The notes under the pieces: model-generated | The model's input: the letters and a program-made list of their open reading frames with translations, nothing else | Told to the model about the DNA's origin: nothing | Databases searched by the model: none | In this document: positions 1 through 64,000 of the stretch, piece after piece | How the letters are laid out: each line of letters opens with the position of its first letter | How positions within the stretch are numbered: position 1 is the first letter of the stretch | Program-made: the position numbers and the translations under genes | NCBI RefSeq assembly: GCF_004339575.1 | Contig: NZ_SMFV01000005.1 | Coordinates: forward strand, 62,001 to 126,000 | From: Phorcysia thermohydrogeniphila | Lineage (GTDB): Bacteria > Aquificota > Aquificia > Desulfurobacteriales > Desulfurobacteriaceae | Reading direction: 5' to 3' | DNA: 64,000 nt

Positions 1-418
1 TCTCGTATATAGTGTTACCCTTTGCAGTTTCAAGGAGTGTAAGAGCTGCTTCTCTACAGTGGTAGGTGTAGGCTGAAAGTCCCATGTTTGCCTTGATGAG
101 GAGGTTCCTCATAACAATACCGTGAGCATCAATACCACATACGCCCCTTGGAGTTTGAGGTGTTATACGGCATGGACCCATTGAACAGAGTTGACATGAG
201 ACACCTTCCTTACAGAACTTACACCTTACTTTTTCCATAGCTTCAAAACGGTCTGCTACGTTGCTGAGCTGGGCCTCTTTTACTTTTTGGTACATGTAGT
301 TAACGCTTTCGTGAAAGCTGGGAACCTTTACTCCTACACCCGTGGCAAGGTCTGTCTCGGTGCAGAAATTTTCTTGATTCTGGTTTTTCTGGTTCCCTTT
401 CTTGAAGAATCCGAACAT
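1..418 (-). CDS. cooS: Anaerobic Ni carbon monoxide dehydrogenase catalytic subunit, N-terminal part (runs off the window)
   Basis: Only the first 139 codons are inside the window; the gene continues to the left. Reading the minus strand from ATG at 418 gives a protein with cysteines at residues 66, 69, 75, 78, 83 and 94, including the block CKFC-x5-CxxC-x4-C with GPCRI, then GVCGIDAHGIVMRN. These are the [4Fe-4S] D- and B-cluster region and following helix of the CooS/prismane family. The enzyme oxidises CO to CO2, or runs in reverse in autotrophs, at a Ni-Fe-S C-cluster whose ligands lie outside the window. A strong Shine-Dalgarno (AAGGAGGAGC, complement of 421-430) fixes the start. It is divergent from the NifX-like gene, with a perfect palindrome between them. 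Confidence 0.9.
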   Translation of the reverse strand, partial: MFGFFKKGNQKNQNQENFCTETDLATGVGVKVPSFHESVNYMYQKVKEAQLSNVADRFEAMEKVRCKFCKEGVSCQLCSMGPCRITPQTPRGVCGIDAHGIVMRNLLIKANMGLSAYTYHCREAALTLLETAKGNTIYE

Positions 419-479
419 CTGCTCCTCCTTGGATATTAGGTTTCTCTGATAGAAAATACCAAAGTTTGTTCCTCTGGGC

Positions 480-495
480 TTTGACTTAAGTCAAA
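480..495. promoter_or_regulatory. 16-bp perfect palindrome, candidate CRP/FNR-family operator
   Basis: The sequence TTTGACTTAAGTCAAA is its own reverse complement. The spacing TTGAC-N4-GTCAA is that of CRP/FNR-superfamily operators (FNR: TTGAT-N4-ATCAA) and is close to what I recall for HcpR-type sites. It lies between divergent cooS and the NifX-like gene, centred about 60 bases upstream of the start point predicted from the TATAAT at 535-540, a class I activator position. Regulator identity is inference; no CRP/FNR gene with a DNA-binding domain is in the window. Confidence 0.6.
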
Positions 496-534
496 TTCTG
501 TATGTAGAACAGATTTAGGTATATTGAACTAAGT

Positions 535-540
535 TATAAT
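535..540 (+). promoter_or_regulatory. -10 element for the NifX-like/DUF1847 genes
   Basis: A perfect TATAAT stands 29 bases before the start codon at 569, with a good Shine-Dalgarno (AGGAGGTGG) between. No convincing -35 hexamer is seen 16-18 bases upstream, which fits a promoter needing an activator such as one bound at the 480-495 palindrome. Confidence 0.5.
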
Positions 541-568
541 TGTGTAACTGACCAATAGGAGGTGGGTC

Positions 569-943
569 ATGAGAATTGCTGTTCCTGTTCTTGATACAGA
601 AGTTGGTGGAAGGAGGCTTGTTAATGCCCACTTTGGAAAGTCTAACCTCTTTGCCATTGTTGATACCGCCTCTGGTAGCGTTGAGATTGTTGAAAATCCC
701 GGCCTTCACGTAGAGAGGGGAAGAGGCGTTTTTATAGCGGAGATGTTTAAGGAGAAAAAGGTTGATGTTGTTCTCGTTAAGGAGATGGGGCCCGGTGCAT
801 TTGACAAGGTGAGAAACCGGTTGGGAATAAAGGTTTACCTCGTTCCGCCAGAGGTGAAGTTCCTTGACGATGCCGTAGAGAAGTTTAAAAGGGGAGAACT
901 CCCAGAGCTCTTAGAGCCAAACGAAGACGAACACAGAGCTTAG
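569..943 (+). CDS. NifX/NifB-type dinitrogenase iron-molybdenum cofactor domain protein
   Basis: This 124-residue protein is a single domain of the NifX/NafY/MTH1175 family: MRIAVPVLD at the start, an HFGKSNLFAIVD block, and a V-[DV]-V-V-L-V-K-E-M-G-P-G-A strand-loop typical of the RNase-H-like fold. Proteins of this family bind iron-sulfur or iron-molybdenum cofactors. No nif structural gene is in the window, so a nitrogenase role is not supported; such stand-alone proteins are common in anaerobes. It is followed after 11 bases by a Cys-rich DUF1847 protein, so both probably form one transcript, divergent from cooS. A role in metal or Fe-S handling near CODH is inference. Confidence 0.85.
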   Translation: MRIAVPVLDTEVGGRRLVNAHFGKSNLFAIVDTASGSVEIVENPGLHVERGRGVFIAEMFKEKKVDVVLVKEMGPGAFDKVRNRLGIKVYLVPPEVKFLDDAVEKFKRGELPELLEPNEDEHRA

Positions 944-954
944 AGGCTTAAAAA

Positions 955-1527
955 ATGAAGTGTCATAGGTGTTCTTCGCCCGGTTGCTACAGGGAAGGTA
1001 AAAAGTGTAAAGAGTTACAGGAGCTTAAAGAGCTCTGCGAGTTTGAAAGGAGACTTCTTGAAGTTTCCTCAGATATAGAGAGGGAGTTTTACTGTAAGCT
1101 GACGAGGCTTGAGGAGCTCTTAGAGTTTGCGAATAGGATGGGGTTTAAGAAGGTAGGCATAGCTTTCTGCATAGGACTGTTTGAAGAGGTAAAGTTCGTT
1201 GCAGAAGTTTTTGAGCGTCGCGGTTTTGAGGTTTTCTCTGTTGCCTGCAAGGTAGGAGCTATTGACAAGTCAGAGCTTAACCTCAAAAAAATGCAGCCGT
1301 GTAAGCTGGAGGCTGCCTGTAATCCTGTAGGTCAGGCGGAAGTTCTTAATGAAGTTGGCACTGAAATGAACGTTATCGTTGGCCTCTGCGTCGGCCACGA
1401 CATGCTCTTTCAGATGTATTCAAGAGCTCCTGTAACAACGCTGATAGTTAAAGATAGAGTTCTTGCCCACAATCCAGCAGGCGCTATTTACAGCGGATAC
1501 TACAGAAAGAAACTTCTTGGCCGCTAA
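955..1527 (+). CDS. DUF1847 family Cys-rich, probably metal-binding protein
   Basis: The 190-residue product starts MKCHRCSSPGCYREGKKC, giving a CxxC...C...C cluster in the first 20 residues that could bind zinc or an iron-sulfur cluster. The body carries conserved-looking DUF1847 segments (GIAFCIGLFEE, SVACKVGAIDKSE, CNPVGQAEVLN, GLCVGHDMLF, HNPAGAIYSGYYRKKL). The biochemical function is not known. It follows the NifX-like gene closely and precedes topA by 66 bases. ATG at 955 has a modest purine-rich Shine-Dalgarno. Confidence 0.8.
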   Translation: MKCHRCSSPGCYREGKKCKELQELKELCEFERRLLEVSSDIEREFYCKLTRLEELLEFANRMGFKKVGIAFCIGLFEEVKFVAEVFERRGFEVFSVACKVGAIDKSELNLKKMQPCKLEAACNPVGQAEVLNEVGTEMNVIVGLCVGHDMLFQMYSRAPVTTLIVKDRVLAHNPAGAIYSGYYRKKLLGR

Positions 1528-1558
1528 AGTAGTTGCTTGTGGAGAGGGAGATACTACA

Positions 1559-1573
1559 TTTGACTTGGTCAAA
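1559..1573. promoter_or_regulatory. TTTGAC-N3-GTCAAA inverted repeat upstream of topA
   Basis: A second TTTGAC/GTCAAA inverted repeat, with a 3-base centre instead of the 4-base centre at 480-495, ends 20 bases before the topA start. The shared half-site is exact over six bases. The one-base difference in spacing would change the helical phase, so binding by the same regulator is uncertain. Confidence 0.35.
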
Positions 1574-1593
1574 ATAGACTCTAAGGGGACTGA

Positions 1594-3693
1594 ATGGGAA
1601 AGAAGAAACTCCTCATAGTTGAGTCTCCGGCTAAAGCGAAGACGATACAGAGGTACTTGGGTAAGGACTTTATAGTTAAGGCCTCTATGGGACACGTGAT
1701 AGACCTGCCGGAGGATGAGTTCGGCGTTGACATAGAGAAGGGGTTTAAACCCAAGTACGTAACGATAAAGGGCAAGGACAAGGTTTTAAAAGAAATAAGG
1801 AAAGCTGCAAAGGAGGCGGAGGAGGTCTTTTTAGCTACAGACCCAGACAGGGAAGGGGAGGCCATAAGCTGGCACATAGCCAACGCCTTAAAGAGGATAA
1901 AGAAGGACGGCATCTATCGGGTCAGGTTTCACGAGATAACTAAGAAAGCCATACAGGAGGCCGTGAAAAATCCCGATAAGATAGATGAAAACAAAGTTTA
2001 CGCCCAGCAGGCAAGACGAATCCTTGACAGAATTGTTGGATACACAATCTCTCCCCTCCTTTCCCGCAGGTTTAAAAAAGCCCTCTCTGCCGGAAGAGTC
2101 CAGTCGGTCGCTCTTAGGCTCATCTGCGATAGGGAAGAGGAGATAAGGAACTTTGTCCCGAAAGAGTACTGGACAGTTGAAGAAGTTTTTGTAAAAGAGG
2201 GTAAAGACTTCCCTGCAAAGCTCTTCGCAGTTGACGGAAAAAAGCTTGATAAGTTTGACATTCCAGACGAAAAAAGTGCAGAAGAGCTTGTTAAGAGGGC
2301 AAAAGAGGCCTCCTTCAAAGTAACGAGGGTAGAGAGAAAGGAGAGAAGACGAAAACCACAGCCTCCTTTTATTACGTCAACTCTCCAGCAGGAGGCATCA
2401 CGCCGTTTTGGATTCCCTGCAAAACTGACGATGCAGATAGCCCAGCAACTCTACGAAGGTATTGACCTTGGGAATGAGAGGGTTGGTCTTATAACCTACA
2501 TGAGAACCGACTCTACGAGGGTTTCTGACGAGGCTGTTGAAGAGGTAAGACGCTTTATAAAGGAGGAGCTTGGAGAGGAGTTCCTTCCTAAAACGAAGAG
2601 GAGTTATGAGGGTAAGACGCCAAAAACGGCTCAGGATGCTCATGAAGCGATAAGGCCAACCTCTGTTTACAGAACTCCGGAGAGCGTAAAGAAATTCTTA
2701 ACCCCTGAGCAGTATAAGCTCTACGACCTTATCTGGCGTAGGTTTGTCGCCTCTCAGATGAAAGATGCCGTTTTCAATACTGTTTCCGTTGATATAGAGG
2801 GAGGAGGTCTCACCTTCAGAGCGACGGGTAGCACCTTAAAGGAGGAAGGTTTCCTAAAAGTTTACCCGATTGAGTTTGAGGAGAAGCTCCTACCCGATTT
2901 AGAGGAGGGAGACAAGGTAGTCCTAAAAGAGGTAAAAGGAGTTCAACACTTCACAGAGCCACCTCCACGTTACACAGAGGGAACGCTCGTAAAGGCCCTT
3001 GAAGAGGAAGGTGTTGGAAGGCCTTCTACCTACGCGACGATAATTTCTAACATTATCCAGAGAGGCTACGTTAAAAAGGAAAAGCAAAAGCTCGTCCCGA
3101 CAGAGCTCGGGGAGTTCATTAACTCCCTCTTAAAAAAGCTGTTCCCAAAAATTGTTGACGTGAAGTTTACGGCCAACATTGAGGAGGAGCTTGACAAGAT
3201 AGAGGAGGGAAAGAAGGACTGGAAGGAGCTCCTTTCTGAGTTCTACTTCGGAGAGTTTAAGGGACTCTTAGAAAAGGCGGAGAAAGAGCTTAAAAAATTA
3301 AAAGGTGAGGAAATTGGTAGGGAGTGTCCTGAGTGTGGCGCTCCTCTCCTTAAAATTCACGGAAGATTCGGAACATTTATAGCGTGCTCAGCCTATCCGG
3401 AGTGTAAGTACAAAGAGTCTTCCGCTGAAGAACCAGAAAAAACGGGAGAAAAGTGTCCTGAGTGTGGCGCTGACCTTGTCATAAAGAGCGGTAAATATGG
3501 TAGATTTATAGCGTGTTCGGCTTACCCCAACTGCAAGTACACTGCGCCCTTTACTTACGGTAAGTGTCCAAAGTGTGGAGAGGGTGATATAGTTGAAAGG
3601 AGGAGTAAAAAGGGTAAGAAGTTCTACGGCTGTAGCCGATATCCGGATTGCGACTTTACGGCAAGCCAACCACCTAAAGGGGATGGGAAGTGA
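1594..3693 (+). CDS. topA: DNA topoisomerase I (type IA)
   Basis: The 699-residue enzyme relaxes negative supercoils by cutting one strand through a 5'-phosphotyrosine. The N-terminal Toprim domain has LIVESPAKA and the acidic triad DPDREGE (residues 83-89). The catalytic tyrosine is Y302 in GLITYMRTDST. The C-terminus carries three four-cysteine zinc-finger repeats (about 565-690), each starting CPECG or CPKCG and ending CSAYPxC or CSRYPDC. Length and domain order are normal for bacterial TopA; reverse gyrase is not this gene. The last four bases overlap the GTG of the downstream phosphoesterase, so the two are translationally coupled. Confidence 0.97.
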   Translation: MGKKKLLIVESPAKAKTIQRYLGKDFIVKASMGHVIDLPEDEFGVDIEKGFKPKYVTIKGKDKVLKEIRKAAKEAEEVFLATDPDREGEAISWHIANALKRIKKDGIYRVRFHEITKKAIQEAVKNPDKIDENKVYAQQARRILDRIVGYTISPLLSRRFKKALSAGRVQSVALRLICDREEEIRNFVPKEYWTVEEVFVKEGKDFPAKLFAVDGKKLDKFDIPDEKSAEELVKRAKEASFKVTRVERKERRRKPQPPFITSTLQQEASRRFGFPAKLTMQIAQQLYEGIDLGNERVGLITYMRTDSTRVSDEAVEEVRRFIKEELGEEFLPKTKRSYEGKTPKTAQDAHEAIRPTSVYRTPESVKKFLTPEQYKLYDLIWRRFVASQMKDAVFNTVSVDIEGGGLTFRATGSTLKEEGFLKVYPIEFEEKLLPDLEEGDKVVLKEVKGVQHFTEPPPRYTEGTLVKALEEEGVGRPSTYATIISNIIQRGYVKKEKQKLVPTELGEFINSLLKKLFPKIVDVKFTANIEEELDKIEEGKKDWKELLSEFYFGEFKGLLEKAEKELKKLKGEEIGRECPECGAPLLKIHGRFGTFIACSAYPECKYKESSAEEPEKTGEKCPECGADLVIKSGKYGRFIACSAYPNCKYTAPFTYGKCPKCGEGDIVERRSKKGKKFYGCSRYPDCDFTASQPPKGDGK

Positions 3694-4172
3694 GGATAGC
3701 CGTTATCTCCGATTCTCACGATAACCTGAAGAAGTTGGAGCAGTTTCTTAAAACTGTTAACGAAGAAGGAGTTGACCTCGTTATTCACTGTGGTGACTTC
3801 GTATCTCCCTTTTCTGTAAAGTTCCTGCTTTCAAACCTTAAGTGTGATTTCATTGGTGTTTTCGGGAACAACGACGGAGAGATAGCCGGCCTTTTAAAGG
3901 TATCGGGAGGGCTTATAGAAAAACCTCCCGTTGCGAAGGTTATAGATGGACAGCGTTTTGCCCTGATGCACGAGCCCTACCTTCTGGAGTCGGTTGCAAG
4001 GTCTGGAAACTTTGACTACGTTCTCTACGGTCACACCCACGAGATTGACACCCGCGTTATAGGTAGCTGCCAGATAGTTAACCCGGGAGAGCTCTGCGGT
4101 TACCTTACCGGTAAATCTTCCTTTGCTATACTTGATACCGCTCAAAACTCCGTGGAAATAAGAGTTTTCTGA
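3690..4172 (+). CDS. Metallophosphoesterase, YfcE/MJ0936-type phosphodiesterase
   Basis: The 160-residue protein shows the full calcineurin-like metal-binding set in order: DSHDN (8-12), HCGDFV, GNNDG, MHEP and GHTHE. This matches the small YfcE/MJ0936 group of Mn/Ni-dependent phosphodiesterases; the physiological substrate is unknown. It uses GTG at 3690, overlapping the topA stop, and its own stop overlaps the ATG of the next gene by one base (4172), so it lies in the middle of a coupled three-gene unit. Confidence 0.88.
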   Translation: MRIAVISDSHDNLKKLEQFLKTVNEEGVDLVIHCGDFVSPFSVKFLLSNLKCDFIGVFGNNDGEIAGLLKVSGGLIEKPPVAKVIDGQRFALMHEPYLLESVARSGNFDYVLYGHTHEIDTRVIGSCQIVNPGELCGYLTGKSSFAILDTAQNSVEIRVF

Positions 4173-4813
4173 TGGAAGCTATAAAGGTAATAGAGAAGCT
4201 CCTCGTAAGGGACTGCGTAGTAAAGGAAAAGGCTGGAAGGTGTGACTGTTGCATAGTTTGTGCCTCTTCTATGGTGTGGAGGCTCGTCCTGCTCTTTCCA
4301 GAAAGCTACATCGTTTCAAACGCCGCTGCTCAGGTCTTCCCTAACCTAACCTCCATTTACTACGCCGTTCGTGACCTGCACGTTCCCGTGGTTGCCGTTA
4401 CGGGCTCAACGGCTGTTAACCTTGAAAAGTTCGTAGGCTTTGACTTTCAGGCTGCAGAGGTTGAGTTTAAGCTCCTGAGGAAGATTTACGAGGAGAACGT
4501 TGACATTCTATTCCCCCTCTACGAGGGGGACTCAAAGAGCCTGAACGCTGCCCTCATGGAGATAAACATAGACGTTCAGATAGAGAAACTCCTCTCAATT
4601 CCTGAATTTGAGAGCCTTGTATCTAAGGGGGAGCTTTACTTGTGTGGCCTCGTCCTTGACGAGACGAAGGTTTACGGTGAAAAGGTAGCCTTTTACCTTA
4701 TCAACTTTAACGGCGTTAAGGACCCTGAGGAGATAAGGAATCACGACCTCTTAGAGGAAATTCCAGAAGCTATCAGGAAGCAGAAGGTAAAAAGGATTCA
4801 CGTTCAGTTCTGA
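4172..4813 (+). CDS. Unknown protein, resembles a beta-carbonic anhydrase fold without zinc and proton-transfer residues
   Basis: I do not recognise a named family with certainty. The 213-residue sequence can be laid over beta-carbonic anhydrase: CIVCASSMVW (C30) where CSDSR normally stands, IVSNAAAQV for the RNAGN segment, a strand-helix with VVAVTGSTAVN where GHSxCG normally stands (S79 in place of His), and a C-terminal ELYLCGLVLDETKVYG resembling the G.l.i.G..yD..tG motif. Only the first cysteine ligand is kept; the Asp-Arg dyad (S32, M34), His and second Cys are replaced. It also has a CxCC group at 24-27. It is coupled to the phosphoesterase and converges on holB with a 10-base overlap. 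Confidence 0.5.
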   Translation: MEAIKVIEKLLVRDCVVKEKAGRCDCCIVCASSMVWRLVLLFPESYIVSNAAAQVFPNLTSIYYAVRDLHVPVVAVTGSTAVNLEKFVGFDFQAAEVEFKLLRKIYEENVDILFPLYEGDSKSLNAALMEINIDVQIEKLLSIPEFESLVSKGELYLCGLVLDETKVYGEKVAFYLINFNGVKDPEEIRNHDLLEEIPEAIRKQKVKRIHVQF

Positions 4814-5625
4814 TTCCCGAGAAGAACTTCTATTAGCATCCACTCTATAACCGATTGGGGTTTCCCGTAGAATTTCAAGAACTCCCTTCCCCTCTTTATT
4901 GCGCTGTACCACTTAATTATTGTGTCCTTTTGTGACAGGAGGTTCTCAAGGGCGTTTAGGAACAGCAGGGTTTCTTCACGGGAGAGCTTTGAAAAGTTTG
5001 CAGAGAACTTTACTATCCCTTTGAGTCTATCCTTAGACCTCATAAGGTTTAAGAACTCCTGAACGAGCTCTGGGACGGAGCTCTCAGAGAGCCTAACGGC
5101 CATTCCGGCACTGCCGTTTGAGAGTTTAATAACCCTTTTGTCAGGGGTTATTCCAAGTCTTTCCAAGATATACTCAACGTTAGCGTCACTGAGCCTTCCA
5201 AACCGAAAAATCCTACACCTTGAGCGAAGGGTAGGAAGGACCGACTGCTCACTCTTTGCCACTAAAACTATGTATCCGTAGTCTGGAGGTTCTTCTAAGG
5301 TTTTAAGAAGGGCGTTTGCAGCCTCTCCTCTCATCTCATCTGCATTGTCTATAACAACTCCCTTGCCTTTACCTGAAGTAGGTTTTGTAAAGAGCCAAGA
5401 GGAGACTTCCCTTACCTCCTCAATGGTTGCAGGCTTTTCGCTCCCTATTACTTTTACGTTGAGAGAAGAGTCTGCTATAAGCGTTAGTGTCTCAACCGCT
5501 ATGAGCTTTTTCCCGACCCCTTCAGGTCCTACAAAGAGGGAGCTCTGTGGGAACATACGGGAGTTAATGAGGGTTTTTATTACGCTGAGCTGTTTTGAGT
5601 GTCCGACAACGGTGCTTAGAGGCAA
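4804..5625 (-). CDS. holB: DNA polymerase III delta' subunit (clamp loader)
   Basis: The 273-residue AAA+ protein has Walker A GPEGVGKK (33-40), a Walker-B-like VVIDNADEM, sensor-like EEPPDYGYIVLVAKSE, and SRCRIF. These are hallmarks of delta', the stator of the sliding-clamp loader. Order ricT ... tmk, holB resembles the conserved tmk-holB-ricT neighbourhood of Firmicutes. TTG at 5625 is the likely start, because AAGGAGG inside the end of tmk sits 7 bases upstream. The usual four-cysteine zinc module of delta'/tau is not evident here. Confidence 0.9.
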   Translation of the reverse strand: MPLSTVVGHSKQLSVIKTLINSRMFPQSSLFVGPEGVGKKLIAVETLTLIADSSLNVKVIGSEKPATIEEVREVSSWLFTKPTSGKGKGVVIDNADEMRGEAANALLKTLEEPPDYGYIVLVAKSEQSVLPTLRSRCRIFRFGRLSDANVEYILERLGITPDKRVIKLSNGSAGMAVRLSESSVPELVQEFLNLMRSKDRLKGIVKFSANFSKLSREETLLFLNALENLLSQKDTIIKWYSAIKRGREFLKFYGKPQSVIEWMLIEVLLGNQN

Positions 5626-5626
5626 C

Positions 5627-6232
5627 CTACAGCCTCCTTACAACTTGGTTAAGAACCTCAGAGAAGATAGTTCCTTTCTCCTTAGTTCCATCAATAACTA
5701 CTATTCTATCTGGGTTTTCCTCTGCAATTTTCAAGAATCCTTCCCTTACTCTCTGGTGGAATTGTAGGGGTTCTTCTTCAAGGCGGTCTTTTTTCTTGGC
5801 CTTAATCCTTGAAAGTCCAACCTCTACCGGAACGTCAAGTAAAAAGGTTATATCCGGTTCAATGTCTCCTGTGGCCTCTTTATTCATTGAGGTGATTAAG
5901 TGTATGGGTAATCCCCTACCGTAGCCCTGATAGGCTAAAGTAGAGTCTGAAAACCTGTCGCAGATAACAATGATTCCTTTTTGAAGGGAAGGTTTAATCA
6001 AATTTTCTACGTGGAATCCCCTTGCTGCAATGTAGAGGCAGAGCTCTGCAAAAGCAGGAAATTTCTCGTTATGGTGCTTTAGTATAAAGTTCCTAATCTC
6101 TTCAGCAGCCTCTGTTCCTCCCGGTTCACGGGTTAGTAAAGCTTTATACCCGTTTTCCTTAAGCCACTCGTAGAGGAGCTTTGCCTGTGTGCTTTTCCCA
6201 CAGCCTTCTATACCTTCAAAGGTTATGAACAT
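5627..6232 (-). CDS. tmk: Thymidylate kinase
   Basis: The 201-residue protein phosphorylates dTMP to dTDP. It shows the P-loop FEGIEGCGKSTQ (5-16), the TREPGGT substrate loop, the DRFSDSTLAYQGYGRG motif and a basic lid region (SRIKAKKKDRLEEE). Length is normal. It ends one base before holB starts and starts one base before the antiporter gene ends, so antiporter, tmk and holB are probably co-transcribed. Confidence 0.96.
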   Translation of the reverse strand: MFITFEGIEGCGKSTQAKLLYEWLKENGYKALLTREPGGTEAAEEIRNFILKHHNEKFPAFAELCLYIAARGFHVENLIKPSLQKGIIVICDRFSDSTLAYQGYGRGLPIHLITSMNKEATGDIEPDITFLLDVPVEVGLSRIKAKKKDRLEEEPLQFHQRVREGFLKIAEENPDRIVVIDGTKEKGTIFSEVLNQVVRRL

Positions 6233-6233
6233 C

Positions 6234-7412
6234 TTAGTCCCCCAAGAGCTGAGAGCGAGTGAGTTTGCTCTTCTTCTTTGGCTTTTTCTTAAAGAAGAGG
6301 TTGAGAATTCTACCCGATTCTTTCATTGCAATTGAGCCGAGGCTTGCAGAGAGTAAAACGTAGGCAGCTGTTAGAGGAACAAGCTCCGGCTTTGTAGCTG
6401 CAACAAGGATTGAAAACTCTCCACGGGGCAGTAGCATAAGTCCAGCAGAGAGTCCCCTCTTAGTTCCCAGTTTGTAGAGCCTTACTGCTACTATTCCAGT
6501 GGCGATTTTTGCTACGAAAGAAATGATTAGTAACACGGTTAGCGGTAGCACTATGGAAGTTGAAAAAGATGTTAGGTCTATTGAGAGACCGAAAGCGAGG
6601 AAGAAGAGAGCTCCAAAAAGGTCCCTGTAGGGTATAACGACCGACTCAATCTGTTCTTTGTAAGAGCTTTCTGCAAAGAGCATTCCTGCAACGAAGGCTC
6701 CGATGGACTCAGACAGTCCAAAGCCGAAGGTGACCTCAACAGCCAAGAAAAGGACTGTTGCTGTGAAAAGGACTGTGAACTCTGTGGAGCTCCCAAAAGT
6801 TTTGAAGGCGTAGTCAACAAACTTATTTAGGTTTTTAATGGCAATAAAGGCGATGGCAATAAAGAGGGAAACCTTTATAAGGACTTTCACGACCCCTTCG
6901 GGGGAGGGAGCTCCACCTGAAAAGCTCATCAAGATAGCTAAAAGAACGGCTGCTGCTATGTCCTCAAACACGAGAATTGACAGGACGGTTTCTACCTCTG
7001 GGTTTGCAAGCTTTTTAAGGTCTATTAGGAGCTTAGAGACTATTGCCGAGGAGCTAGGGTAAAGGACAACGCTAATAACAAGGGAAGTAAAGCTGTCAAA
7101 ACCTAAGAGTTTAGCTACAAGGAATACAGGTAGGGTGTTAAATACCAAGTCAATAAAGCCGACGGAAAGGATTGCCCTAAGGTTTTTTTCAAGCTCCGCT
7201 ATAGAGAACTCTAAGCCTATGAAAAATAGCAGAAGTATTACGCCGAGAACTTCAAATATATGGGGTTCGTGCACGTGGAAAGCTAAGGAAAACACTATTC
7301 CCGCAACTATGTAGATAGGTATGACCGGAAACCTTAGCTTGGAAGAGATTATGTAGGAAACTGTAAGGACACAGAGAAGGGAGGCTAAAAGAGAAATAAA
7401 GTGTTCCATCAC
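6234..7412 (-). CDS. khtU: CPA2-type cation/proton antiporter membrane subunit (KefB/KhtU-like)
   Basis: This 392-residue protein is almost wholly hydrophobic, with about 11-12 predicted membrane helices. It carries CPA2 motifs such as GLEFS near residue 65 and FEDIAAAVLLAIL near 150. It lacks a C-terminal RCK domain. That is supplied by the overlapping upstream gene (4-base overlap at 7409-7412), the arrangement of the KhtT-KhtU K+/H+ antiporter. K+ rather than Na+ specificity is inferred from the partner only. The C-terminus is short and very basic (KKKPKKKSKLTR). Confidence 0.85.
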   Translation of the reverse strand: MMEHFISLLASLLCVLTVSYIISSKLRFPVIPIYIVAGIVFSLAFHVHEPHIFEVLGVILLLFFIGLEFSIAELEKNLRAILSVGFIDLVFNTLPVFLVAKLLGFDSFTSLVISVVLYPSSSAIVSKLLIDLKKLANPEVETVLSILVFEDIAAAVLLAILMSFSGGAPSPEGVVKVLIKVSLFIAIAFIAIKNLNKFVDYAFKTFGSSTEFTVLFTATVLFLAVEVTFGFGLSESIGAFVAGMLFAESSYKEQIESVVIPYRDLFGALFFLAFGLSIDLTSFSTSIVLPLTVLLIISFVAKIATGIVAVRLYKLGTKRGLSAGLMLLPRGEFSILVAATKPELVPLTAAYVLLSASLGSIAMKESGRILNLFFKKKPKKKSKLTRSQLLGD

Positions 7413-7900
7413 TCCTCTTTACCCTCAACGAGTCTAACAAACTTCTTCACGTTCTCAAGAGAGCCGACAACGACTATGGTGTCCCCCGGCTGTAAGGGAA
7501 AGAGGGGAGAAGGAGAAACGATAATGTTCTCCTCCCTTATTATTGCGACCACTATTACGCCGTAGTTTTTCCTTATCTCAAGCTCTTTTAGACTTTTACC
7601 GACGAGGAAGGAGCCTTCGGGGATTTTTATCCACTCAAAGGCTAAGTGTTTCATAAGGAAACCTATTTTCTCTTCATCTGAAGTGGGCTGGAAGAGAGCG
7701 CCAACTAAGATTGTTCCGAGGGTTCTTGCCTCCTCGTCGGTAAGTTCAATTACTGCTGTTGGCTCTTCGTTCTCATCCTCAAAATAGTAAATCTCCCTTT
7801 TTCCGGTATGGTGGATAACGATGACTATTGTGTCACCGTTTTCTGTCTTTATTGAGTATTTTTTTCCTATTCCCGGGAGCTCCCCTTCCTTTACAAACAT
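7409..7900 (-). CDS. khtT: KhtT-like RCK_C (TrkA-C) regulatory subunit of the antiporter
   Basis: The 163-residue protein has an N-terminal beta-rich domain starting with the KhtT signature (ELPGIGKKYSIKTENGDTIVIV) and a C-terminal RCK_C domain (about 80-160) with VGKSLKELEIRKNYGVIVVAI and LQPGDTIVVVGS. Such domains bind nucleotides or sense pH and gate the partner antiporter. It overlaps khtU by four bases, implying translational coupling and complex formation. Confidence 0.85.
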   Translation of the reverse strand: MFVKEGELPGIGKKYSIKTENGDTIVIVIHHTGKREIYYFEDENEEPTAVIELTDEEARTLGTILVGALFQPTSDEEKIGFLMKHLAFEWIKIPEGSFLVGKSLKELEIRKNYGVIVVAIIREENIIVSPSPLFPLQPGDTIVVVGSLENVKKFVRLVEGKEE

Positions 7901-7912
7901 TTTCCACTCCTT

Positions 7913-8515
7913 CTAACTTTTAAGTTTGTCCTCAGGAATAACCACCTTACAGGCTCCTCTTAGGTCTCCTGCCTTAAAGTTGAGAGCTCTGTCTTTTGGG
8001 TATTTCTTCCTTATAACCTCAAGAATTTCCTTGTCCATATTTTCAGGGTTTCCGTGACACTTAAGGCAGAATGGAGCTACCTTAAGCGGTTTGTAGTAAA
8101 CGTAGTAAATCTTACCTCCCTTTTTTATCGCAGTTACGTAGTAGGGTGGAAGGTTACCTTCCTTTAACTTCTCCTCAAAGAACCTTAGAACTTTTTCATC
8201 AAGCTTATCCGGTTTGTGCTTGGGATTCCTATACTTAATGGCAACCCTTGTTACTTTTATACCGTTTAGCTCAGAGTTAACTTCTTCCTCTATTTTACTT
8301 GCCCTCTCGGCGCAAAAACTTACTGCCCCTGCAAGTCCTCCCTCGCTTATGGCCGTCTTAAAGTTTTTCATCAGCTCTCCTCTTAGCTTTGCCATTGCCT
8401 CTTGTGCTACCGTTTTTACTTGATTGACCTTTTCTGGGGAAACCTCAACCGTCTCCTCGTGAATGCACGAAGAAAAGAGGAGTGTAAAAGCGATAACTAC
8501 TGCTCTTTTCATCAT
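7913..8515 (-). CDS. Heme-binding DUF3365 (Tll0287-like) lipoprotein
   Basis: Reading from the ATG pair at 8515/8512 gives (M)MKRAVVIAFTLLFSSC, a lipoprotein signal with the cleavage cysteine in FSSC, so the protein is probably anchored on the outer face of a membrane. A DUF3365/Tll0287-like sensor domain follows. It contains one c-type heme motif, CLKCH, preceded by YYVYYKPLKVAPF. Family members are redox or ligand sensors or small electron carriers. The ATG pair is preferred over an upstream codon at 8545 because GAGGAGGG lies just before it and the signal peptide starts there. Its start overlaps the end of the RlmN-like gene. Confidence 0.8.
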   Translation of the reverse strand: MMKRAVVIAFTLLFSSCIHEETVEVSPEKVNQVKTVAQEAMAKLRGELMKNFKTAISEGGLAGAVSFCAERASKIEEEVNSELNGIKVTRVAIKYRNPKHKPDKLDEKVLRFFEEKLKEGNLPPYYVTAIKKGGKIYYVYYKPLKVAPFCLKCHGNPENMDKEILEVIRKKYPKDRALNFKAGDLRGACKVVIPEDKLKS

Positions 8516-9315
8516 ACCCTCCTCGCAATCGTTAGAGTTCCGCACCCACCCAGTTTATCGGTTCGGAATCTATTACTTAGAGTTACCCTTACGCCAAAGC
8601 TCCTTAAAAAGAGGAAGGTCCTTTCGTACTCCTCCTTCGTTACAGCTTTAAGGCTTTTTCCCTCTACTTCGTTGTACATCATGAGCATAACTGTAAACCT
8701 GTGTTTAAGGGCAGTTTCAGCGAGTAGCTTTAGGTTTTCTCTGTCGTCGTTTAGGTCCTTTATAAGAAGGTATCCGAGCTGAAACTTTTTTCTGCGGGAA
8801 GAGGAGGAGGTTGAAAGGTGTTCTTCAATGGCGTTGAGGAGCTCCTCTAATTTTTCTATCTTCTTAAAGATTTTCTTTCTCGTTTCCTCTTTAATTCCGT
8901 GTACCGATAGGGTTAACCCGTTATGGTTAAGTCTGATGAGCTCCTTAAAACCTTCAATCGGGTACCCTGTAGTGCTTATCGTTACCTTTAGGCCTCTTTC
9001 CCTAAAGTAGTTGACTGCCCTCGCAACGTTCTCAACGTTTAACGCCGGCTCACCTATACCGGCAATGGCAATTCCCTTGATGGGTAGTTTCTCTTTAAGT
9101 AGCTCGTACTGGGCAACGATCTCTTCAAAGGATAGGTTTCTAAAGAAGCCCTTACTTCCGGAGGCGCAGAAAGCACAACCGATGGGACACCCAACCTGTG
9201 TAGAAATACAGAGCCTCTCTCCCTTGTAGAAAACTGACTCTACCCTATAACCGTCAGAAGTTTCGTATATGAAGAGCCTATTCAGAGGACTCCTCAGCTC
9301 CTTGACTATTCTCAT
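8512..9315 (-). CDS. Short RlmN/Cfr-family radical SAM methyltransferase lacking the N-terminal domain
   Basis: The 267-residue protein aligns with the RlmN radical SAM core: LCISTQVGCPIGCAFC holds the methyl-carrying cysteine equivalent (C36) and the cluster cysteines (C43, C47, C50), IAGIGEPALN resembles the SAM-binding GMGEP segment, and GGCGTL near the end supplies the second catalytic cysteine (C258). Both RlmN catalytic cysteines are therefore kept. What is missing is the roughly 90-residue N-terminal RNA-recognition domain of true RlmN (about 350 residues). It may still methylate an adenine C2 or C8 in RNA, but the substrate cannot be stated. It overlaps ricT by 38 bases. Confidence 0.85.
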   Translation of the reverse strand: MRIVKELRSPLNRLFIYETSDGYRVESVFYKGERLCISTQVGCPIGCAFCASGSKGFFRNLSFEEIVAQYELLKEKLPIKGIAIAGIGEPALNVENVARAVNYFRERGLKVTISTTGYPIEGFKELIRLNHNGLTLSVHGIKEETRKKIFKKIEKLEELLNAIEEHLSTSSSSRRKKFQLGYLLIKDLNDDRENLKLLAETALKHRFTVMLMMYNEVEGKSLKAVTKEEYERTFLFLRSFGVRVTLSNRFRTDKLGGCGTLTIARRV

Positions 9316-10201
9316 TTCCTATTACTCCCGCTCTCGTAAAACACTTAAACCTGTCGTCCTGTTTTTCTTTTAACTTTTCAATATATTCGTTCCACTGCTC
9401 TTCTGTTAGGAAAAGCCTGATGGGGAAATGTTTTTTCCTTCCGTCTTCAAGCTCTACGGTCATTATCTCTAAGGGAACGTTTATATCGGCAACTTTACCC
9501 TTTCCTTCTGGCGTTTCAACAGTTTCACCAATTTCAGGGAGAAACTGCCTTACGTAGTAGTTGGCCTCCTCAAACTTGAGGCAACACATGAGCCTTCCGC
9601 AGGCACCGGAGAGCTTTGCAGGGTTGGGAGGGAGTCCTTGGAGCCTTGCAAGGTTTAGTGATACTGAGTCAAAACACTCAAGGAAGTCCTTACAGCAGCA
9701 GACTCTACCGCACATTCCAACAGCACCGAGCATTTTAACTTCATCCCGAACGCCTATCTGGCGGAGTTCTATCCTTGTCCTAAAGTGGGCAGCAAGGTCC
9801 CTCACCAATTGCCTGAAGTCAACCCTTGACTCTGCGGTAAAGTAGAAGACTATCCGCTCTTTGTTGAGCGTTGCGTAGGCCCTTATTAGTTTCATAGGAA
9901 GCTGATGTTTTTCAACTTTTTCCTTGCAGACTTCAAGGGCATCCACTGCAAACAGCTCGTTTTCTGTAGCCCTGTTTATATCTTCTTCTGTGGCTAACCT
10001 TATTACTTTATAGAGTGAGTTTTTATCTATGTTGAACTTCCTGAGGGCTTCTTCGTCAAAGGGGTAAGAGTTTAGAACCTTAACAACCTCTTCACCCCTG
10101 TCAGTTTTCACAACTACTCTCTGTCCGTAGGTGAACCTTTCTGAAGAGGTTGCAAGTCCGGTTTTTTCTGTGTCTGGGTACTTAAACTTTACTATCAGCA
10201 T
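9278..10201 (-). CDS. ricT: PSP1-domain protein, RicT (YaaT)-like
   Basis: The 307-residue protein has the PSP1 C-terminal domain with the cysteine signature GMCGRVCCCKDFLECF and GACGRLMCCLKFE (about residues 160-215), the residues that bind [4Fe-4S] clusters in the Bacillus RicT-RicA-RicF (Y-) complex, which modulates RNase Y-dependent RNA processing. Vicinity to tmk and holB matches the conserved yaaT neighbourhood. RicA and RicF partners are not seen. It is the first gene of the minus-strand run. Confidence 0.85.
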   Translation of the reverse strand: MLIVKFKYPDTEKTGLATSSERFTYGQRVVVKTDRGEEVVKVLNSYPFDEEALRKFNIDKNSLYKVIRLATEEDINRATENELFAVDALEVCKEKVEKHQLPMKLIRAYATLNKERIVFYFTAESRVDFRQLVRDLAAHFRTRIELRQIGVRDEVKMLGAVGMCGRVCCCKDFLECFDSVSLNLARLQGLPPNPAKLSGACGRLMCCLKFEEANYYVRQFLPEIGETVETPEGKGKVADINVPLEIMTVELEDGRKKHFPIRLFLTEEQWNEYIEKLKEKQDDRFKCFTRAGVIGNENSQGAEESSE

Positions 10202-10357
10202 CCTGTCTCCCTGTTTTGAAGCTTTTCCTACATGGTCAAGTATAGGATAAAACTGCAGGAGAACAACTTGCTCTTTTTGATGGAATCAGTATAAGAATAC
10301 AATGAATAAGGAATGTTTTATATACGTACGACCAGATTATTTGACTAAGATAAATGT
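10202..10357. other. Divergent intergenic region between ricT and hao
   Basis: The ricT-to-hao gap (10202-10426) is AT-rich and holds the hao promoter at its right end. At 10341-10354 TTGACTAAGATAAA has a full left half-site of the 480-495 palindrome (TTGAC) but only 3 of 5 matches on the right, about 45 bases before the predicted start point. It is a weak operator candidate only. No RNA gene or ORF is evident. Confidence 0.4.
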
Positions 10358-10385
10358 TTGACACCTTGAAATTTGTGTGTATAAT
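10358..10385 (+). promoter_or_regulatory. Consensus sigma-70-type promoter of hao
   Basis: TTGACA (10358-10363) and TATAAT (10380-10385) are both perfect hexamers with a 16-base spacer, 42 bases before the hao start codon. Such a match suggests strong transcription, in keeping with a highly expressed respiratory enzyme. Confidence 0.8.
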
Positions 10386-10426
10386 TTTTCACCAGAGGAG
10401 ATTAAAACTATCAAAGGAGGGACAGC

Positions 10427-11803
10427 ATGAAGGGGAAGCTCAGCAAGCTCCGCACAGGGCTGCTGGCGGTAACCTTTGCTGCTGCAGCAGTAATTGGTCT
10501 TAATACTACCGACGCCAGCGCAGCCCTAAGGAAAATCTCACCTCAGACTCAGGCATGCCTTGGGTGTCACAAGAGCATGAACCCAGCTCTTGTTCAGCAG
10601 TGGGGAGTCAGCAGACACGCTGAATCAGGTGTTGGTTGCTACGAGTGTCATATGGCAAACAAGAACGACAAAGACGCCTTCCAGCACTTTGGCTTCACCA
10701 TTTCCACGATTGTATCCCCACTTGACTGTGGAAAGTGTCACCCCAAAGAGGCTAAGGAAGTTACAGAATCCCACCATGCCAAGGCTGCTCAGTTCGTAGG
10801 TTCTCTTGACAACGTTCTCGGTAGGATAGTAGAGGGAGAGGCCCTCTTTAACCTCGGATGTGCTCAGTGTCACGGAAGGGTCATACCTGTTAAGAACGGC
10901 CTTCCAATTATGGGTCCATGGCCTAACGAAGGTATCGGAAGGGTTAACCCAGACGGTTCTAAAGGAAACTGTGCTGCATGTCACTTCAGGCACAGCTTCA
11001 GCCTGAAGCAGGTTCGTAAGCCTGACATGTGTGGTAAGTGTCACCAAGGACCTGACCATCCACAGATTGAGATTTGGGAGCTCTCCAAGCACGGTATTGC
11101 TTACAAGTCCCACGAGTCTGAAATTGAGCAGACCCTTGACAGGGCTAAGTGGGTTCTTGGAGAGGACTACTATCAGGCTCCAAACTGTGTAACCTGTCAC
11201 ATGGGTGCTTCTGTAACTGGTGCTAAGGCAACCCACGACGTAGGTGCAAGGCTCTCTTGGACTTTAAGACCACCAATCTCCAAGCACAAGCCTAACTGGG
11301 AAGCTAAGCGTGCTGAAATGAAGAAGGTCTGCCAAGCTTGCCACCAGAAAGTATGGGTAGACGCCTTCTACTACCAGTTTGACAACCTCGTTAAGCTCTA
11401 CAACGAGAAGTTCGCTATTCCTGCTAACAAGATTATGAAGTTCCTCAAGAGCAGGAAACTCATTGACCCAACACCGTTTAACGAGAGGATTGAGTGGACC
11501 TACTTCTACCTCTGGCACCATGAGGGTCGTAGGGCACGTCACGGTGCTTCTATGATGGCTCCTGACTGGACTCACTGGCACGGTCTCTATGAAGTTGCCG
11601 AAAGGTTCTACTTTGAGCTTATCCCAGAGGCCGATAAGATTGTAGCTGAGAAGGGCTCAAGGGCTGACAAGAGGGCTTGGAAGAAGTTCAAGGAAGAGCT
11701 CTTCAGCAGGCCTGAGCACAAGTGGTTCAAGGGTATGCCTAAGTCTGAGCTCAGGAAGATTGCTGAGTTCTACATGAAGCGTTACGGACAGACTGCTCAG
11801 TAA
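10427..11803 (+). CDS. hao: Octaheme cytochrome c of the hydroxylamine oxidoreductase family (reductive, epsilon-Hao-like)
   Basis: The 458-residue protein has a Sec signal peptide cut after DASA (about 32) and exactly eight CxxCH motifs, at 44, 70, 100, 144, 181, 201, 253 and 301. The C-terminal part has the HAO-family block LWHHEGRRARHGASMMAPDWTHWHG. Octaheme Hao proteins of nitrate ammonifiers lacking NrfA are thought to reduce nitrite, or hydroxylamine, in the periplasm. The nearby napCMADGH genes and absence of nrfA here support that role. A Trp (W380) stands in the PD-x-x-x-WHG segment where I expect the cross-linking Tyr of oxidising HAO; this assignment needs an alignment. Preceded by AAGGAGGG and a consensus promoter; followed by its own terminator. 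Confidence 0.93.
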   Translation: MKGKLSKLRTGLLAVTFAAAAVIGLNTTDASAALRKISPQTQACLGCHKSMNPALVQQWGVSRHAESGVGCYECHMANKNDKDAFQHFGFTISTIVSPLDCGKCHPKEAKEVTESHHAKAAQFVGSLDNVLGRIVEGEALFNLGCAQCHGRVIPVKNGLPIMGPWPNEGIGRVNPDGSKGNCAACHFRHSFSLKQVRKPDMCGKCHQGPDHPQIEIWELSKHGIAYKSHESEIEQTLDRAKWVLGEDYYQAPNCVTCHMGASVTGAKATHDVGARLSWTLRPPISKHKPNWEAKRAEMKKVCQACHQKVWVDAFYYQFDNLVKLYNEKFAIPANKIMKFLKSRKLIDPTPFNERIEWTYFYLWHHEGRRARHGASMMAPDWTHWHGLYEVAERFYFELIPEADKIVAEKGSRADKRAWKKFKEELFSRPEHKWFKGMPKSELRKIAEFYMKRYGQTAQ

Positions 11804-11820
11804 TCCTTTACAGAAGAAAC

Positions 11821-11861
11821 GGGGACGGGGGAAGTACTCCCTCGTCCCCTTAACTATTTTT
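11821..11861 (+). terminator. Intrinsic terminator after hao
   Basis: A 12-bp stem with one G-U pair (11821-11832 with 11838-11849), a five-base loop and a T-rich tail (TTAACTATTTTT) follow the hao stop by 17 bases. It lies between hao and the rest of the cluster, so distal genes need read-through or another promoter. Confidence 0.85.
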
Positions 11862-11874
11862 GGGAGGTTGGAAA

Positions 11875-12735
11875 GTGAAAAAGTTGCTTTTTTTAGTGGT
11901 TTTTACTTCTGTTCTTACCGTTAACTCTTACGGAAACGAAAAAATCAAGTGTCCGGACACTATTTTGAAAGCTCCAGTTTCTTACTTCTACTGTGTCTAT
12001 AGTGACTACCACAATCACAAGTACGATGAGGGTATAAAAAAAATAAAAAAGGCCATAGAAGATTTAACTCCCCTCTATCTTAACGATAAAAATCAAGAAG
12101 TTCCCAATGCGGTCTCAAAGGAAGGACGTTTAAAGGATTCAAAAGTTTATGAGGCCCTTTCAGACCTTCATATGCTCTTGGGGATGTTTTACTACCAGAA
12201 GGCCTTAAATATGGATAATCCTTCCGTTTCTAGGAGGTTGTACGGTAAGCTTCAGCAAAAGGGAAAAGTAAATCCATTTGCCCTTTTTGAACTTTTGGAG
12301 CTCCACGCTGAAAAGAAGGTGGCTCCCGAGTTTTTTTCCGAAGAAAAGGCAAAGAGGTATAAGGAGCTGCTCAAAGAGTTAAGCTTGAGCGAGGAAGAGT
12401 TTAACTCTCTCCTTTCTCAGATCCGAAAGGAAGTAGAAAAGGATGAGAAACTTAGATTTACGCTCATGCAGAAAGCCCTTGAGGAGCTTCAAAAGGCGAT
12501 TAAATTAAATCCTAAGAATGCAATGGCTTATTACCAGCTGGGCAACTTCTACTCAGGTTCCCTCTCTGAGAGTTCCCCATCAGGTTCTGGCTTCTCTTCA
12601 GCCGCTGAAGAGGCTTACTATAAGGCTGCTCTCCTTTTTAAAGAGAAAGGAGATAAAGAAGCTGTAAAAGAGATACTAAAGAAACTGCAGCTACTTAACC
12701 CAAAGTCTAAATATCTAAAGGAGCTGAGGTCATAA
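11875..12735 (+). CDS. Exported TPR-containing protein of unknown function in the nitrate cluster
   Basis: From GTG at 11875 the product is 286 residues with a Sec signal peptide (KKLLFLVVFTSVLTVNSYG). GGGAGGTTG ends 5 bases before this GTG; an in-frame TTG at 11860 would start before the ribosome site and is rejected. It has a two-cysteine pair early in the mature part (KCPD...YFCVY) and a TPR-like helix pair (ALEELQKAIKLNPKNAMAYY) with a Ser/Gly-rich linker near residue 215. I do not recognise the family. It abuts the following lipoprotein gene (stop then ATG). Position between hao and napC suggests an assembly or scaffold role in nitrate/nitrite reduction; this is inference. Confidence 0.75.
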   Translation: MKKLLFLVVFTSVLTVNSYGNEKIKCPDTILKAPVSYFYCVYSDYHNHKYDEGIKKIKKAIEDLTPLYLNDKNQEVPNAVSKEGRLKDSKVYEALSDLHMLLGMFYYQKALNMDNPSVSRRLYGKLQQKGKVNPFALFELLELHAEKKVAPEFFSEEKAKRYKELLKELSLSEEEFNSLLSQIRKEVEKDEKLRFTLMQKALEELQKAIKLNPKNAMAYYQLGNFYSGSLSESSPSGSGFSSAAEEAYYKAALLFKEKGDKEAVKEILKKLQLLNPKSKYLKELRS

Positions 12736-13215
12736 ATGGTGAAGAGATTTGCTTCTATGCTTCTCTTTTCCTTCCTCTTAGGCTGTGCCACCACTCCTCC
12801 TCAACCTTCCTTGCAGTCTCCATCTCCAGAATCCACTAAAAAGGTACCTTCTCAAGAGTTACCCCTTACCTACAAGGTTGACGTTAAGAAGCTGAACGAG
12901 TGTAAAAGGCACTTGATTTACGTGGACCAGTACATTACGGCCTCAGATTACGATAGTGCTCGCGATGAGCTTAAAGAGGCTGAGAAAGTTTGCTCTCCGG
13001 AGGACCCTACGTTTGTTTATCTTAAGGCAGTCTACTATGACGTTGTAGAGGAGAGGGATAAAGCATTTCAACTTTACTACAAGGCTTTGAGGCTATTTAT
13101 GAAGGATGGTGACATGGGGGGGGCTTTTAAAGCCTACTCCGGTATGTTGTCAATAAAGCCTTTCTCTCCGGAAGTAAAGAAAGTGAAAAAGTATTTTGAA
13201 GATGACGACTTTTGA
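12736..13215 (+). CDS. Lipoprotein with TPR-like helices, unknown function
   Basis: The 159-residue product begins MVKRFASMLLFSFLLGCATT, a clear lipoprotein signal with the lipidated cysteine at residue 17, followed by a Pro/Ser-rich linker. The rest is alpha-helical with a repeated pattern (ITASDYDSARDELKEAEKVC, YLKAVYYDVVEERDKAFQLYYKALRLF) resembling TPR units. The gene starts directly after the stop of the upstream TPR protein, so the two are probably made together and may interact. No named family is recognised. Confidence 0.75.
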   Translation: MVKRFASMLLFSFLLGCATTPPQPSLQSPSPESTKKVPSQELPLTYKVDVKKLNECKRHLIYVDQYITASDYDSARDELKEAEKVCSPEDPTFVYLKAVYYDVVEERDKAFQLYYKALRLFMKDGDMGGAFKAYSGMLSIKPFSPEVKKVKKYFEDDDF

Positions 13216-13281
13216 TATAGAGAGTTTTATATGTTAAACTTATGGTGCAATATAAGAAATTCCTTTTAGAGGAGGTTTGTT

Positions 13282-13824
13282 GTGAAAGAGAAGGTTAGAA
13301 ATCTCATAATAGGTGGGATAGTGGGACTTATAGTAGGTGGAGTAGCCTCCCTAATCTCAGCCCAGATGATTGAAAATACGGCTGAGCCGGAATTCTGTGG
13401 TTCCTGTCATGAGATGAAACCAATGTTTGAAGCTTGGGAAAAGGGTCCCCATGGTCCCTTAGGCAACAAGAGGGGGGCAATTAGAGCCGGTTGTGCTGAC
13501 TGTCACCTGCCTCATACGAGCGTTCTTTCCTACCTGATTAATAAGAGCAAGTTTGGGACTAACGACCTTTTTGCCCATTTCTTTAAAGGAGGCTACGCTG
13601 ATGACCTTGAACATTGGATAGAGAAAAGGAAGGAGAGGGACCATTACGTCTTTGTATCAAACTGCTATCGCTGCCATACGAACCTTCCTGACAATGTAAT
13701 GCACCAGAAGCTTGAAAAGGGAGAGATAGAAGGAAATTGCTTAACTTGTCACTGGTATGTAGGACACGGTTTTGATTTTGAAAACGAGCTTAAGAAGTTT
13801 TTCAAAGAAGAAAAAAAGGAGTAA
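13282..13824 (+). CDS. napC: NapC/NrfH-type membrane tetraheme cytochrome c (quinol dehydrogenase)
   Basis: The 180-residue protein has one N-terminal membrane anchor (about 9-28) and four CxxCH motifs at 39, 71, 128 and 153. The first is CGSCHEM, with the methionine arrangement of the NapC/NrfH family. It would take electrons from the quinol pool to periplasmic reductases. Order napC-napM-napA-napD-napG-napH is the one reported for Desulfovibrio desulfuricans. Since hao is upstream, it may serve the Hao protein too (as HaoC/CycX does in epsilonproteobacteria). Start is GTG at 13282 with AGAGGAGG upstream. Confidence 0.9.
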   Translation: MKEKVRNLIIGGIVGLIVGGVASLISAQMIENTAEPEFCGSCHEMKPMFEAWEKGPHGPLGNKRGAIRAGCADCHLPHTSVLSYLINKSKFGTNDLFAHFFKGGYADDLEHWIEKRKERDHYVFVSNCYRCHTNLPDNVMHQKLEKGEIEGNCLTCHWYVGHGFDFENELKKFFKEEKKE

Positions 13825-13868
13825 AATATAGGTGAATGTAATGAACAAACTATACGGGGAGGTGCAAA

Positions 13869-14279
13869 GTGAAAGCCAAAGTTTTTATCCTAAGTGCCGG
13901 TTTTGCGGTGATGTTGAGTTCTCTCTCATTTGCAGACCAACACCCTTTGCCACCAGATACTATTAGGAGTTTACCTCCGCAGCAACAGCAGTGTAGAGTT
14001 TGCCATCAGCAGGTTACACCTAAGGTTTACAAAGAGTGGGCTCATTCAAAACACGCCATTGCTAACGTAAGGTGTTTCCAGTGTCATGGTACATTTGAGG
14101 ACTTCCACAGGACACCTCCACTTACAAAGTGTATGGCATGTCACTACAACGAAGTTGAAACTATGCAGAAGAACAAGCCCGGTAGCGTTTGTTGGGACTG
14201 CCACAAGGAGCATATCTTTGAATTCCACGGACATGGAGTTAAGAAAATTAAGACTGCTAAGGATTTTGGGGTAAAGTAA
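13869..14279 (+). CDS. napM: NapM-like periplasmic tetraheme cytochrome c
   Basis: The 136-residue protein has a Sec signal peptide (cut near LSFA-D) and four CxxCH motifs at 42, 69, 88 and 108. Between NapC and NapA this matches NapM of the Desulfovibrio-type nap operon, which lacks the diheme NapB; no napB is seen here. It probably passes electrons from NapC to NapA, or to Hao. Start is GTG at 13869 preceded by GGGGAGGTG. Confidence 0.82.
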   Translation: MKAKVFILSAGFAVMLSSLSFADQHPLPPDTIRSLPPQQQQCRVCHQQVTPKVYKEWAHSKHAIANVRCFQCHGTFEDFHRTPPLTKCMACHYNEVETMQKNKPGSVCWDCHKEHIFEFHGHGVKKIKTAKDFGVK

Positions 14280-14310
14280 AATATTAAAAATTTGAATAAC
14301 GGAGGGTACG

Positions 14311-16965
14311 ATGGGAATTGGAAGGAGAGAATTCCTTAAAAAGAGTGCTGCACTAACGGCAGCATCCTTGGTAGGTATTAACCTGAAGATAAAGGCCGAT
14401 GGTAAACTTGGAGTAGAGGAAGCTACTGCTGGAGAGAACCTTGCTCAGATACCAGAAGAAGTTAAGCGTTCCCCTGCTTATAAAAAAGAAGGAGAATACG
14501 AGTGGGTTAGGGGAGTTTGCCGTTTCTGTGGAACAGGTTGTAAGGTTTGGTTAGGTCTTAAGAATGGAAAACCTGCAGTTATCCGTGGAGAGAAGAATTC
14601 TGTCATTAACTTTGGTTTCCTTTGCATGAAAGGAATGCTCTTCTACAAGCTCTTTAGACATCCTGACAGGCTTACCCAGCCTCTCTACAGAAAGAGCAAG
14701 AAGGAGCCCTTCAAGCCTATTTCTTGGGAGAAGGCATTTGACATTATCGCTGATGAGATGATTAAGGCTATCAAGAAAGGTGAATGGGGTCCTATGGGAT
14801 GGACCGGAATTGCCTACTACGGTTCCGGTCAGGCTCTGACAGAAGAGACATACCTCTTCCAGAAGTTCTGGAGATGTCTCGGTTCCAACCATGTAGAGGG
14901 TAACCCCAGACTCTGTATGGCATCTGCAGTTGGTGGATACCTCACCTCTTTCGGAACGGATGAGCCAGCAGGAGGTTATGCTGACTTTGAAGAAGCCGAT
15001 ACAATCTTCATCATCGGTTCTAACACGGCAGAGTGTCACCCAATCCTCTACCGTCGTATTATGAGAAGGAAGCTCTCCAACCCGAAAGAGGTTATGGTAA
15101 TCAACGTTGACCCAAGGGTATCTCCAACTTCCAAGATTGCCGACATCCACCTTCAGTTTAAGCCCGGAACAGATTTGGCTCTCTTAAACGCTATTGCTAA
15201 CGTTATCATTCAAGAAGGACTCTATGATAAGGAATTTGTAGAGAAGTACTGTTCATTCCACAAGTTTACAAAAGGAAAGGATAAGGTTCCTCTCATAGGT
15301 CACCAAGTATCTTTTGAAGAGTACAAGGAGTTCGTATCTAAGTACACCCCTGAGTACGCGGCTGAAGTCTGTGGAGGAAACGTTACTCCTGAGCTTATAA
15401 GGAAAGTTGCAAGGAGATTCGCTACTACAAAGACGGTTTCTATCTGGACAATGGGTCTTAACCAGAGGACAAGGGGTGTTTGGGTTAACAACTTGGTAAC
15501 AAACCTTCACCTACTTACGGGTAACCTTGGTAAGGATGGAGCGGACGCTCTTTCCTTGACTGGACAGCCAAACGCTTGCGGTGGTGTTCGTGAAGGTGGT
15601 GGACTCTGTCACATCCTTCCCGGACACAGGGTTGTTAAGAATCCAAAGCACAGAGCTGAGCTTGAGAAGATTTGGGGCGTTCCAAAGGGAACAATTCCTC
15701 CAAAGCCCGGTTACCATACAGTTAAGATGTTCTCCGCTATTTCCTACACCGAGGAAGACAAGAAGAGGTTCCCCGGACTTAAACCCATCTACTTCATCTG
15801 GGTAAACGAGACCTCTCCCCTTCAGTCCCTCCCGAACATGAGGAGGTTCCGTGAGGGATTCGCAAGGGATGATGTATTCGTTGTCGTAACTGACATCTTC
15901 CCAACAAGAACCTCAGAGCTTGCTAATATGATTCTTCCTTGTGCGTTCCACTTTGAGAAGACAGGAGTTTACGGTTGTACGGAGCGTCGTTCACAGCTTA
16001 CACCGAAGGCCGTTAAGGCTCCCGGTCAGGCAATGCCAGAGCTCTGGATGCTTGTACAGCTTGGACAGGTCCTTGCTAAGAAACTCAGGAAGGAGAGAGA
16101 TCCGAAGCTTCGTGCAAGAGCTAAGACCATTTACCAGTGCGTAGCTCCATTTATTGAAGCTGCTAAGAGAGATCCATGGTGGGAGCTCTCCAAGAAGGTT
16201 TGGGAGGAGTACGCTCAGCGTGTAACCAAAGGAAGGGATTCTACACTTGCAGGTGCTACTTATGAGGTTCTCCTTGAAAGGCCCGACGGTGTTCAGTGGC
16301 CTGCTCCTACAGTTGAGATTGCAAGGAAAGGAGGAACTCTCAGAAGGTTCGTCGTTGGAAAGGACCCACTTGCTACCGAGTTTGCTAAGAAGCACGGACT
16401 TACCGACTGGAAGATTATTGACTACGGTCACCTCCACAAAGACCACAAGTTCTGGATTTGGCTCAGGCCTTACAAGGGACCTGCTGAGCCACCAGATGCT
16501 GAGTATCCGTTCTACCTCTCAACAGGTAGGGTTATTGACCACTGGCATACCGGTTCTATGACAGGCCGTATCCGTGAACTTGCAGGTGACTATCCTCATA
16601 CTTGGATTGAAATTAACCCGAAAGATGCTCAGAGGCTTGGAATTCAGCCGGGAGACCTTGTTCTCCTTGAGACTCGCCGTGGAAGGAACATCCTTCCTGC
16701 GAGAATCTCTACAGAAGAAGGTCCAATGGAAGGAATGGTCTTCGTTTACTGGTACGACCAGTCTAAGGACAGGATGATTAACTTCTGTACGATAGATGCT
16801 TTTGACCCCGGCTCCAAGCAGCCTGAGTTCAAAATCTGTGCTTGCCGTATCAAGAAGTACGCTCCAGCAAAGCCCCTCAAGCAGTTCCTCGTTAAGCTTG
16901 AGAAGGTTAGCGGCGGTTACCTCCACAACTCCGAGATTGATAAGAGCCAGAAACACCCTGTTTAA
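14311..16965 (+). CDS. napA: Periplasmic nitrate reductase catalytic subunit, Mo-bisMGD
   Basis: The 884-residue protein reduces nitrate to nitrite in the periplasm. It starts with a Tat signal (GRREFLKKSAALTAASLVG), followed by the [4Fe-4S] site CRFCGTGC...LCMKGM (C70, C73, C77, C105). The probable Mo-ligand cysteine is C202 in GNPRLCMASA. The C-terminal MGD-binding domain contains YPFYLSTGRVIDHWHTGSMT. It is somewhat longer than E. coli NapA (828) and much longer than D. desulfuricans NapA, with an insertion-rich central part. Codons are strongly biased to AAG and GGA/GGT, consistent with high expression. A strong terminator follows directly. Confidence 0.96.
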   Translation: MGIGRREFLKKSAALTAASLVGINLKIKADGKLGVEEATAGENLAQIPEEVKRSPAYKKEGEYEWVRGVCRFCGTGCKVWLGLKNGKPAVIRGEKNSVINFGFLCMKGMLFYKLFRHPDRLTQPLYRKSKKEPFKPISWEKAFDIIADEMIKAIKKGEWGPMGWTGIAYYGSGQALTEETYLFQKFWRCLGSNHVEGNPRLCMASAVGGYLTSFGTDEPAGGYADFEEADTIFIIGSNTAECHPILYRRIMRRKLSNPKEVMVINVDPRVSPTSKIADIHLQFKPGTDLALLNAIANVIIQEGLYDKEFVEKYCSFHKFTKGKDKVPLIGHQVSFEEYKEFVSKYTPEYAAEVCGGNVTPELIRKVARRFATTKTVSIWTMGLNQRTRGVWVNNLVTNLHLLTGNLGKDGADALSLTGQPNACGGVREGGGLCHILPGHRVVKNPKHRAELEKIWGVPKGTIPPKPGYHTVKMFSAISYTEEDKKRFPGLKPIYFIWVNETSPLQSLPNMRRFREGFARDDVFVVVTDIFPTRTSELANMILPCAFHFEKTGVYGCTERRSQLTPKAVKAPGQAMPELWMLVQLGQVLAKKLRKERDPKLRARAKTIYQCVAPFIEAAKRDPWWELSKKVWEEYAQRVTKGRDSTLAGATYEVLLERPDGVQWPAPTVEIARKGGTLRRFVVGKDPLATEFAKKHGLTDWKIIDYGHLHKDHKFWIWLRPYKGPAEPPDAEYPFYLSTGRVIDHWHTGSMTGRIRELAGDYPHTWIEINPKDAQRLGIQPGDLVLLETRRGRNILPARISTEEGPMEGMVFVYWYDQSKDRMINFCTIDAFDPGSKQPEFKICACRIKKYAPAKPLKQFLVKLEKVSGGYLHNSEIDKSQKHPV

Positions 16966-16982
16966 AGAGGATGAATTTAGAA

Positions 16983-17007
16983 GGGGGGCAGTAGCCCCCC
17001 TTTTTTT
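16983..17007 (+). terminator. Strong intrinsic terminator between napA and napD
   Basis: GGGGGGC (16983-16989), loop AGTA and GCCCCCC (16994-17000) form a perfect 7-bp GC stem followed by seven Ts. It stands 17 bases after the napA stop, inside the nap gene run, so napDGH expression should be lower than napA or come from a separate promoter. Confidence 0.9.
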
Positions 17008-17061
17008 CATGCATTAATTTGATTCAACTTTTAAAATGAAATTTGATTAGGAGAGGTTGAT

Positions 17062-17436
17062 ATGCCAATTGTCAGTTGTGTTATTTCTGCGTTGCCGGAT
17101 AAAGGATCTGAAGTTGAAAAAGCCTTGCTTGAGATTCCCGGAGTTGAAGTTTACGGAGGTGAACTTAAGGAGGAAGAGAATATTTACTACATCATCGTTG
17201 TCCTTGATGCTGAGAGGTATAGGGAGCTTGAAGCCATAGAAGCTAAGATTAAAGAAATAGATGGTGTTCTCCAAATTGCTGTTGTAGAGGCTCATTTCCT
17301 TGAAGAGTTTGAAAAGATAGAAAGAGGAGAAATTGTTCCTGAAAATCCTTTCCAAGGTTTAAGGAAAGCTGAGAAAATTGCCGAAAAGATGTGGCTTGGA
17401 GAAGACGAAAATGGAGAAGAAGGAAAGGACAACTAA
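17062..17436 (+). CDS. napD: NapD, Tat-signal chaperone of NapA
   Basis: The 124-residue protein has the NapD ferredoxin-like fold pattern: PIVSCVISALPDKGSEVEKAL, GVEVYGGELKEEENIYYIIVVLD, and IDGVLQIAVVEAHF. NapD binds the NapA Tat signal in the cytoplasm and holds export until cofactor insertion. It is longer than E. coli NapD by a charged C-terminal tail (about residues 90-124) that overlaps the napG start region. AGGAGAGG precedes the ATG. Confidence 0.9.
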   Translation: MPIVSCVISALPDKGSEVEKALLEIPGVEVYGGELKEEENIYYIIVVLDAERYRELEAIEAKIKEIDGVLQIAVVEAHFLEEFEKIERGEIVPENPFQGLRKAEKIAEKMWLGEDENGEEGKDN

Positions 17437-18088
17437 TAGAAGGGAGTTCCTGAAGGTAACCCTTGGAGCTTTCATAGGTGGGACTCTTTTTTCCTGTAGT
17501 CTTTCTGACCTGAAAAACCCGAAGACTATGGTGAAAACACCGATTAGGACAAACATTCTGAGGCCTCCCGGTGCTGTTCCAGAAGAGCACTTTGCCCAAA
17601 AGTGTATCCGCTGCGGTAGATGTGGGGAAGTCTGTCCGTACCACTGTATAAAGTACTTTGACGTTCTTAGCGGTGGTGTTTTCTCTGGTACCCCCTACAT
17701 TGACGTGATGGAAGTGCCCTGCTACCTGTGTATGAAGTGTGTTCATGTCTGCCCTACCGGTTCTCTTGTTCCCTGTGCTAAGGAAGAAGTCAGGATGGGA
17801 GTTGCTGTAATAAACAGGCAAGTTTGTGTTACGTGGCAACAGAACAAAACGGGTCTTATGTGCAAGACCTGTTTTAACGTTTGTCCTTTCTCTGGTATTG
17901 CCATAAAAATTGACCATGATTTCAGGCCTTACATTGTTGAGGAAAACTGTACAGGTTGCGGTATCTGCGCTTATTCCTGCATAGCTGACCAGTATCCCGA
18001 TAACAACGGACAAAAAGCTATAAGGATTGAACCGATAAAGTGGAAGAAGATAAAGGAAATAAAACTGGAAGATATTAAGAAATCGTAA
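17411..18088 (+). CDS. napG: NapG, periplasmic ferredoxin-type protein with four [4Fe-4S] sites
   Basis: From ATG at 17411 the product is 225 residues with a Tat signal (TNRREFLKVTLGAFIGG). Four cysteine clusters follow: CIRCGRCGEVCP, CYLCMKCVHVCP, a split CVTW...CKTCFNVCP, and CTGCGICAYSC, the last with Ile instead of the usual Pro after the fourth Cys. NapG works with NapH to move electrons from quinol toward NapA. The start 33 bases upstream is rejected because the Tat motif begins here; the gene still overlaps napD by 26 bases. Confidence 0.93.
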   Translation: MEKKERTTNRREFLKVTLGAFIGGTLFSCSLSDLKNPKTMVKTPIRTNILRPPGAVPEEHFAQKCIRCGRCGEVCPYHCIKYFDVLSGGVFSGTPYIDVMEVPCYLCMKCVHVCPTGSLVPCAKEEVRMGVAVINRQVCVTWQQNKTGLMCKTCFNVCPFSGIAIKIDHDFRPYIVEENCTGCGICAYSCIADQYPDNNGQKAIRIEPIKWKKIKEIKLEDIKKS

Positions 18089-18100
18089 GAGGTGTTTGCC

Positions 18101-18982
18101 GTGAAAAAGAGTGCTTGGAAGAGGATTACTTGGTGGAGGTATGCTTTTCTTGCTTTCTGCTTCCTAATAATTGCGGTTAACCCCTTTCTTAACTACCACT
18201 GGGACATCAACTTTGTTCAGGGATGGTTTCAGTCCATAGGAATTGGAAACCTTTGGGTTGTTTCTCCCCTTGAAGGTCTTGAGTCTATCTTAACTGCAAA
18301 GTTTTTCTATATGCCATCCCTCGTTGGAATGGTGGTACCTGTAGTTGTTGCCCTGCTAATGGGGAGAGTTTTCTGTAGTTGGATGTGTCCCATAGAGTTT
18401 CTCTCTGTTGTTACTGATAAGTTTCTTGGGATTTTTTCTAAGAAGCTGAAGTACCGTAAAGACCTTATCTCCTTGCCTCATAAGATTTTGTGGTTTGCTT
18501 TGACTACCGAACTTCTCCTTACGATGGTCATAGGCTACCCGATGTTTGTCTGGTGGTCTCCTCCGGGTCTCGTTGGAAGGGAAATTATGTTTTACGCCTT
18601 CTATAAAGTAATTACTGTTGAAGTTTGGATAGTTGTAGTTGTTCTTTCCCTCAACCTTTTCACGAGGCGCTTTTTCTGCCGCTACTTCTGCCCTCTCGGA
18701 GCTCTTTTGGCTCTCATAGGAAAGAAGAGACAGCTTGTCATCAAATATCTGCCTGATAAGTGCATTAACTGTAAGGTTTGTGATACAAGATGTCCTATGG
18801 GAATCAAGCCGAGTATTGGAGAAAGCCAAACTGTTTATTGCTGGAACTGTGCAGAGTGCGTTGATGCCTGTCCGACAAAAGCTCTCAAGTTTATCTGGAG
18901 GGATGACGGAGTTATAAGATTAAAACTTCATAATGAATTGACAACTTCTTCTACTGCTGGTAAATTCTCATCTACAGGATAA
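18101..18982 (+). CDS. napH: NapH, membrane ferredoxin quinol dehydrogenase
   Basis: The 293-residue protein has four membrane helices, two cytoplasmic-side CxxxCP motifs (CSWMCPIEF and CRYFCPLGAL) and a C-terminal pair of [4Fe-4S] clusters (CINCKVCDTRCPMG and CWNCAECVDACPTKAL). With NapG it forms a second quinol-oxidising route beside NapC. GTG at 18101 is preferred over GTG at 18092, because the Shine-Dalgarno GAGGTG (18089-18094) would overlap the latter. It follows napG by 12 bases. Confidence 0.93.
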   Translation: MKKSAWKRITWWRYAFLAFCFLIIAVNPFLNYHWDINFVQGWFQSIGIGNLWVVSPLEGLESILTAKFFYMPSLVGMVVPVVVALLMGRVFCSWMCPIEFLSVVTDKFLGIFSKKLKYRKDLISLPHKILWFALTTELLLTMVIGYPMFVWWSPPGLVGREIMFYAFYKVITVEVWIVVVVLSLNLFTRRFFCRYFCPLGALLALIGKKRQLVIKYLPDKCINCKVCDTRCPMGIKPSIGESQTVYCWNCAECVDACPTKALKFIWRDDGVIRLKLHNELTTSSTAGKFSSTG

Positions 18983-19005
18983 ACTTTCAGCTGGGAGGTA
19001 AGAGT

Positions 19006-19263
19006 ATGAGGAAGGTTATTGTCGGACTTGCAGTTTTCGCTGCCTTAACGGCTCAGGCCTCTGCCGGTGTTTGGGAGTCTAACTGTGCCGGCTGCCACAA
19101 TGGCTCTGTGGCTCAATCAACTGCTGAGGTTCTTAAGAAGAAGTTCAAGACTAAGCAGGAGTTTATAAACGCAGCAAAGAATACTACAAACCCCATGATG
19201 GCTGGAATAAAGGCTAATCCTCAGCTCATAGAGGAGGCTGCTAAGGAGCTCTACGGTAAGTAA
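19006..19263 (+). CDS. Small periplasmic monoheme cytochrome c
   Basis: The 85-residue precursor has a Sec signal peptide cut after QASA (residue 20) and one CAGCH heme motif at the mature N-terminus. A later methionine (PMMAG, about 65) is a plausible sixth ligand, so this looks like a class I cytochrome c of about 65 residues. As last gene of the nitrate island it may carry electrons between the nap/hao components. AGGTAAGAG precedes the ATG; a terminator follows. Confidence 0.88.
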   Translation: MRKVIVGLAVFAALTAQASAGVWESNCAGCHNGSVAQSTAEVLKKKFKTKQEFINAAKNTTNPMMAGIKANPQLIEEAAKELYGK

Positions 19264-19270
19264 TTTGTTA

Positions 19271-19290
19271 GGGCGGTTCTGCCGCCCTTT
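19271..19290. terminator. Terminator between the cytochrome gene and coaX
   Basis: GGGCGG (19271-19276), loop TTCTG and CCGCCC (19282-19287) followed by TTT close the nitrate island. Because coaX converges from the other side, it may serve both directions, though the T/A tracts are short. Confidence 0.65.
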
Positions 19291-19292
19291 AC

Positions 19293-19985
19293 CTACTTTA
19301 GTATCTTTAAGATCCCCTTAAATACCAACTCTGGAACGTAAGTTCCTTTCACGTGTCTTGATACTAACTCTCCCCATCCCCCTGTAATTAGTAATGGATG
19401 TTGCGGAAGATTTCTAATAGTTTCTTTTATTCCTCCAATGGTTGAGGCTAAAATTCCTGCCTGTATGCACTCCTCCGTAGATCGTCCCGGTATCTTGACT
19501 TCGCCTTCAAAGTTAACCTTTGGAAGTTGCGAGGTTTTTAGATTTAAAAGCTGAGCCATCGTCTCTACGCCGGGAAATATTACTCCGCCTTTAAAGGTTT
19601 TTTCTTCTACAAGGTCAACAACCGTTGCTGTTCCGCAGCTGACGACTATAAAAGAATCGGCAAATTCAAGACCTCCGCAGGCTGCTGCTATTCTATCTGC
19701 TCCAAGGAGCTCCGGCGTTCTGTAGTCTATTTTTATCGGAAGTTTTAGGTTTGCAGAAACGATGAGGGCTCCGGGGAAGTTTTCCTCTATTAGGTGTGTA
19801 ATTTCTTTTACTACGGAAGCTACCCCAAGTTTGTTAAAGGTAATATCCCTTAGCTTTTTTACAAAATCGGCTGGATGTTCCAAGACCCTAATGGTAGGGA
19901 TTCTAAAGAGTGGTTGGAGCGTTCCATCCTCAAAGAGAGCTACTTTTACAGAAGTGTTTCCGGCATCAATCAGGAGACTTCTCAT
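19293..19985 (-). CDS. coaX: Type III pantothenate kinase
   Basis: The 230-residue protein catalyses the first step of coenzyme A synthesis, ATP-dependent phosphorylation of pantothenate. CoaX motifs seen: IDAGNTSVKVALF (ASKHA phosphate loop), ELLGADRIAAACGG and VSCGTATVVDLVE. Length is slightly below the usual 250. Its ATG overlaps the stop of the methyltransferase by four bases (ATGA). The panE-like gene at 57925 may serve the same pathway. Confidence 0.93.
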   Translation of the reverse strand: MRSLLIDAGNTSVKVALFEDGTLQPLFRIPTIRVLEHPADFVKKLRDITFNKLGVASVVKEITHLIEENFPGALIVSANLKLPIKIDYRTPELLGADRIAAACGGLEFADSFIVVSCGTATVVDLVEEKTFKGGVIFPGVETMAQLLNLKTSQLPKVNFEGEVKIPGRSTEECIQAGILASTIGGIKETIRNLPQHPLLITGGWGELVSRHVKGTYVPELVFKGILKILK

Positions 19986-20746
19986 TCTTCTTCACCTTTG
20001 AGGAATTCTCTGTACTTTCTGTCAACTTCTTCCGTGTACTCCCGTTTTTTTGAGTCTTTGTAAACGATAAGTGGAGGTTTAACAACCAGCCCTTTCCCGC
20101 TTCCCTTCATCCCTTCAAGGAGGAAGAGGTTTGCCTCCCTTTGACTTTCCGGCTGGATGAACCTTAGCCGTTTAGGTTCTACCCTGTACTTTCTCATTAG
20201 CTCTATGACATCAACAAAGCGCTGAACGGGAAGTAGAATGTAGAGCCTTCCCCTGTTTTTTAAGAGGTAGGAGGCTGCGAGGATAAAGTCTTCAAGTTTT
20301 GCTGTTAGTTCCTGTCTTGCGATTGCCCTGTGAGAGCTCTCGCTAAGGTTTCCCCTTCCCACTTCAATAAATGGGGGGTTGGTTACAACGACGTCAAACT
20401 CGCCGGAGCGAAAAGTTTTTTTTACCTCCTTTACGTTTAGCTTGAGAGCTCTAAAGCGGTCTGCTACCCCATTGATTTTCGCGTTTTTTAGCGAAAGCAG
20501 AACGTTTTCCTCAAGAACATCAATTCCAACGGCCTTAAGTTCTGGGAATTTCTTTAAAAGAAGAATCGGTATGACTCCACAGCCCGTTCCAAGGTCTATT
20601 AGCCTTTCCTTCCCCTTTAGCCTGACAAAATCGGCAAGTAAGAAGGTGTCTGTCCCGAACCTAAAGCCGTTCTTTTTCTGGTAAAAGAAGGTCTTTTCGT
20701 TGAGAAAGGACGATAAGTCGTATTCTTGAAGATTTAACCTATCCAC
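19982..20746 (-). CDS. TrmN6-like tRNA (adenine-N6) methyltransferase
   Basis: The 254-residue Rossmann methyltransferase has the SAM motif DLGTGCGVIPILLLKKFP, GIDVLEEN and the N6-adenine or glutamine catalytic motif VVTNPPF. The N-terminal FYQKKNGFRFGTDTFLLADF is typical of the YfiC/TrmN6 group that modifies A37 of tRNA1(Val). Exact substrate is inferred by family. Start is GTG at 20746. It is placed between a short unknown gene and coaX with overlaps at both ends. Confidence 0.85.
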   Translation of the reverse strand: MDRLNLQEYDLSSFLNEKTFFYQKKNGFRFGTDTFLLADFVRLKGKERLIDLGTGCGVIPILLLKKFPELKAVGIDVLEENVLLSLKNAKINGVADRFRALKLNVKEVKKTFRSGEFDVVVTNPPFIEVGRGNLSESSHRAIARQELTAKLEDFILAASYLLKNRGRLYILLPVQRFVDVIELMRKYRVEPKRLRFIQPESQREANLFLLEGMKGSGKGLVVKPPLIVYKDSKKREYTEEVDRKYREFLKGEEE

Positions 20747-21050
20747 AGAGCCTTCCCTTGACAGAAGTTATGTATCTCTTAATCTGTTCTATCCACCTTA
20801 AGAAACTGTTGGTATCGTCAAAGTAGTTATTTGCAACGTCCCCTACTACGTGTTCAAACTCTGCCGGTTTGTCTTTTAAGAACTCCTCTATTTCCTTTAT
20901 GAGCTTTTCTGCTGTTTCGCACTCCCTTACTTCTTCCTTTACTACGTCCCACTCTGTTTTTCCTTCTTCAACTCCGATAGCAAAGGCTGAAAGGAGAGAG
21001 TAAAAGAGTGGATACTTCTCCTCAAAGAGCTTCTCCTTCTCAAAGTCCAC
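20739..21050 (-). CDS. Short acidic helical protein, unknown
   Basis: The 103-residue product is acidic and mostly helical with no recognised motif; it ends in a short basic stretch (IKRYITSVKGRLCG). It uses GTG at 21050 with only a weak G-rich ribosome site, and overlaps the methyltransferase start by eight bases. The overlap and direction suggest a real gene coupled to it. Confidence 0.6.
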   Translation of the reverse strand: MDFEKEKLFEEKYPLFYSLLSAFAIGVEEGKTEWDVVKEEVRECETAEKLIKEIEEFLKDKPAEFEHVVGDVANNYFDDTNSFLRWIEQIKRYITSVKGRLCG

Positions 21051-21162
21051 AGTTTACCCCCAAACCCGTTTGTTATCACTTAAATAAATTAGTGCCCTTT
21101 CACCTTGAGAAAAGACCTTGTTATGCCTACTTTTCATGTTTGAACTGAATAGGAGGAAGGAA

Positions 21163-22176
21163 GTGGCAGAGTTTATAGATAGGGCCAAGATATTCGTTCA
21201 GGGTGGTCACGGAGGTAACGGTTGCGTTGCCTTCCGCAGGGAAAAGTTTGTTCCGAAAGGAGGACCATCCGGAGGGGACGGAGGTAAAGGCGGAGACGTT
21301 ATTTTAGTGGCTGACAGAAACGTTCATACCCTCCTTGACTTCAAGTACAAACGTCACTATAAGGCCGAAAGGGGAAGGCACGGAGAAGGAAACAAGAGAA
21401 CCGGTAGGAGCGGTGAGGACTTAATCATAAAGGTTCCGGTAGGAACGGTTGTGAAGGATGCAGAAACGGGGGAAATATTAGGAGACCTTAAGGAGCACGG
21501 CCAGAGGCTCGTCGTCGCTAAGGGCGGTAGAGGAGGTAGAGGAAACGCAGCCTTTGCAACGCCTACAAGGAGAGCTCCAGACTTTGCAGAGCCGGGAGAA
21601 CCGGGAGAGGAAAGGTGGATAGAGCTTGAGCTCAAGCTTCTTGCAGATGTTGGACTTGTAGGATTCCCAAACGCCGGTAAGTCCACTTTCCTCTCAAGGG
21701 TTACAGCCGCAAGGCCGGAAATCGCAGACTATCCCTTTACAACTTTGAGGCCGATTCTCGGCGTTGCAAAGGTTGGAGACTTTTCCTTCGTGATTGCAGA
21801 CATTCCCGGACTTATAGAGGGAGCTCACGCTGGTAAAGGTTTGGGACACGAATTCTTAAGACACGTTGAGAGGACGAAGCTACTCCTTCACCTTATAGAT
21901 TTAACCGACCTTACAAGAGAGCCAGAGGAGGCCTTTGAGAAAATAAACAGGGAGCTGGAGCTCTACTCTCCGGAGCTTACCAAAAAGCCCCAGATAGTAG
22001 TTGGAACGAAGATAGACGCTCTTTACGACAGGGATAAAATAGAGAGGCTAAAGAAATACTTTGAGGAAAAAGGTTATCCTTTCTTTGCCGTTTCTGCCGT
22101 GACCGGCGAGGGGATGGATGAGCTCATGTGGTTTGTTGCCAAGAAACTAAAGGAGCTTGAAGGAGAGGATGTTTAA
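21163..22176 (+). CDS. obgE: Obg family GTPase
   Basis: From GTG at 21163 the product is 337 residues. The Gly-rich Obg fold ([30 protein letters not shown]) is followed by the G domain with GFPNAGKST (P-loop), DIPGLIEG (G3) and GTKID where NKxD is usual (G4). Obg assists late 50S assembly and stress control. The GTG is chosen because AGGAGGAAGGAA lies directly upstream and Obg proteins start MF/AEFIDxA; a TTG 45 bases earlier would add an unrelated leader. Overlaps proB by eight bases. Confidence 0.95.
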
Positions 22177-23227
22177 TAAGGTTAAGCGGGTAGTTGTAAA
22201 GGTCGGCTCTCAGCTTTTAGCCGGAGAAGAGGGAATAGACAGAGAGTTTGTTGAAAAGCTTGCCGGAGAGATTGCAGAACTCCGCCAAAACGGAAAGGAA
22301 GTCATCTTGGTGAGCTCCGGCGCCGTCCTTGCAGGAATAAAGGCCCTTGGCCTTAACAGGAAACCCTTTTCCTTACAGGAGAAACAGGCCCTCTCAGCCG
22401 TTGGCCAGCCATACCTTATGGCCGAGTACAGGGAAGCCTTTAAAAAATATGGTCTTAAGGTAGCTCAGGTTCTACTGACGGCCGAGGATTTACGCTCTAA
22501 GGAACGCTTCATCAACGCAAGGAACACCTTTGAAGCCCTCTTAAAGTTCGGTGTTATTCCGGTTGCTAACGAGAACGATACCGTCTCCGTAGAGGAGATA
22601 AAAATAGGGGACAACGACAACCTCTCCGCCCACGTTTCAGTTCTGGTAGATGCAGACCTCTTAGTAATGCTTACAGTAACAAATGGTCTTTACGATAAAG
22701 ACCCTTCTAAGAACCCAGACGCGAGGTTTATTCCTGTTGTAGAGAGCCTTGAGGAGCTTGAGAAAACTTGCGACTTTAGGGGTAAGACAGCCTTTGGAAC
22801 GGGCGGAATGTGGACGAAGATAGAGGCTGCAGCAAAGGCCACACAAAAAGGTATTCCCGTAGTTATTGCAGGAGGAAGAGAAGAGAAGGTATTGGAAAGA
22901 ATCTTAAACGGCGAAAGAGTAGGGACACTCTTTCTTCCAGATAAGAGGCTCAGGGCAAAAACTTACAGGATTCTCTACCTGATGGAGTCTAAGGGGAGTC
23001 TTTTCATAGACGATGGAGCGGTAGAGGCTATAGTGGTTCATAAAAAGAGTCTCCTTTCAAAGGGTGTAAAAAAAGTAGAGGGGGATTTTAAACGGGGAGA
23101 TGTAGTAGAAATCCTTGACCTAAATGGGAGGGTGGTAGCTAAAGGAATTGTAAGGTGTTCAAGTGAAGAACTTATTTCATTCAAGGGGGTTTGTGTTCAC
23201 CGTGACGATATGGTTGTTTTGAAATAA
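22169..23227 (+). CDS. proB: Glutamate 5-kinase with PUA domain
   Basis: The 352-residue enzyme makes gamma-glutamyl phosphate, the first step of proline synthesis. The amino acid kinase domain has [41 protein letters not shown] and [14 protein letters not shown]-terminal PUA domain covers about 275-352. ATG at 22169 is preferred over the TTG at 22157, since AAGGAG (22160-22165) sits between them. The proA partner is not in the window. Obg followed by proB is a common bacterial pair. Confidence 0.95.
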
Positions 23228-23258
23228 GTTAAATAGTGAAAGGCGATTTGAGGCAACT

Positions 23259-24596
23259 ATGAAGGGTAACGTAGTTATCGTGGGAGGAGGACCGGCAGGG
23301 TTTAATGCAGCCCGTGCCGTTAAAGTCTTCTATCCTGAGTGTAAGGTTACCCTAATTGAAGAGAGGGAAAATACACAGATACCCTGTTCTATACCCTCCG
23401 TTGTGGCTGGTAGGTTACCCTTAGAAAAAAACCTTTATTCACTAAAAAAGCTTAGGGAGCTTGGCGTTGAAATAGAAACGTGCAAAGCTGAAGTTTTGGA
23501 CACCAGAGAGAGGAAGCTCTTTTTAGAAAACGGGAAAACTGTTTTCTACGATAAGCTCGTTTTAGCAACCGGCTGGAGACCAAAAGTCCCTTCCGTAGAT
23601 GAAGGGAATCTTGAAGGCATTTATTATGTTTCAAAGACTACAGAGCAGGTGAGGAAAATATCTGAAGAAGTAAAAAGTGCTAAAAGGATTCTCTTAGTTG
23701 GAGGAGGTCTCATAGGCATAGGTTTTGCAGGGGAGATTAAAAGAGCTCTAAAAAGTAAAGATGTCTTCCTCGTTGAGGTTTCTAAACGTTTAGCTTCGGG
23801 GATTTTTTCTCCGTCTTTTAGCGAAAAGTTGGAAGAGGAACTTACTGCTCTGGGAGTTAGGGTCTTAAAGGAAACTACTGTCAGGTTCTTTGAAGGGGAC
23901 ACGAGGGTCAGAAGGGTATTTCTTTCCTCGGGGGATGTACTTGATGTTGATGTAGTCATCATTGCTATCGGTTTTAGACCGAGGGTAGAGCTGGCTCAGG
24001 AGGCGGGTATTCGTCTTACAAAGAGCGGGAAGATAGCCGTAGATGAGTTCCTCAGAACTTCCGCCGATGGCGTCTTTGCAGCTGGGAACTGTCGCGTCTA
24101 CACTTCTGTCATTGACGGGGAAGAAGTAAATGCCATGTTGGCCTCTATTTCTGCAAGGGATGGTTATATGGCCGGTATCAATTTAGGAGAGCCAGTTGTC
24201 AAAGATAAAGGGATAGTTCCTTTCGGGATTACTTCTGTGGGGGATAGCTACTTTGGATTTGCCGGCTACACGGAGGAAGTCCTCAAGAAGAAAGGAAAGA
24301 AGTTCATATCTACCGAGGTGGAGACAAGGGACGGTTACCCTCCAGCTTTGGAAGGGGCTAATCCCTTAAAGGTAAGGCTTTACTTTGATGAATCTGGGAA
24401 GATTGTCGGCGGTGAAGTATGGGGCAGGAGTAAGTACGTTTCCGGACTTGTGGATTTTATCTCAAGGCTCATATACGAGAAGCTCTCGGTTGAAGAGGTT
24501 ATAAGCGTTCAGTCGGTAGCTTTTCCGTCGGTAACGCCGTCACCCCTTGCTCAGCCTGTTCAGATGGCAGCTCTAATGGCTAAAAAGAGCCTGTAA
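23259..24596 (+). CDS. FAD-dependent pyridine nucleotide-disulfide oxidoreductase (NADH oxidase/CoA-disulfide reductase-like)
   Basis: The 445-residue protein has the FAD-binding GGGPAGFNAARAV, a single redox cysteine in IPCSIPSVVAG (about residue 43), the NAD-binding GGGLIGIGFAGE (about 148) and the second FAD motif GVFAAGNC. A C-terminal dimerisation domain follows. This is the Nox/CoADR/Npsr group using one active-site Cys. The electron acceptor (oxygen, CoA disulfide, polysulfide or another) cannot be settled from sequence; polysulfide or CoA persulfide would suit a sulfur-respiring anaerobe. Confidence 0.85.
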   Translation: MKGNVVIVGGGPAGFNAARAVKVFYPECKVTLIEERENTQIPCSIPSVVAGRLPLEKNLYSLKKLRELGVEIETCKAEVLDTRERKLFLENGKTVFYDKLVLATGWRPKVPSVDEGNLEGIYYVSKTTEQVRKISEEVKSAKRILLVGGGLIGIGFAGEIKRALKSKDVFLVEVSKRLASGIFSPSFSEKLEEELTALGVRVLKETTVRFFEGDTRVRRVFLSSGDVLDVDVVIIAIGFRPRVELAQEAGIRLTKSGKIAVDEFLRTSADGVFAAGNCRVYTSVIDGEEVNAMLASISARDGYMAGINLGEPVVKDKGIVPFGITSVGDSYFGFAGYTEEVLKKKGKKFISTEVETRDGYPPALEGANPLKVRLYFDESGKIVGGEVWGRSKYVSGLVDFISRLIYEKLSVEEVISVQSVAFPSVTPSPLAQPVQMAALMAKKSL

Positions 24597-24613
24597 TTTC
24601 ACCTGTAATTTCA
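24590..24613. repeat. Tandem 12-bp duplication spanning two convergent stop codons
   Basis: CCTGTAATTTCA occurs twice head-to-tail (24590-24601 and 24602-24613), with a partial third copy TGTAATTTC at 24620-24628. The first copy contains the stop codon of the oxidoreductase and the second that of the HEPN-like gene. It looks like a short replication slippage product. Confidence 0.8.
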
Positions 24614-25603
24614 TCGGAGTGTAATTTCTTCTACTATTTCGTGTAGAAAATCAAGGAAGAAAAACAACCTTAGGTAATTTTCCTTTGTTCCAAATTCTAC
24701 GGCAACTCCGTGCTGGATAGCGTGTCTGTTTAGTTCTCCTTCTTTGTAGTCAACGAATCGCACCCAGTCAAGAAACTTAGGTATTTCTCCCTCTCCAAAG
24801 ATGTTCTCAAGTATCAGCTTGACCGCGTATTGGATTGTTACAAATTTCCTGTTCCGTTTTCGGATTAGGCTTTCAATGTCTGCTTCAAGTGTGTTCTCCC
24901 TGACAAAGGTATCCCAGACTATCCCTTCGGTAAGGGAGAAAAGAGCGTAAATGCCAAGTTCTAAACAGTTTAATTTGTAGGCTTTAAGGGTGTCCTTTAT
25001 GATTTTTTCCCTACGCTTAAAAGGAGGAAGTTTTAACCACCGCTTGGCTCTTTCTTCTAAGAAGTCATAAGTTGCGAGAGATAATACCCAGCCTGTAAAC
25101 TCTGATGGTTTTTTGTTGAAATTGGCAATTATGTCTGAAGGAACGAGCCAGTCTAAGTGAAAGAGTTCTTTTAAAAGCTTCCTGTTTTTTACTCTGACGA
25201 GGTATGAAGTTGTAGCTCTCTGGATAAGGGTTTCAAACTCTTTTCTCCAGTTTGCGATTTTTCCTTCCCACTCAAGCTCTATCCTTTCTCGTTCCTTCTT
25301 CCTAAAAGCTTTTCTCAGGGCACTGTATATGTTCTTTGCTTCTTTTGGGGAGAAGAAGTCTTCTAAGCTGTTCTCCCTTACAAGTTCAAAGATTAGTCTT
25401 TCCTGTTCCTCGTAAGGAATTTTCTTTATCTCCCGGCGGGTTAGCTTCCCGCCGGAAAGGAGCTCTACAAGCTTAAAGAAGAACTCCCTTGCGCTCCCTT
25501 CTTTTTCTGCTTCTTTTAAGAGCTCCTTATTAACTTTAAGACCTTTCAAGTACGTGTTTATCAAGGACGAAGCAGATAAACTCTCCCTTAAAGACCTCTT
25601 CAT
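24611..25603 (-). CDS. HEPN-like domain protein of unknown function
   Basis: The 330-residue protein is Lys/Arg/Glu-rich and helical. Its C-terminus reads NRHAIQHG (R293-x4-H298) followed by FGTKENYLRLFFFLDFL, the R-x4-6-H arrangement of HEPN domains, many of which are RNases in toxin-antitoxin, abortive-infection or CRISPR effectors. The N-terminal two thirds match nothing I know. The start is uncertain: ATG at 25603 overlaps the thioesterase by 68 bases, TTG at 25627 by 92, and internal starts near 25560 are possible. No obvious antitoxin or nucleotidyltransferase (MNT) partner is adjacent. Confidence 0.6.
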   Translation of the reverse strand: MKRSLRESLSASSLINTYLKGLKVNKELLKEAEKEGSAREFFFKLVELLSGGKLTRREIKKIPYEEQERLIFELVRENSLEDFFSPKEAKNIYSALRKAFRKKERERIELEWEGKIANWRKEFETLIQRATTSYLVRVKNRKLLKELFHLDWLVPSDIIANFNKKPSEFTGWVLSLATYDFLEERAKRWLKLPPFKRREKIIKDTLKAYKLNCLELGIYALFSLTEGIVWDTFVRENTLEADIESLIRKRNRKFVTIQYAVKLILENIFGEGEIPKFLDWVRFVDYKEGELNRHAIQHGVAVEFGTKENYLRLFFFLDFLHEIVEEITLR

Positions 25604-25925
25604 TTCCCCTTTTAACCGATACTTCAACGATTCTCTTCTTACCGCTTTCAGACGTTACCCTTGCAACGGCAACGACGGTATCACCTACTTTCACAGGTTT
25701 AAGGAACATAACGTTCGCAGCTCCGAGGACGACGTTGGGATGGTTGACCGCAAGCATTGCGGCGTAGTCAGCCTGACCGAAGATAAATCCACCGTGAATG
25801 AGCCCTTTTTCATCCGCAGCCATGAGCTCTGTAGTTCTCAGCTCAACCTCGGCGTAGCCTTCCTCTACTTTTATAGGTTCTCCGCAGAGCTCTCTGTTAA
25901 TCTTCCTGTGCGTCTTTATCTCCAT
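25536..25925 (-). CDS. Hotdog-fold thioesterase
   Basis: The 129-residue protein has the hotdog core with GLIHGGFIFGQADYAAMLAVN, then VLGAANVMFLKPVKVGDTVVAVARV and a terminal beta strand (EEVFKGEFICFVLDK). These are typical of PaaI/FapR-like acyl-CoA thioesterases; the acyl substrate is unknown. The residue at the catalytic position is most likely the Asp in GQAD. Its end overlaps the HEPN-like gene. Confidence 0.82.
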   Translation of the reverse strand: MEIKTHRKINRELCGEPIKVEEGYAEVELRTTELMAADEKGLIHGGFIFGQADYAAMLAVNHPNVVLGAANVMFLKPVKVGDTVVAVARVTSESGKKRIVEVSVKRGNEEVFKGEFICFVLDKHVLERS

Positions 25926-25936
25926 CTTTCCCTCGT

Positions 25937-26536
25937 CTATTCACAGTTTTCAATGCACATTTTATAGGGTATTAGCTTGCCACCACAAGATACAAAGCAG
26001 TTGTTGAAGAGCTCCTGACAGCCACATTGGGTCGTGCACTTAGAGGAGATTTCCCGGAATATGCTGTCTAAGCTCGGTTCTTTTGGCTTTGAGGGTTTTT
26101 TCGGTTTTTCGGCCTTAACGGTGTCTAAAAGTTCTCTAAGTTCCCTTTTCCTTTCGCAGGCGTACCTTTCCTTTGTTCTCCTGCATATGGAGCTAAAGAA
26201 TCTATAGTCTCTATAGACTCTTTTAAACTGCTCATTCCATTCTATCAGGTCGTTTAGGTAGTTCCTTCTTTTTTCCCGATAGGCGCTTAGTTCTTTCCTG
26301 TAAGAAAGGAGCTCCGCTTGGTAGATTTTCCTTGCCTCTTCCCAAGATTTATTAATACACCTTTGAAACTTCTCGTTACAGCTTTTTTGGCACTCCTCAA
26401 ACTTCACTTCACAGCTTTTGAGACATTCTTTTGAGTTCTGTGGGGGAACGTACTTGTACTTGACTATGTATCTGGGACTGCCACAGGAGGCAAGCATTAG
26501 ACTTAAGCAGGTAGTAACGTAAAGGAGCTTTTTCAT
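25937..26536 (-). CDS. Cys-rich lipoprotein with a central coiled coil, unknown
   Basis: From ATG at 26536 the 199-residue product begins MKKLLYVTTCLSLMLASC, a lipoprotein signal with the lipidated Cys at 18. The mature part has paired cysteine motifs CLKSC-x6-CQKSC-x6-C, a long charged helix (about 75-155), and a second Cys-rich end (CTTQCGCQELFNNCFVSC...CIENC). Even Cys numbers in CxxxC pairs suggest disulfides outside the cytoplasm. A start further upstream is rejected because the signal peptide and GGAG site define this one. It diverges from prfA. Confidence 0.7.
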   Translation of the reverse strand: MKKLLYVTTCLSLMLASCGSPRYIVKYKYVPPQNSKECLKSCEVKFEECQKSCNEKFQRCINKSWEEARKIYQAELLSYRKELSAYREKRRNYLNDLIEWNEQFKRVYRDYRFFSSICRRTKERYACERKRELRELLDTVKAEKPKKPSKPKEPSLDSIFREISSKCTTQCGCQELFNNCFVSCGGKLIPYKMCIENCE

Positions 26537-26637
26537 AACATATCTCCGCCTGAGTTCTTTTTCCAATTCTAACACGGTTGCCCGAAGAACCTTTTGGGAT
26601 ATTCTTATCATCGGGAAAACCATTTAGGAGTGGGACT

Positions 26638-27729
26638 ATGGAAAAAGCGATAGAGGCAAGGCTTGAGAAGATAGCCCAAAAGTTTAAAGAGATAGAGGAA
26701 AGCCTTGGAAAGCCGGAGGTAATTGCAGACCATAAAAAGTTTCAGGCTCTTGCCAAGGAGCACAAGGAGCTCCAGCCCATATACGAGACCTATATGGAGT
26801 ACAAGAAAGTAAAGCAGGGAATTGAAGAAGCCCTTGAGATAATTGAGTCCTCTGATGACGAAGATCTCGTTGAACTTGCAAAGGAAGAGAAGAAAGAGCT
26901 TGAGGATAAGTTAGAAAAGCTTGAGGAAGAGCTTAAGAAACTCCTTATTCCCAAAGACCCAAACGACGAGAAGAACGTTATCCTTGAAATACGGGCTGGG
27001 GCCGGTGGAGAAGAGGCAGCCCTCTTTGCTCAGGACCTCTTCAGAATGTACACGAGATATGCAGAAAGGAGAGGCTGGAAGGTAGAAATACTCTCCCTCC
27101 ATGAGACCGGACTTGGCGGTATAAAGGAAGTAGTAGCCATGATTTCCGGTAAAGGAGCTTACAGCAGGCTCAAGTACGAGTCTGGCGTTCACAGGGTGCA
27201 GAGAGTTCCCGTAACCGAGTCAAGCGGTAGGATTCATACATCAACGGCAACCGTTGCGATTCTGCCGGAGGCTGAGGAGGTTGAGGTCAAGATAGACGAG
27301 AAGGACTTGAGGATTGATACCTTCCGCTCTTCGGGTGCAGGTGGACAGCACGTTAACACTACCGACTCTGCTGTGCGTATTACCCACATTCCAACCGGTA
27401 TCGTCGTAACCTGTTCAAACGAGCGTTCTCAGATTCAGAACAGGATTAAGGCAATGAAGATACTCAGGGCAAGGTTAAAGGAGTACTACGAGAGACAGCA
27501 GAAGGAAAAGCTTGACTCCGCCCGTCGTTCTCAGGTTGGAAGCGGTGACAGGAGCGAAAAGATTAGAACCTACAACTTCCCAGAGGGAAGGGTAACCGAC
27601 CACAGGATAAAGCTTACCCTCTACAACCTTAGCGAATTTTTAGATGGAGAGCTTGACGAGATGATAGATGCCCTTGCCGCTGCAGAGCAGGCTGAAAAGA
27701 TTCAGGCCCTCTCTGCGGATACCCCTTGA
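26638..27729 (+). CDS. prfA: Peptide chain release factor 1
   Basis: The 363-residue protein terminates translation at UAA and UAG. It has a helical domain 1, the PxT-type recognition motif region ([14 protein letters not shown]), and the universally conserved GGQ in [21 protein letters not shown] at 26638 with TAGGAG upstream gives the normal RF1 length; 20 extra upstream residues are rejected. The stop codon overlaps the -35 box of the tRNA promoter. The usual downstream prmC is absent. Confidence 0.97.
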
Positions 27730-27753
27730 CACCTGAGAAGAATCACCTATATT
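27726..27753 (+). promoter_or_regulatory. Promoter of the tRNA operon
   Basis: TTGACA (27726-27731) and TATATT (27748-27753) are separated by 16 bases, ending 18 bases before the first tRNA. The -35 box overlaps the prfA stop codon. Confidence 0.8.
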
Positions 27754-27771
27754 ATTCCTCGGCCACGAGGT

Positions 27772-27848
27772 GCCGGCTTAGCTCAGCTGGCTAGAGCGGG
27801 TGACTTGTAATCACCAGGTCGGGGGTTCGACTCCCTCAGCCGGCACCA
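27772..27848 (+). tRNA. tRNA-Thr (anticodon TGT)
   Basis: A 77-base cloverleaf with acceptor GCCGGCT/AGCCGGC, D-arm AGCTCAGCTGGCTAGAGC, anticodon stem GGTGA/TCACC around loop CTTGTAA, T-loop GGTTCGACTCC and encoded CCA. First of four tRNAs. Confidence 0.97.
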
Positions 27849-27855
27849 TTAGCGT

Positions 27856-27942
27856 GGAGGGGTGGCCGAGTGGTCAAAGGCAGCGGACTGTAAATCCGCC
27901 GGCGTTACGCCTACGCAGGTTCGAATCCTGCCCCCTCCACCA
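27856..27942 (+). tRNA. tRNA-Tyr (anticodon GTA)
   Basis: An 87-base class II tRNA with acceptor GGAGGGG/CCCCTCC, anticodon stem GCGGA/TCCGC around loop CTGTAAA, a long variable arm (CGGCGTTACGCC), T-loop GGTTCGAATCC and encoded CCA. It begins 7 bases after tRNA-Thr. Confidence 0.97.
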
Positions 27943-27946
27943 TTGA

Positions 27947-28023
<77 letters not shown>

Positions 28024-28027
28024 ATGA

Positions 28028-28104
28028 GCGGGCGTAGCTCAGCTGGCTAGAGCATCAGCCTTCCAAGCTGAGGGTCGCGGGTTCGAATCCCGTCGCCCGC
28101 TCCA
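28028..28104 (+). tRNA. tRNA-Gly (anticodon TCC)
   Basis: A 77-base cloverleaf with acceptor GCGGGCG/CGCCCGC, anticodon stem TCAGC/GCTGA around loop CTTCCAA, T-loop GGTTCGAATCC and encoded CCA. Last of the cluster; a T-rich stretch follows (28105-28113) without a clear hairpin. Confidence 0.97.
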
Positions 28105-28185
28105 TTTTATTTTTCCCTCCAAACCTCTCCCCTCCAATTAAATCCGTTTCCCTTCCTCTAAGCCAAAATCTCCTTAACTTTCCGC

Positions 28186-28191
28186 TATAAT
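28186..28191 (+). promoter_or_regulatory. Possible -10 element for leuD-leuB-asd
   Basis: TATAAT stands 52 bases upstream of the leuD start in the 138-base gap after tRNA-Gly. No good -35 is seen at the proper spacing, so assignment is tentative. The gap is pyrimidine-rich on this strand and shows no leader peptide with leucine codons. Confidence 0.4.
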
Positions 28192-28242
28192 TCAATCCGC
28201 ATATATTCCTGCCAAGCAAACTTTTCAGTTAGGAGGATAGAA

Positions 28243-28746
28243 ATGTCAGAAGTTTTTAGGGGAAGGGCTTTTAAGTTTGGAGACGACATTAATACCGATG
28301 AGATTATTCCAGCAAGGTATCTAAACACTTCTGATCCTGCAGAGCTCGCAAAGCACGTTATGGAAGACGCCGACCCTGAGTTTCCAAAGAAGGTTCAAAA
28401 AGGGGACATCATAGTTGCCGGTAAGAACTTCGGGTGCGGTTCTTCAAGGGAACACGCTCCAATTGCCATTAAGGCAGCAGGAGTATCTGCAGTTATTGCC
28501 AAGTCCTTTGCAAGGATTTTCTACAGGAACGCTATAAACATTGGCCTTCCGATATTTGAGTCACCTGAGGCTGTTGAGGGGATTGAAGAGGGAGATATCG
28601 TTGAGATAAATCCAGAAACAGGAGTAATCAAGAACGTTACAAAGGGAGTGGAGTTCAAGGCTAACCCTATTCCTGAGGACATCAGGAAGATTATAGAGGC
28701 CGGTGGTCTTATGGAATACGCCAAGAAGAAACTGGGACTTAAGTAA
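28243..28746 (+). CDS. leuD: 3-isopropylmalate dehydratase small subunit
   Basis: The 167-residue swivelling domain shows [17 protein letters not shown] and the substrate-recognition block [21 protein letters not shown]. With LeuC (not in the window) it isomerises 2- to 3-isopropylmalate. The short form (about 165 residues) is the archaeal/thermophile-type LeuD and may also act as homoaconitase small subunit. TTAGGAGGAT precedes the ATG; leuB follows after 14 bases. Confidence 0.93.
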
Positions 28747-28760
28747 GAAGGAGGTGGAAC

Positions 28761-29840
28761 TTGAAAGAGTTCAAGATAGCAGTCCTGCCGGGCGATGGAA
28801 TTGGCCCAGAGATAGTGAAACAGGCCGTAAAGGTAATGGACGCAGTTTCTGAGAAGTTTGACATAAAGCTTAAGTACGAGTACGGCCTCATAGGCGGTGC
28901 TGCAATTGATGAGTGTGGGGTTCCATTCCCTGAGGAAACAAAGGAGCTCATTCTCTCCTCCGATGCAGTCCTCCTTGGAGCTGTCGGAGGTCCTAAGTGG
29001 GATAACCTTCCCTTTGAGATAAGGCCAGAGAGAGCCCTCCTTGGAATGAGAAAGCTCCTTAACGCCTTTGCAAACCTCCGTCCTGCAAAGCTCTACGATG
29101 AGCTGATTGACGCCTCTACGTTAAAGCCTGAGGTTATAAAAGGCGTTGACATAATGGTTATAAGGGAGCTAACGAGCGGTATCTACTTTGGAATACCTAA
29201 AGGGATTTTTGTTGACGGAGAAGAGCGCGTCGGTATAAACACGATGCGCTACTACGAACACGAGGTTGAGAGGATTGCAAGGGTAGCCTTTGAGGTTGCA
29301 AGGAAGAGGAGGAAGAAGGTAACAAGCGTTGATAAGGCAAACGTCCTTGAGGCAACAGTCCTCTGGAGGGAGGTGGTTGAGAAAGTTCACGAGGACTACC
29401 AAGACGTTGAGCTCAACCACATGTACGTTGATAACGCTGCAATGCAGATAATCCGCTGGCCAAAGCAGTTTGACGTAATCGTTACGACGAACATGTTCGG
29501 TGACATACTTTCTGATGCCTGTGCTATGCTTACAGGCTCTCTCGGAATGCTTCCCTCCGCAAGCATAGGCGGCAAGATTGGACTCTACGAGCCAATTCAC
29601 GGTTCTGCTCCTGATATTGCTGGTCAAAACATTGCGAACCCGATTGCAACTATAAACTCCGTCGGAATGATGTTTACTTATTCCTTTGACATGCCGGAGG
29701 TAGAAGAAGCGATAGATACGGCTGTAAGAAGAGTTCTTGCAAAAGGTTACAGGACTCGCGACATCTACTCTGAGGGTAAGAAGCTCGTTTCCACAGAAGA
29801 AATGGGAGACCTGATAGCAGAAGAGATTAAAAATCTCTAA
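28761..29840 (+). CDS. leuB: 3-isopropylmalate dehydrogenase
   Basis: The 359-residue NAD-dependent enzyme oxidatively decarboxylates 3-isopropylmalate. It begins [14 protein letters not shown], has the substrate-arginine region [23 protein letters not shown], the catalytic YVDNAAMQI and metal Asp segment NMFGDILSD, and ends with the NAD loop [13 protein letters not shown]. Length is normal for bacterial LeuB rather than isocitrate dehydrogenase. The start codon is TTG with AAGGAGGTGG upstream. Confidence 0.95.
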
Positions 29841-29851
29841 GGGGTTTAAAG

Positions 29852-30868
29852 ATGAAAGGTTATAGAGTTGCCGTTGTTGGGGCTACAGGTGCTGTGGGTC
29901 AGGAAATGCTCAAAATCCTTGAGGAGAGGAACTTTCCGGTATCAGATATTAGGCTCTTAGCTTCAAAAAGGTCTGCCGGTAAAAAGCTTCGCTTTAAAGG
30001 GGAAGAGGTAACGGTTGAGGAGCTAAGACCAGAGTCCTTTGAAGGGATTGATATAGCTCTCTTTTCTGCCGGAGGTGATAGGAGTAAACAGTTTGCTCCG
30101 GAGGCCGTTAAGAGGGGAGCTGTCGTAATTGACAACAGCTCTGCCTTTAGGATGGAGCCGGACGTTCCCTTAGTTGTTCCTGAGGTAAACCCTGAGGACG
30201 TTGATTGGCACAATGGGATAATTGCGAACCCTAACTGTTCCACAATTCAGATGGTTGTTGTCTTAAAACCACTTTACGACATTTCAAGGATAAAGAGGAT
30301 TGTTGTTGCTACCTATCAGGCTGTATCTGGGGCTGGAGCTCAAGCCATAGAGGAGCTAAAGGAGCAGACGAGGGCAGTTCTTGAAGGAAAACCTGTTCCC
30401 CCACCTGTCAAAATCCCTAAGCAGATTGCCTTTAACTGCGTTCCTCATATAGACAAGTTCTTCCCTAACGGCTACACGAGGGAAGAGATAAAGATGATAA
30501 ACGAGACTAAGAAGATAATGCACGACGACGAGATTAAAGTTTCTCCAACCTGTGTGAGGGTTCCTGTTTTCATCGGACACTCTGAAGCTGTGAACATTGA
30601 ATTTGAGGGACCTGTTTCTGTTGAGGAAGCGAGAGAAGCACTGGAAAAAGCCCCGGGCGTTAGGGTAGTTGACGACTTTGAGAACTTTGTTTACCCAATG
30701 CCGATAGACGTTGCTGGAAAGGACGACGTACTTGTTGGAAGAATTAGGAAAGATGATACAATAGAGAATGGTTTGAACCTGTGGATTGTTGGCGATAACC
30801 TGAGGAAGGGAGCGGCACTAAACGCCGTTCAGATTGCGGAGCTCCTTATCCAGCGTGGATTGATTTAA
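29852..30868 (+). CDS. asd: Aspartate-semialdehyde dehydrogenase
   Basis: The 338-residue enzyme reduces aspartyl phosphate for Lys, Met and Thr synthesis. It starts with the NADP loop VAVVGATGAVGQEML, has the catalytic cysteine in ANPNCSTIQM (about 130), QAVSGAGAQ and the histidine region RVPVFIGHSEAVNIE. Length and motifs are those of the Gram-negative-type enzyme. It follows leuB after 11 bases, making leuD-leuB-asd an amino acid synthesis operon. Confidence 0.96.
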   Translation: MKGYRVAVVGATGAVGQEMLKILEERNFPVSDIRLLASKRSAGKKLRFKGEEVTVEELRPESFEGIDIALFSAGGDRSKQFAPEAVKRGAVVIDNSSAFRMEPDVPLVVPEVNPEDVDWHNGIIANPNCSTIQMVVVLKPLYDISRIKRIVVATYQAVSGAGAQAIEELKEQTRAVLEGKPVPPPVKIPKQIAFNCVPHIDKFFPNGYTREEIKMINETKKIMHDDEIKVSPTCVRVPVFIGHSEAVNIEFEGPVSVEEAREALEKAPGVRVVDDFENFVYPMPIDVAGKDDVLVGRIRKDDTIENGLNLWIVGDNLRKGAALNAVQIAELLIQRGLI

Positions 30869-30887
30869 TCCAATTTCAGAGGTAACT

Positions 30888-31247
30888 ATGGAAAAAAAGC
30901 TAAAGGCGTTGGCTGAATCCCTCCCAGAAGTAGAATCTGTAGCTGTAGTGGATGAGGAGGGGTTCATAGTTTACAAGTACGATAAGCCGGGGCTAACGCT
31001 TGATGCTGAAGAGGTTGATGTTCATATCGTCAACCCAGTAACAAGACTTGTAGAGGTGATTCAGGACGTTTCTGGAGAGAAGGATTCCCTTGAAGAGATG
31101 GTCCTTTTTACAACTAACCACGTTATGCTTGTTTACAAGCTCGTAAACGATACCTACTTGGTAGTTTTGGCAAGGAGGACTCCCCTTTACGGGAAAATCC
31201 GTTTTAAGGTAAGGGCGAGGCTCTGGGAAATCAAATCTACTCTGTAA
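30888..31247 (+). CDS. Roadblock/LC7-like small protein
   Basis: The 119-residue protein has a profile like Roadblock/LC7 (MglB-type) domains: an N-terminal helix, SVAVVDEEGFIVYKYDKPG, then a helix and strands ending HVMLVYKLVNDTYLVVLARR. Such domains dimerise and often act with small GTPases; no MglA-like GTPase is adjacent. It lies 19 bases after asd and 11 before the MBL gene. The family assignment is moderate. Confidence 0.6.
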   Translation: MEKKLKALAESLPEVESVAVVDEEGFIVYKYDKPGLTLDAEEVDVHIVNPVTRLVEVIQDVSGEKDSLEEMVLFTTNHVMLVYKLVNDTYLVVLARRTPLYGKIRFKVRARLWEIKSTL

Positions 31248-31258
31248 GGGAGGGTGGC

Positions 31259-31951
31259 ATGGCAAAACTCTGGTACCTTGGGCATGCTACGTTCTACCTT
31301 GAAGGAAAGGGAGTTAAGGCACTTATAGATCCCTTTTTAACAGGTAACCCTTGGAAAATTGCAAAGCCTGAGGACTTTAAAGAGCTTGACTATATCTTTG
31401 TTACCCACGGCCACGGTGACCACTTAGGGGATGCCGTTGAGATTGCAAAGAATACAGGAGCTACAATTGTCAGCATTTTTGAGGTTTGCCAGTACTGTCA
31501 GTCCAAGGGAGCTCCAAACGTTCACCCGATGCACATTGGTGGTTCTTACAACTTCCCCTTTGGAAGGGTAAAGCTCGCTCCGGCAGCCCACGGGAGCTCC
31601 GTAATTGAGGACGACCGCGTTATTACTCTCGGTTCCCCGTGTGGAGTAATTATTGAAGTTGAGGGTCGCAGGGTTTACCATGCAGGAGACACGGGACTCA
31701 TAGCAGATATGGAGCTTATCGGAAAGTATGAGGACATAACCGTTGCCCTCCTTCCGATAGGTGGAAACTTTACAATGGACATTAAGGACGCTGCAATAGC
31801 TGCTGAGATGGTGAAGGCTGAAATCGTTGTTCCAATGCACTTTAAGACATGGCCTATCATTGACGCTGAGCCTGAAGAGTTTAAGGCCCTTGCTGAGGCA
31901 AGAGGAGTTAACGTAGAAGTTCTCAATCCGGGAGATGAACTGGAATTCTAA
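31259..31951 (+). CDS. UPF0173 metal-dependent hydrolase (MBL fold)
   Basis: The 230-residue metallo-beta-lactamase-fold protein starts WYLGHATFYLEGKGVKALIDPFLTGNP and carries the metal motif THGHGDHLGD, with further ligands in AAHGSS, HAGDTG and VPMHFKTWP. This is the UPF0173/UlaG-like group; the substrate is unknown. Its stop overlaps the next start by one base. Confidence 0.9.
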   Translation: MAKLWYLGHATFYLEGKGVKALIDPFLTGNPWKIAKPEDFKELDYIFVTHGHGDHLGDAVEIAKNTGATIVSIFEVCQYCQSKGAPNVHPMHIGGSYNFPFGRVKLAPAAHGSSVIEDDRVITLGSPCGVIIEVEGRRVYHAGDTGLIADMELIGKYEDITVALLPIGGNFTMDIKDAAIAAEMVKAEIVVPMHFKTWPIIDAEPEEFKALAEARGVNVEVLNPGDELEF

Positions 31952-32700
31952 TGAAAGTTGGGGTTACTCTTTCGGGCGGCTTCGTTAAAGGGGTCGCCCA
32001 TGCCGGTTTTTTAAAAGCCCTTGAGTTTAAGGGAATTTCTCCGTCGTTTGTTGCTGGGACAAGTACGGGAGCTTTGATAGGCGTCCTTTACTGTGCAGGT
32101 TACTCCCCTGACGAAATAAAAGAAATTGCCCTATCCCTCTCTTGGAAAAACATTGTAAGGCCCTCCTTAAAAGGGGGGCTTTTTAGTTTAGCTGGGTTAA
32201 GAAAAAAACTTCTTGACCTTATAGGAGATTTAAGCTTTAGTGAGCTTAAAATTCCTTTAGGTCTTACGGTGGTAAACCTTAAAACGCTGAAAGTTGAGTT
32301 TGTAACGGAAGGGAAAGTCGTTGATTACGTGGTTGCATCTTGCTCAATACCTCCTTTGTTTTCCCCTTATAGAGTAGGGAGTGATTACTATATTGACGGT
32401 GGTATTAGAAACTCTATGCCGGCGGAGATGGTAAAGGCCTACGGTTGTAAAATTAACATCTGCTCCAATGTAAATGTTGCTCGGCGAGAGTTTAACCATG
32501 AGTCCTTAGTTGATGTTACGGTAAGGGCAATTCTTGCCAGTGTTCTGGAGAATCAGGAGAGACGTTGCGGTTACTGCGATATTTTTGTTGACCACGACAT
32601 TGAAGGTTCAATGTTTGACTTTGCGAGGGTAGCAGACTTTTTTGAGCAGGGCTTTAAAAATGGTCTTTCAGCCCTTGAAAGTTCGGGGGTCTTACCGTGA
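31951..32700 (+). CDS. Patatin-like phospholipase, RssA-like
   Basis: The 249-residue protein has the oxyanion loop in [18 protein letters not shown], the nucleophile elbow GTSTG (Ser about 44) and the catalytic Asp in [11 protein letters not shown]. The dyad is complete, though the loop is GGFVKG rather than GGGxRG. It probably hydrolyses acyl lipids at the cytoplasmic face. It overlaps acyP by four bases. Confidence 0.88.
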
Positions 32701-32969
32701 AGGGACTTCACGCCTTTGTAAGTGGAAGGGTTCAGGGCGTTGGTTATAGAGCCTTCACAAGGAACAAAGCAAAATTGCTGGGATTAAAAGGTTTTGTTAG
32801 GAACCTTCCGGATGGAAGGGTAGAAGTTTACGCAGAAGGAGAAGAAGGGGCCTTAGAGGAGCTCCTTAACTACCTGAGAAAAGGTCCCATCTTAGCAAGA
32901 GTTGATAGCATAGAGTATGAGTTCGTAGAGCCAAGAGGGGAATATGAGGATTTTGTTGTTCTTTGTTAG
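32697..32969 (+). CDS. acyP: Acylphosphatase
   Basis: The 90-residue enzyme hydrolyses carboxyl-phosphate bonds. It has the phosphate loop [16 protein letters not shown] with catalytic Arg, and the Asn in [16 protein letters not shown] at 32697 overlaps the patatin stop. The 3' end overlaps the LysM gene by 26 bases. Confidence 0.94.
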
Positions 32970-33942
32970 TTTCCTACTCCTTTTCTCAACTGCCTTTGCT
33001 GATGTTATATACAAGGTGAAAAGAGGGGATACCCTTGGAAAAATAGCCCAAAAATTTGGTGTTTCTGTTGCCGAAATAAAGAGGGTCAACAGGATTAAGG
33101 GTTCAAAAATATACGTTGGTCAAAAGCTTCGTATTCCTGTGAAGAAGAAAAGAGGAGAAAGTTCTTCTTACATTGTCTACAGAGTAAAGAGAGGAGATTC
33201 CCTCAAGAAGATTGCTATCAAGTTCGGAACGACTGTTTCAGAGATAAAACGCCTTAACAACCTTAGGGGTTCAACTATCTACGTAGGACAAAAACTGAAA
33301 GTGCCTGTTAAGTCTGCCCATAGAAAGAGTCAGGGTAATAGGGTTAGACAATCGTCCTCTTCAGGTCTTGCGAAAGTTCCAGTTTACAAGTACTACAGGG
33401 TAAAGAGGGGGGATTCGGTACTGAAGATAGCGAAGAAGTTTAGGGTGTCACCCCGTGTAATAATAAGGGAAAACCACCTTAAAAAGCCTTACATCATTCG
33501 TCCCGGCCAGAAATTGAAGATACTCGTTGGCTATAGAGACGTTCTCAGGCTAAACAGGCCTATAGAGTTTCACTTTCCACTTGACGGTAGGGTGGACCCT
33601 ACCGTTAGGGAGAAGGGGTATCCGGGTATCTTTATCCTTGGGAGCCCCGGCGAGAAAGTTAAGGCTGCAGAGACTGGTATGGTTAAGTTTGCCGGTAAGG
33701 ACGAGCGACTACTCAAGGCCTACGGCAACGTCGTTATACTACAGCATCCTGAGGGTTATAGAACCGTTTACAGTAATCTTAATAGAGTTCTTGTAAGGCC
33801 CGGACAAATAGTAAAGAGGGGCGAAACGATAGGAACTGCCGGAACGTCTGGAGATTGGGGAAGGAGCGGCGTTTACTTTGAGGTAAGCAAAGTTTACAAC
33901 GGAAAGGTTTACTACCTTAACCCGTTGGAAGTTTTAAAGTAA
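32944..33942 (+). CDS. Exported LysM-repeat protein with a degenerate LytM (M23) domain, EnvC/NlpD-like
   Basis: The 332-residue protein has a Sec signal ([16 protein letters not shown]), three LysM repeats (about 22-66, 78-122 and 155-198, each starting YxVKRGDxxxKIA) that bind peptidoglycan, and a C-terminal LytM-like domain (about 210-332). The M23 zinc ligands are missing: [12 protein letters not shown] replaces the HxGxD segment, YSNL replaces YxHL, and VYFEVSK replaces HxHFE. It is therefore probably not a peptidase but an amidase activator like EnvC/NlpD. An AmiC-type amidase lies 3 kb away. Confidence 0.85.
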
Positions 33943-33954
33943 CTGCAGTTACTT
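33937..33954. terminator. 18-bp perfect palindrome at the end of the LysM gene, possible weak terminator
   Basis: AAGTAACTGCAGTTACTT is fully self-complementary and contains the TAA stop codon (33940-33942). As RNA it could form a 7-bp stem with loop TGCA, followed by GCTTTCTT. It could be a weak terminator or a protein-binding site. Confidence 0.45.
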
Positions 33955-34013
33955 GCTTTCTTGGGAGGAGGGAACTAATTTAGAATTGTGAACATTGTTA
34001 AGGGGTATGAACA

Positions 34014-34280
34014 ATGGAGATTCCCAAAAGGAAGTTTAAGTGTCTTGGGTGCGGTCATAAGTTCGAAGAGCCTTTTGGAAAGCCTCGCTGGATGCTGAGC
34101 TGTCCAAAGTGTAAAAGTGAGAATATCGTAAGAGTTGATGGTGCAGGCTTTGGAGGATGGGGCGGCGGATGGAGGAGAGGTGCAGGTAGAGGTTGGCGCT
34201 GCCGGTTTGGTTTCGGCGGGTTTGGTTTTGGCGGTGGCAGAGGAAGAGGTAGAAGTTGGGGCTGGGGATGGGGACGTTAG
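34014..34280 (+). CDS. Zinc-ribbon protein with a Gly/Arg/Trp-rich disordered tail
   Basis: The 88-residue protein has an N-terminal zinc ribbon (C10-x2-C13, C30-x2-C33) and from residue 44 a low-complexity tail of Gly, Arg, Phe and Trp (GFGGWGGGWRRG, GFGGGRGRGR, WGWGWGR), which resembles RGG/RG nucleic-acid-binding regions. The tail is net positive. Function is unknown; RNA or metal-cofactor handling can be imagined. A Shine-Dalgarno (AAGGGG) fits ATG at 34014. The terminator stem overlaps its stop codon. Confidence 0.75.
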   Translation: MEIPKRKFKCLGCGHKFEEPFGKPRWMLSCPKCKSENIVRVDGAGFGGWGGGWRRGAGRGWRCRFGFGGFGFGGGRGRGRSWGWGWGR

Positions 34281-34297
34281 TCCCCGTCTCTTTTTTT
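34270..34297 (+). terminator. Intrinsic terminator overlapping the zinc-ribbon gene stop
   Basis: GGGGAC (34270-34275), loop GTTA and GTCCCC (34280-34285), then GTCTC and seven Ts. The stop TAG (34278-34280) lies in the loop/stem. Confidence 0.75.
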
Positions 34298-35500
34298 CAT
34301 TCTCAAGATAGTATTTTCCGATAGAGAAAGCGGTTCTTCAAAATCAATAGCAGCAATTTGATTCGGATGAGCTTCATTTACGGTTTCTTCAAAATCTTCT
34401 TTTAGCACTCTCATTCCTTTTATTTTCGTTCTTTGAATGGATGCATCTGGGAAGAAGAGCTCCACATCATCTCCCACTTTTAGCTGATTCCTTATCTCCC
34501 ACCTACCACCTCTGTATATCGCTAAGAACTTGTAGTTCCTTATGTAGGAGCTCGTTTCATAGTGCTGGAGAATCTCGTTTCTACCTTTTAGAAAACCGAG
34601 GGTATAAGGCCTGTGGCTTACTTTTTCCAGCTCCTCAAAAAGGTGGGGGAGCTCTTCTTTAAATTTTTCCCTATCTTCAAATAAAAGGTCAACTGCCCTC
34701 CTGTAGACACTTGTCGTTACGGCGACGTAGTAGGAGCTCTTCATTCTTCCTTCTATTTTTAGAGAGTCAACTCCTGCCTCTACAAGTTCGTCCAAAATGG
34801 GAAGGGCACACAGGTCCTTTGAGTTGAAGATGTAAGTTCCGTGTTCGTCCTCCTCTATCGGAATGAACTCTCCCGGTCTTTTCTCCTCAACCAAATAGTA
34901 CTTCCACCGACAGCTCTGGGAACATGCTCCTTGATTACTGTTCCTGTAGGAGAGGTAGTTTGAGAGGAGACACCTTCCGGAGTAGGCCATGCACATTGCA
35001 CCGTGAACAAAGACTTCTATTTCCATTTCAGGAACTCTTTCTTTTATTTCCCTTATCTCTTCAAGGTTTAGCTCCCTTGCAAGGACAATTCTCTTAGCTC
35101 CCAAGTTTTTTAAAACTTTAACGGCTCTGTAGTTTGTAACGTTTGCCTGAGTGCTGATGTGAACGTCAATTTCTGGAGCTATCTCCTTTACGGTCGTTAA
35201 AACTCCGAGGTCTGAAACGATAAAAGCGTCCGGCTTTAGTTCTTTTACTTCATTTACAAACCTTTCTAACTGCTCAAAGTCTCTGTTCCTTGCAAAGGCG
35301 TTAAGGGTTACGTAAACCTTCTTGTCCCTCTTGTGGGCATACTCAATGCCTTCGGCCATTTCCTCTAAGGTAAAGTTGCCAGCCTTTGCCCTGAGGTTGA
35401 AAACCTTTCCTCCAAGGTAAACAGCGTCTGCTCCAAAATCTATGGCAAACTTGAGCTTTTCTAAGTTTCCAGCCGGTGCTAAAACTTCAGGTTTCTTCAT
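34277..35500 (-). CDS. Peptidase U32 family protein (TrhP/YegQ-like)
   Basis: The 407-residue protein begins PEVLAPAGNLEKLKFAIDFGADAVYLGG and contains the U32 signature EVFVHGAMCMAYSGRCLLSNYL, with further cysteines in GACSQSCRWKY. Members of this group (TrhP, RlhA) are needed for hydroxylation of tRNA or rRNA pyrimidines, using prephenate or an Fe-S cluster; the old peptidase name is doubtful. ho5U34 formation in tRNA is the likeliest role. It converges on the zinc-ribbon gene with a 4-base overlap. Confidence 0.88.
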   Translation of the reverse strand: MKKPEVLAPAGNLEKLKFAIDFGADAVYLGGKVFNLRAKAGNFTLEEMAEGIEYAHKRDKKVYVTLNAFARNRDFEQLERFVNEVKELKPDAFIVSDLGVLTTVKEIAPEIDVHISTQANVTNYRAVKVLKNLGAKRIVLARELNLEEIREIKERVPEMEIEVFVHGAMCMAYSGRCLLSNYLSYRNSNQGACSQSCRWKYYLVEEKRPGEFIPIEEDEHGTYIFNSKDLCALPILDELVEAGVDSLKIEGRMKSSYYVAVTTSVYRRAVDLLFEDREKFKEELPHLFEELEKVSHRPYTLGFLKGRNEILQHYETSSYIRNYKFLAIYRGGRWEIRNQLKVGDDVELFFPDASIQRTKIKGMRVLKEDFEETVNEAHPNQIAAIDFEEPLSLSENTILRMKKRDGD

Positions 35501-35561
35501 GACTTTACCTTCTTGTGGTTTCCGGTAGAAATATAGTCTCTTCCTTGATTAAGAAAATGAG

Positions 35562-35582
35562 GAGTAGCCGGGAAGGCTACTC
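35562..35582 (-). terminator. Terminator hairpin after aroA
   Basis: On the minus strand GAGTAGCC, a five-base loop and GGCTACTC form an 8-bp stem overlapping the aroA stop, followed by a moderately T-rich stretch. Confidence 0.6.
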
Positions 35583-36866
35583 TAAGAGATTTCTCAGGTC
35601 GTCAAAAAATCCCGGGTAGGATGTGGCAACGCATTCCGTATCGTCTATTTCAACAGCTTCCTCTGCAATGAGGGAGGCTATCGCAAAGGTCATGGCTATT
35701 CGGTGGTCGCCGTAAGAGGAAACTTTTCCCCCTTTTAGCTTGCACTTTCCCCTGATTACCATCCCGTCTGGAAGTTCTTCTGCGAGAGCTCCGATTGCTT
35801 TTAGGTTCTCAACGGTTGACTTTACGCGATCGCTCTCTTTAACGCGGAGCTCTGCGGCGTCCTTAATTACGGTTTCACCTTCTGCCTGCGTTGCAAGGAG
35901 GGCAAGGACAGGGAGTTCGTCAATTAAACGTGGAATTTCTTCTCCTTCTATCACTGTTGCTTTAAGCTCTGGAGAGTAAGATACTGTAATGTCGCCAACT
36001 TCTTCCCCACCAATCTGGCGAACATTTTCTATCCTAAGGTTTACCCCCATTCTTTTCATGACGTCTAAGATTCCCGTCCTTGTCGGGTTGAGTATTACAT
36101 CCCGTAAGGTAACCTCGGAGTTGGGGGTAATTGCCGCTCCTACCATAAAGAAGGCGGCAGATGATATATCGGCAGGAACGTCAATTTCCAAGTCGGCTGA
36201 GAGCTCCCTATTTTCTCCTAAAGAGACCGTTAGACCGTCTATTTTTACATCAACTCCAAAAGCCGAGAGCATTCTTTCCGTATGATCTCTACTCTTTGCC
36301 GGCTCTGTTACTGAAACCGGCTCGTCTGTGTAGAGTCCAGCCAAAAGAACTGCAGACTTTACCTGAGCAGATGCCTTGGGACTCTTGTAGTTAATTCCAT
36401 TAAGAGGTCTTCTGCCTAAAATCGTAAGGGGTGGAAACTTGCCGCTCTCTCTACCGTAAATTAGAGCTCCCATTTCTCTTAGAGGGATTGCTATCCTGTC
36501 CATGGGACGTCTTCTTAGGTACTGGTCACCGGTGAGGACGGAGTAAAAGGGCTGACCGGCAAGGATCCCCGAAATTAGCCTTATAGACGTTCCGGAGTTT
36601 CCAAGGTCTATAACGTTAAAAGGCTCTTTTAGTGAATACTTTCCTTTACCTTTTATGAGAATCTCATCTCCGTTATCGCTTATATCTACTCCAAGTTCCA
36701 CAAAGGCCTTAAGGGTGTTTAAACAGTCCTCTGAACGCAGGAAATTCCTTACAACGACTTCTCCTCTGTTTAAACTTCCGAGCATTATTGCTCTGTGGGA
36801 TATGGACTTATCAGAAGGAACTCTTAAGTTACCCCTTAACGCCTTTCCCTTTAGCTCTAACTTCAC
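35577..36866 (-). CDS. aroA: 3-phosphoshikimate 1-carboxyvinyltransferase (EPSP synthase)
   Basis: The 429-residue shikimate-pathway enzyme joins PEP and shikimate-3-phosphate. It shows PSDKSISHRAIMLGS (about 18-32), DLGNSGTSIRLISG, RRRPMDRI, DELPVLALLATQAEG and SYGDHRIAMTFA, the usual substrate-binding blocks. The motif LGNSGTSIR with Ser-Gly-Thr rather than Ala-Gly-Thr/Thr-Ala suggests the class II type, which may be glyphosate-insensitive. Start is GTG at 36866, just after the amidase stop. Confidence 0.95.
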   Translation of the reverse strand: MKLELKGKALRGNLRVPSDKSISHRAIMLGSLNRGEVVVRNFLRSEDCLNTLKAFVELGVDISDNGDEILIKGKGKYSLKEPFNVIDLGNSGTSIRLISGILAGQPFYSVLTGDQYLRRRPMDRIAIPLREMGALIYGRESGKFPPLTILGRRPLNGINYKSPKASAQVKSAVLLAGLYTDEPVSVTEPAKSRDHTERMLSAFGVDVKIDGLTVSLGENRELSADLEIDVPADISSAAFFMVGAAITPNSEVTLRDVILNPTRTGILDVMKRMGVNLRIENVRQIGGEEVGDITVSYSPELKATVIEGEEIPRLIDELPVLALLATQAEGETVIKDAAELRVKESDRVKSTVENLKAIGALAEELPDGMVIRGKCKLKGGKVSSYGDHRIAMTFAIASLIAEEAVEIDDTECVATSYPGFFDDLRNLLE

Positions 36867-36870
36867 AGCT

Positions 36871-38028
36871 TCACTCCTTTACGTATGCTACTGTGTTTAG
36901 GGATTCAAAGTACTTGACGATTCCTCTGGCGATGCCTCTTGCAACTTCTTCCTGATACCAGCTCTGGACGAGTCTTTTCCTGTCCTTTGGGTTTGTCAGG
37001 AAACCAGATTCAATAAGAATAGCCGGTCTTCCGGGTGTTTTAAGGACGAGGATGTTCCTCCTCATATCCCGAATGCCGTTAACGAGGTCCTCGTTAACGT
37101 GGGCCTTTAGGCTCTCCACTATCGTTTCTGCCAGCCTTGCGCTTTCAACAAAGGTTACGGTTGTTGCCATGTTAATGAGGAGTGGACTGATACTCCAGCA
37201 CATAACATCGTTGCAGAGTCTAACTTTTTGGGCGACTTTTTTCGCGACAAGCTGAGCTTTAGCGAAAAGTCCCGGGGATGCCTTAAAGACCGTTACGCCA
37301 CTCCAGTCGGGGAAGTTCGGCATGGAGTCTGCGTGGATGCTTACAAAGGCATCTGCGCAAGCTTTTGCAGCTATTTCAGCTCTCTTTAGAAGAGGGACGT
37401 AAACGTCCCTCGTTCTCGTCATGATTACTTCTATGTTGGGATACTCTTTCAAAATCCTTCTAACCCTCAGGGCTATTGAAAGGGTTATGTCCTTTTCTTT
37501 TATTCTTGGATGGTAAGAATTAATAGGCCAGACAGCTCCGGGGTCTTTGCCTCCGTGACCGGGGTCTATGACGACGATTCTTTTTTTCGGTTTTCTCGTT
37601 TCGCATTCGGTTATCATAAAGTCTGACAGGACGTCAACGACTATTCTAAAGGGTTTGCCTCTGCACGCTCTTAAAGCGAACACCTTAAACTTGTGAGGAT
37701 CTTTCATAAGGATTTTTATCCTGACTAAGCGGCTGTTTATAGGGATGACTTCTGCCCTTGATACGAGGGAGCTCCTTAGCTTCCTTACAAGGTGGTTCGC
37801 CCTTACGTTCCTGACTGTAAGCCAGAGAGTGTTTCCTTTTAACTTTGTTTCTATATCTTTTCGCTCTACCTTGCCGGTGCAGTCAAAAACGATTCTCGTT
37901 CTTTCCTCGTTTGATGAGCAACGAATTTTCCTGATAATTGGAGTACGTTTCTTAGCCTCTGCCTCTTCTAAGAAGGCAAATAAACTTCCGCCTGCAAGGG
38001 CTTTTAGAATGTCCCTCCTGTTTAGCAT
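36871..38028 (-). CDS. amiC: Tat-exported N-acetylmuramoyl-L-alanine amidase with AMIN domain (AmiC-like)
   Basis: From ATG at 38028 the 385-residue product begins MLNRRDILKALAGGSLFAF, a Tat-type signal as in E. coli AmiA/AmiC. An AMIN-like beta domain (about 30-150) follows, then the Amidase_3 zinc domain with VIDPGHGGKDPGA, AEIAAKACADAFVSIHADS and ILIESGFLTN, including the catalytic glutamate. It cleaves the stem peptide from muramic acid during cell separation. An earlier start 39 bases upstream is rejected in favour of the Tat signal with GGAG before it. Confidence 0.9.
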   Translation of the reverse strand: MLNRRDILKALAGGSLFAFLEEAEAKKRTPIIRKIRCSSNEERTRIVFDCTGKVERKDIETKLKGNTLWLTVRNVRANHLVRKLRSSLVSRAEVIPINSRLVRIKILMKDPHKFKVFALRACRGKPFRIVVDVLSDFMITECETRKPKKRIVVIDPGHGGKDPGAVWPINSYHPRIKEKDITLSIALRVRRILKEYPNIEVIMTRTRDVYVPLLKRAEIAAKACADAFVSIHADSMPNFPDWSGVTVFKASPGLFAKAQLVAKKVAQKVRLCNDVMCWSISPLLINMATTVTFVESARLAETIVESLKAHVNEDLVNGIRDMRRNILVLKTPGRPAILIESGFLTNPKDRKRLVQSWYQEEVARGIARGIVKYFESLNTVAYVKE

Positions 38029-38127
38029 GGCTCTCCAGTAGCCTGTTTGATGCGACCATTTTACCAACTTGTTCTCAGATGTATAATTAAGCTAAGGACC
38101 GTAAGAAATGCAATAATGGAGGGAGTC

Positions 38128-38748
38128 ATGGTCATTCAGGTTGAGCCGAGGGAGGTTGATTACGATACCCTTGCTTTGAGGGTTTTCCTTAAAGCCCTTG
38201 AAATCATAGGGGGGCCGAGGAAGCTCTTTGAGTACAGGAACCTCACTTGGATACCGAGCTTGATGGAAGCATCTTACGCAGTTGTTCTGAAAGAGGAAGG
38301 CTTAAAGACTGAGGACGAGATTGCCGAGTTCTTAGGCCTTACGAAACAGACTGTGAGGAACATGCTCTCTGCAGACCCTGAGCTTGTCCTTATGAAGCTT
38401 CAGGGAGAGCTTGAGAGTAAGGACGTAAAGGTTCACACTGCCGGTGGACTTGCAAAACTGGCTTACAAGGAGGTTAAGGCCGGTAACGACTACGTTCCTT
38501 TTGTCGTTTCTGTCTGTGAGACCTTTGTGGCAAAGCTCTTGGGTATTGTGTGGCCTGTAGAGGTTCTTACCGCTATTAAGGGTATGGACTTTCCCTTACA
38601 GGAGGAGCAGAAGGAAGAGCTTAAGAGCAGGCTGGCCGGCATTAAGGTAAAGGATGTTCCGGCAACTACTCTGGTTGACAGAATAGAGTTCCCCATTAGG
38701 AATCCGGCAGAGCTCCTCCACAAGCTCTCAGAGGCTGTCAAGGGGTAA
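38128..38748 (+). CDS. Helix-turn-helix regulator-like protein, unknown family
   Basis: From ATG at 38128 (TGGAGGGAG upstream) the product is 206 residues. An apparent HTH lies near residues 55-85 (TEDEIAEFLGLTKQTVRNML), with alternating helices before and after. The C-terminal half has no recognised motif. I recall similar proteins in other Aquificota annotated only as probable regulatory proteins. It is followed after three bases by a PilB-like ATPase, which suggests a joint operon. Confidence 0.6.
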   Translation: MVIQVEPREVDYDTLALRVFLKALEIIGGPRKLFEYRNLTWIPSLMEASYAVVLKEEGLKTEDEIAEFLGLTKQTVRNMLSADPELVLMKLQGELESKDVKVHTAGGLAKLAYKEVKAGNDYVPFVVSVCETFVAKLLGIVWPVEVLTAIKGMDFPLQEEQKEELKSRLAGIKVKDVPATTLVDRIEFPIRNPAELLHKLSEAVKG

Positions 38749-38751
38749 AAA

Positions 38752-40461
38752 ATGAAAGATAGAGCCGATGAGTTAAGACTAAAGGAGTTTGTCGCTGAGA
38801 GGCTTGGTATACCTTTATCCTTAATAAAGGAAGAAGAGAATTGGCAGAAGAAGCTCGTTGACGAGAAAATAGTCCCGGAGGAAAAGCTTTTATCACTGCT
38901 TTCGGAGTTTTTTGGGGTTCCTCCAGTTGACTTGAGGGAGGTAGAGATACCTCCCGAACTGGTAAAGATAGTTCCTCGTAGCACTGCAGAGAAGGCGGTA
39001 GTTGTTCCGTTTGATAGGAAAGGCCCAACCTTAAAGCTTGCTATGGCCGACCCGTCTGACGTTCAGACTCGGGAGAGGATAAGGTTTACTACAGGTTACA
39101 GAATTCAGCCTTTTGTAGCCCTTGATTTTAGGATAAAGGAGAGGCTGGAAGAAGTTTACGGGAAGGCTGAAGAAGAGTTTTTCTCCCGTCTAAAGCAGGA
39201 GCTCCAGCGGGAAAGTTCAAACGGTTTGGCAGAGCTTGAGGAGGCAGCCTACGGAATTCAGGTAGTATCCCTTGACGACCTTAAGGAGCTTGCCTCTCAA
39301 GCTCCGATAGTGAAGCTCGTGAACGCCATTATCCTTGAGGCTTTAAAGAAGGGAGCTTCGGATATCCACATTGAACCTTTTGAAGAGGAGCTCCGCATTC
39401 GCTACAGGCTTGACGGCGTTCTTCACGTCGTTGCTAAGTACCAGCCGGAGATTAAAGATGCCGTAGTGGCGAGAATAAAAGTTTTAAGCGGTCTGGACAT
39501 AGCCGAAAAGAGGCTTCCTCAGGACGGCCGTATGAAGGCCAAGTTTCAGGGAAGGGAGATAGACTTTAGGGTCTCAACCGTTCCTACCGTCTTTGGTGAG
39601 AAAGTTGTTTTAAGGATTCTTGACAAGGGAAGCTTAAGGCTTGACCTGAGCCAGCTTGGCTTTGAGGACAGGGAGTTTGAGCTCTTAAGGAGAGCAATAT
39701 TTTCTCCCTACGGAATGATTTTGGTAACTGGCCCTACTGGTTCTGGAAAAACGACTACCCTTTACTCATCCCTTTTGACTGTAAATAAGCCGGAAGTCAA
39801 CATAATGACCGTTGAAGACCCTGTTGAGTACAACCTCTACGGTATAAACCAAGTTCAGGTCAAGCCGGAAATTGGTCTGACCTTTGCGAGAGCTCTGAGG
39901 GCTTTCTTGCGTCAGGACCCCGACATAATCATGGTTGGAGAGATTAGGGACGCAGAAACGGCAGAGATTGCCATTGAGGCAGCTCTTACAGGACACCTCG
40001 TCCTATCAACTCTCCACACAAACGACGCTCCCAGTACGGTTACAAGGCTTGTTGACATGGGAATTGAGAACTTCCTGATAGCCTCTTCTGTTATCTTAGT
40101 CATAGCTCAGAGGCTTGCAAGGAAAATTTGTCCCTACTGTAAGACTGAGTATCGCTATCCGCCGGAGGTTTTAAAGGAGGTTGGCTTTAGAGAGGAAGAG
40201 ATAGCAACCCTTCAAACCTATAAAGGAGCTGGCTGTGAAAAGTGTGATTACACCGGCTACAAGGGTAGGGTAGCCCTTTACGAGGTTATGGATATGGTTC
40301 CGGAGATAAGGGATGCCGTCGTAAAGGGGAAGAACGCTGAGGAAATAAGGAGGATAGCTAAAAAGCATGGAATGAGGACACTTAGGGAGATAGGTAAGAT
40401 TAAGATAGCTAAGGGAGTTACAACGCCTGAGGAAGTTCTTAGGGTTACGAGAGGCCACTAA
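38752..40461 (+). CDS. pilB: Type IV pilus/type II secretion assembly ATPase (PilB/GspE family)
   Basis: The 569-residue ATPase has an N-terminal MshEN-like domain, an N2 domain with DIHIEPFEEELRIRYRLDG, Walker A GPTGSGKTTT, an Asp box, Walker B LRQDPDIIMVGEIRD, a His box (LVLSTLHTNDA) and a four-Cys zinc site (CPYC...CEKC). It powers pilin polymerisation or secretion. No pilin, PilC or PilT is in the window, so which machine it serves is open. Its stop overlaps the next ATG by one base. Confidence 0.9.
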   Translation: MKDRADELRLKEFVAERLGIPLSLIKEEENWQKKLVDEKIVPEEKLLSLLSEFFGVPPVDLREVEIPPELVKIVPRSTAEKAVVVPFDRKGPTLKLAMADPSDVQTRERIRFTTGYRIQPFVALDFRIKERLEEVYGKAEEEFFSRLKQELQRESSNGLAELEEAAYGIQVVSLDDLKELASQAPIVKLVNAIILEALKKGASDIHIEPFEEELRIRYRLDGVLHVVAKYQPEIKDAVVARIKVLSGLDIAEKRLPQDGRMKAKFQGREIDFRVSTVPTVFGEKVVLRILDKGSLRLDLSQLGFEDREFELLRRAIFSPYGMILVTGPTGSGKTTTLYSSLLTVNKPEVNIMTVEDPVEYNLYGINQVQVKPEIGLTFARALRAFLRQDPDIIMVGEIRDAETAEIAIEAALTGHLVLSTLHTNDAPSTVTRLVDMGIENFLIASSVILVIAQRLARKICPYCKTEYRYPPEVLKEVGFREEEIATLQTYKGAGCEKCDYTGYKGRVALYEVMDMVPEIRDAVVKGKNAEEIRRIAKKHGMRTLREIGKIKIAKGVTTPEEVLRVTRGH

Positions 40462-40802
40462 TGAGGGGGCTTGTCGGCAGGCGTAAACTCCTCAGGATTT
40501 TCATAAGTCTTGAGGATAAGTTTGAAGGTAAGCCCCTGTGGGAATACATACTCCAGCTTGTGAAAGAAAATGGCCTTGCCGGAGCTACCGTCTTCAAGGC
40601 AGTGGCAGGCATAGGCTCTCACTCTGAGCTTAAGACCTTTTCTGTGTGGAGGCTCTCCCAGAACCTGCCAGTTGTTGTAGAGATTATTGACAGAGAGGAA
40701 AAGATCAAGGAGTTTTTGAAGGTGATTGATTCCATCATTGAGGAAGGCCTTGTAGTTCTTGAGGACGTTGAGGTGATATCTTACAGGCATAGGAGAGAGT
40801 GA
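40461..40802 (+). CDS. DUF190 (PII-like) protein
   Basis: The 113-residue protein matches DUF190: KLLRIFISLEDKFEGKPLWEYIL, GLAGATVFKAVAGIGSHS, SQNLPVVVEIIDREEKI. These proteins have a PII-like ferredoxin fold and are often found beside fluoride or ion channels (crcB). Here the neighbours are pilB and aroD, so the partner is unknown. It overlaps both neighbours by one to a few bases. Confidence 0.85.
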   Translation: MRGLVGRRKLLRIFISLEDKFEGKPLWEYILQLVKENGLAGATVFKAVAGIGSHSELKTFSVWRLSQNLPVVVEIIDREEKIKEFLKVIDSIIEEGLVVLEDVEVISYRHRRE

Positions 40803-41560
40803 TGCAGATAGGAACTGTAGAGCTTGGAAAAACTCCTCGCGTTATTGTTGCTTTAAGCGGTGAAAACCTGAAAGGGAATTTAGAGAAGGCAAGGGAGTTA
40901 AAGGTTGACCTTATAGAGGCAAGGCTTGATTTACTTTCTGATGTTTCAAAGGAGTCTTTTAGATCCTTCCTTGATGCAGTTGCTGACTTTGGTTTCTACT
41001 CCGTTTCAACTATTCGTCCAGTTTGGGAAGGAGGGAAGTTTAAAGGCTCTGAGGAGGAAAGGTTAGAGCTCTTTAAGCTTGCCGTTAGTCATCCTGCAAC
41101 CGGTGCCGTTGACGTTGAACTAAGGGCGAAGATCCTTCCTTACGTAAAGGAAATGGTAGAAAAGGAGCGGAAGGTTCTCATCGTTTCTTACCACGATTTT
41201 GAGAAGACACCTTCTAAGTCAGAGATTGAAGATATACTTGGTAGGGCAAAGGACGCTGGAGCTGACATAGTAAAGGTAGCCTTTGCAGGGAGAGAGCCTT
41301 CTGATGCTACAAGGGTTTGCTGCGTCCTTGAAAATTTTGACCATCCCAAGGTTTTTATGGTAATGGGCGAAGTTGGAAAGTTTACAAGGGTAGTAGGTTT
41401 CTCTTTTGGTTCACTCCTAACTTACACCTTCTTTGGAGAGCCCGTTGCTCCCGGTCAAATAGAGGCAGAAAAGCTTATAAGGCTTCTCTGTGAGTTCTAC
41501 CCTGAGTACTCCAAGGAGAAAGAACGCTTCCTCCATCCAGCCATAGAGGAAGTGCTATAA
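40802..41560 (+). CDS. aroD: Type I 3-dehydroquinate dehydratase
   Basis: The 252-residue TIM-barrel enzyme dehydrates 3-dehydroquinate through a Schiff-base lysine. It shows KVDLIEARLDLL (Glu), the catalytic His in IVSYHDFEKTP, the Schiff-base Lys in GADIVKVAFAG and a C-terminal GSLLTYTF. ATG at 40802 is preferred over the GTG three bases earlier by its better distance from AGGAG. With aroA this gives two shikimate genes in separate operons of the window. Confidence 0.93.
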   Translation: MQIGTVELGKTPRVIVALSGENLKGNLEKARELKVDLIEARLDLLSDVSKESFRSFLDAVADFGFYSVSTIRPVWEGGKFKGSEEERLELFKLAVSHPATGAVDVELRAKILPYVKEMVEKERKVLIVSYHDFEKTPSKSEIEDILGRAKDAGADIVKVAFAGREPSDATRVCCVLENFDHPKVFMVMGEVGKFTRVVGFSFGSLLTYTFFGEPVAPGQIEAEKLIRLLCEFYPEYSKEKERFLHPAIEEVL

Positions 41561-41569
41561 TCCAATCCC

Positions 41570-42388
41570 ATGAGGGTAGAAAGTTTTGTCTATGCAACTG
41601 CTTTTCTTTATACGGTCTCTACGCTCCACTACCTACTGTTTTTATCCTTGCGGAAGGACAAGCTGGCAGCTGTAGGCCTTTACGCTGCGAGGTTCGGCTT
41701 CCTTACAAACTTGGTCTCTATTGTTTTGACGATAGCTAATAGTGGCACGGTAGTTCTCTTTACTCCTCGGGGGGCTTTCCTCACTTTAGCCTTAAGCGTA
41801 GTAACCGTTTTCCTTTACTTCTCAACTAAACATAGGCTTTCCCTCTCTGGTGCGTTCCTGATGCCTTGGGCTTCAGTACTCCTTTTGGCCTCTGTCCTCT
41901 CTTCTGGCGTTCCAAAGGACGTTTTTCCCGTGGGGATTACGGGGGTGGTTCACATTTTCACGGCGTTCTTGGGCTACAGCGCTTTTATTTTCTCTGCAAT
42001 ACTCTCAGTGATTTACCTTATCTTTGATAGACATCTTAAGAAAAAGAAGTTTTCCGTTTTCTTCCATAAGCTCCCTTCCCTGTCACTTGTAGAGTCTGTC
42101 ATTTACCACTCTATAACGGTCGGTTTCACGTTCATAACAATTGCGATGTTTGCAGGGGCTATCTGGTCGGAAAAGGTCTTTGGCTCTTTCTGGTCGTGGC
42201 ATCCCAAGCAGGTAGCAACGCTAATTACTTGGTTTATATACGCCGGCATAATACACCTATACCTTTACGGTAGCTGGAGGGGAAAGAGGCTCTGTTATAT
42301 GTCAATTGCTGGACTTTTGGTGATACTCATGGACTTTGTTGGCGTTAACTTCTTCTTGGCAAAGGACATTCACTCTTTTAAGGGGTAG
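41570..42388 (+). CDS. CcsA/HemX-type cytochrome c assembly membrane protein
   Basis: The 272-residue protein has about eight membrane helices and a tryptophan-rich heme-handling motif, GSFWSWHPKQVATLITW. The family consensus is WSWDPKE; here Asp and Glu are His and Gln. Position directly before hemA resembles hemX of Bacillus, but in a multiheme-cytochrome organism a heme-delivery role (system II) is also possible. It ends three bases before hemA. Confidence 0.8.
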   Translation: MRVESFVYATAFLYTVSTLHYLLFLSLRKDKLAAVGLYAARFGFLTNLVSIVLTIANSGTVVLFTPRGAFLTLALSVVTVFLYFSTKHRLSLSGAFLMPWASVLLLASVLSSGVPKDVFPVGITGVVHIFTAFLGYSAFIFSAILSVIYLIFDRHLKKKKFSVFFHKLPSLSLVESVIYHSITVGFTFITIAMFAGAIWSEKVFGSFWSWHPKQVATLITWFIYAGIIHLYLYGSWRGKRLCYMSIAGLLVILMDFVGVNFFLAKDIHSFKG

Positions 42389-42390
42389 AG

Positions 42391-43665
42391 ATGGGAGAGT
42401 TAAAGCTGTGCTGTCTGGGGGTGAACCACAAAACTGCTCCCGTTGAGGTGAGGGAAAAGTTTGCATTCAAGGGAGAGGCTGTAGAGAGCGCGCTTTTAAA
42501 GCTCAACTCCTTTGCAGGTGTTGATGAGTGCATGATACTTTCAACGTGTAACAGGGTGGAAATTTACTTCACCACGAGGGTTTCTGCTCCTTTTAAGGAT
42601 GTTTATGAGTTCCTCATTGAGGAGAAGGGGGCGAGTATAGAGGAGATAAACCGCTTCTTCTACAGGAAAGAGGGGAAGGATGCGGTTAGGCACGGTTTCT
42701 ATGTTGCCTCAAGCCTTGACTCAATGATAGTTGGAGAGCCTCAGATTGTAGGCCAGTTTAAGGACGCTTTCCAGACGGCAAGGGAACTTGGCACTGTTGG
42801 AACGGTTCTTAACCGTTTCTGTGAGACTGCTCTGAAGGTGTCAAAGCGGGTGAGGACCGAAACCGGAATTTCAAGGAATGCGGTTTCTGTAAGCTTTGCG
42901 GCGGTGGAGCTTGCAAGGAAGATATTTGGAACTCTTTCAGGTAAAAGAGTTGCCATAATAGGCGCTGGCGAGATGGCAGAGCTTGCCGTTAAGCACCTTG
43001 TTTCAAACGGTGCTTCGGAGGTTTTTGTTGTCAACAGAACCCTTGAGAGAGCTGAGAAGTTAGCGAAGGAGTTTGGCGGGAAGGCTTTTCCACTCACGGA
43101 ACTTCCTACTGTTCTTGAGCTCTCTGACATTATCATTAGCTCCACTGGAGCTCCCGGCTACATCCTAAAGCCTGAAAATGTTATCCCTGCCCTTGAAAAG
43201 AGAAAGCAACGTCCGATGTTCCTGATAGACATAGCAGTTCCAAGGGACATAGACCCAGCCCTTAACGAGGTTGATGGGCTTTACGTTTACGATATTGACG
43301 ATTTACAGCAGGTTGTTGAGGCTAACATAAGAGAAAGGCTTAGGGAAGCAGAGGTAGCAAAAGAAATTATTGAAGGTTACGTTGAAAGGTTTATCCGTTG
43401 GCTGAGGGAACTTGAGGTTGCTCCACTCATTGCGGAGCTAAAGGAAAAGGCTGAGACAATAAGGAAGGCAGAGCTTGAAAAGAGACTGCCGGCTTTAGGT
43501 CTTACGCCTGAGCAGGCTAAAGAGGTGGACAACATAACAAGAATCATCATAAATAAACTTCTCCATCAACCTATAACGAGCGTCAAAAGAAAAGCAACGG
43601 AAGAGGAAACCCGTTACCACGTTGTTCAGATATTCAAGGAGATTTTTGGTTTAGGGAAAGAATAA
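42391..43665 (+). CDS. hemA: Glutamyl-tRNA reductase
   Basis: The 424-residue enzyme makes glutamate-1-semialdehyde, the first dedicated step of C5 heme synthesis. It has GVNHKTAPVEVREKF, the catalytic cysteine in ILSTCNRVEIY (about 49), GEPQIVGQFKDAF, the NADPH motif IIGAGEMAELAVKHL and a C-terminal dimerisation helix region. Length is normal. Heme demand from eight- and four-heme cytochromes in this window makes the gene important here. Confidence 0.96.
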   Translation: MGELKLCCLGVNHKTAPVEVREKFAFKGEAVESALLKLNSFAGVDECMILSTCNRVEIYFTTRVSAPFKDVYEFLIEEKGASIEEINRFFYRKEGKDAVRHGFYVASSLDSMIVGEPQIVGQFKDAFQTARELGTVGTVLNRFCETALKVSKRVRTETGISRNAVSVSFAAVELARKIFGTLSGKRVAIIGAGEMAELAVKHLVSNGASEVFVVNRTLERAEKLAKEFGGKAFPLTELPTVLELSDIIISSTGAPGYILKPENVIPALEKRKQRPMFLIDIAVPRDIDPALNEVDGLYVYDIDDLQQVVEANIRERLREAEVAKEIIEGYVERFIRWLRELEVAPLIAELKEKAETIRKAELEKRLPALGLTPEQAKEVDNITRIIINKLLHQPITSVKRKATEEETRYHVVQIFKEIFGLGKE

Positions 43666-43687
43666 GGGCGGGTAGCCCCCGCCCTTT
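43666..43687. terminator. Bidirectional terminator between hemA and acs
   Basis: GGGCGGG (43666-43672) and CCCGCCC (43678-43684) form a 7-bp GC stem with flanking AA and TTT, overlapping the end of hemA and close to the convergent acs stop. Confidence 0.75.
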
Positions 43688-43690
43688 GAA

Positions 43691-45586
43691 TTAGTCCTCT
43701 AAGGTTGAGAGGTCTCCGGGATCCATTCCAAGCTCTTTGGCTTTGAGAACCCGCCTCATAATCTTTCCGCTTCTTGTCTTAGGCAGTTTGTCAACAAATT
43801 CAATCTCAGAAGGAACAGCTAAAGCTCCAAGCTCCATCCTCACGTGTCTTTTCAGTTCTTCAACGAGTTCGTCAGAACCGGTGTAGCCTTCTTTGAGTAT
43901 AACGAAGGCCTTTATGGCCTCTCCTTTTACTGGGTCGGGCTTACCGATTACGGCTGCCTCTGCAACTGCCGGGTGGGAAACTAAAGCCGATTCAACTTCC
44001 ATCGTTCCTATTCTGTGACCAGATACGTTAATAACGTCGTCAGCTCTACCGAGTATCATGATGTAGCCGTCCTTATCCCTCACGGCAACGTCGCCAGCCA
44101 TGTAGCAGTTAGGAATTGTGTTCCAGTACTGCTCGTAGCGCTCAGGGTTCCTCCATATTGTCCTCATCATTGACGGCCATGGGAACTTGACAACGAGGAA
44201 TCCACCCTTTTCGTCCTCAACGGGGTTACCCTCTTTATCAACAACTTCGGCTATTACGCCGGGAACAGGTTTTCCTGCTTTACCGGGCTTCATCGGGAGG
44301 CCGTCTATCGTTGTAATCATTACTGCGCCGGTTTCGGTCTGCCACCATGTATCAACGATTGGGCATCTCTCCTTTCCAATGACCTTGTAGTACCAGAGCC
44401 ATGCTTCAGGGTTGATTGGTTCACCAACAGAGCCAAGGAGCCTTAAGGATGAAAGGTCGTACTTGTTTGGCCACTCTTCACCTGCCCTCATGAACATCCT
44501 TATTGCTGTTGGAGCTGTGTAGAAGATGTTGACGCCGTATTTTTCAATAATTCTCCACCATCTGCCGAAATCTGGGTAGTTGGGAGCTCCTTCAACTATT
44601 ACCTGCGTTGCACCGGCAACGAGCGGTCCGTAGACGATGTAGCTGTGTCCCGTAATCCATCCCGGGTCTGCCGTACACCAGTAGATGTCGTCTTCTTTCA
44701 AGTCAAAGACAGTTTTTACGGAGTAGTAGGTTCCCACCATGTAACCGCCGGTTGTGTGGAGGACGCCCTTGGGCTTACCGGTTGAACCGGAAGTGTAGAG
44801 GATGAAGAGGGGGTCTTCTGCGTCCATGACTTCGGGCTCACAGTAGTCGGGCTGTCCCTTCATGAACTCGTAGAAGTCAACCTCTTTTTCGCCTATAAGG
44901 TCAACCTTTGGCTCAAGGCGTCTTAAGACTATGACCTGTTCAACGAAGGACAGGTCAACGATTGCCTCGTCAACGATTCTCTTTAGTGGGATAGCTCTTC
45001 CTCTTCTTATCGTTACGTCTGCAGTGATTACTATTTTTGCCTCTGCGTCCTCTATTCTGTGGCGGAGTGCTGGAACGCTGAATCCTGCGTAAACTACGGA
45101 GTGAATTGCGCCAATTCTTGCACAGGCGAGCATTGCGACAATCTGTTCAACAACCAAAGGCATGTAGATGATTACCCTGTCTCCCTTCTTAACACCTGCG
45201 GCTCTTAGGGCGTTTGCGAATTTATTTACGAGCTTGTAGAGCTCTCCGAAGGTTACAACTCTTTCGTTTCCGAGCTCATCCTCCCAGAAAAAGGCCACCT
45301 TATTGCGCTTTCCTCCTTTCACGTGCCTGTCAAGGGCGTTTACCGTAATGTTGGTCTTACCGCCTACGAACCACTTGGCGTAGGGGTAGTTCCACTCAAG
45401 AACCTTCTCCCACTTTTCGTACCAGAAAAGCTCCTCTGCCACGCTTGCCCAGAAAGCTTCTGGGTCCTCTTTGAACCTCCTGTACTCCGCCTCGTAGTCC
45501 TTCACGTTTGCCCGCTTTACGAACTCCTCCGGTGGGTTGATGATTACGCCTTCCTTTAGCAGGTGGTCAAGTCTCTCTTCTGCCAT
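43691..45586 (-). CDS. acs: Acetyl-CoA synthetase (AMP-forming)
   Basis: The 631-residue ligase activates acetate to acetyl-CoA. Motifs: [19 protein letters not shown] (P-loop), [26 protein letters not shown] and the regulatory lysine in [10 protein letters not shown]. Length is normal. It is the last gene of the acetate module (porin, DUF485, actP, DUF294, exonuclease, acs), giving a complete uptake and activation path. AAAGGAGGG precedes the ATG. Confidence 0.97.
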
Positions 45587-45609
45587 GTTTGCCCTCCTTT
45601 TATTTGGTT

Positions 45610-46251
45610 TTAAAAGTTGATTGCTCTCTTCCAGTTAATGTCCGACTTCAAAAAGTAGAGAAATACAAAAGCAGAAAGGAGGCAGTCGCACAGGGCGTTG
45701 TGCCTCTTCTCCACTTCAATTCCAAGTTCCTGTGCTATCTCATCAAGGCTTTTCTCTTCCTGAACCTGATTTAGCAAGTACCTTCTTTTGAGGTCCAGCT
45801 TGTAGAGGTGTCTTATGTCTATAAAGGGGTTGAGTACCTCAAATCCAAAGAGCCTTTTTGTGTACTTTGAGAGCATAGCTATGTCAAAGGCCACGAAGTA
45901 CCCGATAAGCACCGTTCCCTTGATGTACTCAAGGAATTGCGGTAATACTTCCTCTGCTTTTGGAGCTCCTGAAAGTTCCTCTTCCCTGATTCCGTGGATA
46001 AGGACGCTTTCCCTTGCCGGCTCTTTTTGCGGTCTGAGAAGGGTGTAAAAGGTAGTAGAGAAATCTACTTTGAAGTTAACAACTTTCACGGCGCCAATGG
46101 AAATGATTTCGTCCTTCTTAACGTCAAGTCCCGTTGTTTCTAAATCAAAGGAGCAGAAGACAGCTTTCTCTAAGTCAACCTCTCTGAAAAACCTCCTAAA
46201 GTACGGGTTGTTTCTGTACATGAGTTTCTTTACCCTTCTCAGAATACCCAT
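45610..46251 (-). CDS. DEDDh 3'-5' exonuclease (DnaQ-like)
   Basis: The 213-residue protein has [26 protein letters not shown] (Exo I), [17 protein letters not shown] (Exo II) and [18 protein letters not shown] (Exo III, with His and Asp). This is an epsilon-like exonuclease without the polymerase-binding tail. Its position beside a DUF294 protein and actP is a recurring arrangement in bacteria, but the link between them is unclear. It overlaps the DUF294 gene by one base. Confidence 0.88.
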
Positions 46252-48071
46252 TACACCCTCAGCCTGAAGTGGACTCCCAACATTTCTTGAAACTTTGAAA
46301 TGACCTTGAAAGCGTCCTTGAGCAGGTCCCTTTCAAACTTTGTTAGCTTTTGGGGATTTACGTAATTATCAGGAGTTCTTCCTCTTTTGATTTTATCCAG
46401 TTGGCTTTTAAGCCTTAGTGTTTGAAGGAACTTGAAAGCTTCAATAAGTTCGCTGCAGAAATCTTTGCCTATGCTATCCTTTAGAAGTTCTATCCTCCTT
46501 ACTGTGTTGGTTTCCTTTAATCCCTTTTCAAGGCTTAGGATTCTTGCGCCCTGTGTAATTGGGAAAATACCGCCTCTTTTAAGGTCAAGTTCTCCTTTGT
46601 GTTCTCCACTTTTTTCAAGAACAAACCTATGAAATATATTTATTGGAGGTTCAGTTTCAAGGACTTTCTGAGCCATTGCGACAAGGAAGTTCCTGTAGTT
46701 CTTAGCTAACCTGTTTAAAAAGTCCCTCAGCTCTTCGGAGAGTTTCCCGTTTCCGTAAACTGCCCTAAAGTCTAAGAAGATACTTGCTTTCAGGATATTT
46801 CCAGCATTTGGCCTTGAGAACCACTCCTCAAGCGTATACTTCCACTCATCAAGGGACTTTACCCACTCAGGGTTTGAGACCATGACCTTTCCGGGGCATT
46901 CCGGGAAACCTATCTCTAACAGGATTTCGGTTATTGCTTCCCCAAGCTTCAGGAAGTATTCCCTTCCTTTCGTTTCCCTGTAAACGATGGCATTGTCAAT
47001 GTCCGTTTTTATCGTCTGTTCTCTCCTTCCTTCACTTCCCAGTGCTAAGAAGTCAAACTCCCCTTCAGGTTCTCCTACCTTCTCAATGGCAAGGTCTACT
47101 GCTTTCCGGATAAACTTATCGTTTATCTCGCTTATGTAGCGCTGGAGGATTACTATGTCCTTTCCGCTTTTAAAGAGCGCCTCTATTGCTTCCTCTACTG
47201 AAATGAACAGCCTCTTGAGGTTCTTTACATCCCTTTCGGCTTCAATTTCCCTTGCTAAGAAGACAAAGTTTTTGGTCTGCTGGATGAAAATGGTTCTATC
47301 TTCTAAGATGCCAATTATCTTTCCGTTTTCAACGACCGGAAGTCGCTTTACTCCGCTGTTTACCATTTTTACTATAGCTTCAAAGACGAAGTCGTTGCTT
47401 TCTACCGTCATAACTGGGTATGTTGCTATCTCTTCTGCCTTCACGCTTAAAGGACTAAGTCCTTTTGCAACTACTTTAGTCTTAAGGTCCATGTCGGTGA
47501 TAATTCCCGTTTCTTTTCCTTTGACTAAGCAGCAGGACGTCCCAGCTTCAACCATCTTTTCTGCTACGCTTTTTACGTTTTCTTCCCTTTCGCAGAAAAT
47601 AGCTGGACTTAACTTCATTTCTTTTACCGGCAGGAGGGAAACGGTATCTTCCGCACCGGGTAGTATTTTCCTGTAGCCCTCACTGAGCCTTTCAATAGTA
47701 GTTTTCGTAAAGAACTCCCTGAATTCTGGGTAACTTTTCAGCACTTCTTTAAAGGCTTTTCTGGAAATCATGTAAAGTATGGAGTTTTCAGCAGCTTTTA
47801 CGGTGAACCGGGACGGTTCTTCAAATATGATTTCTGTATCTCCAAAGAAGTCTCCTTTTTCAAGGACGTCAACGACCTTGTCACCCTTTTTCACGGTACA
47901 GCTTCCCTTCACTATGATGTACAGGTAGTCAACCTGTTCACCTTCTTTGAGTATCTCCGTGTCCCTCTTTACGTAGTCTGCAAGAGTGTTCTTTGCTAAG
48001 AAGTTAATTTCCTTTTCCGGCAGTTCCTTGAAGGGTTCTATTGTTTTCAGCAGTTTTACCGGTTCAAGCAT
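46251..48071 (-). CDS. cNMP-binding/CBS/DUF294 nucleotidyltransferase signalling protein
   Basis: The 606-residue protein has a cyclic-nucleotide-binding domain (about 10-125: VDYLYIIVKGSCTVKKGD, VLEKGDFFGDTEII), a CBS pair (about 150-270) and a DUF294 nucleotidyltransferase domain with GSEGRREQTIKTDIDNAIVY, similar to GlnD-like uridylyltransferases, followed by a helical C-terminal domain. It probably senses nucleotides and modifies a target. Its fixed place with actP and acs suggests control of acetate use; the target is unknown. Confidence 0.87.
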   Translation of the reverse strand: MLEPVKLLKTIEPFKELPEKEINFLAKNTLADYVKRDTEILKEGEQVDYLYIIVKGSCTVKKGDKVVDVLEKGDFFGDTEIIFEEPSRFTVKAAENSILYMISRKAFKEVLKSYPEFREFFTKTTIERLSEGYRKILPGAEDTVSLLPVKEMKLSPAIFCEREENVKSVAEKMVEAGTSCCLVKGKETGIITDMDLKTKVVAKGLSPLSVKAEEIATYPVMTVESNDFVFEAIVKMVNSGVKRLPVVENGKIIGILEDRTIFIQQTKNFVFLAREIEAERDVKNLKRLFISVEEAIEALFKSGKDIVILQRYISEINDKFIRKAVDLAIEKVGEPEGEFDFLALGSEGRREQTIKTDIDNAIVYRETKGREYFLKLGEAITEILLEIGFPECPGKVMVSNPEWVKSLDEWKYTLEEWFSRPNAGNILKASIFLDFRAVYGNGKLSEELRDFLNRLAKNYRNFLVAMAQKVLETEPPINIFHRFVLEKSGEHKGELDLKRGGIFPITQGARILSLEKGLKETNTVRRIELLKDSIGKDFCSELIEAFKFLQTLRLKSQLDKIKRGRTPDNYVNPQKLTKFERDLLKDAFKVISKFQEMLGVHFRLRV

Positions 48072-48094
48072 TCCGCTTCTCCGTTAAAGAGGAG

Positions 48095-48113
48095 GGGGAG
48101 GACGGGCCTCCCC
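48095..48113 (-). terminator. Hairpin between actP and the DUF294 gene
   Basis: GGGGAGG/CCTCCCC (48095-48101 with 48107-48113) with a five-base loop, followed on the minus strand by CCTCCTCTTTAA. The weak T-tract suggests partial termination within the acetate module. Confidence 0.5.
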
Positions 48114-48119
48114 TGAGAA

Positions 48120-49721
48120 TTATTCTGCACCGATACCCAAGTACTTTCTCACCTTCATTTCTTCAAACTTCTCTTCAGCTTCTGGCTCCTGTGTAAGGAG
48201 TGAGACGATGATTCCAACAATAAAGGCCGCTGTCATTGAGATAATTGCAGGGTTCTTGTAGGGGAAGATGGGGGCGGGGTTCCCGAGGATGTCTACCCAT
48301 ACCGTTTTGCTCAGGATGATGAGGATGACGGAGAGGACAAGTCCTGTAATCATGCTTGCAACAGCTCCAGCTGTTGTAAACCTCTTCCAAGAAATGGACA
48401 TGATGAGCGCTGGGAAGTTCGTGCTTGCGGCTATAGCAAACGCCAGTCCAACAACGAAGGCGATGTTTTGGTCCTTAAACGCAATTCCTAAGATGATGGC
48501 GATGATTCCTAAAAGCAGGACAGCAACTCTCGTAATCTTTATTTCCTGCTCTTCAGAGGACTCTCCTTTTCTTATGGCGCCAACGTAAAGGTCGTGGGAC
48601 AGGGCACTTGCTCCGGCAAGCGTTAGGCCTGCAACAACTGCCAAGATTGTTGCAAAAGCAACAGCAGCAATGAATCCAAGGAATGCGTCTCCTCCGAGAG
48701 CTTTAGCAAGGAGTGGCGCAGCCATATTTCCGCCTTTACCGATGGAAACTATCTTGTCAAGACCAACGAGGACAACAGCTCCAAAACCTATAACGAAGGT
48801 CAGAATGTAGAAGTACCCGATGAATCCGGTAGCGAAGAAGACAGACTTTCTGGCTTCTTTTGCATCTGGAACGGTGTAGAACCTCATCAGTATGTGTGGA
48901 AGTCCCGCAGTTCCAAACATGAGGGCAAGACCGAGGGAAATAGCGTCAATTGGGTTGCTTACGAGTCCTCCCGGCTGGAGCCACTTCTGACCGGCTGTCT
49001 CTTTTACAGCTTTAAACAGGGCTTCGGGGCTAAAGCCAAAGAGGGAGAGGGTCCAGATGGTCATTATCGTTGCTCCGGAAAGGAGAAGGACAGCTTTAAT
49101 TATCTGTACCCAAGTTGTGGCAAGCATTCCACCGAAGAGGACGTAGATAATCATTAGCGTTCCAATAATGATGACGGCAACATCGTAGGGTATTCCGAAT
49201 ACGAGCTGTACCAGCTTTCCAGAACCTACCATCTGGGCAATCAGGTATAGGATAACGACAGCAATTGAGCCGAGAGCTGCAAGTATCTTTATTGGCCTGA
49301 GTTTTAGCCTGTAAGCAACGACGTCTGCAAAGGTGTACTTACCGAGGTTCCTTAGGGGTTCGGCCAGCAGGAACATGATTATTGGCCAGCCGACCAAGAA
49401 ACCGATTGAGTAAATAAGACCGTCGTAACCTTTAGTTGCGACCATACCGGCAATTCCCAAGAAGGAAGCTGCACTCATGTAGTCACCGGCAATGGCAAGT
49501 CCGTTCTGAAAACCGGATATGCTCCTACCTGCAGCGTAGAACTCAGTTGCTGTCTTTGATTTCCTTGCAGCCCAGTAGGTAATTCCCAGAGTTATGGCTA
49601 TAAACAGGAGGAAGAACCCTATTGCCACTGGGTGCATTCCAACGATGGCTTCTCCTGCAAAGGCGGGAGTGGAAAGCCCTACCAGTCCAGTTGCTATTAG
49701 CAGTTCCCTGAGGATTCCCAT
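48120..49721 (-). CDS. actP: Acetate/cation symporter (SSS family)
   Basis: From ATG at 49721 (CAGGAGGTAAGG upstream) the product is 533 residues. It begins with a signal-like hydrophobic segment ([17 protein letters not shown]) and has about 13 membrane helices of the sodium:solute symporter family, with [29 protein letters not shown] near residue 65. The DUF485 partner gene directly upstream is the usual ActP companion. It takes up acetate or related short acids. An earlier start is rejected. Confidence 0.93.
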
Positions 49722-49723
49722 CC

Positions 49724-50035
49724 TTACCTCCTGAATTTCTCTCTGAGTTTTCTGACTGTCGGGTCGTAGTTGCTGTTTGCCCACCAGATGTAGGCACCGG
49801 TAAGGAGCCAGGAGAAGATGATTACGCCGATACCAACGATGATTCCGATTGTTGTTGCACAGCTGCTGCAGATGGGCGTTGAGAGGAAATCTTTCCCGTA
49901 GGCGAGCATCAGGATGAATGAGTAGTAAACGACGAGCATTATGATTGTGAAAGTCGTAACAACCTTTGTTACGTTCTTGGCAAGTTCCTGAAACTCAGGG
50001 TCCCTGAGAATACTCAGGAGCTCTTCCTTTCTCAT
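49724..50035 (-). CDS. DUF485 (YjcH-like) membrane protein, ActP partner
   Basis: The 103-residue protein has two membrane helices (about 25-46 and 62-85) and the pattern [35 protein letters not shown] found in DUF485. It is nearly always paired with actP, here two bases upstream. A CSSC pair lies in the loop between helices. Confidence 0.88.
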
Positions 50036-50057
50036 ACTTTCCTCCCTGAACTCTTTA

Positions 50058-51287
50058 TTACCAGAGGTAAATAGCTGAAGCTATGTACCTTTCGCCGTGC
50101 TCAACGGTTCCTTCGTAGAGAGTTTCCTGATGGTCAACTTCAAATCCGAAGGACACGTTTGGAGCAAGCTTGTAGATAACGTTTCCAAAGGCCCTCCAGT
50201 TCTTCTTGTAGTTTCCTGTGGCCTTTGCGTAATCGTCATCTGGGTCGTTCATACCTGTTCCGAGGTTGAAGCTGACTTTCTGGAAAGGTTTAAGTGAGAG
50301 CTGAATGAAGCCACCTTTTGTTTCAACCTCTTCAACGCTTGAACCTTCAAGGTAGTGGGGGTCGGTAAAGACGAGGAAGTCCCTTGATGTGAGCCCTTGG
50401 GCATAGTAGGCTTCACCTTTTACTGCCATTGGGAAGAAGAGGTTAAATGGAATATTCCACTCAAAGGCAACGAGGTAGTCGGTTACGTCATCCTTTACGC
50501 CGTCAACTTCATCACTTCCTTGTCTGTAAGCACCGCCGAGGGCTACGTAGAGAGGTTTGCCTGTTCCAAGGGCGTCTCCTTTATAGAACAGCTTTGCTCC
50601 TACCCACGGCATTCTCATTCCTACGTGGTCTGTTGTAGCAGAGCTCTTCCAGACAGTTCCTACGATTCCAAATCCGCTCTCAAAGCTCTGAGTTACTGTG
50701 ATTTGAGCTACCCTGTCCCAGAGGTTACCGGAAGCTCCCATGCTCAGGAAGTCAAGGGTTGAGGCCATCTGGGAGGCAATTGGGATGTAGTCCTGACCGA
50801 TTCTTATGTTTGTTCCATGACCGTTGTTGAGGTTGATGTAGGAAAGTCTAATCCTGAGAGCTCCATTGTCGGAGTTGCCACCGAGGCCGTAAAAGTCTGC
50901 TTCAACTCTACCTGTAACTTTCCAGCCGTCAGCTTCAGGGCCGTTAATGATGAAGCCAATGCGGGTGTCCTTCATGTTGAAGGTAGAGCGGTCGTCTCTG
51001 TCTCTGAGGGGTAGTTTTGTGATGAAGGCGTCTGTTCCCATGTTGTGGGTGTCGTAGATAGCGTCCAGCTTGATCTTTCCGTAGATTTTGATGGGGCTTT
51101 TTACTCCTGTTACGGCTTTTGCTCCGACTCCCTTCTTGGCTTCAAGCTCTGCCAGCCTTGCCTGTAGTCTTGCCATTTGCTCGTGGAGCTGTCTGATTTG
51201 GGCCCTTAGGCTTTCAACGTCGTCCTGAGCGTAAGAAGGTGTAGCCAGTAGAGAAGCAAGTGCTGTAAGCGTTAGGAGCTTTCTCAT
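50058..51287 (-). CDS. Outer-membrane porin with N-terminal coiled coil
   Basis: From ATG at 51287 (AAAGGAGGTGCC upstream) the product is 409 residues with a Sec signal (RKLLTLTALASLLATPSYA). A coiled coil of about 40 residues (VESLRAQIRQLHEQMARLQA) may bind peptidoglycan or trimerise, followed by a beta-rich barrel (about 80-409) ending in an aromatic residue (YLW), typical for BamA recognition. It probably lets acetate or other small anions through the outer membrane. First gene of the acetate module. Confidence 0.88.
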   Translation of the reverse strand: MRKLLTLTALASLLATPSYAQDDVESLRAQIRQLHEQMARLQARLAELEAKKGVGAKAVTGVKSPIKIYGKIKLDAIYDTHNMGTDAFITKLPLRDRDDRSTFNMKDTRIGFIINGPEADGWKVTGRVEADFYGLGGNSDNGALRIRLSYINLNNGHGTNIRIGQDYIPIASQMASTLDFLSMGASGNLWDRVAQITVTQSFESGFGIVGTVWKSSATTDHVGMRMPWVGAKLFYKGDALGTGKPLYVALGGAYRQGSDEVDGVKDDVTDYLVAFEWNIPFNLFFPMAVKGEAYYAQGLTSRDFLVFTDPHYLEGSSVEEVETKGGFIQLSLKPFQKVSFNLGTGMNDPDDDYAKATGNYKKNWRAFGNVIYKLAPNVSFGFEVDHQETLYEGTVEHGERYIASAIYLW

Positions 51288-51365
51288 GGCACCTCCTTTT
51301 AACTTGTGTTGCCATAATTGTAACAAAATTTTAATATTTCCTTATACAAGATAATTAGGAAAAAC

Positions 51366-51405
51366 TGTTAAAACAGTGTAAAAAACTCGTTAAAATGATG
51401 TAAAA
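51366..51405. promoter_or_regulatory. Four GTTAAAA/TGTAAAA direct repeats, candidate OmpR-family operator
   Basis: Octamers TGTTAAAA (51366), GTGTAAAA (51376), CGTTAAAA (51388) and ATGTAAAA (51398) are arranged head-to-tail with start distances of 10, 12 and 10 bases, one helical turn each. Winged-helix OmpR/PhoB regulators bind such direct repeats. The array lies between the porin and a divergent OmpR-type regulator and ends three bases before the regulator's ATG. Binding by that protein is inferred. Confidence 0.6.
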
Positions 51406-51408
51406 GAG

Positions 51409-52062
51409 ATGGTGAAAATACTGTTAATAGAAGACGATAAAAGCCTTGCTGAAGAGATTTACGAGGTTTTCACAGACTACGGCTTTGATGTGGAGTTAGG
51501 AACAAGTAGGGACGATATTTTCCGTCGGAACGGTTACTCTTTTCTAATCTTTGACCTTGCCCTATTAGGTATGAAAGGACTTGAAATCTGTCAGGCCGTA
51601 AAGAAGCGGAGGGATATTCCCATCGTTGTTTTGAGTTCTGTCTGTGATGTTAACGTGAAGGTGAAGTGGTTTGAGATGGGGGCCGATGACTTCTTAGTGA
51701 AACCTTTCAGCACGAGGGAGCTCCTTGCTCGGTGTATCGCCATAATGAGGCGCTATAGAGAAAAGCTCAGGAATGTCCTTGAGTTTGAGGGAATGATTTT
51801 GAAGAAAAATGAGGGGCGGGTTATTGTTGATGACAAGAGTGTTGACCTAACTAAGATAGAACTTCAGATACTGGAGCTCCTCATGAGGTATCAGGAGGAG
51901 GTTCTTCCCAAGGAGTTTATCTTAGACAGAGTTTGGGGCAGCAGGAAGAACGCAAGAACCTTGGACGTTTACATTCATAGGCTTAGAAAGAAGTTGGGGA
52001 AGAAGGGTAAACACCTTAAGACTTTGATGAACGTAGGGTATATACTGACAAGGAACGTTTAA
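51409..52062 (+). CDS. Orphan OmpR-family response regulator
   Basis: The 217-residue protein has a receiver domain (acidic E8-D9-D10, phospho-acceptor D49 in FDLALLG, Lys in FLVKPF) and a winged-helix DNA-binding domain (about 120-217, LTKIELQILELLMRY, TLDVYIHRLRKKLG). No sensor kinase is adjacent. It diverges from the porin/actP/acs module, with direct repeats between. ATG at 51409 and GTG at 51412 are both possible starts; the ribosome site is weak. Confidence 0.92.
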   Translation: MVKILLIEDDKSLAEEIYEVFTDYGFDVELGTSRDDIFRRNGYSFLIFDLALLGMKGLEICQAVKKRRDIPIVVLSSVCDVNVKVKWFEMGADDFLVKPFSTRELLARCIAIMRRYREKLRNVLEFEGMILKKNEGRVIVDDKSVDLTKIELQILELLMRYQEEVLPKEFILDRVWGSRKNARTLDVYIHRLRKKLGKKGKHLKTLMNVGYILTRNV

Positions 52063-52075
52063 TAATTAAATAATG

Positions 52076-52918
52076 TTAACTGTCCTGCGTCGTTAGTTCT
52101 GGTCGTGTTAGTTTAACCGGAGAGTTAACCTTCACTGCTGGGCAGATTCTGACACAGTTTAGGCACCTAAGGCAGGCTGGAGAGTTGGGGTCCTTGTAAA
52201 TTTGGTAGTTAACAGGGCAGGATTTTTGACAGAGGTTGCATTCTATACAAGTTTCCTTCTCAAGCTTAAAGTCAACAATACTCAGCTTGTTGAAGATTGA
52301 GAAAAGGGCTCCCAGAGGACAGAAATAGCGGCAAAAAGGCCGTTTTATAAAGATAGAGCCGTATAAGAATATACTTCCGAGGGCTAACTTGAAGAGAAAG
52401 AAAGCTCCTGCCATGTTCAGAATCATCGTGCTGACGGCAACCCAGTAGATACCGGCCTCTACGGTTCCGGTGGGGCAAACCATGCAGAAGTAGTGTTCCT
52501 TAAATAGGTAAGGAAGTAACAGTACTCCAAAAAGTAGCATCAGGTATTTCACGTATACAAAAGGTCTTGGAAGCTCAAACTTGGCAGAAGGGATTTTGTG
52601 AAGAAGGTCCTGAAAGAGACCAAAGGGGCAGACCCAGCCACATATCCACCTGCCAAAACTTGCTGAAACGGCAGCGATAACCCCAAGGGTTAGTAGGGGG
52701 ATTTTGGAAATGACCAGAAAGTGGGAGAGCGTTCCTATGGGACAGGAGTAAACAGAGGCCGGACAGGCGTAACAGTTCATTATTGGCAGAGGAATGGACT
52801 TTAGCTTTCCCGTGTAAAGCCTTGCTGTAAAGAAATTCCACAGGTGAAAATTTGCAAAGATTGCCGTTAAGGACTGGTAGAGTCTTCTATTCCTTAGCAG
52901 CGGTATTCTCAGCATCAC
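52076..52918 (-). CDS. NapH/CcoG-like polyferredoxin membrane protein
   Basis: The 280-residue protein has about five membrane helices, CxxxCP motifs (CGWVCPFGLF, CRYFCPLGAL), extra cysteine pairs in the loops (NCYACPASVYSCP, FCMVCPTG) and two C-terminal [4Fe-4S] motifs (CIECNLCQKSCPVN and CLRCLNCVRICP). It resembles NapH but lies away from the nap genes with a small CxxC protein and mrp. Membrane electron transfer to an unknown acceptor is likely. Confidence 0.85.
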   Translation of the reverse strand: MMLRIPLLRNRRLYQSLTAIFANFHLWNFFTARLYTGKLKSIPLPIMNCYACPASVYSCPIGTLSHFLVISKIPLLTLGVIAAVSASFGRWICGWVCPFGLFQDLLHKIPSAKFELPRPFVYVKYLMLLFGVLLLPYLFKEHYFCMVCPTGTVEAGIYWVAVSTMILNMAGAFFLFKLALGSIFLYGSIFIKRPFCRYFCPLGALFSIFNKLSIVDFKLEKETCIECNLCQKSCPVNYQIYKDPNSPACLRCLNCVRICPAVKVNSPVKLTRPELTTQDS

Positions 52919-53061
52919 TTAATTCCTATGCAGGTAAGGCACAAGATTTTTCCGTTGTTCCAAATAACCCTCAGCTCATCCCTGTAGATGCCGAAGAGTA
53001 CTGTAAAGATTGACAGGAGCAGGAGAGCTCCTGCCAGTACCTTCTTATTTTTATCCGTCAC
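52915..53061 (-). CDS. Small single-span membrane protein with C-terminal CLTC
   Basis: From GTG at 53061, nine bases after GGAGAGGG, a 48-residue protein is read: a short basic N-terminus, one membrane helix (VLAGALLLLSIFTVLFG) and the tail NNGKILCLTCIGIK with a CxxC at the end. It overlaps mrp at its start and the NapH-like gene by four bases at its end, so the three are coupled. It may be a subunit of the NapH-like protein or a thiol carrier. Confidence 0.65.
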   Translation of the reverse strand: MTDKNKKVLAGALLLLSIFTVLFGIYRDELRVIWNNGKILCLTCIGIK

Positions 53062-53941
53062 CTTTACTACCCTCTCCTGTAACCTCAAGAACCTTGTCAA
53101 CTATCTGGGAAAATGCTTTTGCAGAGCGGCTTTCTGGGTGTGATACTACTACCGGCACCCCTTTATCTCCAGCTTCAACAACTGTTGGTTCTACGGGTAC
53201 TCTGCCGAGGAACGGAATTCCGAGCTCTTCTGCAGCCTTCTCTCCGCCGCCTTTCTTGAAGAGCTCTATCTCTTTTCCGCAGTGGGGGCAGATAAGGCCA
53301 CTCATGTTTTCAACTATTCCGATAACAGGGACGTTCATCATTTTGGCAAAGCTAATGGACTTTCTCGTGTCAAGGAGTGAGACTTCCTGAGGTGTTGTTA
53401 CAATGATAAACCCGTCCATCGGCTTTATTAGCTGTCCAACGCTTAGTGCCTCATCGCCTGTTCCCGGCGGAAGGTCAACTATGAGGAAGTCAAGCTCTCC
53501 CCAGTCAATTTCTGCCAAGAACTGCTTTATTGCCTGATGCTTGAGAGGGCCTCTCCACACTACAGGCTGGTCTGGATTTTCAAGGAGGAAGGCCATAGAT
53601 ACCACTCTTAAGTTTGGCATTCCAAGGGGAATGAAGGGCTTTATCGTCTGGGACTCTGGATCTGCAAAGAGCCTCTGACCTTCTGCACCAAGCATCTTGG
53701 CAACGTTTGGCCCGTGAAGGTCTGCATCAAGGAGGCCTACCTTAAATCCTCTTTTTGCGAGCTCCGTTGCAATGTTTGTTGCGACGGTCGTTTTTCCGAC
53801 GCCTCCCTTACCGCTTAAGACGCCGATTTTGTGCTTTATCTTTGAAAGGTTGCACGTAAGTTTTACGTCCATTGGGTCCTGAGCTGTTTGACAGGCGCTT
53901 TTATGGGGACATCCTTCGCACTTTTTCTCGTCGTATCCCAT
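53051..53941 (-). CDS. mrp: Mrp/ApbC-type Fe-S cluster carrier ATPase
   Basis: The 296-residue P-loop protein has GVLSGKGGVGKTTVATNIA (deviant Walker A), LDADLHGPNVAKMLG, DLPPGTGDEAL and the cluster-binding CPHC near residue 225 (LICPHCGKEIE). A Cys-rich N-terminus (CEGCPHKSAC) precedes it. It carries or assembles [4Fe-4S] clusters, fitting the Fe-S-rich neighbour genes. Confidence 0.95.
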   Translation of the reverse strand: MGYDEKKCEGCPHKSACQTAQDPMDVKLTCNLSKIKHKIGVLSGKGGVGKTTVATNIATELAKRGFKVGLLDADLHGPNVAKMLGAEGQRLFADPESQTIKPFIPLGMPNLRVVSMAFLLENPDQPVVWRGPLKHQAIKQFLAEIDWGELDFLIVDLPPGTGDEALSVGQLIKPMDGFIIVTTPQEVSLLDTRKSISFAKMMNVPVIGIVENMSGLICPHCGKEIELFKKGGGEKAAEELGIPFLGRVPVEPTVVEAGDKGVPVVVSHPESRSAKAFSQIVDKVLEVTGEGSKGDG

Positions 53942-53943
53942 AT

Positions 53944-54726
53944 CTAACCTCCCAAGTGTTTGTGAACTATTCTAAAAAGTTCTGGGTAAGTATTCAGGGA
54001 TGCTCCTATTATGTTCCCGGACTCTAAGAACTTCCTTTCACCGTTAAAGTCGCTCACTTTTCCACCGGCCTCTTCAATGAGGAGAACACCTGCGGCTATA
54101 TCCCACGGGTGGAGGAACATTTCCCAGAAGCCGTCAAAAACGCCTTTAGCCGTGTAGGCAAGGTCAAGGGCAGCAGAACCGCAGCGTCTTATCCCAGATA
54201 CGGAAAGGAAGACCTCCTTAAAACACTTCAGGTAGTCATCAAGGTACTTTTTCCCCCTAAAGGGAAATCCCGTAGCTATTAACGCCTCTTCAAAAGTCCT
54301 ATCACTTACCTTGATTCTCTTCCCGTTACAGTAAGCTCCGCTTCCCTTCTCCGCTGTAAAGACCGTTTCTAAGGCCGGAGCGTTCACAACTGCGGCGACC
54401 AGCTCTCCCTTAAACTCCACTCCGATTGAGACACAGAAGGCCGGCAATCCGTGAATGAAGTTCTTTGTTCCGTCTAATGGGTCTATGTACCACTTCCAGT
54501 CGTTTCCTCCGTGAAGACCACTTTCCTCTGCAACTATAGTGTGGTGCGGGAACGTATCCTTTATAGTCTTAATAATAATCATTTCAGATTTTTTGTCAGC
54601 TTCCGTTACGTAGTCGTTCTTGGCTTTAAGCTCCACTTGGAGCTCGTTAAGGTGGGCAAAGTACTCCATTAGCGTCTCTGCAGCTCTCTCAGCAGCTTTT
54701 ATTGCCGTTTCAATAACCTTGTCCAT
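53944..54726 (-). CDS. suhB: Inositol monophosphatase family protein
   Basis: The 260-residue Mg-dependent phosphatase has EESG, WYIDPLDGTKNFIHGLP and the C-terminal PWDIAAGVLLIEEAGG, the three metal-binding motifs. It may act on inositol phosphates, fructose bisphosphate or NADP; not decidable here. ATG at 54726 is chosen over TTG at 54729 by its distance from AGGAG. It overlaps the upstream short gene. Confidence 0.92.
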   Translation of the reverse strand: MDKVIETAIKAAERAAETLMEYFAHLNELQVELKAKNDYVTEADKKSEMIIIKTIKDTFPHHTIVAEESGLHGGNDWKWYIDPLDGTKNFIHGLPAFCVSIGVEFKGELVAAVVNAPALETVFTAEKGSGAYCNGKRIKVSDRTFEEALIATGFPFRGKKYLDDYLKCFKEVFLSVSGIRRCGSAALDLAYTAKGVFDGFWEMFLHPWDIAAGVLLIEEAGGKVSDFNGERKFLESGNIIGASLNTYPELFRIVHKHLGG

Positions 54727-54967
54727 CAAAGTCTCCTGCTCCTGTGGGTTTGTAAGAGATGGAGATTAGATTGCCGTTTTCCAGCAAGTATTCTACCGTG
54801 AAGGTGTGGTGGTATGAGACGTAAGAAACGTTTCTTGACGAGAGTAAGCTTTGGGTGTGGAATATTGCCTCATCCCACGTTTCAAGGTCCCTGAACTCAA
54901 CTTTTAAGTCAAAACCTTTGATAGTAAAGGCTTTCTCTACGGCAGCTATAAACTCGTCTGAGAGCAT
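54710..54967 (-). CDS. Short unknown protein upstream of suhB
   Basis: The 85-residue product has alternating helix and strand segments (DLKVEFRDLETWDEAIF, YHHTFTVEYLLENGNLISISYKP) and no motif I recognise. AAGGAG precedes its ATG, and it overlaps suhB by 17 bases, so it is probably translated. The tnpB element begins 39 bases upstream of its start and may have separated it from its promoter. Confidence 0.6.
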   Translation of the reverse strand: MLSDEFIAAVEKAFTIKGFDLKVEFRDLETWDEAIFHTQSLLSSRNVSYVSYHHTFTVEYLLENGNLISISYKPTGAGDFDGQGY

Positions 54968-55005
54968 GTTCCTTCTCCTTTGGGAGTAGCAGTTATTTTA
55001 TACTA

Positions 55006-55130
55006 GTGAACTACTCCTCATTGAGATGAGGAGCTTCCCGCCTCAACGAGTGCAACCGCACTCTCCACGGGCGTAAGTTCGGGTCGTTCCAACCCTACCG
55101 CTCGTATGGTGAGCGACCCCTTTATGAGTT
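55006..55130 (-). ncRNA. Putative omega RNA (reRNA) at the tnpB 3' end
   Basis: The 3' end of tnpB and the element's right end can fold into nested stems: GGGTCG/CGACCC (55081-55086 with 55114-55119), CGCTC/GAGCG inside it, GAGTGC/GCACTC with loop GGTT on the RNA strand (55048-55063), CCCG/CGGG around it, and the terminal CTCCTCAT/ATGAGGAG hairpin. TnpB guide RNAs come from this region in known elements. The guide would be the minus-strand bases below 55006. Limits are approximate. Confidence 0.45.
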
Positions 55131-56199
55131 TCAGTCCCTCTTTCAAGAGGTTTAGGCTCGCATTGTAATCCCTATTGTGTTGTGTTCCACAGTTAGGACA
55201 CTTCCATTTCCTATCAGACAGTTTGAGATTTTCGTTCTTGTAGCCACATACAGAGCAGAGCTTTGATGAGGGATAGAACGGGTTTATCTTGACCAGTTTC
55301 CTACCGTAGAACTTTGCTTTATACTCCAGATAGGAGATGAACCTTCTCCAGCTCGCGTTTGCTATGTGTTTGGAAAGTTTACTGTTCTGGAGTAATCCCT
55401 TGACTTTTAAGCCTTCCACTATTACGGCTTGGTTATCGCCGATTATTCTCTTGCTTAGTTTGTGTAGAAAGTCATTTCTCTGGTTCACTATTTTTTCGTT
55501 AAGCTTTGCTATCCTTTTTTGAAGTTTACGGTATTTGTTACTACCCTTTACTTTCCTTGATAATTTTCTTTGGAGTTTTTTGAGTCTCTTTTCCGTCTTC
55601 AACAGGTACTTCGGATTTTCTATCTTCTCTCCCGTTGATAGGGTACAGAAGTGGGTAATTCCTAAGTCTATCGCTACTACCTTATCTGTTTGTGGAAGTG
55701 GTTTTATTTCTCTATCAACAAGTATGTTGAGGTAAAACTTCCCGGACGGTAGTTTAGTGATTGAAATGCTTTTAACTCTTCCCTCTATCTCCCTGTGTTT
55801 TTTGAACTTTATCGGTGTTTTAAGTTTCGGTATCTTGATTTTGTTTCCCTCTATACGGAAATGTTGAGGTATTGATACGCTATTTATTCTCTTTTTACTC
55901 TTGAACTTAGGAAATTTCGCAAGTCCTTTAAAGAAGTTCTTAAACGCTCTATCGAGCCACTTTATTGCTTCTTGAAGTGATTGACTGTTTGCTTCTTTGA
56001 GAAATGGAAATTTCTCTTTAAGTTTAGGCAGTAATTTCTTGTATTCGTAGTAATTCCAACTCTTCCCTTCCCTTTCATAATTTTCTTTGGTTATTTCAAG
56101 GAGCTTGTTGTAGACAAACCTGCAGTGTCCTATCTGGCGGTTTAAAAACTCTACCTGCTCTTTCGTAGGGTAAAGTCTGAATCTGTAAACGTAAAGCAT
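55018..56199 (-). CDS. tnpB: TnpB, RNA-guided endonuclease of the IS200/IS605 family
   Basis: The 393-residue protein has the OrfB N-terminal helix-turn-helix region (YRFRLYPTKEQVEFLNRQIG), a central wedge domain, a RuvC nuclease with all three acidic residues (D178 in AIDLGITHF, E262 in VIVEGLKVKGL, D344 in HNRDYNAS) and a zinc finger between them (C315, C318, C334, C337). It is intact and typical length. TnpB uses an RNA made from the element's right end to cut DNA next to a TAM, helping element retention. The last 30 residues overlap the guide RNA region. Confidence 0.95.
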   Translation of the reverse strand: MLYVYRFRLYPTKEQVEFLNRQIGHCRFVYNKLLEITKENYEREGKSWNYYEYKKLLPKLKEKFPFLKEANSQSLQEAIKWLDRAFKNFFKGLAKFPKFKSKKRINSVSIPQHFRIEGNKIKIPKLKTPIKFKKHREIEGRVKSISITKLPSGKFYLNILVDREIKPLPQTDKVVAIDLGITHFCTLSTGEKIENPKYLLKTEKRLKKLQRKLSRKVKGSNKYRKLQKRIAKLNEKIVNQRNDFLHKLSKRIIGDNQAVIVEGLKVKGLLQNSKLSKHIANASWRRFISYLEYKAKFYGRKLVKINPFYPSSKLCSVCGYKNENLKLSDRKWKCPNCGTQHNRDYNASLNLLKEGLKLIKGSLTIRAVGLERPELTPVESAVALVEAGSSSSQ

Positions 56200-56332
56200 C
56201 GTTTGTTTTCAAAACCTCTTAAAATTAATTTAAGCTTAAAGCTTCTCAAAACAACGGCTTACGCCGTGCGCTGTATCTCTCCTTTGAAAAGGAGAGGATT
56301 AGCGTAAAGTTTATCCTAAAAGTGGAGGATGG

Positions 56333-56980
56333 ATGGCTGTAATAGCAGTTGTTGAGGATGATATCTCTATTGGGAGTCTGCTAAAGAGAATTCTTTCCGC
56401 AGAAGGGTTTACGGTAAGGCACTACTTGACTGCTGAGAATTTTTTAAATGATTTCCTTGAGTACGGGAGAGAGTGCGACCTTTTAATACTTGACGTTATG
56501 CTTCCGGGAATGGACGGAATTAAGACCTGTCGTTTTTTAAGGCAGAGGGGGGTAGATATACCTATCTTAATGCTTACAGCACTCTCGGAAGAGGAGGATA
56601 AGGTTCTTGGCCTTGACAGCGGGGCTGATGACTACGTGACGAAACCTTTTGGGATGAAAGAACTCCTTGCCAGAGTGCGGGCGCTTTTGAGGAGAAGGGG
56701 GAGTTCTTTTAAAGAAGAAGTGAAGGAGGAAGTTCTCTTCACGGATGAAGGAGTAGTAATTGAGGGTAGGAGCGTTAACTTAACGAAAAAGGAGAGGGAA
56801 CTTTTAAAGGTTCTCGTTGAAAACAGGGGAAGAGCCGTTACGAAGGAGGAGCTCTTCCTTAAAGTCTGGGGGAGTGCAGACGTTTCCATCAGGACGGTGG
56901 ACGTTCACATAAAGCACCTTAGGGATAAACTCGGTGGAAGGATAAGGACCGTCTGGGGAGTGGGGTATAAGTTTGAGTAG
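56333..56980 (+). CDS. OmpR/PhoB-family response regulator
   Basis: The 215-residue regulator has a receiver domain (E8-D9-D10, phospho-acceptor D54 in [10 protein letters not shown], Thr-Ala in [11 protein letters not shown], Lys in YVTKPFG) and a C-terminal winged helix (about 120-215, [32 protein letters not shown]). TGGAGGAT lies before the ATG. It overlaps the kinase gene by eight bases. The tnpB element sits directly upstream and may have changed its control. Confidence 0.94.
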
Positions 56981-57878
56981 GGAGATTTTACTGAGGATTC
57001 AGAATCTAAGGGACGATATTCTTTTTGTTGATAGAAAGGGCTACGTTGTAGGTAAAAGCAAGAGACTCTGGGATTATTACCCTTACGGCGAGACCGTTAA
57101 AGGTTTTGAAGAGGCTGTAGAGACAGGAAGGAGTTTTTTTGAAGTAGAGGAAGGAGAAAGAATCTATCGGTTTGAGGTAACAAAACTAAATGAAGAGCTC
57201 CTTATTGTCGTCAAGAAGGACGTTTCCTGCGAAAGGAGACTTAAAAAGGTTAAGAAGGAAATAGTTTCAATCATATCTCACGAGCTTAAAACCCCCCTTA
57301 CGGTTATAAGAGGAAACGTTGAATACCTCTTGAACTATGGAGAGTGCGGGGAAAAGGAGCTCCTTGAAGAGGTAATCAGGAAAGTAGAGAAGATAGAGGA
57401 GATAGTCGCCGGAGCTCAAAAACTTTTTTCTTCGGCTAAGGAGTTTTCGGAAGTTAAGCTAAAGCCTGTGGTTGAGTCTGTCCTTGAAACTTTCAAAGAG
57501 AAGATTGAAGAAAAGAGCTTGAATCTAAAGGTCTACCTTGAGGATGTTTCTGCATTCTGTGAGAGGATACTCTTTGAGCAGCTTGTAAAGAACCTTGTTG
57601 ATAACGCTTTGAAGTTTACTGAGAAAGGAGAGATTGAGGTACGCTTAGAGAAGAGAGAAGGAGAGATTGTGTTAACAGTCAGGGATACTGGGGTTGGGAT
57701 TCCGAGGGAACTCCTTCCTGTGGTATTTGAGAAGTACGTAAAGTCGCCTATAAGCTCCGGCCACGGCATCGGCCTTTCTGTTGTTAGGGAGATTGTCCGC
57801 TTTCACGGCTGGAAAATTGAAATTGAAACTGAGGAAGGAAAGGGAACAACTGTTAGAGTGGAAATTCCTGTCTCTTAG
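56973..57878 (+). CDS. Soluble sensor histidine kinase, PhoR-like
   Basis: The 301-residue kinase has no membrane segment. A short PAS-like N-terminal part (about 1-85, [14 protein letters not shown]) is followed by HisKA (H103 in [13 protein letters not shown]), and HATPase_c with N box [13 protein letters not shown]1 VRDTGVGIP and G2 GHGIGLSVV. It is paired with the upstream regulator. The start codon is TTG inside the regulator's last codons. The signal is unknown; no pho genes are adjacent. Confidence 0.92.
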
Positions 57879-57924
57879 TCTGTGGTACACTTAGACCAAA
57901 CTTACTCTTTTTTAGGAGCTGCCG

Positions 57925-58857
57925 ATGAAGTTTGTCATTTTCGGCACAGGAGGGGTAGGCGGTTTTTACGGCGGGATGATTGCAAGGGGTGGCAATGAAG
58001 TTGTTTTTATTGCAAGGGGCGAAAAACTAAAAGCTATGAAGGAGAAAGGTTTAACAGTTAAAAGTTTTAAGCACGGCCAGTGGACCGTTAAAGAGGATGG
58101 AAGGAGGGTTTTTTTTACAGATAAACCTTTGGAGGCTGGTAAGGCGGACGTAGTTCTTGTCTGCGTAAAGTCCTACGATACTGAAAAAGTAGCCCCTCGG
58201 ATAAAGCCCCTTCTTAAAGAGGATACCGTTGTAGTCTCTGTTCAAAACGGTATAGAGAACGAGGAGATTCTTGCCAAGTTCTTGGGGGAAAAGCACGTCC
58301 TTGGAGCTACAGCCTTTATTGGTGCTTACGTTAAAGAGCCGGGAGTTGTCGTCCACGAGGCGGCTGGACTCCTTGAGATAGGTGAGATGACGGGAGAAGT
58401 TACTGAAAGGGTTGAAAGGCTCGTTGAAGAGCTTAAAAGGTGTGGAATTGAAGCAAGAGTTTCAAGGGACATTCGCTATACCCTGTGGAAAAAACTCGTT
58501 TGGAACGTTGCCTTTAATCCCTACTCCGTGATAACGAGAGCTACCGTCGGTGAAATGCTTGAAATGCCTGAAACCTATGAGGTGCTTAAGAATCTAATGC
58601 TTGAGTGCTATAAAGTGGCCGAAAGCTACGGCGTAAAGCTTAAACCCAAAGTTATGGAGAACTACCTACGCTCTTCCCCAGACCTCAAAAACTACAAGAC
58701 CTCTATGCTACTTGACTTTGAAAGGGGTAAGCCAATAGAGCTTGAAGGTATTACTGGAGCTCTCATAAGGAAGGCAGAGGAGAAGGGAGTTCCAGTGCCT
58801 TACAACCGATGTGTTTACGCAACTGTGAAGCTTTTAGATAGGAAGAGGTGGAAATGA
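57925..58857 (+). CDS. panE: 2-dehydropantoate 2-reductase family protein
   Basis: The 310-residue protein has the NADP loop FGTGGVGGFYGGMIARGG, VLVCVKSYDTE, SVQNGIENEE, the catalytic-lysine region TLWKKLVWNVAFNPYSVIT and a C-terminal DFERGKPIELEGITGALI. These fit PanE/ApbA, which makes pantoate for coenzyme A; together with coaX it covers part of that pathway. Some homologues are not true PanE. Stop overlaps the next ATG. Confidence 0.9.
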   Translation: MKFVIFGTGGVGGFYGGMIARGGNEVVFIARGEKLKAMKEKGLTVKSFKHGQWTVKEDGRRVFFTDKPLEAGKADVVLVCVKSYDTEKVAPRIKPLLKEDTVVVSVQNGIENEEILAKFLGEKHVLGATAFIGAYVKEPGVVVHEAAGLLEIGEMTGEVTERVERLVEELKRCGIEARVSRDIRYTLWKKLVWNVAFNPYSVITRATVGEMLEMPETYEVLKNLMLECYKVAESYGVKLKPKVMENYLRSSPDLKNYKTSMLLDFERGKPIELEGITGALIRKAEEKGVPVPYNRCVYATVKLLDRKRWK

Positions 58858-59120
58858 GGATAAAGTTGGTTCTTTTCTCTTCAAAGGAGTGTGGGAGGTG
58901 TTCGGCCTTAAGGCCAAAGCTTGAGGAGCTTGCCTTAAGTTACGGGGCTTCCTTTGAGGAAGTGGACATTGACAGAAACCCTGAAGTTGCAGCCGAGAAA
59001 ATGGTTTTCACCGCTCCGGCTGTTATCCTTGAAGTTGACGGAAAGGAGTCTGCAAGGTGGGCGGGGATATTCCCTCTTACCATGATAGAGTCTTTACTTA
59101 GGAGAATTACAGCTCCCTGA
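58854..59120 (+). CDS. Small thioredoxin-fold protein
   Basis: From ATG at 58854 (GAGGTGGAA upstream) the 88-residue product has the thioredoxin pattern KLVLFSSKECGRCSALRPKLEELA with active-site CGRC, EVDIDRNPEVAAE, and the cis-proline segment FTAPAVILEVDGKE. It resembles small redox thioredoxins/glutaredoxins of thermophiles. A GTG six bases earlier falls in the ribosome site. It converges on the CNNM gene with a 14-base overlap. Confidence 0.85.
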   Translation: MRIKLVLFSSKECGRCSALRPKLEELALSYGASFEEVDIDRNPEVAAEKMVFTAPAVILEVDGKESARWAGIFPLTMIESLLRRITAP

Positions 59121-60354
59121 TTCTGACTTTCTTTATCTTTTTTGGGTCAACCTCAAGAACGGTGAGTTCTGCCGTGTTTAGCCTTACTTTTTCTCCTTTC
59201 TGGGGGAACCTTCCAAGCTTTGAGAGAATGAGTCCCGCTACTGTAGCGTAATCTGGAGCTGTTGGAAGGGGCTTTTTGAGGAATCGGTTTATCTCGTCTA
59301 TTTCAGCGGTTCCGTCGGCAATTATCTCTCCTTCCTTCTTAGTTACTTTCACGCCGGGTTTGTCAAACTCATCCTCTATCTTTCCTACTATCTCTTCAAG
59401 GATATCCTCAGGGGTAACAATTCCGAGGGTTGAGCCGTACTCGTCAACTACTATTGCCATTTGTTCTTTCGTCTTCCGAAACTCTTTTAGGGCTTCAAAG
59501 ATGCTCATGTACTCGGGGAATATCAGTATCGGCTTCATTAAGCTCTTTACTCTAACCTTTCCGTCTTTAACGTTTAGAAGGTCTGATATGGATATGTAGC
59601 CGACGATGTTGTCAAATCTGTTCCTGTAAACGGGAAACTTTGAAAAGCCTGACTGTTCCGACAGTCTAAGGACCTCTTCTATTGGAGCTCCCTCCTCAAC
59701 TGCAACGACGTTTAAAAGGGGTACGTAGATATCTCCAACAGTCTTTTCCCTCAGACGAAGTATATTCCTGAGGATGTTCCTCTCCGTTCTCTCCACTTTT
59801 AGCCTTGAGGCACTCTCTACGAGGAGCTTGAGTTCCTCTTTTGTTACGAAGGGGCTTTCCCTTGACTCTGCACCTACACGTTTAGCGAGGAAGCGGGCAA
59901 ATCCCATGACAAAGATAGACACGGGCTTAAAGAGGATGTAGAAGAAGTAAATGGGGTAGACTATCTTGAAGGCTATCCTGTGGGAGTATTTCTGAAAAAG
60001 GCTCTTAGGTATGAGCTCCCCAAAGGTGAGGGTTATGGGGGTAAAGCAGAGGACTGTTACAACTTCTGGGTAACTTTTCAGGGAGGGGAATGTGGCCGTT
60101 ATGGTGTCCAGAATGGCCGTTGTAAATATGGCTGAACCTGTGACTGTGGAGAGGTTTGTTCCTATGAGTGTCGTCGTTAGGAGCTTTTCGGGCTCTTTTA
60201 GTAACCTATCTAAAAGGAGAGCTCCCTTCTCTCTTTTCTGAAGCTTTTTTTGCAGTTCTACCCGCGGAAGGGAAACTATCGCTATCTCGCTGCCGGAAAA
60301 GAATCCTTCAAAGAGTACGCATACTATTATAAGGATAAACGGCAGCAGCTCCAT
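59107..60354 (-). CDS. CNNM/CorC-type hemolysin family protein (paralogue 2)
   Basis: The 415-residue protein has an N-terminal CNNM membrane domain (four helices, FFSGSEIAIVSLPRVELQK), a CBS pair (about 200-320, ending AIVVDEYGSTLGIVTPEDILEEIVG) and a C-terminal CorC_HlyC domain. Such proteins are linked to Mg2+ or other cation efflux. It is a tandem paralogue of the gene at 60354-61601 of identical length, from an old duplication given the low identity. Confidence 0.9.
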   Translation of the reverse strand: MELLPFILIIVCVLFEGFFSGSEIAIVSLPRVELQKKLQKREKGALLLDRLLKEPEKLLTTTLIGTNLSTVTGSAIFTTAILDTITATFPSLKSYPEVVTVLCFTPITLTFGELIPKSLFQKYSHRIAFKIVYPIYFFYILFKPVSIFVMGFARFLAKRVGAESRESPFVTKEELKLLVESASRLKVERTERNILRNILRLREKTVGDIYVPLLNVVAVEEGAPIEEVLRLSEQSGFSKFPVYRNRFDNIVGYISISDLLNVKDGKVRVKSLMKPILIFPEYMSIFEALKEFRKTKEQMAIVVDEYGSTLGIVTPEDILEEIVGKIEDEFDKPGVKVTKKEGEIIADGTAEIDEINRFLKKPLPTAPDYATVAGLILSKLGRFPQKGEKVRLNTAELTVLEVDPKKIKKVRIREL

Positions 60355-61601
60355 TATTTCCTTTTCTCCACGATTACGGAAGTTATCCTGTTCCCTTCAG
60401 TCTCCTCAACGGTAAAGGTGTAGCCCTGATAGCCAACAGATTCTCCCTTTTTAGGGATTCTCTCTGTAAGTGCCATTAAGAGGCCTGCGAGGGTATCAAC
60501 TTCAGAGAGGATTTCGTCTTCTCTTAAGTGTAGGAGCTCCTTCACTTCGTCTATAGGAGTGTCGCCGGCAAGTCTTAGTCTGTCTTCCGAGAGTTCTTTG
60601 CTTTCTTCCGGACTTTCCCCGACGATTTCGTTTAATATATCGTCAAGGGTTACAAGGCCTGCTGTGTTACCATACTCATCAACAACAATAGCCATGTGTT
60701 TTTTTGTTCTCTGCATGTCCTCCAGTAGCCTGTCAAGGGTTAAGAACTCGGTAACAAAGTAGGGTTCGTCCATAAACTCCTTTATTGGTTTTTTAAGCTC
60801 GCGAGGTTCAAGTTTTAGCGGAAGTATTTTTCTCGTATAGAGAATTCCGGTAATTTGGTCAAGGGAGTCCTTGTAAACGGGAATTCTGGAAAACTTTTTA
60901 TCCTTAATCTTTTCAATGGCCTCTTGGACTGTGAGCTCCTCACGCAGGGCAAAAATTTTATGCCTTGGAGTCATTATCTCCTTTACGTCCATCTCTCCAA
61001 GGTCAAGGGTTCTGTCTATGAGCTCCTTCTCCTCTTGGGCAATAGTGCCTTCCTTAGCACCCTCAGATACAAGTATCATAAATTCCTCATCGGTTATAGC
61101 CTTTGGCTTGTTGAATAGCTCAACTCCAAATGGTTTAAGTAGTATAGTGGCTACTCCAACGAGCAGAAACCTTAAAGGGGTAATGACTGCACCTACAGCC
61201 TTAATGAAGTTCAGTATAAAGAAGGCGTACTTTTCACTGTACTTTATGGCTAAGGTTTTTGGGGTTACCTCGCCAAAGATAAGTAACGTTATCACTGTTG
61301 CAGGAACAGCTAAGGTTGCTCCCTCCTCTTCTCCGAGGAGTTTTACAAAGAGCATTGTTGAAGTTGCAGCTATGGCAACGTTAACCATCTCGTTGCCGAT
61401 GAGGATTGTAGCTATGAGGTTAGCAGGGTTCTGAAGAAGCTTAAGGGCTTCTGCTGCCTTCTTGTTACCTTCCTTTGCGAGCCTTTCCAGTCTAAGTGTA
61501 TTGAGGGAGAAAAAGGCCGTTTCAGAGGCAGAAAAGAGGCCGGAAAGCAGAACGAGAGCAGGCAGTATAAAGTAGTAAACCGTCAGACTGCCCGATTCCA
61601 T
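60354..61601 (-). CDS. CNNM/CorC-type hemolysin family protein (paralogue 1)
   Basis: The 415-residue protein has the same order as its neighbour: CNNM domain (LFSASETAFFSLNTLRLERL, GNEMVNVAIAATSTMLF), CBS pair (IMTPRHKIFAL, AIVVDEYGNTAGLVTLDDILNEIVG) and CorC_HlyC domain (about 325-412). Possible magnesium or cobalt exporter. Stops and starts overlap by one base with both yidC and paralogue 2, making a single operon. Confidence 0.9.
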   Translation of the reverse strand: MESGSLTVYYFILPALVLLSGLFSASETAFFSLNTLRLERLAKEGNKKAAEALKLLQNPANLIATILIGNEMVNVAIAATSTMLFVKLLGEEEGATLAVPATVITLLIFGEVTPKTLAIKYSEKYAFFILNFIKAVGAVITPLRFLLVGVATILLKPFGVELFNKPKAITDEEFMILVSEGAKEGTIAQEEKELIDRTLDLGEMDVKEIMTPRHKIFALREELTVQEAIEKIKDKKFSRIPVYKDSLDQITGILYTRKILPLKLEPRELKKPIKEFMDEPYFVTEFLTLDRLLEDMQRTKKHMAIVVDEYGNTAGLVTLDDILNEIVGESPEESKELSEDRLRLAGDTPIDEVKELLHLREDEILSEVDTLAGLLMALTERIPKKGESVGYQGYTFTVEETEGNRITSVIVEKRK

Positions 61602-63070
61602 TAACCTGCTTTCCTCTGTAAGGTTTTGTTGATTAGAAGGTTCTGAATAGCAGTTATGATGTTGTTCGTTAACCAGTAGAGAACCAGTCCAGCCGGGAAC
61701 GTTGCGAACATGAACGTGAAGACTATAGCCATTATGATGAATATTTTGTCCTGCTGAGGGTTGGTTGTTGGGGTAAGTTTTTGCTGGAGTATCATAGAAA
61801 CGCCCATCAGTATTGGCATTGCGTAAGTTGGGTCAGGAACTGAAAGGTCTGCTACCCAGAGGAATGAAGCCCCTTTAAGCTCAACGGCGTTGAGGAAAAT
61901 TTCATAAAGGGCAAAGAATACTGGAATCTGAAGGAGTATTGGCAGGCAACCTCCCATTGGGTTAACGCCTGCTTCTCTGTAGAGTTTCATTACTTCCTCG
62001 TTAAGCTTCTGGGGATCATTGCCGTACTTCTTCTTGATTTCTTCAAGTTTTGGAGCAAGCTCCTGCATTTTCTTCATTGACTCAAAGCTCTTGTGGGTAA
62101 GCGGGTGGAGGAGTACTTTGATAATCAGAGTCAGGACGATGATTACGAGTCCCCAGTTAGGTATGAACTTATGGAGGAACAGGAAGAACTTTAGAAGGGG
62201 TTTTGCTAAGAAGCCAAATATTCCAAAGTCTATTGCTTTATCCATTCCGACAGCTTCAAGCTGTTTAATCTCCTTAGGACCGCCAAAGAATGTTCCGCTC
62301 TCGGTAAAGGCCTTCACTACTGTGTGGTTTTCTACTTTCTCAACCATTACGGGGAAACCTGTGTCTTTTACTGCAAGGAGGAAGTACTTTTCCTCCTCAC
62401 CAGCCCACTTTGCATTGCTGAAAGTTATAAAGCCGTTTAATTCCTTAGGTTCTATTCTGAAGACCTCTTTATCCGTCTCTACGACGGGGCCTATGTGTCC
62501 CATACGGGAAGTGTGAGCCTCGTTTACCTTTATGTCGGGACCTATCACTGTTATTAGGTCTGCGTCTTTAAGTTCCGTTTTGAGGTCAATTCGGTAGGAA
62601 TCCGGGTAGAAGGTGAGAGTTTTCCTAAACACTCTGCCGTCGGAAAGTTTTCCTTCAAGCTTAAGGGAAACGGGTTTATCCTTAACGATAACTTCTTTCC
62701 TGTCTGGATTGAGTTTTAAAGCGGCTAACTCTCGGGAGAGGGTCTTGTCGGTTGAGACGGTCATAAGTGGATAAATACCAAGATTCTTGGCAGATTCTGA
62801 AACGAGCTGGGCGTTGTACTTCTTAACGGTAAGTTTGAGTAGTTTACCGTTAACGGTGGAGATTTCGGCTGTGTAGAGGGGAGTTTCAACCTTTACGATA
62901 TCGCCGATTTCCCTTGAAGGGATGTTCTCCTGTTTTGTTGCTTTAGTCTTTTTGGGGAGCTCCTGCTCTTTTTTCTCCTTCCCGCTGCCAAAGAATAGCT
63001 GAAATCCCAGAACGGCTATTAGAGCAAGTAGTGCAGCCTGTATGAAAGAGTTTAATTTACTTCTTTCCAT
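61601..63070 (-). CDS. yidC: Membrane protein insertase YidC
   Basis: The 489-residue protein has an N-terminal anchor (about 10-27), a large periplasmic beta domain (about 55-280) as in Gram-negative YidC, and a C-terminal five-helix insertase core (about 290-480) with VIIVLTLIIKVLLHPLTHKS, a cytoplasmic coiled-coil loop and MGGCLPILLQIPVFFALYEI. It inserts small membrane proteins alone or with SecYEG. Order rpmH-rnpA-yidD-yidC is the common bacterial one. Confidence 0.96.
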   Translation of the reverse strand: MERSKLNSFIQAALLALIAVLGFQLFFGSGKEKKEQELPKKTKATKQENIPSREIGDIVKVETPLYTAEISTVNGKLLKLTVKKYNAQLVSESAKNLGIYPLMTVSTDKTLSRELAALKLNPDRKEVIVKDKPVSLKLEGKLSDGRVFRKTLTFYPDSYRIDLKTELKDADLITVIGPDIKVNEAHTSRMGHIGPVVETDKEVFRIEPKELNGFITFSNAKWAGEEEKYFLLAVKDTGFPVMVEKVENHTVVKAFTESGTFFGGPKEIKQLEAVGMDKAIDFGIFGFLAKPLLKFFLFLHKFIPNWGLVIIVLTLIIKVLLHPLTHKSFESMKKMQELAPKLEEIKKKYGNDPQKLNEEVMKLYREAGVNPMGGCLPILLQIPVFFALYEIFLNAVELKGASFLWVADLSVPDPTYAMPILMGVSMILQQKLTPTTNPQQDKIFIIMAIVFTFMFATFPAGLVLYWLTNNIITAIQNLLINKTLQRKAG

Positions 63071-63083
63071 TTTCCTCTCCTTG

Positions 63084-63290
63084 TTACGGATAGTCTATTC
63101 CACCTTTTGAAAAAGGATTGCAGCGTAAAATTCTCCATGTAGCCTTGAGGCCGCCTTTAATGACCCCGTACTTTTCAATTGCCATAATCGCGTAAGAGGA
63201 ACAGGAAGGATAGAACCTGCAGCTTGAGGGAAATAGGGGTGATACGAACTTCTGGTAGAGCCTGATGAGGAGTATCAAAACTTCCTTCAT
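63084..63290 (-). CDS. yidD: YidD, membrane protein insertion efficiency factor
   Basis: The 68-residue protein has the whole YidD signature: [27 protein letters not shown], then [21 protein letters not shown]. Three conserved cysteines are present. It overlaps rnpA by four bases and precedes yidC by 13. Confidence 0.95.
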
Positions 63291-63655
63291 TCTTCATCCC
63301 TTAAAATGCCGGCTTTCCTCGCCAGTTTCAGAAAGTCCTTTTCTACGTCTTGAAATTTTTTCCCTTTTATCCCTTTTCGTGCTATAAAAACTATATCAAC
63401 TGGCTTGAGCTTATGCTTGTTAAGTCTGAAAACTTCCCTCATTAGCCTCTTTGCTCGGTTCCTCTCAACGGCTTTCCTGCAAACCTTCTTTGATACTATG
63501 AATCCCGCTCTTGCGTATCCTAAATCGTTTGGAGCAAAATAAAAAGCCACGGTGGAGCCACCGAGGCTCTTCCCGTAGCTGAATACCCTCTCAAACTCCG
63601 ACTGCTTCCTGAGCCTTTCATACTTGCGGAAAGTGAACCTTACCTTCTCTTCCAC
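63287..63655 (-). CDS. rnpA: Ribonuclease P protein component
   Basis: The 122-residue basic protein helps the RNase P RNA cut tRNA leaders. It has [24 protein letters not shown], the RNR-like block [17 protein letters not shown] and [11 protein letters not shown]. The start is GTG at 63655, inside the last codons of rpmH (16-base overlap), so translation of the two is coupled. Confidence 0.94.
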
Positions 63656-63801
63656 TCGTCACTCACCGTTAACTTCCAGCGACCCTTTCTCCTCCTTCTG
63701 CGGAGGATTTCCCTTCCGGATTTTGTCTTCATCCTTGCTCTAAAACCGTGAACCCTTTTACCGTGAAGCCTGCTTGGCTGATATGTCCTCTTGGTTGACA
63801 A
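63640..63801 (-). CDS. rpmH: 50S ribosomal protein L34
   Basis: Reading the minus strand from TTG at 63801 gives 53 residues: [20 protein letters not shown], then [20 protein letters not shown] and a tail [12 protein letters not shown]. The KRTYQPS...HGFxxRMxTxxGRxxLxxRRxKGR pattern is diagnostic of L34. AGGAGGT lies five bases before the TTG. The eight-residue C-terminal extension beyond LTVSDE is longer than usual and overlaps rnpA. Too short for common ORF cut-offs. Confidence 0.93.
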
Positions 63802-63840
63802 TTTGCACCTCCTAAGCGAAGTCTCCTGTGATAGGTGGAA

Positions 63841-63868
63841 TTATAGTCAAGAGGAGTTTTTTGTCAAA
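63841..63868 (-). promoter_or_regulatory. Consensus promoter of the rpmH-rnpA-yidD-yidC operon
   Basis: On the minus strand TTGACA (63863-63868) and TATAAT (63841-63846) are perfect hexamers with a 16-base spacer, about 40 bases before the rpmH start. The -35 box overlaps the stop of the next gene to the right. Confidence 0.85.
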
Positions 63869-64000
63869 AGTTTCTAATGGCTGTTCTTAAAAGTTTTGAG
63901 AGTTTTTCAGACCTTCTAGAGGAGACCTCTAAGACCTCTTGGTGGCTTGCTTCTGGCTTTAGGGCGTCGTTTGTGAATATCGTTAGAGCTCCAACCTTCA
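63865..64000 (-). CDS. 3' end of an unidentified gene
   Basis: The minus strand is open from the window edge to TGA at 63865-63867 and would encode the last 45 residues, including KVGALTIFTNDALKPEASHQ and ending LSKLLRTAIRNF. The amphipathic helix pattern looks like a real protein end, but too little is visible for a family call. The plus strand is also open here from 63878 without a ribosome site and reads less like a protein. Confidence 0.4.

Follow-up and report, generated by a model that had tools for sequence, protein, structure and literature searches.

In the thermophilic vent bacterium Phorcysia thermohydrogeniphila, positions 10427-19263 of the window (the whole stretch of DNA analysed, 64,000 nucleotides) carry ten genes on the forward strand in the order hao-tprA-tprB-napC-napM-napA-napD-napG-napH-cytochrome c. 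We consider it probable that this operon specifies a pair of connected respiratory modules for the periplasmic reduction of nitrate to ammonium, with the octahaem cytochrome Hao as the nitrite reductase. In one module, NapMADGH, NapH and NapG would oxidise menaquinol, and NapM probably relays the electrons to NapA, a monomeric molybdenum enzyme that would produce nitrite. In the other, the membrane-anchored, NrfH-like tetrahaem protein 'NapC' would oxidise menaquinol and supply Hao. The catalytic haem of Hao, free of a tyrosine cross-link, would then convert nitrite to ammonium with six electrons, mostly with no release of hydroxylamine. The two TPR proteins probably aid the assembly of Hao or keep the complex together, and the small monohaem cytochrome may ferry electrons as a possible shuttle.

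The hao-nap island and its conservation

An earlier note on this DNA described an island with Hao, NapC, NapM, NapA, NapD, NapG, NapH, a monohaem cytochrome and two exported proteins, and we found all of them in place (Table 1). The napD and napG genes overlap by 59 bp, and all the remaining intergenic gaps are 0-96 bp. Comparison of loci revealed that the block hao-tprA-tprB-napC-napM occurs on one strand in 14 genomes, including that of the window, and that it continues through to the cytochrome c gene in 11 of the 14, with several contigs stopping early. Chance is excluded as an explanation of this conserved gene order.

Table 1. Genes of the hao-nap island and the promoter-like site preceding it (positions in the window).
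Feature	Position	Strand	Description	Evidence
promoter-like site	10358..10385	+	TTGACA-16-TATAAT, 41 bp 5' of hao	12/12 consensus positions
hao	10427..11803	+	exported cytochrome c with eight haems, of the epsilon-Hao/IhOCC type; candidate nitrite reductase	8 CXXCH; PF13447 77 bits
tprA	11860..12735	+	exported TPR protein	kept with hao-nap in the order; TPR families in 6/6 members
tprB	12736..13215	+	TPR-like putative lipoprotein, partner of tprA	TIGR02521 27.9 bits, under cut-off; synteny, alignment
'napC'	13282..13824	+	membrane-anchored tetrahaem cytochrome, NrfH-like	N-terminal anchor, 4 CXXCH; PF03264 83 bits (cut-off 24.1)
napM	13869..14279	+	periplasmic tetrahaem cytochrome	4 CXXCH; precedes napA; synteny
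napA	14311..16965	+	Tat-exported, monomeric-type periplasmic nitrate reductase	NapA models 626 and 593 bits, under cut-offs
napD	17062..17436	+	NapA chaperone	PF03927 46.5 bits (cut-off 28)
napG	17378..18088	+	periplasmic ferredoxin-type subunit	NapG model PRK09476 130 bits, under cut-off 269
napH	18092..18982	+	membrane ferredoxin-type quinol dehydrogenase subunit	TIGR02163 118 bits, under cut-off 213
cytochrome c gene	19006..19263	+	small exported monohaem cytochrome c	one CXXCH; PF13442 25.3 bits, slightly under cut-off; kept at operon end

The promoter-like site is suggestive only, because the whole promoter scan gave 8 sites against a shuffle mean of 10.1 and its total was therefore not above the shuffles. 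FNR- or CRP-like boxes 5' of hao were rejected, with one weak match in the window, one weak match among 12 relatives and no conservation.

The best PDB chain for NapA was 2jio (653 bits, residues 64-849), which belongs with the periplasmic nitrate reductases grouped under 2nap and is the D. desulfuricans NapA. This match supports the Desulfovibrio type that had been assigned to the nap genes. NapA and NapM, the latter named by its position and haem count, are present together as in that type, and NapB is absent: no napB lies in the island, as had been claimed, and PF03892 gave 0 matches in the Phorcysia genome (1.62 Mb, 99.4% complete).

The predicted model of the tprA product consists of helical repeats (pLDDT 86), and the tprB product carries a lipobox-like LLGC. 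Fold searches with the TPR proteins yielded TPR proteins of a general kind whose TM-scores were low (0.13-0.24 among the matches listed), so that no function can be deduced from them; for tprA we propose a scaffold or maturation role.

Hao and its proposed tetrahaem partner

By sequence profile, the best match of Hao was 4qo5, the octahaem cytochrome of Ignicoccus hospitalis and presumably the Ignicoccus protein of Parey 2016. It was also the top fold match of the AlphaFold2 model of Hao (pLDDT 83) with a Z of 26.2, followed by the HAO group with Z of 19-22; among the nearest folds was 6h5l (Z 21.7). NrfA matched the model with a Z of about 10 in VIA-align and with E > 1 in the Foldseek list. 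TaNiR and TvNiR are likewise octahaem enzymes that convert nitrite to ammonium, but their fold match is far weaker (8rv0, Z 8.9), and the CXXCK haem site described for them (PMC12142623, PMC12285233) is missing in Hao.

In the epsilon-Hao signature, as given in PMC8940962, a Trp replaces the cross-linking Tyr and a Met stands eight residues earlier. Hao carries both, as W384 and M376, and has no Tyr between 362 and 386; the partner of N. europaea HAO Tyr467 is residue 383 or 384, shifting with a one-residue gap. The Asp-His pair of HAO is kept in Hao as D210 and H211, whereas in the aligned 4qo5 a Val replaces this His and a Phe occupies the Trp position. We found the W/M signature in 96 of 109 aligned octahaem proteins, a set that, like the octahaem tree, leaves out the broken G115, the partial G122, the duplicate loci L110-L113 and L115, the additional octahaem protein found in L156, and L164, where the motif identified no ORF. 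Signature-bearing Hao is present in 17 of the 18 genomes with a NapA orthologue compared with one of the six without (Fisher p 8e-4, the species not being independent), and the signature was missing from all 12 further octahaem proteins examined that are encoded apart from nap. The tree, a quick one with long-branch warnings that was used solely for this grouping, clustered the main Hao proteins of the order and a single Nitrospiraceae MAG in a group of 16 rows (SH-aLRT 100). Hao most likely reduces nitrite, because 4qo5 is nearest to it by sequence as well as by predicted fold and because it bears the epsilon-Hao signature. The 4qo5 match, the missing Tyr and the W/M pair also support its earlier assignment to the reductive type of epsilonproteobacteria.

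The 'NapC' protein had been counted as a Nap component. It scored 88.5 bits against the NrfH model (cut-off 134.2) compared with 44.3 bits against the NapC/NirT model (cut-off 310.6), under the cut-off in both cases, and its sole PDB match was NrfH (2j7a/2vr0). Furthermore, the Hao-NapC-type pair occurs with no nap genes in genome G124 of the order and on plasmids of Desulfosarcina and Desulfobaculum, that of Desulfosarcina having norR and nitric oxide reductase beside the pair. Since the pair is found elsewhere without nap, we assign 'NapC' to Hao; it looks like an NrfH-type quinol dehydrogenase belonging to that enzyme. As G124 has Hao and lacks NapA, Hao is not strictly bound to nitrate reduction. 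In the wider set of 80 Hao loci, an adjacent four-haem, one-helix protein was found in 11, two of which (L115 and L183) also have nap-like genes. By the adjacency rule, the other 69 have no tetrahaem partner directly beside Hao, several of their contigs ending too close; other multihaem membrane proteins are present in some of the 80.

Possible routes from nitrite to ammonium

The absence of nrfA noted from the island extends to the whole Phorcysia genome, in which the sole PF02335 match was Hao itself (18.9 bits, cut-off 24.1); NrfA exceeded the cut-off in none of the 24 genomes of the order. The refutation that the earlier note had offered, an nrfA at another site in the genome, is therefore not borne out. 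Sirohaem nitrite reductase (NirA/NirB) was found neither in this genome nor in any of the 24, and the suggested searches for NirS and NirK revealed neither in Phorcysia. Octahaem tetrathionate reductase (Otr) was rejected, with 0 of 24 genomes over the cut-off and 35 bits in Phorcysia. Genomes G124-G126 have sub-threshold Otr matches of 189-193 bits that cover most of the model. A 692-aa multihaem protein on contig C7 (L200) was also set aside, as it matched short cytochrome c families only. Given that the genome holds further multihaem proteins such as this one, another nitrite reductase may be present.

The earlier note had the reaction possibly passing through hydroxylamine. In such a route, known as reverse-HURM and proposed for Nautilia, Hao and a NapC-type partner would release hydroxylamine, and a separate hydroxylamine reductase would convert it to ammonium. 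The same two periplasmic parts were proposed for Nautilia profundicola (HaoA and CycB/NapC), and the data presented there are compatible with a free hydroxylamine intermediate (PMC3701875). However, the proposed reductase, Hcp, is absent from the Phorcysia genome, where the lone prismane-family match is the CO dehydrogenase CooS (TIGR01702, 734 bits, cut-off 478), and it exceeded the cut-off in just one of the 24 genomes of the order, a different one. The lack of Hcp makes a free-hydroxylamine route unlikely and speaks against this part of the note. We infer that ammonium is the product and that direct six-electron reduction of nitrite is the more likely way to it.

Hao might instead form NO from nitrite or detoxify NO or hydroxylamine, with the ammonium made by another enzyme. 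A related tyrosine-less HAOr of Kuenenia yields NO from nitrite (PMC12485887), 6h5l is close in fold, and the plasmid relative in Desulfosarcina adjoins NO-related genes together with its partner. We regard this as improbable, since the family searches made found no other ammonia-forming enzyme, the gene stands at the head of a nap operon in 14 genomes, and a member of the family, Thermovibrio ammonificans, reduces nitrate to ammonium (PMC5441870, citing Vetriani 2004). That Hao oxidises hydroxylamine in the manner of nitrifiers is very hard to credit: the HAO fold is shared (Z about 21) and the Asp-His pair conserved, but there is no Tyr for a P460 cross-link, the gene lies in a nap operon and we saw nothing known to supply hydroxylamine.

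Related systems and the nitrite step of T. ammonificans

The combination of Nap and Hao with no NrfA is not new, having already been described for Caldithrix abyssi in PMC5317091 and for Deferribacter autotrophicus in PMC6896113. In C. abyssi, a Desulfovibrio-like nap with napM and no reported napB adjoins an epsilon-Hao gene without the Tyr. Its electrons were proposed to flow via Rieske/cytochrome b, ACIII and NapM, whereas Phorcysia, of a different phylum, has an NrfH-like tetrahaem gene and two TPR genes between hao and nap. D. autotrophicus (napMADGH-hao-hcp) and Thermosulfurimonas/Dissulfuribacter (PMC5276818) resemble Phorcysia in having NapMADGH with a clustered Hao relative and no NapB or NrfA. 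They have Hcp and lack NapC, in contrast to Phorcysia with its NapC-type protein and no Hcp. N. profundicola shares a Hao without the critical Tyr and a quinol dehydrogenase of the NrfH/NapC family (PMC3701875), with the W/M signature according to PMC8940962, but it differs in its NapABGH set, in a haoA distant from nap (by locus tags) and in the presence of Hcp (PMC3701875).

The layout is thus known from other thermophiles; in this well-studied vent family it points to a candidate for the nitrite step of T. ammonificans, a proposal that we have not met in the literature. Among open papers, none turned up on Desulfurobacterium together with hydroxylamine oxidoreductase, and Thermovibrio is co-mentioned with octaheme in PMC4245776, PMC12286921 and PMC9040765. 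The conversion of nitrite to ammonium in T. ammonificans was stated to be one that 'remains to be experimentally elucidated', with NirA proposed (PMC5441870). In the genome taken as that of T. ammonificans, we found an epsilon-Hao-type gene five genes 5' of napA. The chances seem to us evenly balanced that the whole order of deep-branching thermophilic vent bacteria, the model T. ammonificans included, carries out hydroxylamine-free ammonification by Hao only, with a single octahaem epsilon-Hao-type enzyme, an NrfH-like partner of its own and two lineage-specific TPR proteins, and with no Hcp or other known nitrite reductase.

If this is true, the scheme for T. ammonificans that assigns this step to a sirohaem 'NirA' (Theam_1000) would be wrong. 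With no sirohaem domain in the 24 genomes and Hao by napA, the open question in T. ammonificans becomes a direct one-gene, one-enzyme test. If Hao makes ammonium without Hcp, the result would also inform two wider questions: whether a hydroxylamine reductase is required at all by reductive octahaem enzymes, and in what way the NrfA/HAO superfamily switched direction.

Layout of the island

The island comprises ten genes, spaced 0-96 bp apart except for a single overlap of 59 bp, in the order hao, two genes for exported TPR proteins (tprA and tprB), a membrane-anchored tetrahaem cytochrome gene, napM, napA, napD, napG, napH and a monohaem cytochrome c gene. The coordinates and gene names of the earlier note held with one exception, 'NapC', which probably belongs with Hao; the NrfH model gave it 88.5 bits and the NapC/NirT model 44.3 bits, both short of the cut-off. 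A promoter scan placed a site upstream of hao, and because the scan's total of sigma-70-type sites was no higher than in shuffled sequence, reading this site as the hao promoter is only suggestive.

Coordinates of the island and of other features in this genome (G000) and in related or plasmid loci
Feature	Location	Strand	Remark
Island, hao to cytochrome c gene	window 10427-19263	+	
Sigma-70-type site	window 10358-10385		perfect match, 41 bp 5' of hao
CooS (CO dehydrogenase) gene	G000:C5:60523-62202; window 1-202	-	extends into window start
Broken hao, relative G115	L034:8263-9638		split into two open frames that overlap; a pseudogene or an error of assembly
Second octahaem protein, relative G130	L042:10085-11779	same as hao	directly upstream of hao
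Second octahaem protein, relative G135	L046:10144-11802	same as hao	directly upstream of hao
NapC-type and Hao pair, Desulfosarcina ovata plasmid	L108:7260-13620		adjoins norR and nitric oxide reductase
Multihaem protein, own contig C7	L200:2367-4445		692 aa

Hao and its co-occurrence with NapA

Hao has eight CXXCH motifs and no CXXCK. Its best PDB relative by sequence was the Ignicoccus hospitalis octahaem cytochrome, 4qo5 (168 bits for the single sequence and 395 bits when the A2 profile was used). The AlphaFold2 model (pLDDT 83, built from 40 sequences) likewise predicted a fold closest to 4qo5 (Z 26.2, rmsd 3.0 over 376 residues), followed by Kuenenia 6h5l and HAOs (Z 19-22), NrfA (about 10) and TaNiR 8rv0 (8.9). 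D210-H211 aligns with the active-site pair Asp267-His268 of HAO. Tyr467 of N. europaea HAO sits within GGWTY; no tyrosine lies between residues 362 and 386 of Hao here, and the counterpart is Trp 384 in a gapless alignment or His 383 with the one-residue gap set by MAFFT. Haase's marks of epsilon-Hao, as given in PMC8940962, are Trp at the tyrosine position and Met eight residues earlier. Hao here has both (W384 and M376), and of the 109 octahaem proteins aligned 96 have them.

We found a NapA orthologue (at least 76% identity) in 18 of the 24 genomes of the order, and 17 of these have Hao with both marks; the one that does not is G113, a genome of 64% completeness with napC-M-A-D-G on its contig. 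Among the six genomes without NapA, one (G124) has such a Hao, the octahaem proteins of G123 and G125-G127 all lack the signature, and G120 gave no match. The resulting Fisher p of 8e-4 is descriptive because the species are related. The signature was absent from all 12 octahaem proteins of the order located away from nap. Hao and NapA lie on separate contigs in G129, and G128 has a signature-type Hao with 34% local identity to the window's, its gene divergent from napCMADGH. The second octahaem proteins of G130 and G135 (552-564 aa) carry the signature and share about 33% identity with the window's Hao.

In the window, as in 13 relatives, tprA-tprB separate hao from napC. In G114 (locus L047), where alone in the order Hcp exceeds its cut-off (1/24), they are flanked by a tandem pair of hao genes that share about 78% identity; they are absent from the hao locus of G124 and the nap locus of G128. 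TPR families matched all six tprA members, and a structure search with the TPR proteins returned generic TPR folds only. NrfG is a TPR protein, and by analogy our guess is that these proteins may act in Hao maturation.

The proposed NrfH-like partner of Hao

NrfH was the sole PDB match of 'NapC'. In G124 its gene lies directly 3' of hao. On plasmids of D. ovata and Desulfobaculum bizertense a NapC/NirT gene immediately precedes the gene for a Hao of about 40% identity, and the annotation of the 17 kb viewed lists no nap genes. A Tn3 transposase lies near the D. ovata pair on its mobilizable plasmid, and the pair with norR and nitric oxide reductase is possibly a mobile nitrosative-stress module. 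A genome scan gave 80 wider Hao loci among the matches listed. At least 11 have a tetrahaem one-helix protein on the same strand within 300 bp of Hao, with Vibrio, Photobacterium, Shewanella, Grimontia, Neiella and Aliagarivorans among the hosts; four further loci of the window's own family (L110-L113) have a tetrahaem partner 3' of the TPR genes, and the rest have none by this rule, some having other multihaem membrane proteins. In Methylococcaceae and other gammaproteobacteria (L152, L175, L184 and L187) the gene after that of a Hao relative encodes a predicted multi-helix protein that bears nine haem motifs, likely a different electron donor.

NapMADGH without NapC is reported in Thermosulfurimonas and Dissulfuribacter (PMC5276818) and Deferribacter (PMC6896113). 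Together with the NrfH-like scores and the pairs without nap, this fits two modules, NapMADGH and a Hao-quinol dehydrogenase, similar to the HaoA-CycB module proposed for Nautilia (PMC3701875).

Proposed route from nitrate to ammonium

NapA scored 626 bits, below the curated cut-off of 904. Its best PDB relatives (653 bits, residues 64-849) were chains 2jio and 2jim/2nap of the D. desulfuricans periplasmic nitrate reductase, and it shares with them the sequence surrounding the Cys that binds molybdenum. Its 884 aa fit the insertion of about 100 residues described for Desulfurobacteriaceae NapA (PMC13223375).

The earlier note had asked for nrfA and nirS/K, and profile searches of the 1.62-Mb genome (99.4% complete) found neither: PF02335 matched only Hao, below its cut-off, and PF02239, TIGR02376 and the sirohaem reductase model PF01077 gave no match. 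Across the 24 genomes NrfA never exceeded its cut-off, PF01077 matched none (11 of 14 control genomes matched), and NapB occurred once (G128). Octahaem tetrathionate reductase was also absent above its cut-off, a weaker negative with no match in any control genome. The lone PF03063 match in the own genome was CooS (TIGR01702 734 bits, cut-off 478), not Hcp (TIGR01703 57.5 bits, cut-off 360.8). The multihaem protein on contig C7 matched only short cytochrome c models; its C-terminus combines a stretch rich in Cys and Gly with a hydrophobic segment and a tail rich in Arg, and resembles a surface-sorting signal.

We propose that electrons would pass from menaquinol through NapGH and NapM to NapA for nitrate reduction to nitrite, and from menaquinol through the NrfH-like protein to Hao for nitrite reduction to ammonium. 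Because the genome lacks Hcp, we prefer a direct six-electron reduction over the free hydroxylamine that the earlier note had considered. In favour of ammonium as the product, T. ammonificans, a member of the family, makes ammonium from nitrate (PMC5441870); against it, Kuenenia HAOr, which lacks the tyrosine, yields NO (PMC12485887). That Hao here forms NO, or detoxifies NO or hydroxylamine, with the ammonium in either case made by something else, seems to us improbable even when these alternatives are taken jointly.

Nap with an adjoining epsilon-Hao and no NrfA is not a novel combination, having been published for Caldithrix abyssi (PMC5317091), and similar clusters are described in Deferribacter (PMC6896113) and Thermosulfurimonas (PMC5276818). 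The T. ammonificans paper (PMC5441870) reports napCMADGH, names Theam_1000 as a putative NirA and says of nitrite reduction that it 'remains to be experimentally elucidated'; its main text does not contain the word hydroxylamine. Our searches of the open literature brought up no paper that credits Hao with this step in any member of the family. With the proposed assignment to Hao of direct nitrite reduction, that published question becomes testable.
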